From the IMG/VR virus record IMGVR_UViG_3300007734_000678, positions 1 to 39,989 of that record: DNA of 39,989 nucleotides; one strand, 5' to 3'. Source of the stretch: a virus. A program made the position numbers and the translations under genes. This document shows positions 1 to 39,989 of the stretch, in pieces (positions within the stretch are counted from its first letter, which is position 1; every line of letters begins with the position of its first letter). The notes below the pieces were generated by a model. That model made no database searches and was not told where the DNA came from. It saw only the letters and a program-made list of their open reading frames with translations.

Positions 1-1385
1 AAGAACTTGCTAGGTATGGGGACTACTGCGTCAACGATACAGAACTGACCTACACCTTGTTTAATAAACTACTAGATGGATTCCCACAACAGGAACTCAA
101 ACTAATAGACCTTACTATTCGTATGTTTGCCGAACCTGTGCTTGAGGTAGATACGGAACTTCTTATAGAACACCTAAAAGGTATCAGGGAGTTTAAGGAT
201 AAGTTATTAGATGCTTCTGGTCTGGACACCGATACCCTCATGTCTAACAACAAGTTTGCAGATTGGCTACGAAGTCGTGGCGTAGAACCTCCCACGAAAA
301 TTAGCCCTACAACAGGTAGAGAGGCTCTTGCATTCTCTAAAACTGATAAGGACTTCCTTGCATTACAAGACCACGAGGATGTAATCATACAGACAGCAGT
401 TGCCGCAAGGCTAGGAGTCAAGAGCACCTTAGAAGAAACACGCACCGAGAGATTCATAGGTATCGGTAGCCGTGGAAGATTGCCTGTGCCACTTAAATAT
501 TATGCGGCTCATACAGGTAGATGGGGAGGTGCAGATAGTTTGAACTTACAAAATCTACCTTCAAGGACAGGCTCTTCTTCTCTTAAAAAATCCATCGTTG
601 CACCACAAGGATTTGTGATGATTGATGCAGACTCAGCACAAATCGAAGCACGAATGTTGGCTTGGCTCTCAGGTCAGAACGACTTGGTAGAACAGTTTAC
701 TGTGGGCGAAGATGTGTATCGACTCATGGCAAGTGCTATATACAGCAAAGATGTAAGTGACATCACTAAAGACGAACGCTTTATCGGAAAGACTGTGGTG
801 CTAGGTTGTGGCTACGGCATGGGTGCGGAGAAGTTTAAGAATATGTTATCGCTACAAAAGGTGTCTATGGATAAGTCTGAGGCGGAACGCATCATCAGTA
901 TTTATCGAGAGAAGAACTTCAAGATCAAGCAGTTGTGGGGTCAAGGTCAGAACGCTCTGCGGTTCATACTACAAAAGAGGAACGCACCGATTGGTCAGCA
1001 TGATGTGGTTCGGGTGATGGATGGCGGTTTGTTATTGCCGTCGGGTATTACCATGCGATACACTAACTTGCGAAATGATAAAGACGATGGCTTTATGTAT
1101 GACGCTAGGAAGAATGAGGTTGTAAGAATCTATGGCGGTAAGGTTATAGAGAACATAGTGCAAGCACTTGCTAGGATAGTGATCGGTCATCAGATGTTGA
1201 AGATTGCAGAACGATACAAAGTGGTGCTTACTGTGCATGATGCGGTGGCTTGTATTGCACCTGAAACAGAAGTGTTAGAAGCAAAGCGATATGTTGAGGA
1301 GTGTATGCGGTCAGCACCTGAGTGGGCGGTGGGACTACCATTAAATTGTGAATCAGGATACGGGAGGAGTTATGGGGATTGCTGA
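1..1385 (+). CDS. DNA polymerase, family A (5' end outside window)
   Basis: Replicative DNA polymerase of the PolA family, visible from the end of its 3'-5' exonuclease domain. The frame is open from base 3, and the codons at 24-38 give the ExoIII pattern Y-x3-D, so the true start lies left of the window. The polymerase core follows: a GRWGG...NLQNLP block near 511-560, motif A (DADSAQIEAR, first Asp codon at 624), motif B (K...LGCGYGMG, near 790-830) and motif C (VHDAV, catalytic Asp at 1239-1241). Motif C reads HDA where cellular PolA has HDE. It heads a replication operon with nuclease, helicase, ssDNA-binding and primase genes downstream, and its last 14 bases overlap the next gene. Family assignment is secure; the N-terminal architecture is unknown. 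Confidence 0.95.
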   Translation, partial: ELARYGDYCVNDTELTYTLFNKLLDGFPQQELKLIDLTIRMFAEPVLEVDTELLIEHLKGIREFKDKLLDASGLDTDTLMSNNKFADWLRSRGVEPPTKISPTTGREALAFSKTDKDFLALQDHEDVIIQTAVAARLGVKSTLEETRTERFIGIGSRGRLPVPLKYYAAHTGRWGGADSLNLQNLPSRTGSSSLKKSIVAPQGFVMIDADSAQIEARMLAWLSGQNDLVEQFTVGEDVYRLMASAIYSKDVSDITKDERFIGKTVVLGCGYGMGAEKFKNMLSLQKVSMDKSEAERIISIYREKNFKIKQLWGQGQNALRFILQKRNAPIGQHDVVRVMDGGLLLPSGITMRYTNLRNDKDDGFMYDARKNEVVRIYGGKVIENIVQALARIVIGHQMLKIAERYKVVLTVHDAVACIAPETEVLEAKRYVEECMRSAPEWAVGLPLNCESGYGRSYGDC

Positions 1386-1788
1386 AGATATTGTTAAGAA
1401 ACACTTTGAATACTACGACGAAGAACACTACAAGTATTTTAGGAGAAAATATCCTGAGTATGCAGAAGATTGGATTGCAGATATAGAACTTAAAAAGAGT
1501 ATTGGTGTAGATATTATTAAGTTAGCAGAAAGCGGTATGTCGGGTAGAAAAATAGCCGAGAAACTGAAAGCACCTTACAAGATGGTGCTTAAACTGATTG
1601 GAGAATTACATGGTAGATACACTCATATAAAAAGAAGTAATAGAGAAAAACTTCTAGAAGCGGCAGGAGATATACGCACATCACAACAACTTGATGATTA
1701 TAAGTATATGAATGATAAGAGGACTATCGAAAGAGAGATGCAAGTTCTACTACCGCAACTTGATAATATAAAAGGACTAACCGAATGA
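1372..1788 (+). CDS. Helix-turn-helix protein, unknown role
   Basis: A 138-residue protein. The ATG at 1372 is chosen over the upstream GTG at 1348 because a full GGAGGAG ribosome binding site sits at 1363-1369. The middle of the protein (ESGMSGRKIAEKLKAPYKMV) looks like a resolvase/MerR-style helix-turn-helix, with G-x-S-x-x-x-I-A-x-x-L spacing. The rest is charged and helical, with a coiled-coil-like C terminus. It overlaps the polymerase end and is joined to the nuclease gene by an ATGA overlap at 1785-1788, so it is co-translated with replication proteins. It could be a DNA-binding replication accessory factor or a regulator; the sequence does not decide. Confidence 0.75.
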   Translation: MGIAEDIVKKHFEYYDEEHYKYFRRKYPEYAEDWIADIELKKSIGVDIIKLAESGMSGRKIAEKLKAPYKMVLKLIGELHGRYTHIKRSNREKLLEAAGDIRTSQQLDDYKYMNDKRTIEREMQVLLPQLDNIKGLTE

Positions 1789-2459
1789 AATCCCCTGCTT
1801 GGTCATACAGCAGTATCACTTTGTTCCATCAATGCCCAAAGAAGTATTACCACCTTAGAGTTCGCAAGGACATCGTAGAACCTAAGACCGAACACTTGTT
1901 GTATGGTGAGCAATTACATAAGGCAGCGGAAGAGTATATAGGTAGCAACATACAACTTCCTGAGCAGTTCAAGTATATAGAACCATTCCTGGCAAAACTT
2001 AAAGCCGTCAAAGGACAACATCTTTGTGAGTATAAGATGGGCTTAACCAGCAGTGGAAAGCCCTGTGACTTCTTTGCACAGGATGTTTGGTGGCGAGGCA
2101 TAGCAGACCTGATTATCATCAATGAAGAAGAAGGCAAAGCGATGATCGTGGATTACAAGACAGGTCGCAACGCTAAATACGCTGACACAAAACAATTAGA
2201 CTTCCTAGCGATGGCAGTCTTTTCCCATTTCCCCGCAGTGCAGACAATCAAATCAGCACTCATGTTCGTTGTAAGTGAGGACTTCGTAAAGAAGGACTAT
2301 AACAAAGACGAATACCTTGGGCTACTTCGAGACGCCCTATATTTATATACCCCCCTTGAAAACGCTATGACACAGGATGTTTGGAATCCCAAACCAAACT
2401 TTACCTGTAAAGGATATTGTGCGGTGCACACTTGCATTCATAATGGAAAACATGAATAA
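1785..2459 (+). CDS. Cas4/RecB-like PD-(D/E)XK nuclease with probable Fe-S cluster
   Basis: A 224-residue nuclease of the PD-(D/E)XK superfamily (PDDEXK_1/Cas4/AddB-like). The N terminus carries the QCPKKYY signature with Cys17. The active site is visible as GIADLI (Asp108) followed by VDYKTG (Asp123, Lys125) and a QLDFLAMAV helix. Three C-terminal cysteines (208, 212, 217) plus Cys17 match the one-plus-three layout of the 4Fe-4S cluster in Cas4 and AddB, which staples the nuclease fold. No CRISPR array is nearby, so a role in phage recombination, end processing or host DNA degradation is more likely than spacer acquisition. It starts inside the previous stop codon (ATGA). Confidence 0.88.
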   Translation: MKSPAWSYSSITLFHQCPKKYYHLRVRKDIVEPKTEHLLYGEQLHKAAEEYIGSNIQLPEQFKYIEPFLAKLKAVKGQHLCEYKMGLTSSGKPCDFFAQDVWWRGIADLIIINEEEGKAMIVDYKTGRNAKYADTKQLDFLAMAVFSHFPAVQTIKSALMFVVSEDFVKKDYNKDEYLGLLRDALYLYTPLENAMTQDVWNPKPNFTCKGYCAVHTCIHNGKHE

Positions 2460-2464
2460 TAGAA

Positions 2465-2477
2465 CGAGTTAAACTCG
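2465..2477. promoter_or_regulatory. Short palindrome, possible operator
   Basis: The 35-base gap between the nuclease and the mini-HNH gene contains CGAGTT-A-AACTCG, two perfect 6-base arms around one base. The loop is too small for an RNA hairpin terminator, so a dimeric protein-binding site is the better reading. No promoter boxes are convincing next to it. It may also be chance. Confidence 0.25.
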
Positions 2478-2494
2478 GTTTAAGTCGATGCACA

Positions 2495-2749
2495 ATGCCC
2501 TATGTAAATAAACCCCGCCCTTATAAAAAGGAATACAAGCAACAGGTTGCTAGGGGCGAACACGAGGATCGCATGGAGCGTCAGCGTGCGAGACGCACCT
2601 TAGATAAGAAGGGTGTATCCCGTGCAGGTAAAGATGTATCTCATCGTAAACCCCTATCAAAAGGGGGTAGTAATAAAGATGGTTATAAGTTAGAATCTCC
2701 ACATAAGAACAGAAGTTTCAAGCGGAATCCTGATCGATCCGTTAAGTAA
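2495..2749 (+). CDS. Mini HNH-like protein
   Basis: An 84-residue, very basic protein with an HNH-nuclease-like core: D47-x2-H50, then KGGSN with Asn60, then a PHKN segment (His70, Asn72). It lacks the CxxC zinc ribbons of larger HNH proteins and is mostly the beta-beta-alpha core plus basic tails. Small proteins of this type recur beside phage replication genes, where they may nick DNA or help packaging or recombination. Whether it is catalytic is not shown. No strong ribosome binding site precedes the ATG. Gaps with palindromes flank it on both sides, so it may be a semi-independent insert. Confidence 0.7.
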   Translation: MPYVNKPRPYKKEYKQQVARGEHEDRMERQRARRTLDKKGVSRAGKDVSHRKPLSKGGSNKDGYKLESPHKNRSFKRNPDRSVK

Positions 2750-2790
2750 ACACAGGCTGTAAAAGAAGTTTTGTATAACTAAAAGGGCAA

Positions 2791-2802
2791 GTGGAATTCC
2801 AC
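2791..2802. promoter_or_regulatory. Perfect 12-bp palindrome before helicase gene
   Basis: GTGGAATTCCAC is a perfect palindrome 28 bases upstream of the chosen helicase start, inside the 80-base gap after the mini-HNH gene. A TATAACT-like string lies at 2774-2780, but no matching -35 box is evident. It is a candidate operator for one of the phage HTH proteins; this is inferred from symmetry and position only. Confidence 0.3.
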
Positions 2803-2829
2803 ATTGTCCTGATAACGCTTCTAAACACG

Positions 2830-4371
2830 ATGGAAATTGTAGATAACAAAGTCTTATTACTACGGGTCAACGACCCTGCAAGAATCACGGCTATCATACC
2901 TAAGAGCAAACTCCTAGGCGATGATGAGGTAGCCGTTCATTGGGGATTAGAAGAATCCCAAGTCCTTAAAAATCTAGGCATCAAGGATGTGCCATCTCCC
3001 ATAATCGGTAAATACAATTTTGCTGGCTTATACAAGCCGTTCAAGCATCAAATTACTACCGCATCATTTCTCACACTACACAAACGAGCATTCTGCTTTA
3101 ACGAACAAGGCACGGGTAAGACCGCAAGCATTATATGGGCGGCTGATTACCTGATGAAGTTGGGTGTCATACGACGGGTGCTTGTGGTGTGCCCCCTATC
3201 TATTATGCAATCGGCATGGCAAGACGACTTGTTTAAGTTTGCTATGCACCGCTCATGTGATGTTGCCTATGGTGCTCCCGAAAAAAGAAAAAAGATTATT
3301 TCGTCTGATGCCAGTTTTGTCATTATTAATTATGACGGGGTGGAGATAGTTGCTGACGAGATTGACAAAAACGACTTTGACTTGATCGTGATTGACGAGG
3401 CAAATGCCTATAAGAATGTGACAACAAGACGCTGGAAGACTATGGCTCAGTTGGCTAACGCAAACCGCTGGTTATGGATGTTAACAGGAACACCTGCGTC
3501 ACAATCCCCTGAAGATGCTTACGGATTAGCCAAACTAATCGCACCTAGCAAAGCCCCTAAATTTTTTGGTTCATGGCGGGACAAGGTAATGGCTAGGGTA
3601 TCCCAGTTTAGATGGGTAGCCCGACCAAATGCCGACGAGTTGGTACATGAATTACTACAGCCCGCCATACGATTTACCAAGGAAGAATGTCTTGATCTAC
3701 CTGAGATGACCTACGAGACTAGGGAAATTCCCCTTACAAAACAACAAGATAAGTATTACAAACAGATGAAGAAGCAAGCCCTGATGCACGCCGCAGGCGA
3801 AGAAATATCAGGTGTAAATGCCGCCGCCGTATTAAACAAACTCCTACAAATAAGTGCAGGGGCGGTCTATTCGGATACAGGAGAGGTTGTGGAATTCGAC
3901 TGCTCTAACCGTCTGTCAGTCCTAGACGAGGTTTTGTCAGAAGCTAGTTCTAAGAAGATTCTCGTATTCGTGCCATTCCGCCACGCAATTAATGTGGTGT
4001 CAGACTTCCTGAGCGACAAAGGCTACTCCAACGAAGTCATTAGCGGGGATGTTACAGCCAGCAAGCGAACCGACATCTTTAGAAGATTCCAGTCAGAGCC
4101 ATCGCCCCGTGCCCTCATCATACAGCCACAAGCTGCCAGCCATGGGGTAACCCTTACTGCAGCTTCAACCATCATTTGGTTTGGTCCTACAACAAGTTTG
4201 GAGACATATCTACAAGCAAACTCCAGGGCACACAGGCAAGGACAACGCAATGCAGTAACTGTAGTACACCTACAGGGTAGTCCCGCTGAGAAGCGTATCT
4301 ATAGTCTTCTTCAATCGAAATTGGATGTCCATGAAAAGATTATATCGCTGTATAAAGACTTGACAATGTAA
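2830..4371 (+). CDS. SNF2/DEAD-type DNA helicase or ATPase
   Basis: A 513-residue superfamily 2 helicase. Motif I is NEQGTGKT near residues 91-98, motif II is IDEAN (Asp189), motif III is LTGTPASQ, motif V is QAASHGVTLTAA, and motif VI is QANSRAHRQGQ near residue 461. The KHQ before motif I and the HRQGQ arginine finger are typical of SNF2-like phage helicases that translocate on duplex DNA. The reading frame extends to a GTG at 2791, but that start lies on the palindrome. The ATG at 2830 has the context AACACGATGGAAAT, also found at the next gene, so it is preferred. It probably remodels or unwinds DNA during replication or recombination with the neighbouring nuclease and polymerase. Confidence 0.9.
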   Translation: MEIVDNKVLLLRVNDPARITAIIPKSKLLGDDEVAVHWGLEESQVLKNLGIKDVPSPIIGKYNFAGLYKPFKHQITTASFLTLHKRAFCFNEQGTGKTASIIWAADYLMKLGVIRRVLVVCPLSIMQSAWQDDLFKFAMHRSCDVAYGAPEKRKKIISSDASFVIINYDGVEIVADEIDKNDFDLIVIDEANAYKNVTTRRWKTMAQLANANRWLWMLTGTPASQSPEDAYGLAKLIAPSKAPKFFGSWRDKVMARVSQFRWVARPNADELVHELLQPAIRFTKEECLDLPEMTYETREIPLTKQQDKYYKQMKKQALMHAAGEEISGVNAAAVLNKLLQISAGAVYSDTGEVVEFDCSNRLSVLDEVLSEASSKKILVFVPFRHAINVVSDFLSDKGYSNEVISGDVTASKRTDIFRRFQSEPSPRALIIQPQAASHGVTLTAASTIIWFGPTTSLETYLQANSRAHRQGQRNAVTVVHLQGSPAEKRIYSLLQSKLDVHEKIISLYKDLTM

Positions 4372-4413
4372 AAATTAGACACTAATCTAATACAAACGAG
4401 AAAGGAAAACACG

Positions 4414-4854
4414 ATGGAAATACAAGATAGAGAAGAGATAGCAGAAGAGAAGGAAGCCGTAGAGGACGAATCTCTTGAGGGTATGGTTAAGGTTTATCTT
4501 AAAATCAGAAACCATTTGAGGGAAGCCCAAGCCAAGTTTGCCGAGGAAGAGGCTTCTATTAAGGAACAGATGGCTACTATCGAACAGCACTTCTTAGAGC
4601 GGTGCAAAGAGATCGGAGCCAAGAATATTAAGACCAAGCACGGGACTATTATCCGTATGGTCAAAACCACATATTCAACGGATGATTGGCAGTCATTCTA
4701 CGAATATATTGATGAGCACAAACTGTATGAAGTATTACATCAGCGTATTCATCAAGTAAACCTGAGGACATGGTTGGAAGAACACCCAACTCTAGTGCCC
4801 AAGGGACTCAATGTAGTAAGTTCATTTTCAATCACAGTAAGGAAAACCAAATGA
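4414..4854 (+). CDS. Coiled-coil protein, Gp157-like
   Basis: A 146-residue acidic/helical protein. Residues 1-75 form a glutamate-rich coiled coil; a KTKHGTIIRMVKT beta segment follows, and the end (FSITVRKTK) is a basic strand. This order resembles phage Gp157-like proteins, which pair a long coiled coil with a small beta module and sit beside recombination genes. Resemblance is by architecture only. The ribosome binding site GAAAGGAAAACAC at 4400-4412 is strong. It overlaps the ssDNA-binding gene by ATGA at 4851-4854, so the two products are probably made together and may interact. Confidence 0.7.
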   Translation: MEIQDREEIAEEKEAVEDESLEGMVKVYLKIRNHLREAQAKFAEEEASIKEQMATIEQHFLERCKEIGAKNIKTKHGTIIRMVKTTYSTDDWQSFYEYIDEHKLYEVLHQRIHQVNLRTWLEEHPTLVPKGLNVVSSFSITVRKTK

Positions 4855-5693
4855 GTGAAATCACTATTTTTAAAGATGCAGTACCAGCCCATATTAAAAA
4901 TCGTCAACTAGACGACATCACCACATCACTTGCAGGTTCAAGCGGTGCGAAACGAATCTCAATTCGTGGCGGTGTATTCCGTTTAATCGACGGCGGTCAA
5001 GAGATTGCAGTTAACGAAGACCGTTCTATGAACTTTGTTATTGTCAATGCGGCACCAAATGTCTCACGGACTTTCTACGAAGGCACATACGAAGAAGGCA
5101 AGAATGTGGCACCAGCGTGTTGGTCAGGTGACGGAGTTAGCCCTGATAGTTCAATCGAGTCACCACAGGCAAAAACCTGTATGGACTGCCCACAGAATAT
5201 TAAGGGTTCAGGTCAAGGCACCAGCCGTGCTTGCAGATTCAGCCAGCGTTTAGCGGTTGTGCTTGAGAACGACATGAAGGGCGATGTGTATCAACTAACC
5301 CTACCGTCACAGTCTATCTTCGGCAAACCCGAAGGAGATCGTATGCCTATGCAAGCATATGCTAAGTATCTAAAAGCCCAACGCACTCCCATCACTGTTG
5401 TAGTAACTGAAGCCAAGTTTGATACTAAGTCGGCTACCCCACGCTTAACATTCAAGCCTGTACGTTGGTTGACAGATGATGAGATAGACGCAGCTCTTTC
5501 ACAGGGCAAATCTCCAACAGCTTTGTCTGCGATTACTATGACAGTAGCTCAAGCAGATCGTGTTGAGAGCGATGCTGAATCTATTGCCAAGCCAGCAGTT
5601 GAAGAAAAAGAACCTACTAAGCGTAAGTCGGATAAACCAACGACTGAAACTAAAAAGGATTTAAAGAACGTTCTTGATCAATGGGCTGACTAA
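4851..5693 (+). CDS. Putative single-stranded DNA-binding protein
   Basis: A 280-residue protein. The ATG at 4851 has the AAGGAAAACC ribosome site; the longer frame to 4770 only reads into the previous gene. The N-terminal two thirds is beta-rich. Four cysteines (90, 110, 113, 128) in C-x19-C-x2-C-x14-C could bind zinc, as in T4 gp32-type proteins. The last 60 residues are a charged, Pro/Lys/Glu linker ending in DQWAD, an acidic aromatic tip like the partner-binding tails of SSB and T7 gp2.5. The position between a Gp157-like protein and the primase-helicase fits an ssDNA-binding role. Function is inferred from layout and tail, not from a confirmed fold. Confidence 0.65.
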   Translation: MSEITIFKDAVPAHIKNRQLDDITTSLAGSSGAKRISIRGGVFRLIDGGQEIAVNEDRSMNFVIVNAAPNVSRTFYEGTYEEGKNVAPACWSGDGVSPDSSIESPQAKTCMDCPQNIKGSGQGTSRACRFSQRLAVVLENDMKGDVYQLTLPSQSIFGKPEGDRMPMQAYAKYLKAQRTPITVVVTEAKFDTKSATPRLTFKPVRWLTDDEIDAALSQGKSPTALSAITMTVAQADRVESDAESIAKPAVEEKEPTKRKSDKPTTETKKDLKNVLDQWAD

Positions 5694-5701
5694 TAGGGGG
5701 T

Positions 5702-5717
5702 GCGGGGGCAACCCCGC
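5702..5717 (+). other. GC-rich hairpin with GCAA loop
   Basis: The gap between the ssDNA-binding gene and the small HTH gene holds a 6-bp stem GCGGGG/CCCCGC around a GCAA (GNRA) tetraloop, followed by only TTT. It could be a weak terminator that lowers expression of the downstream primase, an RNA-stabilising or processing element, or a protein-binding hairpin. The short T run argues against full termination. Confidence 0.5.
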
Positions 5718-5725
5718 TTTGTGAT

Positions 5726-5968
5726 ATGGAAATCGGATATACAAAAAGACTTGTAGATCGCATCAAGGATCAGGATACTTCTTTACCGTGGGTGCAGTTA
5801 GGACTTATATGCTCACAAAGGGAGATTCCTGTATCCCATGTTGCAGAATTCTTCGGTGTTACAAGACAAACTGTTTACCACTGGTTCTTAAATAAAACTA
5901 AACCTCAGGAACGTTACTTAGAAAAGATCAAGGAAGCAATAGAAAAACTCCGTAAAAAATCTTTTTAA
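5726..5968 (+). CDS. Small HTH DNA-binding protein
   Basis: An 80-residue protein with a helix-turn-helix at about residues 37-60 (VSHVAEFFGVTRQTVYHW). This is the Cro/XRE or MerR-like pattern of a helix, a G-V-T turn and a recognition helix with T-V-Y-x-W. The C terminus is a basic amphipathic helix. It sits after the GNRA hairpin and 11 bases before the primase-helicase. No good ribosome binding site precedes the ATG; the hairpin ends 8 bases upstream, so translation could be modulated by that structure. It is a likely regulator or origin-binding factor; the target is unknown. Confidence 0.75.
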   Translation: MEIGYTKRLVDRIKDQDTSLPWVQLGLICSQREIPVSHVAEFFGVTRQTVYHWFLNKTKPQERYLEKIKEAIEKLRKKSF

Positions 5969-5979
5969 AGTGACCTTCC

Positions 5980-8778
5980 ATGAACAAAGAATTTATAAAG
6001 GCAGTTACAGCCGACGGGGGATACTACGCCGTTGTCGGTATGTCGAAAGGCAAACTGCGAGAACAAAGATTTGTCGAGACACTCGATGAAGTAGAAGCAA
6101 AGGTAACAGAATTTGCTTCAAAAAATTGGGATGTATTCTTCGGGCTTGCTAAGTACGGCACACCTGATGAACGGACTCAAGCTAACGCTATGGCAGTCAA
6201 AGCCTTTTGGCTTGACTTGGATTGTGGCGACGGTAAAGCGTACCCCACTAAGGAAGATGCAATCGCTGACCTAGGTCGCTTTTGCAAAGAACTTAAATTA
6301 CCAAAACCTACGATTGTAAGTTCGGGTAACGGGATACACGTCTACTGGGCGCTGTCTGCGGATTCAACTATAGATAAGTGGCATCGTGTTGCGGAGTCTT
6401 TAAAAGCCTTATGTGCCCTGCACGATTTAAAAGCTGACGCATCAGTAACTGCTGATTCGGCTCGAATCCTTCGTGTGCCTGAGACCTTTAACTATAAAGG
6501 TAGCGAACCCAAGAAAGTAGAAGTGCTTTTACAGGGTGGTGTATACGATTTTGAGGAACTAAAAGAGAAGCTTGGAGAAGTAATACCCGTACCCAAAAAA
6601 GTACGCAGACCAATGGATGCCGTTACCAAGGCACTCATGGGCAATTACATCAATAGGTTTTCTACGATTGTTCGCAAGATTGAAGAGGATAAAGGGTGCT
6701 TGCAACTCAAGCATATGATTGAGAACCAAGCCACGCTAGAAGAGCCATTGTGGAGAGCGGTGTTATCAATACCAGCTTTCTGCGAAGACGCAGATACAGC
6801 TATCCACGAAGTATCTAAGGGGCACCCAGGCTACACCCCACACGATACAGAAGATAAGGTTGCGTTAATTAAAGGACCGTACACTTGTGCAACATTTGAG
6901 AAGATACGGGCAGGTGGTTGTGAAGGTTGTATCCATCGTAATCAGATTACATCACCAATACAGATTGGGGCAGAGATTGCCCGTGCAAGCGAAGAAGACA
7001 ACGAAGTAGTAGAGAAGAGCGAAGTATTCCAAGAGGAAGTCACATTTAAGATTCCGTCACTACCATTCCCATATTTCCGTGGCAAGAATGGTGGCGTCTA
7101 TAGAGAAGCGTTTGGCGATGAAGAAGAGCCAACATTAATTTATGAGAACGATTTATATCTAGTTAAACGCATCATGGACGATGGTTCAGAAGCGTTGAGT
7201 TTGAGATTGCACCTTCCAAAAGATGGTGTTCGTGAATTTACTATGACCTTGACCGATGCTATGTCGAAGGACGGGTGTCGAGCCGCTCTCACCAAACAAG
7301 GTGTTGTAGCGTTGCCAGGGAAACAGATGGACGCATTGATGGCTTACATCGCTAGATTTACTAAGGAGTTACAAATGACTATGCAATCAGAAGTTGCCAG
7401 CGTTAGGTTTGGCTGGAGTGACGATGATAGTAAATTTATCTTGGGTGAGCGGGAGATAGACGACACAGGCAGTATGATCTTTTGTCCACCATCTACCGTT
7501 ACTAGAAACACCGCACCGCTTCTTCGTAAGAAGGGCGACCTTGACCAATGGAAGAAAGTATTTAACTGCTATGCGGAAGAGGGCATGGAAGCAAATGCGT
7601 TCGGTGCTTTATGTGCGTTTGGTGCACCATTATTTAAATTCACCAACCATCGTGGGGTGCTAGTTAATTACGTATCTAAAGAGTCGGGCACAGGTAAGTC
7701 AACCATCTTACGAGTCTGCAATAGTGTATATGGACACCCTGATAAGCTAATGCTTCACGCGGAAGATACTAAACTGTCACGTCTCCATCGCTTGGGGGTT
7801 ATGAGTCATCTACCCGTTACAGTCGATGAGATTACCAATATGAAACCTGAAGAGTTCTCGGACTTCGCATATGCCATCACACTAGGAAGACCACGCAACC
7901 GTATGCAGTCACAGGTAAATGCCGAGCGTTTGAATATGGCAGAGTGGGCAACCATAGTGTTAGGCAGTAGTAACGCATCGTTCTACGAGAAGATTCAGCA
8001 AATTAAGTCCTTGCCTGAGGGCGAGTTGATGCGGGTATTTGAAGTAAAAGTATTTGGTAACGAGAAGCTAACCAAAGAAACCGCAGACGAGCAGTTCTCC
8101 TTGATGTTTGATAACTACGGTATTGCAGGTGAGATTTATATGCGATACGCAGTACCAAACATTAAAGATATGCTCAAGTTTATGACCGAGGTGCAGACTC
8201 GGTTCGATAAAGAAGTATGTGCCACAAACAAAGAACGCTTTTGGTCAGCCTTGATTGCATCCGTTATGTCAGGTGGGCACTACGCTCAGCAGTTGGGATT
8301 GCATGACTATGACTTAAAACGCATCTACGCATGGGCACTAGAGATGGTTACTTATATGCGTGCTGACGTGGAAAGCCTAAAAGCCGACCATGACATGATC
8401 CTATCTGACTTTATTAGGACACACATTAACAACATCTTAATTATTGACGACGGCATTGACAAACGACTTGGCATGGCAAAACCTGCCATCCGTGAACCAC
8501 GAAACGAATTGCGTATCCGCCACGAGCCTGATACCAACCTGACTTTTATACCAGTAGAAGAACTAAGAAATTGGTGTGCCCAGCGTCAGTTGTATTACAA
8601 AGACTTGATTTCCGAATTAAAGGATAAAGGTATTTACGTTAGAAACGAAAAGAAACGCCTTGGAAAGGGCACCGACATCCCTACTCCACCATCATATTGC
8701 ATTGTGTTGGATTCGAGCAGAGGACATTTTATTGACATCTTAGACGGAGAAAACAATGAATTGGAAAACAGCAAATAA
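5980..8778 (+). CDS. Primase-helicase (PrimPol plus D5/DUF927-like ATPase)
   Basis: A 932-residue replication protein. The N-terminal archaeo-eukaryotic primase-like domain shows the metal-binding DLD pair (Asp79, Asp81) and SSGNGIHVYW (His120). Residues C303, C314, C317 and H319 form a small zinc-binding knuckle common between primase and helicase parts of such proteins. The C-terminal ATPase has Walker A ESGTGKST (Lys573) and Walker B VTVDE (Asp616, Glu617), followed by a RNRMQ segment, as in DUF927/D5-type superfamily 3 helicases. It would unwind the fork and prime synthesis for the family A polymerase. Its 3' end overlaps the DUF3310 gene by 23 bases. Confidence 0.9.
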   Translation: MNKEFIKAVTADGGYYAVVGMSKGKLREQRFVETLDEVEAKVTEFASKNWDVFFGLAKYGTPDERTQANAMAVKAFWLDLDCGDGKAYPTKEDAIADLGRFCKELKLPKPTIVSSGNGIHVYWALSADSTIDKWHRVAESLKALCALHDLKADASVTADSARILRVPETFNYKGSEPKKVEVLLQGGVYDFEELKEKLGEVIPVPKKVRRPMDAVTKALMGNYINRFSTIVRKIEEDKGCLQLKHMIENQATLEEPLWRAVLSIPAFCEDADTAIHEVSKGHPGYTPHDTEDKVALIKGPYTCATFEKIRAGGCEGCIHRNQITSPIQIGAEIARASEEDNEVVEKSEVFQEEVTFKIPSLPFPYFRGKNGGVYREAFGDEEEPTLIYENDLYLVKRIMDDGSEALSLRLHLPKDGVREFTMTLTDAMSKDGCRAALTKQGVVALPGKQMDALMAYIARFTKELQMTMQSEVASVRFGWSDDDSKFILGEREIDDTGSMIFCPPSTVTRNTAPLLRKKGDLDQWKKVFNCYAEEGMEANAFGALCAFGAPLFKFTNHRGVLVNYVSKESGTGKSTILRVCNSVYGHPDKLMLHAEDTKLSRLHRLGVMSHLPVTVDEITNMKPEEFSDFAYAITLGRPRNRMQSQVNAERLNMAEWATIVLGSSNASFYEKIQQIKSLPEGELMRVFEVKVFGNEKLTKETADEQFSLMFDNYGIAGEIYMRYAVPNIKDMLKFMTEVQTRFDKEVCATNKERFWSALIASVMSGGHYAQQLGLHDYDLKRIYAWALEMVTYMRADVESLKADHDMILSDFIRTHINNILIIDDGIDKRLGMAKPAIREPRNELRIRHEPDTNLTFIPVEELRNWCAQRQLYYKDLISELKDKGIYVRNEKKRLGKGTDIPTPPSYCIVLDSSRGHFIDILDGENNELENSK

Positions 8779-9013
8779 TAAAGACGAGTCTGTTGACGTA
8801 GTAAACCAACCCCCACACTACAAGGTAGGGGGTATAGAAACGATTGATTACCTGCAAGCTAAGCTATCTCCAGAAGCCTTCAAAGGATTCTTGCATGGCA
8901 ACACGTTGAAGTATCTTAGCCGTGCGGACCACAAAGGTAACGCTATGGAAGACTTTAAAAAAGCACAGTGGTATTTAAATAGGTTAGTGGAGGCTGGCGA
9001 TGAGAATGAGTGA
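8756..9013 (+). CDS. DUF3310 family protein
   Basis: An 85-residue protein with the DUF3310 (SaV-like) signature: NQPPHYKVGGIETIDYLQAK near the N terminus, then HGNTLKYLSRADHKGN and KKAQWYLNRLV. These proteins are widespread in phages next to replication genes and are sometimes labelled nucleotide kinases, but no P-loop is present here and the biochemical role is not established. The ATG at 8756 has GGAGAAAACA in front. It overlaps both the primase-helicase and the following gene. Confidence 0.88.
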   Translation: MNWKTANNKDESVDVVNQPPHYKVGGIETIDYLQAKLSPEAFKGFLHGNTLKYLSRADHKGNAMEDFKKAQWYLNRLVEAGDENE

Positions 9014-9365
9014 ACTAAAACCTGTTGGGGTACGTAAGTCTATTAGCGATTTATGTGCGGCTACGTATTCGTGCTTTCCTATCGGACCAAAATCTTCATC
9101 TAAAAAGACATGGCTAAAAGACAAGGACTTATACCTTGCTGATATAAGCGGCACCGAACGAGTAGTTACCCCAGTATATTTTTTGACCGACATGAATAAA
9201 ACTGTGTATATGATGGACGCAGTAACAGGCAGTATGTTTGTTATTAAGGGTGGCAGATGTTTAACTTCTGACCGACTTGAGATGCACGGGTTTGTAAAAA
9301 AAGACGGACTAGATAAACGACTAATGAAAGTTAAAAGCGAACAGTTCTTAGGGGGTGACGAATGA
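9000..9365 (+). CDS. Hypothetical protein, 121 residues
   Basis: Not recognised. It starts at an ATG with GGAGG at 8989-8993, overlapping the DUF3310 gene by 14 bases. The protein is soluble, without membrane segments or obvious motifs. The middle alternates short hydrophobic strands (VVTPVYFLTD, TVYMMDAVTGSMFVIKGG), suggesting a small beta-barrel or sheet. The stop overlaps the next start by ATGA, so it belongs to the same translated unit. A role in nucleotide or host metabolism is possible but unsupported. Confidence 0.7.
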   Translation: MRMSELKPVGVRKSISDLCAATYSCFPIGPKSSSKKTWLKDKDLYLADISGTERVVTPVYFLTDMNKTVYMMDAVTGSMFVIKGGRCLTSDRLEMHGFVKKDGLDKRLMKVKSEQFLGGDE

Positions 9366-9544
9366 AAGAAATGGAAGAAAGTGATTGGGTTGTACTAAGA
9401 TTGTTACGTTGTTTAGCTAGATGCACGTTTAGAAACCCTATCGACATGGATAAAGCTGTTGATTATCTTGAGTCTAAATACGGTGTGGCTTTTTGTAGGA
9501 AGTGCTGGAATGATTTGAGCGAACATAGTAACTTTGAAAGGTAA
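9362..9544 (+). CDS. Hypothetical protein, 60 residues
   Basis: A small soluble protein of unknown function, joined to the preceding gene by an ATGA overlap. Residues 6-37 form helices and residues 45-48 are CRKC, a possible half zinc site; other cysteines lie at 17 and 21. The tight coupling on the upstream side and the 2-base gap downstream support it being translated. No family is recognised. Confidence 0.55.
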   Translation: MKEMEESDWVVLRLLRCLARCTFRNPIDMDKAVDYLESKYGVAFCRKCWNDLSEHSNFER

Positions 9545-9546
9545 AT

Positions 9547-9768
9547 ATGAAAGCAACACCATACAACAACGGCAAAATAAAGATTGGCAACGAAGTGTAT
9601 CTCAATAAGCTGGTAAACCCGCCATACGTAGAGCGTGACGATGACATGCTGGAGTTGCAAAGTTATCTAATCCAAGACCCACGCATACTGAATAGAGAGT
9701 ATTGGTTTAAGCGTGTCTACATTGCATTCCTTTTGTTTGTTCTAACCATAATCTTGATGGCACATTAG
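9547..9768 (+). CDS. Small C-terminally anchored membrane protein
   Basis: A 73-residue protein with a polar N terminus and a single membrane segment near residues 56-72 (YIAFLLFVLTIILMAH) that reaches the C-terminal end. The pattern is that of a tail-anchored inner-membrane protein facing the cytoplasm. It starts 3 bases after the previous stop and is followed by a signal-peptide protein and another membrane protein, forming an envelope-directed group inside the early operon. Superinfection exclusion or host envelope control is a reasonable guess, not shown. Confidence 0.6.
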   Translation: MKATPYNNGKIKIGNEVYLNKLVNPPYVERDDDMLELQSYLIQDPRILNREYWFKRVYIAFLLFVLTIILMAH

Positions 9769-9776
9769 GGGGAATC

Positions 9777-10085
9777 ATGAAAAAACTATTAGCGGTTCTT
9801 TTGTTTGCCCCAACTATAGCACTGGGTGGGGTAGTCGCTACGCTACCAAATCAAGCGGGCGGTAAAATTGTGCTGACTGATGAAGAGTGCAGATATGCGG
9901 GGGAGATATATCCAGCCTTACGCAAGTCGTATAACTACGGCAGTTCAGGCAATACTAGTGACGGGTGCTGGTATTTGGATGACGAGACTGTGGTGGTTAT
10001 TTGGAAACAAAGTAACGGACAGGCAAGCACAAAACGCTACCCAGTAGAGAACTTTGACATTCGCAAACGTGGGAAAAATTTATGA
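9777..10085 (+). CDS. Secreted/periplasmic small protein
   Basis: A 102-residue protein with a clear signal peptide: MKK, a hydrophobic core LLAVLLFAPTIAL, and a likely cleavage after the ALG near residue 17. The mature part (about 85 residues) has two cysteines, in EECRY and DGCWY, that could form a disulfide in the periplasm, and a beta-rich middle (ETVVVIWK). The ribosome site GGGGGAATC precedes the ATG. It overlaps the next membrane gene by ATGA. An early phage gene for a periplasmic product suggests a change to the host envelope, such as exclusion of other phages; this is inference. No family is recognised. Confidence 0.65.
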   Translation: MKKLLAVLLFAPTIALGGVVATLPNQAGGKIVLTDEECRYAGEIYPALRKSYNYGSSGNTSDGCWYLDDETVVVIWKQSNGQASTKRYPVENFDIRKRGKNL

Positions 10086-10255
10086 TCGTCACTGTTCTTA
10101 ATATGTTTGCCCTGTTTGTCGCTACCTGTGCGGTGCTGATCTTTGCCGTAGTCTTTGCGTTCTTTCTGTTCATTATGTATGCCTGTATCCACATTGGGTG
10201 GAGAGAGATTAAAGGGATGCCATTGTCTGAGTTATGGGAGAGGATTCAGAAATGA
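10082..10255 (+). CDS. 57-residue membrane protein
   Basis: A short gene whose ATG overlaps the preceding stop (ATGA at 10082-10085). The product is one long hydrophobic stretch (about residues 3-39, rich in F, V, A, L, I), long enough for one long or two short membrane helices. It is followed by an amphipathic tail with WREIKGMPLSELWERIQK. Its own stop overlaps the next start (ATGA at 10252-10255). Coupling on both sides supports translation. The function is unknown; it probably works with the secreted protein upstream. Confidence 0.55.
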   Translation: MIVTVLNMFALFVATCAVLIFAVVFAFFLFIMYACIHIGWREIKGMPLSELWERIQK

Positions 10256-10410
10256 GAAAAGTAAGCATACGAACAGTTGAAAATACTATTGGGCTGGCAC
10301 GTAGTGTCGCTAATGGAACAACCAAATTTCCGTTTATGGGTTATTGCGCAGACCTGATGGAAAAGATGTTAGAAGAGATTAAACAAGCAAGAAAGACACA
10401 AGAGAAATGA
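10252..10410 (+). CDS. 52-residue hypothetical protein
   Basis: A short gene linked by ATGA overlaps to both neighbours (10252-10255 and 10407-10410). The product is a small helical, basic protein with a GTTKFPFMGYCADLMEKM middle and a lysine-rich end. Its last 21 bases (10390-10410) match the last 21 bases of the next gene (10704-10724) at 20 positions, so the two genes end in nearly the same peptide (RKxQEK). No function is recognised. Confidence 0.5.
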   Translation: MRKVSIRTVENTIGLARSVANGTTKFPFMGYCADLMEKMLEEIKQARKTQEK

Positions 10411-10724
10411 ACGCATACGAATTAGCTGATTTATTGGAAACTGGCGGTGAAAAAACTCTTGATGAAGCAGCCACCATGCTACGACAGCAACAAGCTGAAA
10501 TCGAGGGGTTAAAAATGGGGTTTGCTGGTAACGGAACAAGCGACTCTGAACTGGCTGAAGTGCGAGCTTTGGCTAACAGATGGTTCTTAAATGCCAATCG
10601 TTATCAATGGCTAAGAAAAGAATTTGCAAATGGTCGTGAAACTTATTTAGCTGAAGGCATACCAAGCGAAGATAAGTTGGATAGATACATTGATGAGCAA
10701 CTAAGAAAGGCACAAGAGAAATGA
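10407..10724 (+). CDS. Hypothetical coiled-coil phage protein
   Basis: A 105-residue helical protein. The N-terminal half (YELADLLETGG...AATMLRQQQAEIEGL) matches a pattern common in small phage proteins, and the second half has NANRYQWLRKE, a motif seen in many phage hypotheticals of the D-A-x-R-Y-x-W-L-R type. No catalytic residues are visible. It is coupled by ATGA overlaps to both neighbours (10407-10410 and 10721-10724). It shares its 3' end with the preceding small gene. Confidence 0.6.
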   Translation: MNAYELADLLETGGEKTLDEAATMLRQQQAEIEGLKMGFAGNGTSDSELAEVRALANRWFLNANRYQWLRKEFANGRETYLAEGIPSEDKLDRYIDEQLRKAQEK

Positions 10725-11368
10725 CATTCTTAGTCGCTAACATACCCCCCGTCAAATGCTTTGTGCGTAAAGAGTTTCTTTACAACCATGAGAAGGGGCA
10801 TGGAGAACTAGAGCCTTGTGTGTGGATGACTGCCAAGGCAATCAAGGGTCAAGCGTTTCGTATCGAGTCGATGCTAACTAACTACGGGGCGTTGTATGAC
10901 AAACTGCCAATTAGTGCTTACGTATGGAAGGAAGTCCTTGTAGACCCGTTGCATCACCTACCCTTGGATCACCTACAAATATGGGACTGCCTGTCATATG
11001 ATATGGCGGTGATTGAGAAGTCTAATCTGCGGGGTTTAAAGGTTAAGTTCTTTGGCAAGGATAAGCAGTTTCATTTTGGCAATTACCTGTTCACCATTGA
11101 CTTTGCCAGCCCTGATACCAATCGTATAGATACTAGCTTTTCAGAGGGGGTAGAAGAGCACAAGTCCTACAACTTTATTAAGCTGGATAACGGACAATTT
11201 GCCTGTCAACCTAATAACCGATGCCTTTGGTATGACGTATCGCTAGTACCTGCCGTGCTAAAAATACCTGACTTTAAAATACCTACTGAGGTATATAGTG
11301 TTGAGAATCACGCAAAATGGAGTGCTAAAGACGAATGGTTTTATAACTTTGAGGAGATTAAAACATGA
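10721..11368 (+). CDS. Hypothetical protein, 215 residues
   Basis: Not assigned to a family. The protein is soluble, rich in aromatic residues and mixed in secondary structure. Notable segments are VRKEFLYNHEKGHGELEPCVWMTA near residues 15-38, a DHLQIWDCLSYD patch, and a FHFGNYLFTIDF strand pair. No P-loop, zinc or nuclease motif is clear. It overlaps both neighbours by ATGA. The length and dense conserved-looking aromatics suggest a real folded enzyme or binding protein; its position among small early genes hints at host takeover. Confidence 0.65.
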   Translation: MTFLVANIPPVKCFVRKEFLYNHEKGHGELEPCVWMTAKAIKGQAFRIESMLTNYGALYDKLPISAYVWKEVLVDPLHHLPLDHLQIWDCLSYDMAVIEKSNLRGLKVKFFGKDKQFHFGNYLFTIDFASPDTNRIDTSFSEGVEEHKSYNFIKLDNGQFACQPNNRCLWYDVSLVPAVLKIPDFKIPTEVYSVENHAKWSAKDEWFYNFEEIKT

Positions 11369-11586
11369 CCACCTTTACGACCGAAGATAGAGAGAGCGCA
11401 TCGCCCCCACATATTGTGAATAGCGGTGCTAGTGTTAAAACCTTAGCTGACTTCATAGAACAGGAGAATCGAGAAGAAATGTTACGCAATCAACTACACC
11501 TGCTACAAGATAGGATCAAAGAACTAGAGATGGAAACCTTTAAACTACGTAGGCAAATGGAACAGTTACTGTCGGAGAAATGGTGA
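11365..11586 (+). CDS. Small coiled-coil protein
   Basis: A 73-residue protein. The first 25 residues are polar and unstructured (TTEDRESASPPH), and residues 28-71 form a continuous coiled coil (EQENREEMLRNQLHLLQDR...LRRQMEQLL). It would dimerise. It overlaps the sigma-like gene by 7 bases, so the two may be made in step and could act together, for example as a dimerisation partner. That pairing is only inferred. Confidence 0.55.
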   Translation: MTTFTTEDRESASPPHIVNSGASVKTLADFIEQENREEMLRNQLHLLQDRIKELEMETFKLRRQMEQLLSEKW

Positions 11587-11765
11587 AAAAGCAAACTGAG
11601 CGGAACATGACTCAGCAAGAGATTGCTGATGCTCTTGGTATGAGTAGGGCGCATGTATCTCAGATAGAAGAAAGAGCCATGAAGAAGGTCAAAAAAATTA
11701 TCAAAGAACGAAAGCTTAAGAGTCATCACTTTTTTGATGACAAAGACGACGACGGTCGTTGCTAA
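11580..11765 (+). CDS. Sigma-70 region-4-like mini protein
   Basis: A 61-residue protein. Residues 10-42 (MTQQEIADALGMSRAHVSQI, then EERAMKKVKKI) closely follow the sigma-70 region 4.2 helix-turn-helix: the E-I-A-x-x-L-G-x-S-R-x-x-V-x-Q-I-E-x-x-A-x-x-K spacing. Nothing corresponds to sigma regions 1-3, so it is not a full sigma factor. The tail is acidic (DDKDDDGR). Known phage precedents for small sigma-4-like or HTH factors include modulators that bind the beta flap or the -35 element. A switch factor for late transcription is a fair hypothesis. The start has GGAG 4-7 bases upstream. Confidence 0.7.
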   Translation: MVKKQTERNMTQQEIADALGMSRAHVSQIEERAMKKVKKIIKERKLKSHHFFDDKDDDGRC

Positions 11766-11778
11766 CCAAGGAAAACAC

Positions 11779-12567
11779 ATGGAACCAGTAGACGTAAAAC
11801 CAATTGAACCACCTAAAGAACAACGCAAGCTAATGATTGCCACCCCTATGTACGGGGGTATGTGCACGGGTCATTTCTTAGTAGGGGTCCTAACAGCAAT
11901 TAACGCACTCCAACGTATTGGTGTGCCAACCTACTTTACTCAGATTGGCAACGAGAGCCTTATTACTCGTGGTCGCAACGAACTTGTGCGTATCTTTTTA
12001 AGTAAGCCTGAACTTACGCACTTAATGTTTATTGATGCAGACATTCATTTTGAGGGGCAAGACTTAGTAACTTTAATAAACGCAGATAAAGATATAGCCT
12101 GCGGTATCTATCCTAAGAAAGAAGTCGACTGGGCTAAGGTAGAAAAAGCCGCCAAGGAAGGTAAGACAAATTTACAGGACTACGCTGGTGCCTTTGTACT
12201 TAATTTTGCTGCAGAGCAAGGAGAAGTTATTGAGACCGACTCGACTGGTATGGTGGAAGTCAGGCACGGGGGTACAGGGTTTATGATGATTAAACGGGGG
12301 GTATTTGAGAAGTTAGCACCCCATGTCCCTGAATATCGCACCTCGACCCATAAGGTAAACGGAGAGTACGTCAAGCCTTTAACTAGCGAGTTCTTTGGTT
12401 TAAGCATTGACGATTCGGGATGTATGCTGTCTGAGGATTATCATTTCTGTGAACTATGGCGTAAGCACGGGGGTAAAGTACACGCCAATCCGTTTATTAA
12501 GCTACAACACGTAGGCACGTACATCTTTGGTGGCGACATCATCAAAGCAGGGGGTAACCTCAAATGA
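11779..12567 (+). CDS. GT-A type glycosyltransferase
   Basis: A 262-residue protein. The ATG at 11779 with AAGGAAAACAC in front is preferred; the frame runs upstream to a TTG at 11734 inside the previous gene. The N-terminal nucleotide-sugar fold opens with KLMIATPMYGG, has SLITRGRNELV, and contains the metal/sugar-nucleotide DxD site in FIDADIHF (residues 86-88). A second acidic patch is SEDYHFCELWRKHGG. This pattern is typical of phage-encoded glycosyltransferases of the family 2-like group. The likely target is host surface sugar, phage DNA or a virion protein. It is followed, with ATGA overlap, by a methyltransferase, so the two may modify the same glycan. Confidence 0.8.
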   Translation: MEPVDVKPIEPPKEQRKLMIATPMYGGMCTGHFLVGVLTAINALQRIGVPTYFTQIGNESLITRGRNELVRIFLSKPELTHLMFIDADIHFEGQDLVTLINADKDIACGIYPKKEVDWAKVEKAAKEGKTNLQDYAGAFVLNFAAEQGEVIETDSTGMVEVRHGGTGFMMIKRGVFEKLAPHVPEYRTSTHKVNGEYVKPLTSEFFGLSIDDSGCMLSEDYHFCELWRKHGGKVHANPFIKLQHVGTYIFGGDIIKAGGNLK

Positions 12568-13310
12568 GTCTACCTAGAGCCTATGTAGTAGGGGATGGCA
12601 AACTCCAATATATCGTCTTTGATAAGCCCGACATCGTTAGTAACGGGGTGCGTACAGGGGGGTACGAGCCTGAACTTCAGGAGTTCTCCAAGCATTTAAT
12701 AAGCGGGAAAGAGCCAGGATTTATCCTAGACATTGGGGCTAATATGGGAAGCTACACGATACCGCTTGCCAAGAAGTTCCCACAACATACCTATCTTTGT
12801 TTTGAACCGCAGCGGGTGATTTATTACCAGCTTTGCGGGAACATAATCTTAAATTCTCTAGCAAATACAGCAGCTTATCCTTTAGCAGTGTCGGACAAAC
12901 CAGGTGTGGTGTCCATTGGCATGCCTGATTATTTGAAAGAACCCAACATCGGTGCGTTTAGTTTAGACCTAGAAGTTCGTATGAATCAGTACGAATGCAA
13001 CACCATAGGCAATACGGAGCGGGTGGAGATGATAACCCTAGATGGTTTAGAGATACCCAATATACGGCTTATTAAGATAGACGTAGAAGGTATGGAGTTA
13101 GCAGTACTCCGCGGCGCTTCTAAGACGTTATCTGACAACAACTTTCCACCTGTGATATTTGAAGCCTGGACATGGAAAACTTGGTATAAGGAAAGGCGTA
13201 TGGAGTTGTTGGATTATATGCACTCTCTTGGCTACAACATACATACGTATGGTGAAAATAACGTAGCCCAGCACCCTGACTACGGACCTATCAAGAAATG
13301 GACGTATTAG
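12564..13310 (+). CDS. FkbM-family methyltransferase
   Basis: A 248-residue S-adenosylmethionine-dependent methyltransferase. Motif I is ILDIGANMGSYT (residues 55-65); the acidic ribose-binding residue is in CFEPQ; and the FkbM hallmark IKIDVEGMELAVLRGA lies in the second half, followed by PPVIFEAW. FkbM enzymes O-methylate sugars in antibiotics, lipopolysaccharide and capsule. The ATGA overlap with the glycosyltransferase argues for a shared substrate, such as a host or virion glycan. The stop overlaps the next gene by 13 bases. Confidence 0.9.
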   Translation: MSLPRAYVVGDGKLQYIVFDKPDIVSNGVRTGGYEPELQEFSKHLISGKEPGFILDIGANMGSYTIPLAKKFPQHTYLCFEPQRVIYYQLCGNIILNSLANTAAYPLAVSDKPGVVSIGMPDYLKEPNIGAFSLDLEVRMNQYECNTIGNTERVEMITLDGLEIPNIRLIKIDVEGMELAVLRGASKTLSDNNFPPVIFEAWTWKTWYKERRMELLDYMHSLGYNIHTYGENNVAQHPDYGPIKKWTY

Positions 13311-13513
13311 TATTAGACGGAGCTAGGTACGAAATTGATTGGGAAGGGCTTAGAAGACGTAGCCCTTCGTCTCTTTTTGTGCCGTGTTTAGACACAGAGT
13401 GGGCTAAAAACGCCCTATCTACCGAGCTTAAGTACCATAAGATACCTGAGTTTATTCTTAGAACCCGCATAGAAAACGGCGTTTTGGGGGTCAGAATATG
13501 GACTTTATGTTAA
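13298..13513 (+). CDS. Hypothetical protein, 71 residues
   Basis: A small soluble protein, last gene of the + strand block. It begins within the end of the methyltransferase gene. Recognisable parts are LDGARYEIDWEGLRR near the N terminus, SLFVPCLDTEWAKNAL (FVPCLD is a phrase I associate with small phage hypotheticals) and a C-terminal VLGVRIW strand. No enzymatic motif is present. The terminator for the operon follows 65 bases downstream. Confidence 0.6.
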   Translation: MDVLVLDGARYEIDWEGLRRRSPSSLFVPCLDTEWAKNALSTELKYHKIPEFILRTRIENGVLGVRIWTLC

Positions 13514-13546
13514 TATGAGGGCGAGATTGTTCAGCAGACATCTCAT
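13505..13546 (-). CDS. Possible 13-codon leader-like ORF
   Basis: On the - strand, downstream of the giant late gene, a GAAAGGAAAACAC ribosome-site string (13560-13548) identical to that of the Gp157-like gene is followed two bases later by ATG and 13 codons (MRCLLNNLALILT) and a TAA. The leader quality is better than for many real genes here. The peptide is too short to judge; it may be a remnant of a gene start or coincidence. Confidence 0.2.
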   Translation of the reverse strand: MRCLLNNLALILT

Positions 13547-13577
13547 AGTGTTTTCCTTTCGTGAGAAGTGACTTTAG

Positions 13578-13605
13578 ACCCCGCCCTCAAAAGCGGGGTT
13601 TTTTT
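13578..13605 (+). terminator. Intrinsic terminator of the + strand operon
   Basis: A 7-bp stem ACCCCGC/GCGGGGT (13578-13584 and 13593-13599) with an 8-base loop, followed by a run of seven T (13599-13605). It ends transcripts from the early block. Read on the - strand it lacks a T run, so it should not stop late transcription. The stop codon of the giant late gene (13605-13607) touches the T run. Confidence 0.9.
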
Positions 13606-16600
13606 CAGTCTGCTATTTTATTGAGGTAAGGACGCAAGCCCTTCTCAATGTACACACCGTTAAGCATCTCAGCCGACCGCTTGGCGTGTTTCTCTAAGGA
13701 ACTAATAAGTTGGTCTGGTTTAATTTCAAAGCCTGGGAACCTTTTGTTATGCTCATCAACAAGTTTTAGTGCGTCGTCAAACCCTTCTGAGTCATTAGAA
13801 TCTTGAGCCAAATTAATCAGCGCATAGGCTCTTTGCTTAGACCGCATCGCTTCGGTTTGAATTTTAACTACAGCATTGTTCTTTTCTTGCTGCGTTGCAA
13901 TAGGTAGAGGTGCAAATCCTAGTGCCTGCATAGCTGCGTCATAAGTGGTAACTTCTCCCAACGGATCGCCACGTAGTGTAGTAGCCGTGCCCTCATCTAC
14001 AAAACGATACGCCTTCATAAAGTTTTTGATTTGTGATGGAGCCATTGTTTCAAGACCACGATAGACTTTACCGTCGTTAATTTGATCAACACCCCGACCA
14101 ATGTTTAGGAACAAGCCACCTACAGGACCCGTAGCAACTTTGAGGGTATCCATAATTACGCCTTCAGCATCGCTTGATTTTGATGCACCTGAGCCAACTC
14201 CAGGCATAAAGCCTATTAACGGCATATCTCTAAATCCAGTACGGGAGGCAATGTTGCCTTGAGTTAAGGCTGATGGGATACCCGACACAATAAACTCAGG
14301 CATGGTCTCACGTAAGCTGGTGGTGAAATCGTAGTATGGGTCGTCGTCATCACCGATAGCGTTCATAATTGTCTCGGCAATCCAGTAGAACGGCATGCCT
14401 GTAACACCTGAAGTCATGGCGGATGCAGCTAATAGACCTGTTAAACGGTTGCGAGCAATCCGCTTCTCTTCAGGAGTAAAGCCCTTTTGCATCATAATCT
14501 GCATGTTGCGGCTATACATATAGATCATCATCTGCATAAACTTCTTAAACATCAGCAATACTTTGGCAGCTGGGTGCTTAAATACACGAGCGGTACCTAC
14601 GTCAGAGTAATCACCTTGAGTCTCTACTACCGTATCGTTTGCGGCTTGCATTGCTTTAGCGTAATCTTTAGAGCGGTTGTACTCTAAACGGAAAGCAGCT
14701 AATGCAGTTACTTCACGGTTAAACCGTTCGGCATTCTGGAACATATAACCCATGATCATGTTGATCTTCTTTAGGGTGCGTTCCATTGGGGTGCTAGACT
14801 TTAGCCCCGTCATAGTTTCAATATCGCCAACTTCGGTAGCAGCTGGGGGTATTACGTTTAAGTCATATAGCTCTTGAATAGCTTTCTTTTCAGTAGCGGT
14901 TAGATTTGGGTTGTTCTTAATACTAAAGATACCCCGCCCAACTTCAGTTTTACCACCAAAGAAATCTCTAGCCGCCTGATACAGTTCAGAATTTACGTTG
15001 TTAATACCGTAAACAGGGTACAGATACGGTGCAGTTACACCAGAAATTTGGAACAGCTGAACTAACGCAGCGGATGGGTTAGCACCCATATACCAAGCAA
15101 AACCTAGATTACCTAGGAAAGTAGCTGCAGGGCTAATCTTAGGCTGGATTGAAGAGTCGTAATGCTTTTCAATCTCGGCAACTACACGGCTTGATACATC
15201 ATCAGGGTCTTGCTTAACCTTATTCTTCATTGCCTCAATAGCGTTGTCCATGTCGATCATGTAACGGGCTCTTGGCAGTTGATGGACCACACGGTCGGCT
15301 AACTCTTCATAGTTCCTAAGGGCATCCCGTTCATAAGTAGGGGCACCTTTACGGTTTTGGAACTGACGCATAAAAGATTCTTCAGGCAAATACATTAAAG
15401 TCATCTGATACAGCTCATCTTTAGCTTTGGGGTTTACCCTATTGCGGTCAAGAACTTTCTCTAGTTCTTTAAAGAAGCCTGCACGGGGGGCACCTTTGGC
15501 TTTAAGTTCTTTAATAGACTCAAAGCTCTTGGTTTCATACCCTTTAGCTTTCATTTCTTTGGCAAACTCTTTAGCCTGAGATAGGGTCTCAAAGGAGAAC
15601 GGCAGGACTTTATCCTCTGCCATCTGCACAGTTACCCAGTTATTACCAAAGAACATCAATGGTGCGTAAGGACCCTTCTCCTTGAACGAGTCAATCTTCT
15701 TCTCAACCATCGCTTTGATTTCGGCTTTATCGGCAGGGTCAGTTACATAGCTTTGAGCACGGGCAATCATTGACTTCTTAATCTCGTCAAGTACAAACTC
15801 GTTGGTATCACGGTATTTCTTGTAAAAAGTTTTAACGTCTGCTGGGAACTTATTGTACATTGCCTGCAAGCGTGCGTGGTCAGCCTTAGCAACAGGGTCT
15901 GTGTAATCTTTGTTTGGTTTGAGCACGTCTACTTCAAGACGGGAACCCTCGTTAATAACCTCGTCTAACTGTTCAAGTAGGGGTTTGCCTTTGTACGCTT
16001 TGCGTACTTTATGAAAGTCATTAAGTGCATTGGCATACTTTTCCCGCAGCATGTTTCTATATCCGCCCATGCGTTGGGTGGACTCATAGTAGTCTTTTAA
16101 CTCAGTTAATCTAGGGTTACTACTATAAATATCACGTAGTTGGTTTACCGCTAAAAACGGCAATGCCCCCGTCTTAATAGCTAAAACGCCATCTTCCTTG
16201 CCCTTAAATACGGGCACGTTTAGCGCTGGGTTATTCTTAATACTATCCAGTATTTTTATAACGTCGGCGGGTACTGGATCCCGCCCATACTTATTTGGTG
16301 TTGCAACTTTCCGAGATATAGAGTCCATGTCCCTCATGGTGCCTTTGGTAATTAGAGGACCTGGAGTACCAGCAATAAGAGTTCCAATATTATCTATTGC
16401 TAAATCAAACACAGTTTGGGAACTATCGGGTAAGCCCAAGGTTTTACGCAACAATTTAGTAAACACTTGGAACATGTTTTTGGTGCCGATAATAAGTTTA
16501 TTAAATATGGTTTGTTGATTAGGTGCTAAAGATTTACGCATATCTGCTATAGATATACTCTTAAGATAATCTTTAAATTCTTTATTAACTATAGCTTCAG

Positions 16601-19600
16601 ATATAAATTCATCTACGTCTGTTAAACCGTAAAATTTTTCTATCGTGGTACCTGGCACGTATCCTGGGGGCGGAGTAGTCATAAAGTATTGATCTACAAA
16701 CTTATACAAATTAATTAAGTTATCTGCAGCGGTTTCCCATTCAGCACCTGTGCTTATATATCTAGGATTTTGAACTCTTGTAACTTGCGATACAGCTAAA
16801 CCATGCACAATCTCATGCAATCCTGTTTCTGGGTGTGCAACATGCTCTCTACCCATAGAAATAAAAGACCTTCGTTTTCCATTTTCAAAGAAGTTGGCGT
16901 AGTAGCTACCACCTTGTTTACCCCGAGTTACATGTATGTTTTGTAATTCGTATTTAGATATGACGGAAGAATTTAAAAGCATACGAGCAACACGACCTAT
17001 TTCGGTATTGCCTTCGTACTTAGATACATCCGCTAACATCTTCTCAGCGTTATATGTATTTTTGTCTGTTTCTTTTACAAGGCTATCGTAAAACCCTTTG
17101 TTGGGTTCAATTCCAGGAGGTGCCAAAGAACGTTTAATCCCAGTCAAATCTAATAAAGCGTTACTAGCTTTATCTCGTAAAGATTTTCTAACATCGGAAG
17201 CAGAACCACGTTCAAAATACATTTCAAGAGTTATTTTGTCTTTATCTTTAATAGCTTTATCTAAATTAGCTTCTAACCGTGTAAGCGGCCTGTTTTCCAT
17301 AAAAGCTTCTTCAAGCTTATATAGTTTCTTTTGAAGCGGTTCAAGTAAATCTTTGTTAAAAAATTCGTTTTGTTTATCACGAACTACATTTTCTCGTGTA
17401 TCACCCGTAAAGCTATCGTAAAGTTTGCGAGACATAAACTCAACAGAGTCCACTACCTTGCCGTTCTCATCAAGAAGTTCGTATCTATTTTCTTTTGGTT
17501 GAATTGTGGGTCTGTTGCCTTTAGGCATCGAAAACTGCACAACTACACCGTATGTACCCTTGAGGTACTCCATAGCTTTACCGAGGACTCGGTCGTCCAT
17601 CATGAACTCGCCAACTTTCTCACGCTGAGATTCACGAGTAGCAGCTTCATCCATCAATGCACGTACGGTTCTTTCAAGACCAAACTTCTCTACTAGGCGA
17701 TCAATAGTGGTGCCATCAGCTAAGTCTTTATAAGTAGATTTACCAATCTCGTTACGCACCTCAAGCACCGCTTTATCAAAACGTTCTGTAGCAAGACGCT
17801 GCAAGCCACGGGTACGTTTAGAAGCAATAGGCTCAGCCACTTTACCTTCAATCTCAGGGGCAGTAAACACCACATAGCGGGTATTCATAGCCATGCCCGA
17901 GCTTACTTCTGTAGGTTTAGTGCTTGGGAACTTAGCTTTAAAGTCAGACGCAATCTCTTTAGCACTAAAGCGTGCTGGGGTAATAACCGCATACTTGTCG
18001 CCGCTACGCAAAATTACATACGTTGGGTCAAGGTCAAACACTTCCCATTTATTAGTTTCGTATATTTTTTTAAGTCTTTTAGTTTGCTTAGATATTTCAG
18101 GAGCAGCTTTGCCTTCTTTTGCAGCTTTCTTTTCAGCTTTTTCAAGCGCTTCAACTTCAGCAACAATCTCTGCGTCAGTTAGCTTCTCGCCTTTTACCTT
18201 GCCAAACACAGAGTCAATACGCTGTTGTAGTTTCGTAGATACGTCACTCTTAGATATAGCACGGAGGAACGGGTAGTTTTTACCAGCATCAATATCTACA
18301 ATGTCTTCAATAACATCTGCCAACGGCTTGGCAGGCATAGATTCGATGCGATTCTCAACCGCTTGCTTAGCAGTTTCTACATCTTTCTTAGCTTGTTCTT
18401 CTTTCTTTTCTGCTTCTGTGCGCTTAGCTTCTTCTTCAGCTTCTGAAGCAGCGGTTTCTTTACGCTTAGTTTCACGAATATCAATATTGGTTATACGTAA
18501 AATTTCGTTTTCGTATAATTCTTTAAACCTATTAAGAGGAATGTCGCTTACAGCTTTAACAAACCCAGGCACGTCTAGTTTGTCATCAATGCCTACATAA
18601 GCTTCTGCAAGTTTACGTATATCTGCTAATGAAGTTATGTTTAATTGTTTCTTAAGTTTGTCTTGAGCTTGGTCTTGATATTGAGAAACGGCAGTAACCG
18701 CAGCTCTAACTTGTATTGAAGGAGTAATTGCTTTAGCTCTGCGCTCTTCTTCTTGGGCACGAGCTACACGAGCATCTTCTGCTTTTTGTTCTCTAATATC
18801 TTTGCGCAACCCAGTTTTTATACCGCCTTCTTCAGTACGCTCTTCTTCTGGGAATGTTTCTAATTCTTCACGCCCTTGTTTAGTCATTACTTTAGTAACT
18901 TGCTCACGAGAAGCAGTTGCTTCTCTTTCTCTTTTTAATCTAGCAGCAAGGCGACTACGTTCGTTTTTACTTAAGTTACGTAAGAACCCCTCTGCTTTAG
19001 CTACGGCACGATTAAGGTCAAGTGCTTGAGGGGTAGTGGCATCAAATTGTAACTGTATCCGACCTGGTCCTTTAACTGCTTGGAACAAAGCCATTAAGCT
19101 GTCGTCATAAGTCTTTGCTTGTTCTGGGGTGTAGGGGTAGATTACTTTGTCGCCTACTGTCTTTGGAGGTTTGTTTATGGGCCCTCTTAGAGGACGTATC
19201 GTATCAATAAGTTGTTGTATGTCATCAGATGTAGTTACTTCTGGAGCAGCGGCAGTTTCTGCTTCAATCTCTTGTTTTTCTATTCTTCTAAACCGACGCT
19301 CTTCTTCTTGCTGAGTAGGGGTTGGAAAGGCTTCTGGTAATACCGCACCTCTACCAGTATCAAACGGCAAGCGTGCTTGTTCTAAAGCTGGGAACAGCCG
19401 TAAATTATTCTGAGCATCTGAGTAGCGAGCACGGGCATCTTCTACTGTTTTATTGGCGGCTTCTTTGTCTGGGTTGATAGCAAGATTAGCTTCGGCTTTC
19501 TTTAGATCATTAGCACGGGCTTGCACTACACGTTCTAATTCGGCACGGATGGCTTCTGCTACGCCCGGATCAGTAAGGTTCTTCCCTGCAACATCTTGCA

Positions 19601-21641
19601 TTGTCTTACTATTGGGAGCTAAACCTAACTCACGAAGCCCTGCCTTACTAAGTCCTTCTTGGGGAACTTCTTGGGTAGGCAAGGTGCCAGCAGGGGCAGG
19701 CTCAAATAACTCACCTTGAATGCCTAACGGTAACTCACCCTGTTCTTGTGGGAACAACTCCATCTGTGCTGATTCATCTGGGGCGGTACCACCCAATGCA
19801 GCGATACGGTTATCAATATCTAAAAGTAAGTCTTGAGCACCAGGGACTTCTGCACCCTGACGGATTATGTAGTTGCGTACTTGCAACAGTTCTGGGATTG
19901 AGAACGGTATAGTCGCAATATCTTGCTTAACTCTAGCGGCGGTAGCCTGCACCACAGTATCAGCATCAGGCACACCAGCAACTGCAGCCCCTGAGGCTAC
20001 ACGAAGTTGGCGTAGATTCTCTTCAAACTGTGCACGTTGACGGGCAAACTCAGCCTCGGCTCCTGTACCACGAATCCCCTGTTGGGTAGTAATGTCGCCA
20101 AATAAGTCAGGCTGTGCTCCAGCAAGGGCTTCACCCCGTGTAATCTGTTCTACAGGAACGCCAAGCTTCTTTAATTGTTTTAGTTGACTCTCACTCTCTT
20201 TACGCTCTTTACCAGCTTGCTTGGCTTCAGCTTCTATCTCATCAGCTGACTTAACCCCTAACTGACGTAGACGCTCAGTTGTCTGAGCAAGTTGTTGCTC
20301 TTTAGTGAGGGGGGTAGGGGGAGGGGTGGGGGTAGGGGGTACAACGGCAGCTGGACCACGAGCCTGTAAGTTAGTAATTAAGCCATCAAGGTATGCGTCA
20401 ATGTCCTCGCCGTTGTAATTTTTAACAACCAAAGTCTCAAACAGGTTGAGGGGTTCACCAGCAATCTGCTTATCAAGCACCTTCTGGATAGTTGTAATGT
20501 CGTTAATTTTCTGACGGTTGCCTGATAAATAGTTATCAAAGGTCTTACGAATTGCTTCAAGCTCAACCGGATCACTAAGGTTCTTACCTAACAACTTGTT
20601 GTAGGCTTCAGCTTTCTTGCCTGGCTTAAGACCTAAAGTAGTAAGGTCGTCCTCGTCAATGAGGTTGATACCACGGTCAAGCTGCTTTTGCCGAATCTCG
20701 GCACGCTGACGTTGTTTCTTTTCTTCTTCGGTAAGTTCTGGGTTAGCAACTTCTTCCGCAATCTTCTCTGCGGCTTCTTGTGGATTCTTAGCTTGTTGGG
20801 CTTTCTGAGTTGCCCGAACTGCCCTGCGTCCTACCGTTAAATCAAGAGCTGCTTGGAATATCGCACCTGCACCAGCGCCGTAAGCGGCACCTTCTCCAAC
20901 ACCTGCAATGAGTTCTTGGTCAGGTTTGTAAACATTTTTAGCAATTAAATTCTGTAAGAAGTTTTGTGCAGCTTCTTGTGCGCCTTCTACACCACCAGTC
21001 AATGCGGCATTACGAACAATCTGTAAGCCTTGGTTCATTACCGAACCAGGCATTAACTTCATAGCACGGGCAAACGCTAACTCAACAGGTAACGCCTCAG
21101 TTAAACCTGTGGCTGCACCAAGAACAGACGCTGTCATACGTTGTGAAGGCAGTGCACCCTCTTCAACAGCCCGTTCAATTTGTTCTCCAGCGCCCATAGC
21201 AGCACCAGTAGAAAGAGGAACACCTCTACCAAACGGTCGTGTAAGAGCAATACCTGCTACAGAACCTAACGCTCTACCTAGTTTAGGTGCAACTTCGTAG
21301 CCTTCTCCAGGTTCAAAAAACTTACCTACAGGACTCTCGGCTACTTTCTGACTTAAACTTTGTATACCTTTAGCAACAGGTTCAGCACCTGGACCAATTC
21401 CGTATGCTTTTGCAAGGTCAGCATAAAAGCCACCAACACCAGTAGCTGCTGACTCTGCTACCCCACCAATACCAGGAACAATCCCTTTAGCTACTTCTTT
21501 AACCTGACCTAATGCGCTAGTTTTAGGCTTGGGGGTTAGAAGACCCATTAACCGATTGTCAATATCAGCGTAAATTTGGGCATCGGACATAGAGTCCGGA
21601 TACGTCAATCTACCCAGTGTTGGGTCTTCAACGATTCTCAT
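13605..21641 (-). CDS. Giant polyvalent virion protein with zincin site (2678 residues)
   Basis: The largest gene, at the 3' end of the late operon. The N-terminal 270 residues are Gly/Ala-rich with hydrophobic stretches, like proteins injected across membranes. Residues 280-1180 hold charged coiled-coil regions and two copies of a segment with GKNL(S/T)DP near 353 and 686. A zinc protease-like site, LHEIVHGL (His1609, Glu1610, His1613), is followed by a candidate third ligand in FISEA (Glu1682). The last 700 residues are helical, with hydrophobic segments around LLAASAMTSGV. This combination fits phage 'large polyvalent proteins' (LPD/PLxRFG type), which travel in the virion and act early in the new host. 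No N4-like RNA polymerase motif was recognised. Base composition varies strongly along the gene. Confidence 0.85.
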   Translation of the reverse strand: MRIVEDPTLGRLTYPDSMSDAQIYADIDNRLMGLLTPKPKTSALGQVKEVAKGIVPGIGGVAESAATGVGGFYADLAKAYGIGPGAEPVAKGIQSLSQKVAESPVGKFFEPGEGYEVAPKLGRALGSVAGIALTRPFGRGVPLSTGAAMGAGEQIERAVEEGALPSQRMTASVLGAATGLTEALPVELAFARAMKLMPGSVMNQGLQIVRNAALTGGVEGAQEAAQNFLQNLIAKNVYKPDQELIAGVGEGAAYGAGAGAIFQAALDLTVGRRAVRATQKAQQAKNPQEAAEKIAEEVANPELTEEEKKQRQRAEIRQKQLDRGINLIDEDDLTTLGLKPGKKAEAYNKLLGKNLSDPVELEAIRKTFDNYLSGNRQKINDITTIQKVLDKQIAGEPLNLFETLVVKNYNGEDIDAYLDGLITNLQARGPAAVVPPTPTPPPTPLTKEQQLAQTTERLRQLGVKSADEIEAEAKQAGKERKESESQLKQLKKLGVPVEQITRGEALAGAQPDLFGDITTQQGIRGTGAEAEFARQRAQFEENLRQLRVASGAAVAGVPDADTVVQATAARVKQDIATIPFSIPELLQVRNYIIRQGAEVPGAQDLLLDIDNRIAALGGTAPDESAQMELFPQEQGELPLGIQGELFEPAPAGTLPTQEVPQEGLSKAGLRELGLAPNSKTMQDVAGKNLTDPGVAEAIRAELERVVQARANDLKKAEANLAINPDKEAANKTVEDARARYSDAQNNLRLFPALEQARLPFDTGRGAVLPEAFPTPTQQEEERRFRRIEKQEIEAETAAAPEVTTSDDIQQLIDTIRPLRGPINKPPKTVGDKVIYPYTPEQAKTYDDSLMALFQAVKGPGRIQLQFDATTPQALDLNRAVAKAEGFLRNLSKNERSRLAARLKREREATASREQVTKVMTKQGREELETFPEEERTEEGGIKTGLRKDIREQKAEDARVARAQEEERRAKAITPSIQVRAAVTAVSQYQDQAQDKLKKQLNITSLADIRKLAEAYVGIDDKLDVPGFVKAVSDIPLNRFKELYENEILRITNIDIRETKRKETAASEAEEEAKRTEAEKKEEQAKKDVETAKQAVENRIESMPAKPLADVIEDIVDIDAGKNYPFLRAISKSDVSTKLQQRIDSVFGKVKGEKLTDAEIVAEVEALEKAEKKAAKEGKAAPEISKQTKRLKKIYETNKWEVFDLDPTYVILRSGDKYAVITPARFSAKEIASDFKAKFPSTKPTEVSSGMAMNTRYVVFTAPEIEGKVAEPIASKRTRGLQRLATERFDKAVLEVRNEIGKSTYKDLADGTTIDRLVEKFGLERTVRALMDEAATRESQREKVGEFMMDDRVLGKAMEYLKGTYGVVVQFSMPKGNRPTIQPKENRYELLDENGKVVDSVEFMSRKLYDSFTGDTRENVVRDKQNEFFNKDLLEPLQKKLYKLEEAFMENRPLTRLEANLDKAIKDKDKITLEMYFERGSASDVRKSLRDKASNALLDLTGIKRSLAPPGIEPNKGFYDSLVKETDKNTYNAEKMLADVSKYEGNTEIGRVARMLLNSSVISKYELQNIHVTRGKQGGSYYANFFENGKRRSFISMGREHVAHPETGLHEIVHGLAVSQVTRVQNPRYISTGAEWETAADNLINLYKFVDQYFMTTPPPGYVPGTTIEKFYGLTDVDEFISEAIVNKEFKDYLKSISIADMRKSLAPNQQTIFNKLIIGTKNMFQVFTKLLRKTLGLPDSSQTVFDLAIDNIGTLIAGTPGPLITKGTMRDMDSISRKVATPNKYGRDPVPADVIKILDSIKNNPALNVPVFKGKEDGVLAIKTGALPFLAVNQLRDIYSSNPRLTELKDYYESTQRMGGYRNMLREKYANALNDFHKVRKAYKGKPLLEQLDEVINEGSRLEVDVLKPNKDYTDPVAKADHARLQAMYNKFPADVKTFYKKYRDTNEFVLDEIKKSMIARAQSYVTDPADKAEIKAMVEKKIDSFKEKGPYAPLMFFGNNWVTVQMAEDKVLPFSFETLSQAKEFAKEMKAKGYETKSFESIKELKAKGAPRAGFFKELEKVLDRNRVNPKAKDELYQMTLMYLPEESFMRQFQNRKGAPTYERDALRNYEELADRVVHQLPRARYMIDMDNAIEAMKNKVKQDPDDVSSRVVAEIEKHYDSSIQPKISPAATFLGNLGFAWYMGANPSAALVQLFQISGVTAPYLYPVYGINNVNSELYQAARDFFGGKTEVGRGIFSIKNNPNLTATEKKAIQELYDLNVIPPAATEVGDIETMTGLKSSTPMERTLKKINMIMGYMFQNAERFNREVTALAAFRLEYNRSKDYAKAMQAANDTVVETQGDYSDVGTARVFKHPAAKVLLMFKKFMQMMIYMYSRNMQIMMQKGFTPEEKRIARNRLTGLLAASAMTSGVTGMPFYWIAETIMNAIGDDDDPYYDFTTSLRETMPEFIVSGIPSALTQGNIASRTGFRDMPLIGFMPGVGSGASKSSDAEGVIMDTLKVATGPVGGLFLNIGRGVDQINDGKVYRGLETMAPSQIKNFMKAYRFVDEGTATTLRGDPLGEVTTYDAAMQALGFAPLPIATQQEKNNAVVKIQTEAMRSKQRAYALINLAQDSNDSEGFDDALKLVDEHNKRFPGFEIKPDQLISSLEKHAKRSAEMLNGVYIEKGLRPYLNKIAD

Positions 21642-21644
21642 ATA

Positions 21645-23813
21645 TTAGCCAGGTACGTTTTGAATTGGAGGTCTATTGGTCTGTATTCCGCCTATGCCAG
21701 GAACTGCTTGTTGCAAGATATTATTAATAATGCGTTGTTGGTCTTGCATTGGTAATTTCCTAAACTGCTCGTTAAGTTGTAAACCTTTAACTCGTTCTGC
21801 AGCTGCGTCAACCAGCCCTTTAGCAACTACACGATCTACGTAACCCATTGTAGCTGCATACGACATATCTGCTTTATATTTTTCAAGTTGGGCAGCTAAA
21901 TAATTTTGTGAAGCTTTTTGTTCAAGTTCTTGACCCCTACCAAAACGCCCTTCGGCAGTAGCACGAGCTGCTTTATCCATATCAATTTGAGCCAAACGGA
22001 ATTTGTCGTCAGAATCACGCTCGTACTTATTAGCTTCTTTAATTGCTTTAGTTTTTTGAGAAGCAGTCTCAAGAGCCATTGGGGCAAATGTTTCGCTAAA
22101 ACGAGCGGTAGCCTGATCTAGTCCTCTACCTCTTAGGAACTGAGGAGCAGCTAAAGCGGCGTTAAGAAGTATGTTTTCTTTGAAAGCTTCTTTAGCAGCA
22201 GTGCGATCTGCTTCTGCACGGGTTTTACCCTCAGTGCGAAACGCTTCAAAATCTTTTTTAATGTCTTCTTCACTTCTAATCTTACCAGCAGCCACTTGAC
22301 TTGCTATGTAATCTTCTGAGCGTTTAACTTCTTCCTCAGCAGTGCGTGGCTTAAATGCAGATAAGTCAATACTACTAATACCAGGAGTGCCAGCCCCGCC
22401 AGCGCTAGGGGGAGGGGGAGCACTAGCAACCGCCGTGCTTGCAGGAAAATACTTTGAAGTAAACCTTTCAAGACTAACTTTAGGTGACATAGCCAAGTCA
22501 CGAGCTAACTGCAACTCTTGACCCGTAAGGTTTAACCCATCAATCAAACGTAGTTTTGCAAGAGCATCTGCTTCACCAGCGTTTGCTTCAAGTGGTTGAG
22601 CTGCGTATAAAAGTGGAGTAGCTTTACCTAAGAAACCGATTCCTTTACCAGCAAGTTTTACTGCATCTTTTGCTCTACTAAATAAAGAAGGAGGTGTCGT
22701 AGAGGCGGGGGGTACCGCAGCGCCGGGGGTTACCGCTGGAGACGGAGAAGGCGGCATAGCACCAGGGACCCCCCCTGGACGGTTAGCAAAAGCTTGTTGT
22801 GCAGATACGCCGGGCATAATAGAACCAGGAGCCACCGCTGGGCGGTTAGCAAAAGCTTGTTGTGCGGATACGCCAGATGGCATTGGTGTATTTAATTGAC
22901 TAATTGGACGATATTGGAACCCAGACATCTGCCGTCTAGTCAGTTCTTCTCCAGCTTTAGGATCACCAAACTGAGCAAAACGAATTAAATCGTCCATAGA
23001 TGCAGTGGCTATATTGTACGGAGGAATACCACCCGCAGTCATCTTAACTACGCCACCCTCTGCATATGGCACTGTGTAGTTAACGTTATATCTATTCTGA
23101 TTGTTCATCAGATTGCGTTCAATCTGAGCCCGTAAAGTTCCAGGACCTACTTTAGTGCCTGCTCCTAAATCGTAAGATTGTCCTCGAGCACGCATACCTT
23201 CAGGGGTACTCATAGCAATACCAGTCAAGCCAGCCGATACATCCGACTCTCTACCGATTGGATACGACATACCTAAACGACCAGCTACAGCTCGTCTATC
23301 AAAGTCAACCATTTGTGGAGACGCCATAATCATGGCTCTACGGCGCTCATCTTCATCTACAGGATAAGACGCAACCATAGGAGGAAGTGGGGGTCTGCCA
23401 CCATCTTGCATGCCAATAACGCCACCCTCTGCATATTCATCACGACCTGGTTGGTCGTCGTATGCGTCACCATCACGCATCACGTTCATAACTGGACCGC
23501 CATTAGCCATACCGCTAACTGGCATCTCTTGGTTTTCTAGCGCAGTAACAGCCCCTTCAAACCCAGGAACACTAGCCTGAGGTTGCATCTGAGGCATAGG
23601 CTGTGGCATTGCTTGAGCCATAATGTCATCTTTGACGGTAGTCATGGGTGGGGTCTTACCCTTAGGAGCAGCCTTAATAATGTCTAACAAAGCCAGCATA
23701 GTAGGCAGATCACCCTGCTTTTCGGCTTGGTTGTACTTAGTAATTAAGGAAGATAAATCTACCCCTGCATACGCTTTTTTACGTTCCTCGAGCGGAAGTC
23801 CTAGCATTTCCAT
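21645..23813 (-). CDS. Internal virion/structural protein (722 residues)
   Basis: A low-complexity virion protein just upstream of the giant gene. It starts after GGAG. The N terminus (LPLEERKKAYAGVD...LISK-like helices) is followed by Met/Pro/Gln-rich linkers, two (Y)AEGG motifs (AEGGVIGMQDGG and AEGGVVKMTAGG), a twice-repeated SAQQAFANRP phrase, then a hydrophobic region near residues 385-410, and a long Ala/Gln/Lys helical C-terminal half. Such composition is typical of ejection proteins or internal core proteins of short-tailed phages. It lies between another Gln-rich internal protein and the giant protein, supporting a shared ejectosome role. No enzyme motif is visible. Confidence 0.7.
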   Translation of the reverse strand: MEMLGLPLEERKKAYAGVDLSSLITKYNQAEKQGDLPTMLALLDIIKAAPKGKTPPMTTVKDDIMAQAMPQPMPQMQPQASVPGFEGAVTALENQEMPVSGMANGGPVMNVMRDGDAYDDQPGRDEYAEGGVIGMQDGGRPPLPPMVASYPVDEDERRRAMIMASPQMVDFDRRAVAGRLGMSYPIGRESDVSAGLTGIAMSTPEGMRARGQSYDLGAGTKVGPGTLRAQIERNLMNNQNRYNVNYTVPYAEGGVVKMTAGGIPPYNIATASMDDLIRFAQFGDPKAGEELTRRQMSGFQYRPISQLNTPMPSGVSAQQAFANRPAVAPGSIMPGVSAQQAFANRPGGVPGAMPPSPSPAVTPGAAVPPASTTPPSLFSRAKDAVKLAGKGIGFLGKATPLLYAAQPLEANAGEADALAKLRLIDGLNLTGQELQLARDLAMSPKVSLERFTSKYFPASTAVASAPPPPSAGGAGTPGISSIDLSAFKPRTAEEEVKRSEDYIASQVAAGKIRSEEDIKKDFEAFRTEGKTRAEADRTAAKEAFKENILLNAALAAPQFLRGRGLDQATARFSETFAPMALETASQKTKAIKEANKYERDSDDKFRLAQIDMDKAARATAEGRFGRGQELEQKASQNYLAAQLEKYKADMSYAATMGYVDRVVAKGLVDAAAERVKGLQLNEQFRKLPMQDQQRIINNILQQAVPGIGGIQTNRPPIQNVPG
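22780..22874 (-). repeat. Pair of 32-nt direct repeats in the 722-residue gene
   Basis: Bases 22780-22811 and 22843-22874 are identical except for one position, spaced 63 bases apart. They encode the repeated SAQQAFANRP phrase, a 21-codon period. Near-identity at synonymous sites suggests a recent tandem duplication within a linker. Confidence 0.85.
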
Positions 23814-23822
23814 ATTGACTCC

Positions 23823-24902
23823 TTAAGCAGCACTAAATGCCTTGGATAAGGCAAGGGCTGGAATACCATAACCAAGAACCTGCTGAGCCACATTAGGCTG
23901 AGCCTGATAACTAGATGAAGTTGTATCTGCTTTAACAGGTAAGCCACGCAACATAGCGTTATAAAACTCAAGCTGACGATATGGGAACTCACGTTGGGCC
24001 AAGAAGTCTTGGTAAGCCATATCAAGAGATTTCTGACGTTGGCTTTGCTCTGAACCTGCTACAGATTGTTGGGCTTGTAATCTAGAAAGATCAGTAGCCT
24101 GTATATCTTTACCTAACTGTCCAAGTTGACCAGCACCTGTAAGAGCGGTTTGTAGACCACGTAACCCCACATCAGCACCAAACTGACGGGATTGTTCGGC
24201 GGCTTTTTGAGCCTCCATTGTTTGACCAATGTTAAGTTGTTGCGCTGCCATACGGCGAGCTTGATCACGTTCAAACTGGGCTTGAGCATTTTCAAACGAA
24301 GACTGTAGACCTTTAACTTGTATATCGGATAATTGAGTTCCTAAAGCTTTTTCTCTTTCAGTTTGACCCAAAAGTTGACGAGCACCACCATAAGTTCCTT
24401 GGCGAGCAGCGCCTAAGTTAGTAGCCTGTTGAATCTTCATTGCATCAAGAGCAGCCTGACGCTTGGCAATATCAGTTACACCCTGTTGATAAGGGGACAT
24501 ATACTGTTGCATTTGGTCCATGCCAAACATGTCTGAAGTAGCACGCTCGGGAGTAAACGCAGTGGGTCCATACTGAGTTCCTAGGGCGTTAAGCGTTGCG
24601 GCTCCAGTTGCTTGAGAAGCTCCTGTTAATTCACCAGGACGCTGTAAACCATAAGTTTGCTGGAATAGTTGCTGTTGCTGAGGGCTATAACCTTCAATAC
24701 GTTGCCCAGTGTAGGGTATATAACCTTCTTGAGAAAGAGCTTCGGCACGTTCCATGCCTCGTTCAAAATACGGTTGGGCATACTCGGGTAAGTTACTTGT
24801 ATTAGTAGTGGATGTTTGTGGACCACCACCCCCGCCTCCGCCACCAGAATCCATAGCGTTACCCAAAGGTAACAGCTTACGTTTCATTCCTAGTAGATTC
24901 AT
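23823..24902 (-). CDS. Gln/Ala-rich internal virion protein (359 residues)
   Basis: A 359-residue protein with a glycine run at residues 19-27, an N-terminal NLPEYAQPYFERGMERAEAL segment, and a long Ala/Gln-rich helical body (QQATNLGAARQGTYGGARQ, QAQFERDQARRMAAQQLNI). A hydrophobic tail (GYGIPALALSKAFSAA) ends it. The LPEY...PY opening and QG(T/A)YGG(A/S)R phrase are ones I associate with phage internal structural proteins near the tail end of the structural module. Its ATG overlaps the acetyltransferase stop by ATGA. It is probably part of the ejected internal core; this is inferred from composition and place. Confidence 0.7.
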   Translation of the reverse strand: MNLLGMKRKLLPLGNAMDSGGGGGGGGPQTSTTNTSNLPEYAQPYFERGMERAEALSQEGYIPYTGQRIEGYSPQQQQLFQQTYGLQRPGELTGASQATGAATLNALGTQYGPTAFTPERATSDMFGMDQMQQYMSPYQQGVTDIAKRQAALDAMKIQQATNLGAARQGTYGGARQLLGQTEREKALGTQLSDIQVKGLQSSFENAQAQFERDQARRMAAQQLNIGQTMEAQKAAEQSRQFGADVGLRGLQTALTGAGQLGQLGKDIQATDLSRLQAQQSVAGSEQSQRQKSLDMAYQDFLAQREFPYRQLEFYNAMLRGLPVKADTTSSSYQAQPNVAQQVLGYGIPALALSKAFSAA

Positions 24903-25336
24903 ACCATAGCCTCTTCTTCTTTTTTCATCCAGCGCATTGCTTCACTTTGTAGGATACCGTAAATCAACATGTCTTTGGTACCGTATCCTTGCCTAATAAT
25001 TCCTTCACACTTAAAACCTAAACTTTCTAGCATTCGTCTAGCTTTGGCGTTGTCAGGCTGCGTTCTTGCGGTTACTCTTACGCAACCTAGATTATTAAAT
25101 ACATAATCTGCAATCTCGCCAATAACACGCTTGTTCAACCAATACTTAGAACTTCCGTCACTAGCACCGCCAAAATAGATGTTAATCCCGTCGTAATCAA
25201 ACAGAATCACCCCACCTAATAACTTCTTTTCATTACCAATACCAATGGTGTAATACCATTTAGGCTTCCCGTTTTTAACAGGCATACGCTCTAAAATCCA
25301 GTCCGAGAAATCACATCCGTGAATTACTTGTAACAT
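24899..25336 (-). CDS. GNAT-family acetyltransferase
   Basis: A 145-residue GNAT-fold N-acetyltransferase. The acetyl-CoA region is degenerate, but motif B is clear: NAKARRMLESLGFKCEGIIR near residues 101-120, preceded by beta strands IGIGNEKKLLGGVILF and CVRVTARTQPDN. Acetyltransferases sit in the structural module of several short-tailed phages (Bcep22/BPP-1 type), where they may acetylate a virion protein or an injected target. Here it is coupled by ATGA to the Gln-rich internal protein downstream and lies 2 bases after the 449-residue virion protein, so a neighbour could be its substrate. Confidence 0.82.
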   Translation of the reverse strand: MLQVIHGCDFSDWILERMPVKNGKPKWYYTIGIGNEKKLLGGVILFDYDGINIYFGGASDGSSKYWLNKRVIGEIADYVFNNLGCVRVTARTQPDNAKARRMLESLGFKCEGIIRQGYGTKDMLIYGILQSEAMRWMKKEEEAMV

Positions 25337-25338
25337 AG

Positions 25339-26688
25339 TTAAGCGGGTACGTATCTATCACCTTTAATTTGTTTACCTTGCTTCTTAATCCCAGTTCGTG
25401 CCTTACGAACTCGGTCCATCATTTTGTATAGTTTGTCAGCACCTGCATTGCTAGAACCGTTTCCAATCCCAGATACCACATCAGCAGGCACGATAAATTC
25501 GTCACGAGATAGGGCTACTTTCTGCCTACCCTCAATATTTCCATAGACTTTATCTTCCATGCCATCCCCATCACCACGCACCTGCCCTTCTTTTTGAATA
25601 CGTGTAATACCACCGGGGGCATAGTACGCATTGGGGGTAGAGCCTGAAGTCATTTGCGTAGCAAATTTTGGTTGAGAAATAGGAGTTGCAGATTGGGGCA
25701 ATGTAAGAGAAGAACCCTTGTTGTTAATCATGAACTGTAACTGTTGCATGTAAGCTTTATAGTCGTCAGATAAACCTGCAGGAATACCTACTTGTGGTGG
25801 TTTACCCCCTGCCTGCATCCCAATATAACCACCCTCTTTTACATAAAGAGCATTAGGTTGGAAGTATTCAAACTCACTAGATGTATCGTATGGGTTAGGG
25901 TTATCCCTATAGTTACGTTTGTATGGTTCAGCTTTAGTTGAAGAACCGTAAGTTTTCTTTTCTGGTGGTTTATATGGCTCAGGTTCAGGTTGGGAACCAA
26001 TTAATGCGGAACCTACACGAGAAGCGGTAGCCATAGGATCTGCTGTCATTGCGTTAAAAGCAGCTTTGGGGTCTGTAAAGGCACGTTCAATACCAGATTG
26101 TAGATTTGCTCTAGTCACTGCAGCGGGGCCTGTGGTAGCCGGTGCAGCAAGAGAACCAGACCCAGGAAGTTGAGAAGCCCCTTCTTGGAATACTCCTTGT
26201 TGAGATGCCAAAGTGTCTAAAGCCGAAGTATCAGCAGAAGTAAGGCTTGATGCAACATCTGGGGTTATTGTTGGTATTGTAGAAGGTGCTCCTAATTCCG
26301 TTAACTGAGGAAGTGCTTGTTGTCCTAAACCTTCTGCACCAAAACTAGCCAAACTACTTGTTATACCAGCACCGCCGTAGGCTCCCAAAGCGCCTTTTAG
26401 ACCGCCCATTAGACTCTTTGTCCGTACGCCTTCTACTGCGCCAACCACTGCGGCTGCGCCCATAGGGGTAATGAATGGGGATAAGGCTGCGCCAGCAATC
26501 ATAGGCATAAAGCGCATAAAGTTAAAAGCTTCGGGTAAACCCGTATCCGGGTTAATTGTCATCTTTGCGCCGTACTTCTCGCCTAAATACTGTAGCCCAG
26601 CGACTTCTCTTGGGTTAACGTGAATGAGCATTGTGTCGCCATAGCGACCCCGTTTTGCAACCTCTGAACTAAGTTGTCTAATGCTCAT
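25339..26688 (-). CDS. Virion protein with hydrophobic N-terminal region (449 residues)
   Basis: The N-terminal 120 residues include Ala/Gly-rich hydrophobic stretches (FMRFMPMIAGAALSPFITPMG...GALGAYGGAGITSSL), able to insert in membranes. The centre is low complexity; an EGGYIGMQAGG motif lies near residue 287; and the C terminus has a conserved-looking SRDEFIVPADVVSGIGNGSS followed by a basic helix (MMDRVRKARTG). It stands directly upstream of the acetyltransferase. An ejection or internal membrane-penetrating role fits the composition. The gene starts after a 50-base gap, the longest in this part of the operon, with GAGG as the ribosome site. Confidence 0.68.
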   Translation of the reverse strand: MSIRQLSSEVAKRGRYGDTMLIHVNPREVAGLQYLGEKYGAKMTINPDTGLPEAFNFMRFMPMIAGAALSPFITPMGAAAVVGAVEGVRTKSLMGGLKGALGAYGGAGITSSLASFGAEGLGQQALPQLTELGAPSTIPTITPDVASSLTSADTSALDTLASQQGVFQEGASQLPGSGSLAAPATTGPAAVTRANLQSGIERAFTDPKAAFNAMTADPMATASRVGSALIGSQPEPEPYKPPEKKTYGSSTKAEPYKRNYRDNPNPYDTSSEFEYFQPNALYVKEGGYIGMQAGGKPPQVGIPAGLSDDYKAYMQQLQFMINNKGSSLTLPQSATPISQPKFATQMTSGSTPNAYYAPGGITRIQKEGQVRGDGDGMEDKVYGNIEGRQKVALSRDEFIVPADVVSGIGNGSSNAGADKLYKMMDRVRKARTGIKKQGKQIKGDRYVPA

Positions 26689-26738
26689 ACGCGCCTCGTA
26701 TTGGTAATTTGTTGAAAGTTTATCATGTAGGGCTTTAT

Positions 26739-27704
26739 TTATATAGTGTTTGTAGTATTAACTATTACAGTGCCAATCTGTCCAAATCCTATGACGCTAA
26801 TTGGGGCTACTTCTTCAAAGTTATTGGCATCGCCAGCGGTGGTTAAAGACGACACATAAGTAAGGGTTACAACGACTGAAGGTATAGCTGGATAAGGATA
26901 TGGGTCTGGCGGGGTTGTAGTAGCTGCTTCAGCATGTAAATACACTCCGTCGACAGGAGGAGAAACTTGATAAGCCTGATTTGTAGCCCAGTAAAGTTTA
27001 ATTACATCCCCTACAGCGGCATTTATATAAAAGTTACACGCCCCAATAACGTAGCTAAAAACACCAGCACTTTTTCTAGCAGGGGTATCAAATCGACTAG
27101 CAGTACCAGGCACATCTGTACTATTTTTTCTTAACCAAACAACTGATTCATGGGCTGAATTATCGGTATTTGTAAATTGAATACTAAACTGTAAGTTATA
27201 TAGCCCAGCAGTATTTACTGTCATATTCCCAGAACTATTAGTTATATTGTTGTTATAGTCTGTGACGTTCAAAGTAATTTGAGTAACGGTATTGTTTGTA
27301 GTCGTTTGATCTTGATCAGATTGAAACGCCCCGTACGGAAAACTTAGTCCTTTACCTTGCCCAATAAAACTGTTCCCATAAAAATTAGTGCCCATGTAAG
27401 AGCCACCAACAAAGTTACCTCCTAGGAAGCCATTAGACCGAATAAACTCGGACATCATGGACGACACGTTGCTATAAGTTGCCGTGAGTGTGGACGTAGC
27501 AACGTTATTAGCGGTCATCACCGTGCCATCAAACTCGCCACCATAGAAGTTATCTGCCCGATAAGACTGGGCTTGATTGGGAGTTAGAGAATCTAGTTGG
27601 TTAAAGTAAAGACGTAATGCCCGAATAATGTCGGTCATTGTCCTCTGATCATACTCAGCATTCGGTATAGGTAAGGCGGGAGCCCTAAATCGCTCTAGAG
27701 CCAT
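26739..27704 (-). CDS. Structural protein with C1q/TNF-like jelly-roll domain
   Basis: A 321-residue virion protein. The N-terminal 60 residues (ALERFRAPALPIP...TDIIRALRLYFNQLDSL) look like a virion attachment or trimerisation helix. The middle is a Gly/Asn/Phe-rich repeat (NFYGGEFDG, NGFLGGNFVGG, GTNFYGNSF), a beta-helix-like shaft. Residues about 125-265 resemble a C1q-like jelly roll (NTVTQITLNVTDYN..., TVNTAGLYNLQFSIQFTN..., VWLRKN). The start overlaps the stop of the nozzle gene by one base (TAATG). It is likely a tail-tip spike, appendage or decoration protein. Confidence 0.72.
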   Translation of the reverse strand: MALERFRAPALPIPNAEYDQRTMTDIIRALRLYFNQLDSLTPNQAQSYRADNFYGGEFDGTVMTANNVATSTLTATYSNVSSMMSEFIRSNGFLGGNFVGGSYMGTNFYGNSFIGQGKGLSFPYGAFQSDQDQTTTNNTVTQITLNVTDYNNNITNSSGNMTVNTAGLYNLQFSIQFTNTDNSAHESVVWLRKNSTDVPGTASRFDTPARKSAGVFSYVIGACNFYINAAVGDVIKLYWATNQAYQVSPPVDGVYLHAEAATTTPPDPYPYPAIPSVVVTLTYVSSLTTAGDANNFEEVAPISVIGFGQIGTVIVNTTNTI

Positions 27705-29614
27705 TAACGCTTACCATCGGCACGCCCATCTAGACGGGGGCTACCTAACTGCCATTGAACGCCTAGGGCGGTAGAACTTACTTTAATTGCCATTTGACGA
27801 GCCCGAGCCCGTATAAATACTTGATCTGTATAGACCCCTATAGAACTCTCTACCACGCTTTGGCTGTCAAACGGGTCAGTCTCAAAGCTACTACCTGGGA
27901 AGTTCCGAGGACGAATAGCAAAGTTAACCGTTGGAGTTGCAGAAGTAGAAGCCGTAAAGTTAACGTCAGGAATCATACGGCGAGTAAGAATGAACTTCTC
28001 TCCGTCATCTAAGTCAAAGTCAGACGACTGAATATATGCTTCCATAGGCAAGGTGTCGTCATTAATACCATTTTCATGGTCAAGTAGATACCCAATTTCT
28101 GTGGTGCTGTCATATTGAATAGCTTGTGGGAACTCCCTTGACGGGGAATCTAGCCAAGCAGTGCGCTCAATATTGCCGTAGTACCAGATTTTCTCAAGGT
28201 AGTTATAAATTATGTAGCGGTTATTTGTGTTTGAATTAGCACTGGGGTAGAACCACCACACTTCATTAAACCCTTCATTAGTGCCAGACACAATCTTATC
28301 TGCTTGGCTGTAGTCAACGTCTTGGAATAAGAAAGTACGCAAGGTGCAAGGGAGCGTCTCAACTCGTCCAGAGTAAGCATAGAATTTATCATGCCCCATC
28401 CAGTAAGTAACGTTATTAGCCGATACACAAGCACGAGGGGAGATAATAGAAATATTATCAGCAAGCTCTTGCAAACTAAACACATCTGTTGTGCCGGTAT
28501 ATTGAAACGAAAACAAGTGAGAATCCGTATACACTAAGATTTCTTGTCGGGTTGGTAATGCACGGACAATCTGTGAACCACGAGAAACCCGTATAAATCC
28601 TGCTGTATTAGTAGGTAGTGGGTTCCATACATTAGGCTGATCTTGAGTAGCCCAACGAATTAAAAGAGGGTCAAAGTCAGTAGATAAACCACCAAAAGGT
28701 TGGGCACCAAAGGCTAATAAATGTTTGTCGTTTTGCGATACAAGTATCTGCATTGCCTTATTGGGCACAGAATTAGGAGCAACCCCATTAAGAGTAAGCC
28801 CAGACAGAAGAACAGCTCTATTTGAAAGAGCGTTATCAATAGTAGAAGTTCCACGCTCCCAATAGTAAATTTCGCCATCACGAATATTAGCTACGGCGTC
28901 ATTATCAAAGTTATCAAACCACCAATCACGCTGCGGTAAATTTACAGGTGTAGCACTCGCAAGTCCCCAACCAATACCAGGAGCACTGTATACCCCAGTA
29001 CCCCATCCATAACCTAGAGTATTCCCAGCGTTACCAATAGCAATTTCATACTTAGAAGTTACCGCACCCCCGCCATTTCCAACGTCAGAACTGTTAGCTA
29101 GTACGGGTAACCCTGTAGTTGGGCTTTTGGCAGTAATACTATATGCGTTAGCATTAATCGTAGTTACTTCATAGTTTTGATTAAGAACTGCAGCGGTAAT
29201 ATTGCCACCAAGCGACACCGCCCCACTAAACGTAACAAAATCACCTGTAGTAGTAGCTGATCCAGAGTTAACAACTACTAAAGTAGAAGAGCCAGTAGTG
29301 GCAGTAAAAGTAGTAGCGTTTACAGACGTAGCCCTAAGAGGAGTTATATCGTAAAAGACACCTCCTACTTCAATATATAGTTTTTTATTTGTACCAATTC
29401 CAAGCAAATTATCAGAATAAGTCGTTAGCCAATTCCACATTTGACGACCAACACCAAGCATAAAGTTAGGGGTAGCCCTAATCCACCCACCTATTTTTTG
29501 CGGGTATCCAGACAAAAAACGAATCTTATCGCACTCAAACCAACCCCCTTCGTTAGAGTAATTGGTCTGATCTCGATTTAACCCTGGTTTAAAGTTAAGT
29601 TTTATAAATGGCAT
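27704..29614 (-). CDS. Tail nozzle/stabilisation protein, P22 gp10-like
   Basis: A 636-residue beta-rich protein. The opening FKPGLNRDQTNYSNEGGWFECDKIRFLSGYPQKIGGW is the pattern of phage 'stabilisation/nozzle' proteins: 'L-N-x-D-x-T-x-Y...W-x-x-x-x-x-V-R-F'. Repeated W-x-x-Y/L-x-G-T-N and DNRDGEIYYWERG-like blades suggest a beta-propeller, as in P22 gp10 and T7 gp12. These proteins form the hexameric tube through which DNA leaves. An insertion of Ser/Thr/Val-rich sequence near residues 95-185 resembles an Ig-like or adhesive domain. It follows the lysozyme gene and precedes the jelly-roll protein, fitting the tail module. Confidence 0.75.
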   Translation of the reverse strand: MPFIKLNFKPGLNRDQTNYSNEGGWFECDKIRFLSGYPQKIGGWIRATPNFMLGVGRQMWNWLTTYSDNLLGIGTNKKLYIEVGGVFYDITPLRATSVNATTFTATTGSSTLVVVNSGSATTTGDFVTFSGAVSLGGNITAAVLNQNYEVTTINANAYSITAKSPTTGLPVLANSSDVGNGGGAVTSKYEIAIGNAGNTLGYGWGTGVYSAPGIGWGLASATPVNLPQRDWWFDNFDNDAVANIRDGEIYYWERGTSTIDNALSNRAVLLSGLTLNGVAPNSVPNKAMQILVSQNDKHLLAFGAQPFGGLSTDFDPLLIRWATQDQPNVWNPLPTNTAGFIRVSRGSQIVRALPTRQEILVYTDSHLFSFQYTGTTDVFSLQELADNISIISPRACVSANNVTYWMGHDKFYAYSGRVETLPCTLRTFLFQDVDYSQADKIVSGTNEGFNEVWWFYPSANSNTNNRYIIYNYLEKIWYYGNIERTAWLDSPSREFPQAIQYDSTTEIGYLLDHENGINDDTLPMEAYIQSSDFDLDDGEKFILTRRMIPDVNFTASTSATPTVNFAIRPRNFPGSSFETDPFDSQSVVESSIGVYTDQVFIRARARQMAIKVSSTALGVQWQLGSPRLDGRADGKR

Positions 29615-29625
29615 ACTGGTTTACC

Positions 29626-30102
29626 CTAAGATAAAAATAACGCCCGTTCATCGTTTCTACGAGTGACCAAGCCTTTTAATACTTTACCCCCAGCCAGCGT
29701 ATATTTCAAGAACTCTTCTGCCGCTTCTTCCATTTCGCCCCGAATAACCTTCTGACGGAGGGTGCTGCGCTGTAGTGTTCCCAGACCAACATTAAAGCTA
29801 AAAGATACAAGAGCATCGAATTGACCTTGAGTGAGCTTGACAGGACAGAAGCGTTCAACACCTCGCTCAAAGCGATTAAGATCGTCTCTAAGAATGTCAT
29901 CTACTTCCTCCATCGAAAAGGTACGGTCATCTTTGTATTCCAGTGGGGTACTATCTCGCTCATCTATTTTTAAAGCACCTTGGCGTGGATAGAGCACATG
30001 CCCGACACCAATCGTCCACAATTTAGCGGGACAGCGGTATGGACGCTGGCGGACGCCCTCATGGTGTTTAATCATTTTGATGGCTTTATCAGATACCTTC
30101 AT
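29626..30102 (-). CDS. Endolysin, GH24 lysozyme
   Basis: A 158-residue T4/P22-type lysozyme that cleaves peptidoglycan. The catalytic pattern E-8aa-(D/C)-5aa-T is present as Glu15 (HHEGVRQRPYRC), Cys24 and Thr30 (WTIGVGH). Downstream are QFDALVSFSFNVGLGTLQRST and VLKGLVTRRNDERALF, standard for the family. There is no signal peptide or SAR helix, so export needs a holin. Its first 14 bases overlap the end of the GIY-YIG gene, so its ribosome binding site lies inside that gene and is weak. It is the muralytic member of the lysis cassette at 29.6-31.4 kb. Confidence 0.95.
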   Translation of the reverse strand: MKVSDKAIKMIKHHEGVRQRPYRCPAKLWTIGVGHVLYPRQGALKIDERDSTPLEYKDDRTFSMEEVDDILRDDLNRFERGVERFCPVKLTQGQFDALVSFSFNVGLGTLQRSTLRQKVIRGEMEEAAEEFLKYTLAGGKVLKGLVTRRNDERALFLS

Positions 30103-30649
30103 AAGACCACTTAAATTTTAATATTTTGCACCTTTTTTTAGCTGCAACCTCGCTAATACCATAGTGTTTTCCAGCGCTGGCAAACCCATAAAACTGACCA
30201 TCTGGAGTTGTTACTATATATCTTGCTCGATTTTTAGATATTTTTTGTACTGTTTGTTCAGTATGGAGTTTTTGTTCCATACCCTTCATGGTGTTTGATA
30301 TTTTCTGTTTATGCTCTTCAGTTAGCGGCTTTCCTTTATTAGGGTGGGATTTACCAGACCCAACGCCAAACGCTTCATTTTTAAGGTTATACAAACTTGT
30401 TCCATAAAAACACTCTAAGAATTTTTGTTCTAAATCACCAGCATCCTGTTCTGTATCACATATTTTTAAAACTTTAAAATCAAAACTATCTGCACCGTAT
30501 TTTTTCCAAGCACTCATTAAGTGCCTGTTTGGGTGATATTTGCCATTAAGCATAGCCTTATGCTGGGTAAACCTATTTTCTACATTGCATGAACTACCAA
30601 TATAGGCTTTCCTATTATGCAAATTAACGATAGTGTAAAGACCAATCAT
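30089..30649 (-). CDS. GIY-YIG homing-type endonuclease with NUMOD domains
   Basis: A 186-residue free-standing endonuclease. GLYTI (residues 3-7) and AYIGSS (15-20) form the GIY-YIG core, Arg26 fits the conserved arginine, and a DLEQKFLE segment supplies the likely catalytic Glu. NUMOD3-like DNA-binding repeats follow (SHPNKGKPLTEEHKQKIS), and a C-terminal NUMOD1/HTH-like segment has ASAGKHYGISEVAAKKRCK. Such genes spread by cutting cognate sites lacking the gene. It is inserted between holin and endolysin, but is linked by ATGA upstream and by a 14-base overlap downstream, so lysis gene translation still flows through it. Its middle is notably AT-rich (15 of 60 bases are G or C at 30421-30480), consistent with acquisition. 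Confidence 0.9.
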   Translation of the reverse strand: MIGLYTIVNLHNRKAYIGSSCNVENRFTQHKAMLNGKYHPNRHLMSAWKKYGADSFDFKVLKICDTEQDAGDLEQKFLECFYGTSLYNLKNEAFGVGSGKSHPNKGKPLTEEHKQKISNTMKGMEQKLHTEQTVQKISKNRARYIVTTPDGQFYGFASAGKHYGISEVAAKKRCKILKFKWSYEGI

Positions 30650-31131
30650 TTTGAGCGAAACGCCTGAGTCCCGAACCAGAAAGAAACAATACTTGCCCAG
30701 ATAATCTGGGTCTCGTCATCCCACAGGAGGTTTAACGCTACGTCAAATGGCACTTCCCGATGGAACGCAAACCAGAACCCAAACAGTTCTACAAACATAA
30801 ACATTAAGAACATCCCGTAGGTAATGGCTGGTCTAACCATAGCCCTAGAGTTAACAACCCACTGGGAAGCACCCTTGCCAATCTCGATGTCGTGGGCATA
30901 CAAAGACGCTCTTTCTTGGGCTTGAGTCTGCATTTCAATCTGCTGGGTCTTAATCTCTTCTACATGGGCTTGGGCTGCAAAACCACGCTCTGCCATCTGG
31001 AGTTCCCGTTCGGTCTGCAAACGAGCCATCTCCATCTCATGCTTCTTGTCGGACTTGTCTTGAAAAAACCCTAGTAAGCTGGGTAGACCGCCTGACAGGA
31101 ACGATATAAGGGTAGTAAATAGGGTAATCAT
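30646..31131 (-). CDS. Holin-like three-helix membrane protein (GTA_holin_3TM type)
   Basis: A 161-residue protein with an N-terminal hydrophobic segment (residues 1-23), a long charged coiled coil (KKHEMEMARLQTERELQMAERG...), and two C-terminal membrane helices: VRPAITYGMFLMFMFVELFGFWFAF and IIWASIVSFWFGTQ. The RAMVRPAITY phrase before the second helix matches the GTA_holin_3TM family pattern. It would form pores that release the lysozyme. It overlaps the previous gene by ATGA and is followed, also by ATGA, by the GIY-YIG gene. Confidence 0.78.
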   Translation of the reverse strand: MITLFTTLISFLSGGLPSLLGFFQDKSDKKHEMEMARLQTERELQMAERGFAAQAHVEEIKTQQIEMQTQAQERASLYAHDIEIGKGASQWVVNSRAMVRPAITYGMFLMFMFVELFGFWFAFHREVPFDVALNLLWDDETQIIWASIVSFWFGTQAFRSK

Positions 31132-31388
31132 TTTTTAGCTCTTTCTTCTAAGAGTTTGACCCGCACATGGAGGTCTTGAATATCTTTGTGTAGCTCGGCT
31201 TTTAGGGTATGACGTTTTTCTGCGGATATTGGGCTGTCGGTGGGTACGCCTTCATTAGTGATTAGGGCTGGCATCTTGCCTTCGATCTTAGTAAGACGCT
31301 CTTGGAATGAAGAAACCTGACCGAGTAGCCACGCTATACAGGCTACAAGAATTGGAATAACCGCCTTCATAATGTCTTGCATATTCAT
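31128..31388 (-). CDS. Small lysis-associated membrane protein (holin or spanin-like)
   Basis: An 86-residue protein with one N-terminal membrane helix (residues 7-27, MKAVIPILVACIAWLLGQV) and a C-terminal region that ends in a coiled coil (HKDIQDLHVRVKLLEERAKK). This N-in, C-periplasmic layout fits a class III-like holin or an i-spanin lacking its partner. It overlaps both neighbours by ATGA (31385-31388 and 31128-31131). A second ATG at 31382 could give a version two residues shorter, a minor dual-start possibility. Confidence 0.65.
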   Translation of the reverse strand: MNMQDIMKAVIPILVACIAWLLGQVSSFQERLTKIEGKMPALITNEGVPTDSPISAEKRHTLKAELHKDIQDLHVRVKLLEERAKK

Positions 31389-31837
31389 TTTTTAGACCCC
31401 CATACCATGTAATAAGCAATCCAGCCCGCAGCCATAAAGCACCAGAACTGTACCCACTTAACCTTTGACAACTCTGCGTCAAAATACTTCTTGTCTTCTT
31501 TCTCAAGCCGCTCAATCTCGGTCTTGATGTCTAGCACCTTTTGCCACTCTTTGGTGCCGTGCTGCTTTATAAAATCAACCCTTAGTTTGTACTCTTCATC
31601 CGAAATCTTTTTGCGGTGCTTGTACTCCTCAAGGGCTTTAAATATCGCCCGTTCTTTCTTTAACTCTGCTTCTCTGCGCTCACGAATCTTGGCGTTTGCA
31701 CGTTCTTTCGCTACATCTACTGCTTCCTTCTGAACATCCTCAATGTTCTTACCGATTTCTCGCCCAGCCTCTCGACCAGTCTTAATCCCCTCGCTGATTC
31801 CCTTGGCACCAGCCGACAATCCGAGTTCGTCTGACAT
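31385..31837 (-). CDS. Coiled-coil, C-terminally anchored membrane protein
   Basis: A 150-residue protein. Residues 15-125 are highly charged helical coiled coil, and residues 128-146 (VQFWCFMAAGWIAYYMVW) form one membrane helix next to the C-terminal SKK. It sits at the head of the lysis cassette and overlaps the next membrane gene. It could be a lysis regulator or part of a spanin-like complex; orientation (tail-anchored, bulk in the cytoplasm) argues against a classical i-spanin. No family is recognised. Confidence 0.6.
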   Translation of the reverse strand: MSDELGLSAGAKGISEGIKTGREAGREIGKNIEDVQKEAVDVAKERANAKIRERREAELKKERAIFKALEEYKHRKKISDEEYKLRVDFIKQHGTKEWQKVLDIKTEIERLEKEDKKYFDAELSKVKWVQFWCFMAAGWIAYYMVWGSKK

Positions 31838-31845
31838 GATTCAAT

Positions 31846-32067
31846 TTACTCACCCCAGAGCTTTGTACCGCCTTTAGGTACAGAAGTAGCCCAGACAGAT
31901 ACAGATTGTTTAGGGGTAGATAAATCAAACCCGCAATCGTTGCACTTTTGCGCAGCAAGCTCAGCCTCATCTACGTCCCGACTGCAATTAGGACAAAGAA
32001 CTTCAACCGTATGACGGCACACTTTAGTGCCGTCTTCTAATTTAACTGCTGGGTTTTCTGAGATCAT
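31846..32067 (-). CDS. Small zinc-ribbon protein
   Basis: A 73-residue protein with Cys17, then CPNC (25, 28) and CNDC (42, 45). The two CxxC knuckles make a rubredoxin-like zinc ribbon. There are no other motifs. It overlaps the preceding gene by ATGA at 32064-32067. It lies between fibre-linked genes and the lysis cassette; a virion or regulatory role cannot be told apart. Confidence 0.65.
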   Translation of the reverse strand: MISENPAVKLEDGTKVCRHTVEVLCPNCSRDVDEAELAAQKCNDCGFDLSTPKQSVSVWATSVPKGGTKLWGE

Positions 32068-32243
32068 TTTTGCTCCTGGGATTCTTCTATTTCATTTTTA
32101 ATAGGCATCCATTTACCTAAATAACCCATAGGATCATTACGATACCTAACCTGCATTTCTAGTGTGCCATCTTGTTTTTGTACTGTTTTAAACTCAGGCA
32201 CACTATTAGGATAAATTCTGCCTTTGCAGTATTCAGTTTGCAT
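32064..32243 (-). CDS. Hypothetical protein, 59 residues
   Basis: A small protein starting at the ATG at 32243, not at the upstream ATG at 32279, which would overlap the preceding gene by 47 bases. The product (MQTEYCKGRIYPNSVPEF, then strands and a KWMPIKNEIEESQ end) is beta-rich and soluble, of unknown function. It overlaps the gene before it by 11 bases and the zinc-ribbon gene by ATGA. Confidence 0.5.
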   Translation of the reverse strand: MQTEYCKGRIYPNSVPEFKTVQKQDGTLEMQVRYRNDPMGYLGKWMPIKNEIEESQEQK

Positions 32244-32481
32244 TTGTCGGTGTTGGTTCAAAATCAATAGTAGGTGCAATAGGTGCTACATAAGGTGCAA
32301 CAGGACCAAATTCACCTGCTTTTGCACGATTAAATAAATCAACTCCCCAAGGCTCAGGATCAAAAGAACAAGCACCAAAAGGCATTTCTTCTACAAATTC
32401 TTCCCATTTAACTGTTAAAAGAATAGAAGTTCTTTCTTCATTGTTATAAATTGGGTCTTTTGCATATTGTAATGTAAACAT
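32233..32481 (-). CDS. Small fibre-linked protein, candidate chaperone
   Basis: An 82-residue protein directly downstream of the tail fibre gene. It contains SFDPEPWGVDLFNRAKAGEFG and a Pro-rich end (VAPYVAPIAPTIDFEPTP). The W-G-x-x-L-F/Y-x-R-A-x-x-G-x-F/Y-G phrase is, from memory, common in small proteins next to phage fibre genes, some of which assist fibre assembly. The ribosome site AAGGAAAAAA precedes the ATG. Function is inferred from position. Confidence 0.55.
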   Translation of the reverse strand: MFTLQYAKDPIYNNEERTSILLTVKWEEFVEEMPFGACSFDPEPWGVDLFNRAKAGEFGPVAPYVAPIAPTIDFEPTPTNAN

Positions 32482-32493
32482 ATTTTTTCCTTT

Positions 32494-33717
32494 TTAAGAA
32501 ACTCTACACGCTACGCCCATACCAGGGGATGATTGACTACCTTGCCCTGCCCCCATCCATTTCCAAGTGCCTGATAAATTATATTCCCGATAATTTTGAC
32601 TATCAGCCGTCTGATCACTATTCCTGCTTATATACCAAGTACTTACTTGATTATTTCCGCTACCTGCTGAATAATTGCTTCCTGCTGACCATTGATTGCT
32701 GAAATTACCTACATTGCCAATCATTGCCGCACAATAACTTCCTACTGTATTAAATCCGGGACAAGCAACACTTAATGTTCCTGATGTTGTAATAGTTCCA
32801 CCTTGTAGTCCATTACCTGTTGCTACGGATGTAACACCTCCAGCTGCTGGTGCAGAACTTACCCAGGTACTTCCATTTGAAGTAAGAATATTTCCGTTTG
32901 ATCCTGGAGCAACCACTTGAAGTGCGCTAGTGCCATTACCAAGAAGTACGTTGTTGGCTGTTAAAGTTGATGCGCCTGTTCCACCATTAGCTACAGGTAA
33001 TGTTCCTGATACGTTAGATTGCAAATTAGCATACGTAGTAGAAGTCGAACCCGTACCACCATTGGCAATTGGCAATGTACCTGATACATTTGATTGTAAG
33101 TTTGCATATGTGGTTGAAGTTGATCCAGTACCACCATTAGCAATAGGTAGAGTTCCGCTTACATTAGACTGTAGATTTGCAAACGTTGTAGATGTAGTCC
33201 CTGTACCACCGTTAGCAATAGGTAGGGTTCCGCTTACATTGGATTGTAAGTTAGCATAGGTAGTTGAAGTTGAACCCGTACCACCCGAAGCAATAGGAAG
33301 CGCAGACCCAAGAGTTAGCGAAGTTAAGTGGGTAACCGCATCAACTACTCCAGTACCTGTACTAAATACCCACATTGTTTTAGCAGTAGGTACAGTAACA
33401 GTTGACCCCGATGCGTTTTTAACAACTACGGCGCCTAGTGTCCCGTTATTAACAAGATACAGTTTTTGGATACTAGGGACAGTCAAATTAAAGCCGCCAC
33501 TACCACCTATATTAAGACGTAATGCACGGGCGTTTTGCGCCGCATTAGTATCAGTTAGGGTTAGCGTAGTGTCACTACTAACAGTAACGTCAACCGAACC
33601 AGTGATAGCCTGTTCAATGGCTATTCCCAAATTGTCGTTAGTTACGTTGCCCCAGGTTCCCGAGTTTTCCCCGGTTGCCATAAGCTGAATTTTAAGATTA
33701 CTATATGTACTTGCCAT
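32494..33717 (-). CDS. Tail fibre/receptor-binding protein
   Basis: A 407-residue fibre. The N terminus (ASTYSNLKIQLMATGENSGTWG) is a common phage fibre attachment opening. Four full 25-residue repeats (LPIANGGTGSTSTTYANLQS plus NVSGT) and part of a fifth follow, a typical beta-structured shaft. After a second Gly/Ser/Thr region comes a distinct C-terminal head of about 110 residues rich in Asn, Ser and Tyr and ending in WKWMGAGQ...GVACRVS, which probably binds the receptor. The GGAGC ribosome site is 6 bases before the ATG. Confidence 0.88.
   Translation of the reverse strand: MASTYSNLKIQLMATGENSGTWGNVTNDNLGIAIEQAITGSVDVTVSSDTTLTLTDTNAAQNARALRLNIGGSGGFNLTVPSIQKLYLVNNGTLGAVVVKNASGSTVTVPTAKTMWVFSTGTGVVDAVTHLTSLTLGSALPIASGGTGSTSTTYANLQSNVSGTLPIANGGTGTTSTTFANLQSNVSGTLPIANGGTGSTSTTYANLQSNVSGTLPIANGGTGSTSTTYANLQSNVSGTLPVANGGTGASTLTANNVLLGNGTSALQVVAPGSNGNILTSNGSTWVSSAPAAGGVTSVATGNGLQGGTITTSGTLSVACPGFNTVGSYCAAMIGNVGNFSNQWSAGSNYSAGSGNNQVSTWYISRNSDQTADSQNYREYNLSGTWKWMGAGQGSQSSPGMGVACRVS
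32973..33300 (-). repeat. 75-bp tandem repeats in the fibre gene
   Basis: Four 75-base units (33226-33300, 33151-33225, 33076-33150, 33001-33075) and a partial fifth encode the 25-residue shaft repeat. Protein copies are nearly identical, but codons differ at many synonymous sites, so the copies are old or kept apart at the DNA level. Confidence 0.9.
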
Positions 33718-33726
33718 TTATTGCTC

Positions 33727-35001
33727 CTAAGCCGCTATCGGCGTCCAATTTGGCGTTTGCGAAGTATCAATCAAGCCCCAGACTAGGGGTCTAGAAACCC
33801 GACCTACTGCACTCACACCCGTTAAGTATACGTTAGCGTCGCTGTTTACGGCAACACTACCCAAAGAAATTGTTCCTGCTACCCCTGTAACAACTGCGTT
33901 TGCCCCTGCCTCCGCCTCAACCTCACCAAGCCCCATCGTACCAGCCACGCCGGTTACATTAACTACGGCTTTTCCTACTACTTGGGCGGTGCCAATTTGT
34001 CCCGTTCCAGACACACCGGTTGGGAAGACGTTAGCTTTAGCGTCTACTTCTTCTTCACCCAATAACGCAGAAGCTTCTACACCGGTTACATTAAAGTTAT
34101 TAACTGTTCTAGTTGTGACAGTTCCTAAAGAAGCCGTAACATCAAAACCAACTAAAACAACGTTAGCTTTAGCAGTTACTGTTACATCCCCTTCAGAACA
34201 AACTGCTTGCTCCCCGGTAACTCCATGGTTAGCACCGGCATCTACAGCCACGCCAATTAATTCTGCAACTATTTCAAAGCCCGTAATATTAGGTACTGCC
34301 TGACCTGATACTTGTACAGTACCTATAGATCCACTTGCCTGTAACCCTACAAGAGTTACTGATTGAGACGTCCTAATCTGCCCAATATTGACGGTAGCGG
34401 CGATACCTATTACGCATACTTTATTAACTCCACCACCCCAAGTGCCTTCACCCCAGCCATACGCACCCCAACCCTCTTCATCGACGCAGGCTACTACGCT
34501 ACCAAGTATGGTCCCACCAGATACGCCCGTGGGCAATGCTGAAGCTTCTGACGTTATGGATACAGTGCCAACAGCGCTGTTTGTACTTACGCCCGTTACG
34601 TTTACGTTAGCTTTTCCATCTATTTCTTCTTCGCCTAACGCACCTATGGCTTGCAAACCGGTTACAGATATGTTGTTATTAGACTGAGGAATTACGGCTC
34701 CTACAGACCCAGAAGCCACAACCCCAGTAACACTAACCCCAATGCCGGTAGTAACACTTGTTATTACACCAGACGCAGATACGCCTGTAACAAGCACATT
34801 AGCCTTAGCGGCTACAGCTTCAGTGCCAATATCCCCAGAGGCAGTTACACCAGTGGGGTTTACATTAGCTAGTCCTACTACACTTACAGTACCAATTGAA
34901 GAGGACGAAGAAACCCCTGTTACGTTAACCGAAACAGAGATTGAACCTTCGCCCCAGGCGCCTAGCCCCCAAGCACCTTCGCCCCAATTGGCTGTCGCCA
35001 T
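33727..35001 (-). CDS. 22-residue-repeat virion protein with W/G-rich caps
   Basis: A 424-residue protein made almost entirely of about fifteen 22-residue repeats with the consensus (A)NVxVTGVxxxGxxGxVxVxx. A Trp/Gly-rich segment (NWGEGAWGLGAWGEG) stands at the N terminus and a second one (EEGWGAYGWGEGTWGGG) near residues 174-190 splits the repeats in two blocks. Both blocks contain a unit with LGEEE(I/V)D(G/A)KAN, which suggests internal duplication of a larger module. The alternating V/T/G pattern suggests a stacked beta-solenoid. It sits just before the fibre gene, so a tail appendage or capsid fibre is likely. No named family is assigned. Confidence 0.75.
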   Translation of the reverse strand: MATANWGEGAWGLGAWGEGSISVSVNVTGVSSSSSIGTVSVVGLANVNPTGVTASGDIGTEAVAAKANVLVTGVSASGVITSVTTGIGVSVTGVVASGSVGAVIPQSNNNISVTGLQAIGALGEEEIDGKANVNVTGVSTNSAVGTVSITSEASALPTGVSGGTILGSVVACVDEEGWGAYGWGEGTWGGGVNKVCVIGIAATVNIGQIRTSQSVTLVGLQASGSIGTVQVSGQAVPNITGFEIVAELIGVAVDAGANHGVTGEQAVCSEGDVTVTAKANVVLVGFDVTASLGTVTTRTVNNFNVTGVEASALLGEEEVDAKANVFPTGVSGTGQIGTAQVVGKAVVNVTGVAGTMGLGEVEAEAGANAVVTGVAGTISLGSVAVNSDANVYLTGVSAVGRVSRPLVWGLIDTSQTPNWTPIAA

Positions 35002-35007
35002 ATGCTA

Positions 35008-35484
35008 TTAAGCGATACGGATGATTGCGTTACTTGCATCAAACGTTGGGAAAATGATAGTGAAGTCACCTGCAGTAGATGTCTTATCACCGCCAAAGTC
35101 CAACACGCATACAGCTGCGTTAGTTAATGCAGAGTTAGCGTTGTCATTAGCCGAAGGTGTGGTGTTATAAATTAAAGCGCCACGAGCGGTAGTGGTAACG
35201 TTGGAGAACGTTAAATCACTAAAGTCAGTAAAGCCTGTACCAGCAGTAGAGTTAGTATTAGTAGTACCAACACCTGTATTGGTTAAAGCTGCACCACCGG
35301 CAGTAACACCAGAAGCCTCGTTAGAAGCAGAATACGTAGTGGTATTTGCATCCAGCGAAGCTGATGATGTGTACAACGCTAGTTTAAAAGTATCCGCACC
35401 AGCTTGACCTGCTGGACGAAAATCGTGTGCGCCAAGTAAAAGCTGGGCTTTAAATGATGTGCACATTGCTTGAGTAATAGCCAT
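35008..35484 (-). CDS. Virion structural protein, 158 residues
   Basis: A Thr/Ala/Gly-rich beta protein. The phrase FKLALYTSSASLDANTTTYSASNE is a pattern I associate with small structural proteins of environmental phages, followed by GGAALTNTG, DFSDLTFSNVTTTARGALIYN and CVLDFGGDKTSTAGDFTI. It lies between head-tail adaptor genes and the repeat protein. It may be a decoration or tail component. A GGAG ribosome site precedes the ATG. Confidence 0.68.
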   Translation of the reverse strand: MAITQAMCTSFKAQLLLGAHDFRPAGQAGADTFKLALYTSSASLDANTTTYSASNEASGVTAGGAALTNTGVGTTNTNSTAGTGFTDFSDLTFSNVTTTARGALIYNTTPSANDNANSALTNAAVCVLDFGGDKTSTAGDFTIIFPTFDASNAIIRIA

Positions 35485-35493
35485 TTGAAACTC

Positions 35494-35784
35494 CTATTCG
35501 TTCAATAAAAAAGTTAGCTCAGGGTGACCAGCTTCCCGCAATCGGTTAGCAATGGTCGTGCGGTCTGAGCGCACCGCTTCTTTTAGGTAAAACACTAAAA
35601 CACTTTGTATGTTCTCTCTAAATGCTTCTGCCTGATCACGAATGGCAGGGTGTGACTTAGAGCCAACATAAATAATCTTGTCGATAGCACGTTCTGCAAT
35701 TTCTTCTGGGGTAAATCCTCTACCCTGTGAGGTTTTCACAATAACATTGCCACCCATAAAGCCTTCTACTGTATCGAAATTCAT
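35494..35784 (-). CDS. Conserved-looking phage protein, 96 residues
   Basis: A soluble helical protein with GGNVIVKTSQGRGFTPEEIAERAIDKIIYVG at the start, then SHPAIRDQAEAFRENI and VLVFYLKEAVRSDRTTIANRLREAGH. The F-T-P-E-E-x-A-E-R-A-x-D-K-I phrase is one I recall from structural modules of short-tailed phages. No enzyme residues are apparent. It is coupled by ATGA to the adaptor gene upstream, which suggests a role in head-tail assembly. Confidence 0.65.
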   Translation of the reverse strand: MNFDTVEGFMGGNVIVKTSQGRGFTPEEIAERAIDKIIYVGSKSHPAIRDQAEAFRENIQSVLVFYLKEAVRSDRTTIANRLREAGHPELTFLLNE

Positions 35785-36470
35785 CGTACTGGATACCTTG
35801 CTTGTAAAGTTCTATACATATCTTGACGGTTCTTGCCTTCACCAAGTTGCAATAACAAGGTCATACCCTCGTCATAACGCTTCTGGTAACTAGCAATGAC
35901 ATCCGCCTCCCCCTTCATAAATACATAAGCTTCCAACAGCGAACCATATAACAACACTTGGTCAAAGTTATTTCCAAGCCAAGACTGACCATTTGCAGAG
36001 TCCACAATAGATTGTGGGTAGTAGAAATAGTGCAATTCACTGTTGTAATCAGCGTCTGGCGTAGGTCCTAAAATAAACGTTACGTCATTAAAAATAGCAT
36101 AGTACTCTGGTGTACCCGTAGTATCTGGGTCTGGATAGCACGAACGAATAAACTCTACGTCCTTATTAAGTAAATACGTCTGTGCATTCGTCACAGGATC
36201 AATGACCGACAACGAAAATGTTGCTTTCCAATCCGTCGGCACATTCAGATACTTATTACCCGTAGTGCAATTACCCGTCACGTTCTTACGAAATACAGGC
36301 AACTGAACCGAGTTATAAATCCTCTGCTCTGCTTGACGAATAAACGTATTAATCTGTTCTGTACTTGTAAAGGTAACAGTGCCCGTCCCGGCAGTATCAG
36401 TCCAAGTAGTAGAGGGGAAGTCGTTCTCAACATACCCCTTAATCGTCTCAAATAGAGTAGAGTAATTCAT
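35781..36470 (-). CDS. Head-tail adaptor, SU10/T7 gp11-like
   Basis: A 229-residue protein. The N terminus (TLFETIKGYVENDFP) and EQINTFIRQAEQRIYNSVQLP helix, the beta middle with YLNVPTDWKATFSLSV, and the C-terminal helix VLLYGSLLEAYVFMKGEADVI follow the pattern of phage adaptor proteins that dock under the portal. These helical-bundle adaptors recruit the nozzle and fibres. The C terminus ends TLQARYPVR. Gene order (two adaptor-like proteins, then tail proteins) supports this. Family naming is from memory of motifs. Confidence 0.7.
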   Translation of the reverse strand: MNYSTLFETIKGYVENDFPSTTWTDTAGTGTVTFTSTEQINTFIRQAEQRIYNSVQLPVFRKNVTGNCTTGNKYLNVPTDWKATFSLSVIDPVTNAQTYLLNKDVEFIRSCYPDPDTTGTPEYYAIFNDVTFILGPTPDADYNSELHYFYYPQSIVDSANGQSWLGNNFDQVLLYGSLLEAYVFMKGEADVIASYQKRYDEGMTLLLQLGEGKNRQDMYRTLQARYPVR

Positions 36471-36476
36471 TAGGGT

Positions 36477-36677
36477 TTACCCCATCTTTGTACTGTGACC
36501 ACGACCCTTAGTCTGTGCTTTACCGCCACGAGTCATTTGGGTTTGGGTGTTAGGTACATTGTTAGGATACCCAGAGTCTTCTTTGTTTAGAGGAACTGTG
36601 TAAGCCTTGGGTTGCGTGTACTTCCCAATAGGATCAGCTGTTTCAGCTGGGAAATACGAAAATGTATCGTTATTCAT
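36477..36677 (-). CDS. Tiny virion-module protein with basic GGKAQTKGRG tail
   Basis: A 66-residue protein. The first 45 residues are polar and Pro/Tyr/Asn-rich, probably unstructured; the last 18 are basic and Gly-rich (RGGKAQTKGRGHSTKMG). The tail resembles the GKTxG tails of two small genes further upstream in the operon (39152-39804). No fold or enzyme is visible. It is 6 bases from the adaptor gene and 1 base from the next small gene. Confidence 0.55.
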   Translation of the reverse strand: MNNDTFSYFPAETADPIGKYTQPKAYTVPLNKEDSGYPNNVPNTQTQMTRGGKAQTKGRGHSTKMG

Positions 36678-36678
36678 A

Positions 36679-36876
36679 TTAACGGCCCCTTCCGGCAGAT
36701 TTTTTGTAAGTAAAGGATGAAACCCGCTGGTTCATAACCTTTGCCATACCACGCCCGTATTTTTTCATATCTTCGTTGGTTTTACCACCTTTACGCATCT
36801 TTTTTACGTCTGGGTCTGGGTGGGCACCTGCGCCTTTAGCCATATGTTTTTTCAGTGCTTCTTTAGTTGTTGCCAT
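36679..36876 (-). CDS. Tiny basic protein
   Basis: A 65-residue protein with about one third Lys/Arg. Sequence features are KALKKHM-like helix at the start, then MRKGGKTNEDMKKYGRGMAK and VMNQR, ending in SAGRGR. The R-K-G-G-K-T and Y-G-R-G-M-A phrases recur in small phage proteins of this sort. It is probably nucleic-acid binding or capsid-internal; evidence is composition only. A GGAG ribosome site precedes it. Confidence 0.6.
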   Translation of the reverse strand: MATTKEALKKHMAKGAGAHPDPDVKKMRKGGKTNEDMKKYGRGMAKVMNQRVSSFTYKKSAGRGR

Positions 36877-36885
36877 TTTTAACTC

Positions 36886-37314
36886 CTAAGTTGTTGTTAC
36901 AGTTACCGTACCCACCGCACCTGCCATAGTCAACGTGCTTGGTGTTAACGGGTTATCAATACCTCTTGGACCCCCTACAGGATTCCAACCCCACTGAATC
37001 ACTCGACTACCCACAGTTGGGAAACCAAGTGAATTTACATTAGTACTTGGAATGTTGGAAATCTGCAATCCCGAAGTACCTGCTTCGTAATACCCTATAT
37101 CTGGTCTAGGATCCCGTACAGCCTGTGGATCATTAACTGGATACAAACCAAGCGATAACTGCGGTTGATCGGGCTCCCAACATTCTTTACATACCTTAAT
37201 ATTAACGTTTTTAGTCTTAATAATTAGGGTTTTTAGCTCTTTTAATTTAAAGCGAAATCCACACCTATCGCACTGCGATATCGCTATACGACCCGATGTA
37301 AACTTGGTGGTCAC
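36886..37314 (-). CDS. Zinc-ribbon structural-module protein
   Basis: A 142-residue protein starting with GTG at 37314, which overlaps the adaptor stop by one base (TAGTG). An N-terminal zinc ribbon is formed by CDRC (15, 18) and CKEC (42, 45) followed by WEPDQPQ. The rest is Gly/Pro/Thr-rich and beta-like, ending in TMAGAVGTVTVTTT. Proteins with this CxxC...CxxCWEPDQPQ layout appear in structural modules of related phages as I recall. The likely role is a virion or assembly component; no activity is shown. Confidence 0.65.
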   Translation of the reverse strand: MTTKFTSGRIAISQCDRCGFRFKLKELKTLIIKTKNVNIKVCKECWEPDQPQLSLGLYPVNDPQAVRDPRPDIGYYEAGTSGLQISNIPSTNVNSLGFPTVGSRVIQWGWNPVGGPRGIDNPLTPSTLTMAGAVGTVTVTTT

Positions 37315-38246
37315 TAGTACCCCCCGCTACCTATATACATTTCACGAGGAACAAAGCGTTGGGAAGCCTTCTCACGGTCTTCACCTGCGGCAATGGTCCA
37401 CTGCTCTTCATAGGCTAATTTAAGCATCTCTGTGCGGTTCATAGCATCAGGGATCTTTAAGGACAGGTGGTATGCCAATCCTGCAACCATACATGGAAGA
37501 AAACGAAATGGGATGTCGGGGGTGTATGTGCCGCCGTCTCCCGTATTCTGCACCCTACGTAGCCTCCAGTACACAAAAGTATATGGGGTAGAACTGTCTG
37601 GGGTAGGCCAAACATAGATAGCAGGTAGGTTAACTACCGACACAGCTGCTCCTGCAGTGTGCGCAGTTGCCGTTGTATTTGACTGCCCACGAACGCAATT
37701 CTGTAGGTCGTTACCACTAATATTAGTGTAGCCAATGATCTCCGCACCGATCTGTACAAAGCCAGAAGTACCAAATCCATCAGCAGAACTTAGGGTAATT
37801 GTGGTGGCAGAAGAGTTAATTGTTGTACTTAGTGTGGCAGCAGTCAGGTTAGTTTGACCTGACTGTCTATTAATCCAGACTTGAATTGGCAAGCCTGTAG
37901 TTGTTTTATTAGGTATTGCTGCGTAGGTAGAAACGCTAATACGGCTGATATTAATATCAATTTGATTAGTTGTATTGTCATTTCTACGAATTACTTGATC
38001 CAGCAGATCAATAGTATCGACTGGCAATGGGTAAATTGGGTTGTTGTAGGTTAAATCAATCTGACCTTCTTCAATAGTCCAAAGATTGATACCACGATTA
38101 GCCCACTCAATAGCCAAAAGATTAAGACTACGACGGGCGGTACGCAAGTCATAGCCAGTACGAAGCTCGGAACCACAGCGTTCAAACGCTTCTTCCACGA
38201 TCTCACGTATCTGCAGGTCAAAATTTGATTCGCCGCTTGTGCTCAT
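37314..38246 (-). CDS. Head-tail connector/adaptor-like protein (310 residues)
   Basis: The N terminus is helical: LQIREIVEEAFERCG and RTGYDLRTARRSLNLLAIEWANRGINLWTIE, a pattern seen in phage connector proteins. A beta domain follows (NNPIYPLPVDTIDLLDQVI), then an Ig-like insertion about residues 130-205 with TTINSSATTITLSSADGFG and GYTNISGNDLQNCVRG, then a C-terminal FRFLPCMVAGLAYHLSLKIPD helix and a closing PREMYIGSGGY. It sits upstream of the second adaptor. It probably seals or joins the head to the tail. It overlaps the upstream gene by ATGA. Confidence 0.72.
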   Translation of the reverse strand: MSTSGESNFDLQIREIVEEAFERCGSELRTGYDLRTARRSLNLLAIEWANRGINLWTIEEGQIDLTYNNPIYPLPVDTIDLLDQVIRRNDNTTNQIDINISRISVSTYAAIPNKTTTGLPIQVWINRQSGQTNLTAATLSTTINSSATTITLSSADGFGTSGFVQIGAEIIGYTNISGNDLQNCVRGQSNTTATAHTAGAAVSVVNLPAIYVWPTPDSSTPYTFVYWRLRRVQNTGDGGTYTPDIPFRFLPCMVAGLAYHLSLKIPDAMNRTEMLKLAYEEQWTIAAGEDREKASQRFVPREMYIGSGGY

Positions 38247-38593
38247 ATCACTTTCCTGTAGGGCTTAACTTTCTTTTTAATCGTTTTGGGCTGGGAGACA
38301 AATTGTTTTCCAGCAGCTTTTCCTGCTCTCTTAGCTCTTGTTGTAGCTGCATATTCAGCAGGAGACAGCGCTTTGATTGCTCGCTCTGGTAAATATCTTT
38401 CTCCCGTGTCGCTTGAACGCTTCCCAGACTTAGTTGTCCACTTTTGAGCGGTCCAAGCTTTAAGAGAACGCTGACTTTTTGCAAGACCGCCCCCAGCTAA
38501 TTTTTTCTTACGTCCAGCGCAATGAGCCCTCTCCGAAAACCCTTTTGGGCTCTCGCAGTTGACTGATTTTTTGCGTTTGTCGGACCATTTCAT
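38243..38593 (-). CDS. Basic protein, DUF5872-like
   Basis: A 116-residue Lys/Arg-rich protein. The N-terminal part has CESPKGFSERAHCAGRKKK, and the centre has SLKAWTAQKWTTKSGKRS then GERYLPERAIKALSPAEYAATT, which follows the DUF5872 pattern (W-T-x-x-K-W-x-T-x-S-G-K, and Y-L-P-x-x-A). DUF5872 proteins occur in phages and large DNA viruses, without a known role. Positive charge suggests binding to packaged DNA. It is coupled by ATGA overlaps on both sides. Confidence 0.72.
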   Translation of the reverse strand: MKWSDKRKKSVNCESPKGFSERAHCAGRKKKLAGGGLAKSQRSLKAWTAQKWTTKSGKRSSDTGERYLPERAIKALSPAEYAATTRAKRAGKAAGKQFVSQPKTIKKKVKPYRKVI

Positions 38594-38859
38594 TTTTTTA
38601 ACTTAGACAAAGTCTGCGCTAATCTTGCACGTTGACCCATCTTGCCAGGCTTTTTAGCAGCTGCGGCAAGCTTTTTAACAGGGATCTTTTCGCCTTTTTT
38701 AACGCCTAAAGATTTACGTAGAGCACCGGGTTTCTTAATAGCAGCTTGAATAAATTTAGTGGAGCCACCCTTTTTAGCGTAACCCATTTTGTTACGCACG
38801 TCTTCGGGCAAGCTAGTTAAACCCTTTTGAGTCTTTGGATCTGGTTCTTTAAGTGCCAT
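38590..38859 (-). CDS. Tiny basic phage protein (ALRKSLGVKKGEKIP type)
   Basis: An 89-residue protein, strongly basic. The core KKPGALRKSLGVKKGEKIP followed by KKLAAAAKKPGKMGQRARLA is a phrase I recall from many small phage proteins encoded among structural genes. The helices alternate with KKPG turns. It may bind DNA in the capsid; no function is established. Its start overlaps the stop of the gene upstream (TAATG). Confidence 0.7.
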   Translation of the reverse strand: MALKEPDPKTQKGLTSLPEDVRNKMGYAKKGGSTKFIQAAIKKPGALRKSLGVKKGEKIPVKKLAAAAKKPGKMGQRARLAQTLSKLKK

Positions 38860-39155
38860 TATTTATACCCCCCACCTTTTTCTTTGTAACGTTTAGCTAG
38901 AAGCTGCGCTTTCCTAGCTGACCACTGACCCGCCGCAGTACCTTGCACAGCTGACGCTTTAATACTATCAAATAAAGCTTTACGCATACCAGGCTTCGTA
39001 TAGTTACCAGCTTGGTTAACCTTTGAAACCTTGCCACCTTCTGCATATAACGCAACCGGTTCATCCCCATCTCGTTTAACAGTTTTACGGGGCATTGATT
39101 TTGCATTAGGCAGTTTCTTGGGGTTAATAATCCCCATACCACGGCTAGTTCTCAT
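38859..39155 (-). CDS. Tiny basic protein with AEGG motif and GQWSARKAQLLA tail
   Basis: A 98-residue protein. It has a basic N terminus, an LYAEGGKVSKV motif near residues 36-46, and a C-terminal domain NQAGNYTKPGMRKALFDSIK then GQWSARKAQLLAKRYKEKGG. The GNYTKPxxRxxLF...GQWSARKAQLLA pattern recurs in phage structural modules and I recall it from other large DNA viruses, with unknown function. The AEGG motif is shared with two larger virion proteins of this phage. It overlaps its upstream neighbour by ATGA. Confidence 0.72.
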   Translation of the reverse strand: MRTSRGMGIINPKKLPNAKSMPRKTVKRDGDEPVALYAEGGKVSKVNQAGNYTKPGMRKALFDSIKASAVQGTAAGQWSARKAQLLAKRYKEKGGGYK

Positions 39156-39589
39156 ACCATCCGCCCTCTAGTCTTACCTCGTTGAGCAATACCATCTGCT
39201 CTTTTAGAAGCAGAAGGCGCTTTTACCTTACCACCCTTACGAAACTCTGGCATTTTTTTAATACCCATACTGCTACTGCCAGCAGGATCTGTCGAATAAT
39301 AAATGGCACGCCCACTACCCGCTTCTTTTCGCCCAAGTTCTTTTGCTTTATCAGCCCGAACTTCATCACCAATGGATCTAACTATTGCTTTAGATTCATC
39401 TATTTTCATTTTCCTAAGCAACTCCTGAGCTCTTTGCTCACGAAGTTTAGTAGCAGCATCCTCTAGCTTGGCATCAAACACAGATGGTCCAGTTTTAGCT
39501 GGACTCTGTTTCTTAGCCTTAAGGTCTTCAGCACTGCCAAACCCTAAGTCAAGCTGATCAAGAGGATTAGTGGGTCTAACCTTCGACAT
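39152..39589 (-). CDS. Small protein with KRADGIAQRGKTRG C-terminal motif
   Basis: A 145-residue protein. The first 80 residues are acidic/basic helical (FDAKLEDAATKLREQRAQELL...IVRSIGDEVRADKAKEL), and a linker leads to a Gly-rich GRAIYYSTDPAGSSS, then FRKGGKVKAPS and the terminal motif SASKRADGIAQRGKTRGRMV. The same motif ends the neighbouring gene. The protein may be processed or docked by this tail. It starts right at the end of the 71-residue gene. Confidence 0.68.
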   Translation of the reverse strand: MSKVRPTNPLDQLDLGFGSAEDLKAKKQSPAKTGPSVFDAKLEDAATKLREQRAQELLRKMKIDESKAIVRSIGDEVRADKAKELGRKEAGSGRAIYYSTDPAGSSSMGIKKMPEFRKGGKVKAPSASKRADGIAQRGKTRGRMV

Positions 39590-39804
39590 TACTTACAAGC
39601 CTTACCGCCCATGCGCATTTTAATCATGGTGCCTTTAGTTTTACCTTTAGCGGCAATACCATCAGCACGCTTGGAGGCAGAACCACCAGCAGCCATTTTC
39701 TTCATGCCGGCTTCTTTCATTTCATGTTTAATCATGGACTTGGGTGCACCTTTTTTCTTCATGAACCCAATTTCCTTTTTAACCATCATTTTTGATTCTT
39801 TCAT
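39589..39804 (-). CDS. Tiny basic protein with KRADGIAAKGKTKG motif
   Basis: A 71-residue, Lys/Met-rich protein. The N-terminal half is a basic amphipathic helix (MMVKKEIGFMKKKGAPKSM, IKHEMKEAGMKKM); it then has AAGG and the SASKRADGIAAKGKTKGTMI motif, followed by KMRMGGKACK. It could bind nucleic acid. The ATG overlaps the stop of the partial gene upstream (ATGA at 39801-39804). Confidence 0.68.
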   Translation of the reverse strand: MKESKMMVKKEIGFMKKKGAPKSMIKHEMKEAGMKKMAAGGSASKRADGIAAKGKTKGTMIKMRMGGKACK

Positions 39805-39989
39805 GTTGCTAACCCTTTCTGAATAAGTTGGTCAATTTTTGCTTCAAGTTTGTTAAAGCGTTGGTCAATGTGTGCAGTAATTTTGTCAACTTCTGCTTTA
39901 GTAACGTTATCACGAGCTACCTCCAATTTAGTATTAATTAGCATCTGCTCAAGGTCTTTTAGCTTTGTGTTCTTTTCACGAGCAATAAA
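39801..39989 (-). CDS. Coiled-coil protein, C-terminal part (5' end outside window)
   Basis: The - strand frame is open from the right edge to the TGA at 39801-39803, giving 62 visible codons. The product is a continuous charged coiled coil (KLKDLEQMLINTKLEVARD, KITAHIDQRFNKLEAKIDQL) ending QKGLAT. The gene start lies beyond the window. It overlaps the next gene by ATGA, the usual spacing in this operon. The function is unknown; it could be a scaffolding or assembly helper. Confidence 0.7.
   Translation of the reverse strand, partial: FIAREKNTKLKDLEQMLINTKLEVARDNVTKAEVDKITAHIDQRFNKLEAKIDQLIQKGLAT

What the first reader, a model, noticed from the sequence alone, without database searches (positions are those of the whole stretch)
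39152..39804. Two adjacent mini proteins share a KRADGIAxxGKTxG motif
The 71- and 145-residue proteins are otherwise different but both carry SASKRADGIA-x2-GKT-x-G-x-M near or at the end. The DNA differs at many synonymous positions (for example different Ser, Lys and Arg codons), so the motif is kept at the protein level rather than being a fresh copy. The 66-residue protein (36477-36677) ends in a looser version, GGKAQTKGRG. A common partner, such as a prohead protease, the portal or packaged DNA, could read this tail. I do not know a described function for it.
Basis: partly seen in the sequence, partly recalled or inferred. Interest (0 to 1): 0.62.

Follow-up and report, generated by a model that had tools for sequence, protein, structure and literature searches.

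The report
Shared end-tag on variable phage proteins
A lineage of aquatic bacteriophages keeps one conserved 17-20-residue tail on a cluster of otherwise unrelated, fast-changing small proteins encoded between the capsid and neck genes, most likely a docking signal that loads them into the virus particle; I found no earlier description of this tail.

Summary
The 145-aa protein ends, and the 71-aa protein nearly ends, in SASKRADGIA-x2-GKT-x-G. In the loci fetched here, 578 distinct proteins carry the motif: within 5 residues of the C-terminus in 397, and 6-20 residues away in 156 (the 71-aa type). R, D, G, G and T are invariant in 355 strict tags. With the tag removed, the bodies form 174-267 families depending on the cut-off. 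The genes sit in one place, between the major capsid gene and the first neck adaptor; 29 of 31 loci chosen only by capsid similarity have the motif. Tags stay 79% identical where bodies have drifted to 32%. Bodies are basic and turn over even between close relatives.

Best explanation (inferred): a docking tag that recruits an exchangeable set of proteins to the head. It would work like the T4 capsid-targeting sequence, but it is C-terminal and not shown to belong to that family. Two N-terminal modules of tagged proteins recur in recorded virion structural proteins of jumbo phages and in a crassvirus protein at the position of a proven cargo protein. No partner and no virion proteomics are in hand. 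The 66-aa protein belongs to another family.

The parts
39589..39804 (-). 71-aa tagged gene (type B): two short predicted helices, then the tag, then a GTMIKM-x2-GGK-x-C ending
   Evidence: ORF; 100% to 60% identical relatives in 80 listed IMG/VR loci; AF2 model of low confidence, helices 2-17 and 22-31
39622..39681 (-). Tag of the 71-aa protein, SASKRADGIAAKGKTKGTMI (residues 42-61)
39152..39589 (-). 145-aa tagged gene (type A): conserved N-terminal block, one predicted helix, variable linker, C-terminal tag
   Evidence: ORF; nine-member family A3; AF2 helix 37-87, mean pLDDT 63
39155..39214 (-). Tag of the 145-aa protein, SASKRADGIAQRGKTRGRMV at the very C-terminus (residues 126-145)
39533..39568 (-). 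Second conserved block of the 145-aa family, NPLDQLDLGFGS (residues 8-19)
   Evidence: invariant in alignment A3
39801..39989 (-). Upstream neighbour, small IDQRFNKLE gene, cut by the end of the record; in relatives it lies next to or inside the tagged cluster
38859..39155 (-). Downstream small basic gene, phrog_17747 (unknown function)
   Evidence: E 3e-27
38590..38859 (-). Small basic gene whose homologue in L151 carries a tag, i.e. an untagged counterpart
   Evidence: fam 54
38243..38593 (-). Small basic gene, phrog_14910 (unknown function)
   Evidence: E 5e-34
37314..38246 (-). First neck adaptor (Pfam SU10_adaptor): the downstream border of the tagged interval
   Evidence: E 1e-6; synteny
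35781..36470 (-). Second neck adaptor (Pfam SU10_adaptor)
   Evidence: E 8e-23
36477..36677 (-).

Best explanation
The KRADGIA-x2-GKT-x-G tail is a modular docking (targeting) tag. A fixed component of the assembling phage head (shell, scaffold, portal or cement protein; which one is unknown) binds it through the invariant R-x-D-G and G-K-T residues and so recruits a changing set of small, basic, largely unfolded proteins into or onto the virion. The bodies can be swapped freely as long as each keeps the tag. They probably act as internal or ejected proteins delivered with the DNA, or as head accessories. Shown here: the tag, its position, its modularity, purifying selection on it, its confinement to one head-gene interval, and modules shared with virion proteins of other phages. 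Inferred: the binding, the loading into the virion and any ejection.
For: Strict C-terminal placement and invariant residues. Many body families, homologues with and without the tag, and the tag better conserved than the body in 178 of 194 sampled pairs. Synonymous sites of tags within a genome near saturation, 0.565 of fourfold sites differ against 0.699 expected for independent sequence. Genes confined to the interval between capsid gene and first adaptor, all on one strand; 29 of 31 loci picked only by capsid similarity carry the motif and the other two have a shortened form. Bodies basic (98% net positive against 59% of control ORFs) and replaced quickly between related genomes. N-terminal module of type-B proteins is the N-terminus of recorded virion structural proteins in CBB and relatives. 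N-terminal module of 12 type-A body families occurs in crassvirus cr107_1 gp38 (E 8e-10), at the gene position of the crAss001 cargo protein gp45 (PMC10172136). T4 shows that a 10-residue peptide can suffice for such loading (PMC9026906).
Against: No partner identified and no proteomics of a tagged phage available. Several phages with the same capsid family have no tag in this interval, so the capsid alone does not require it. The motif sometimes lies internally or near the N-terminus, so a free C-terminus is not essential. The links to virion proteins go through other modules of the carriers, not through the tag, and the crassvirus equivalence rests on gene order (one search finds no overall similarity to gp45). 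Location among head genes does not prove presence in the virion.
Confidence: 0.5

Rival explanations
1. The tag is a nucleic-acid-binding tail: the proteins are basic DNA condensers that enter the head by sticking to the genome, with no dedicated protein partner.
For: The tag has a mean net charge of +4.7 and the bodies are basic.
Against: An invariant Asp, invariant Gly and Thr, and the fixed distance to the C-terminus ask for specific recognition; charge alone would tolerate far more change.
Confidence: 0.15
2. The tagged proteins are not virion parts but late intracellular factors that act on the host or on assembly (for example with the phage GroES-like protein), the tag binding a host or assembly protein.
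For: No proteomics contradicts it; a GroES-like gene lies in the same head-gene block.
Against: The genes are locked between capsid and adaptor genes, and other modules of the carriers occur in virion proteins elsewhere. GroES-like genes are also present in tag-less relatives.
Confidence: 0.15
3. The tag is a processing site: a protease cuts near SAS/KRADG during head maturation and releases the bodies.
For: T4 and SPN3US internal proteins carry terminal propeptides that are cut during maturation (PMC9026906, PMC7411985).
Against: No protease was recognised among the head-region proteins that I scanned, not an exhaustive scan. Conservation runs through the last 17 residues rather than clustering at one bond.
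Confidence: 0.08
4. The tag is a recombination or gene-conversion patch that spreads at DNA level and has no function of its own as a peptide.
For: Tags within one genome are slightly more alike than between genomes (0.789 against 0.748, 0 of 500 shuffles reach it), so some exchange or shared descent exists.
Against: Synonymous sites are near saturation while residues are fixed, and residues are invariant across hundreds of bodies; this needs selection on the peptide.
Confidence: 0.04

Closest known systems
T4 capsid targeting sequence (CTS) of internal proteins IPI, IPII, IPIII and Alt (PMC9026906)
   Same: A short constant peptide at one end of several unrelated, basic, variable proteins encoded by one phage; T4 authors suggest it lets such phages incorporate various proteins in their capsids.
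   Different: CTS is N-terminal, 10-19 residues, and removed by the gp21 protease; this tag is mostly C-terminal with a different sequence, and neither loading nor cleavage is shown.
Planktothrix phage Pag-Yong1 protein UMO75986.1
   Same: Gene in the interval after the capsid gene; ends GRDGCAKRGRTKGRFI, a tag homologue in an annotated phage record.
   Different: Diverged tag (Arg for Lys in GKT); a single copy seen in the stretch read.
Crassvirus cargo protein C1 (crAss001 gp45) and the protein at that position in cr107_1 (gp38)
   Same: cr107_1 gp38 contains the F-x2-AFAEAR...F-x-WNGK-x-Y-x-T module found at the N-terminus of many tagged proteins.
   Different: No KRADG tag in gp38; much larger proteins; gp45 itself does not show that module, and gp38 and gp45 are not similar over their length.
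phiKZ 165.1 and N-termini of virion structural proteins of CBB, GAP32 and PBECO4 (phrog_16759, phrog_22033, phrog_25121)
   Same: Same N-terminal module as one large class of type-B tagged proteins.
   Different: phiKZ 165.1 (58 aa) has no tag; tags in the jumbo-phage proteins were not seen or not examined.
Encapsulin cargo-loading peptides (from own knowledge)
   Same: Short C-terminal peptide that loads unrelated proteins into a shell of the HK97 capsid fold.
   Different: Unrelated sequence, recalled not tested; bacterial compartments rather than phage virions.

Membership tests
T4-type capsid targeting sequence | N-terminal position of the targeting peptide | tested here: not met
   397 of 578 proteins carry the motif within 5 residues of the C-terminus, only 7 near the N-terminus
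T4-type capsid targeting sequence | Constant peptide on several otherwise unrelated proteins of one phage | tested here: met
   two to five tagged genes per cluster with unrelated bodies
T4-type capsid targeting sequence | Removal by the prohead protease | not testable with these tools
   needs virion mass spectrometry; no protease recognised among the head proteins scanned
T4-type capsid targeting sequence | Protein is packaged in the head | not testable with these tools
   no proteomics of a tagged phage in the library searched
T4-type capsid targeting sequence | Sequence homology to the T4 peptide | not tested
   no T4 sequence was compared
RGTGAATKG C-terminal family (the 66-aa protein) | Common ancestry with the KRADG tag | tested here: inconclusive
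   profile alignment P = 0.013 against column shuffles, chosen after the fact; end-anchored ungapped comparison P = 0.37
Known domain families (Pfam, PHROGs, NCBIfam) | A model that matches the tag | tested here: not met
   no family covers the tag in 100 representatives

The most novel reading that the evidence does not exclude
A C-terminal loading code: these phages use one peptide tag to pack an exchangeable arsenal of small proteins into the head and inject them into the host, so that any gene that gains the tag becomes virion cargo.
Probability: 0.3. Interest if true: 0.85.

Novelty: new variant of a known kind. Interest (0 to 1): 0.62.

Why it matters
If right, one short motif picks out hundreds of otherwise unrecognisable virion-associated proteins in a widespread group of uncultured aquatic phages, and offers a peptide for loading proteins into a phage head. 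It would be a C-terminal counterpart of the T4 capsid-targeting sequence and would make the contents of these heads directly testable. Even without the mechanism, a fixed peptide kept on hundreds of unrelated proteins is a strong lead to an unknown binding partner in one capsid lineage.

Tried and rejected
Database families for the tag: none in Pfam, PHROGs or NCBIfam. Literature for the motif string: one unrelated text match; DUF names of neighbours: one paper that mentions DUF5872 in an algal virus. tblastn of both proteins and of a 31-aa tag against annotated phages found no credible relative; the Pag-Yong1 homologue was found only by reading genes beside related capsid genes, so those negative searches are not proof of absence. 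The 66-aa protein as a third carrier: not supported. Host from bacterial genomes: four loci in the scan of 84,980 genomes, all metagenome bins; three hold the same phage head module and one is a chimera, so no host is assigned. An acyltransferase-tag fusion (L160) was rejected as an assembly chimera, a GC-rich cellular ORF joined to phage sequence near the contig end. AF2 models of both window proteins have low confidence (pLDDT 61-63), so no fold search was run. My degenerate DNA pattern was miswritten and is not used. No solved structure matches the tag or this capsid protein by sequence.

Full report
OBSERVATION. The window is an IMG/VR virus record of 39,989 bases. Two adjacent - strand genes encode proteins of 71 and 145 residues that share SASKRADGIA-x2-GKT-x-G-x-M and nothing else detectable. 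Of 20 tag residues 15 are identical, and 8 of the 14 identical residues other than Met use different codons. The record ends one gene upstream of them. A near-identical relative (L003; 100% and 96% identical to the two proteins) has another tagged 142-aa gene beyond that point, so the window holds only part of the cluster.

EXTENT. Gene calls on the fetched loci give 578 distinct motif-bearing proteins: 397 have the motif within 5 residues of the C-terminus (type A, like the 145-aa protein), 156 at 6-20 residues (type B, like the 71-aa protein), 7 near the N-terminus (MAFTRSADGIAKKGKTVGKN and similar) and 18 internal; a few of the last two groups are chance matches. In the first set of loci 306 of 363 end exactly four residues after the matched GKT(R/K), and reversed ORFs give no match. 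Among 355 strict type-A tags R, D, G, G and T are invariant and the K of GKT is 98%.

MODULARITY. With the tag removed, 565 bodies fall into 174 families at a looser and 267 at a stricter single-linkage cut-off, most of them singletons; the number depends on the cut-off because the bodies are low in complexity. In 194 sampled pairs of related proteins the tag is better conserved than the body in 178; where bodies average 32% identity, tags average 79%. Homologues with and without the tag exist, for example the DUF6321 protein and the basic protein homologous to window 38590-38859. Fourfold sites of tags within one genome differ at 0.565 against 0.699 expected for independent sequence, and tag residues are slightly more alike within than between genomes (0.789 against 0.748). 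The tags are therefore old and under purifying selection, with some exchange or shared ancestry within lineages.

CONTEXT. In the larger genomes the order is terminase, portal, a GroES-like gene, a scaffold-like gene, two small genes, the major capsid protein, cement-like genes, a DUF6321 gene, an IDQRF gene, two to five tagged genes, small basic genes, adaptor 1, a 130-aa gene, small genes and adaptor 2, with some variation ('scaffold' and 'cement' are my labels from position and from annotation of relatives). All 794 tagged gene calls, some from overlapping fetches, lie on the strand of their cluster, and nearly all lie between the capsid gene and adaptor 1. Chosen by the capsid protein alone, 29 of 31 loci with at least 5.5 kb downstream carry the motif, 26 of them in the C-terminal form; the other two have a shortened form such as GIESKGKTKCKM. 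Phages with more distant members of the same capsid family (HTVC023P, HTVC027P, CRP-902, 023Pt, QDWS535, Caulobacter RW) show none among the genes read there, while Planktothrix phage Pag-Yong1 has a protein ending GRDGCAKRGRTKGRFI. Bacterial genomes contain the tag only in stray phage contigs or a chimera.

CARRIER PROTEINS. Type-A bodies are basic (net positive in 98% against 59% of control ORFs) and poor in W, F, Y, H and C (5% against 13%); 2 of 355 have a strongly hydrophobic stretch. Of 100 representatives almost none has a known domain. They are exchanged rapidly: a body has a homologue in the other genome in 51% of comparisons at 95% or more adaptor identity, 27% at 80-95% and 4% at 60-80%; type B in the same loci gives 93, 70 and 54%. 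Loci cut at contig ends lower all these figures. AF2 models show one central helix in the 145-aa protein and two short helices in the 71-aa protein, the rest at low confidence.

LINKS TO VIRION PROTEINS. Two N-terminal modules of tagged proteins occur elsewhere. The first, MP-x2-SKKQHNFMAAVA...VGVPQSVGK, is phiKZ 165.1, a small separate gene upstream of the capsid gene in Stenotrophomonas phage BUCT555, and the N-terminus of proteins recorded as virion structural proteins in CBB, GAP32 and PBECO4. The second, F-x2-AFAEAR...F-x-WNGK-x-Y-x-T, occurs in 12 tagged body families and in crassvirus cr107_1 gp38: E 9e-3 in the search of annotated phages, and 8e-10 when the crassvirus stretch is searched against the proteins gathered here, where 34 of 35 matches are tagged and the last ends in the shortened form. 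That gene lies between a large gene in the stabilization-gene position and the next large genes, as gp45 does in crAss001. gp45 was found in capsid and tail by cryo-EM and mass spectrometry (PMC10172136). cr107_1 gp38 and crAss001 gp45 are not similar over their length, so the equivalence rests on gene order and on crAss002 gp30, which matches gp38 and shares one module with gp45.

MECHANISM AND VERDICT. The simplest reading is a docking tag for a fixed head component that recruits an exchangeable set of proteins, in the manner of the T4 capsid-targeting sequence (PMC9026906). It is not filed as a member of that family, because the position differs and neither loading nor processing is shown. 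Shown: the tag, its conservation, modularity and location. Inferred: binding, loading and possible ejection. The partner is unknown. Rivals (DNA-binding tail, intracellular factor, processing site, recombination patch) are weighed in their own section; virion proteomics of one tagged phage would separate most of them.

Noticed in passing
OL906435.1, OQ594354.1, PP438419.1: Three phage records of identical length (65,014 bp) and identical capsid match are assigned to different cyanobacterial hosts (Planktothrix agardhii, Synechococcus, Planktothricoides), so the host of this phage is uncertain.
   Followed up: no
L160:6584-8425: A metagenome-assembled Patulibacter contig joins an acyltransferase ORF to a phage tag near its end; most likely an assembly chimera.
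   Followed up: yes
L374:3988-6516, L370:3001-4674, L369:3951-6329: Crassvirus proteins at the C1 cargo position look like patchworks: crAss001 gp45 and crAss002 gp30 share one module (68%, E 3e-28) and little else, and cr107_1 gp38 carries a different module there.
   Followed up: partly
G010:C1:35319-35534 (L237) and similar proteins in L125, L127, L188, L233 and L088: A small separate protein carries the motif near its N-terminus (MAFTRSADGIAKKGKTVGKN); the window's counterpart by position (36679-36876) lacks it.
   Followed up: partly
window 30089-30649 (-): Homing-endonuclease-like gene among structural genes (phrog_314, E 7e-26).
   Followed up: no
window 24899-25336 (-): Acyltransferase-like gene (phrog_4470, E 5e-24) inside the structural block.
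   Followed up: no
window 13605-21641 (-): 2678-aa protein matching phrog_10089 (DarB-like antirestriction, E 2e-77) over its last third, with a weak match to virion RNA polymerase earlier.
   Followed up: no
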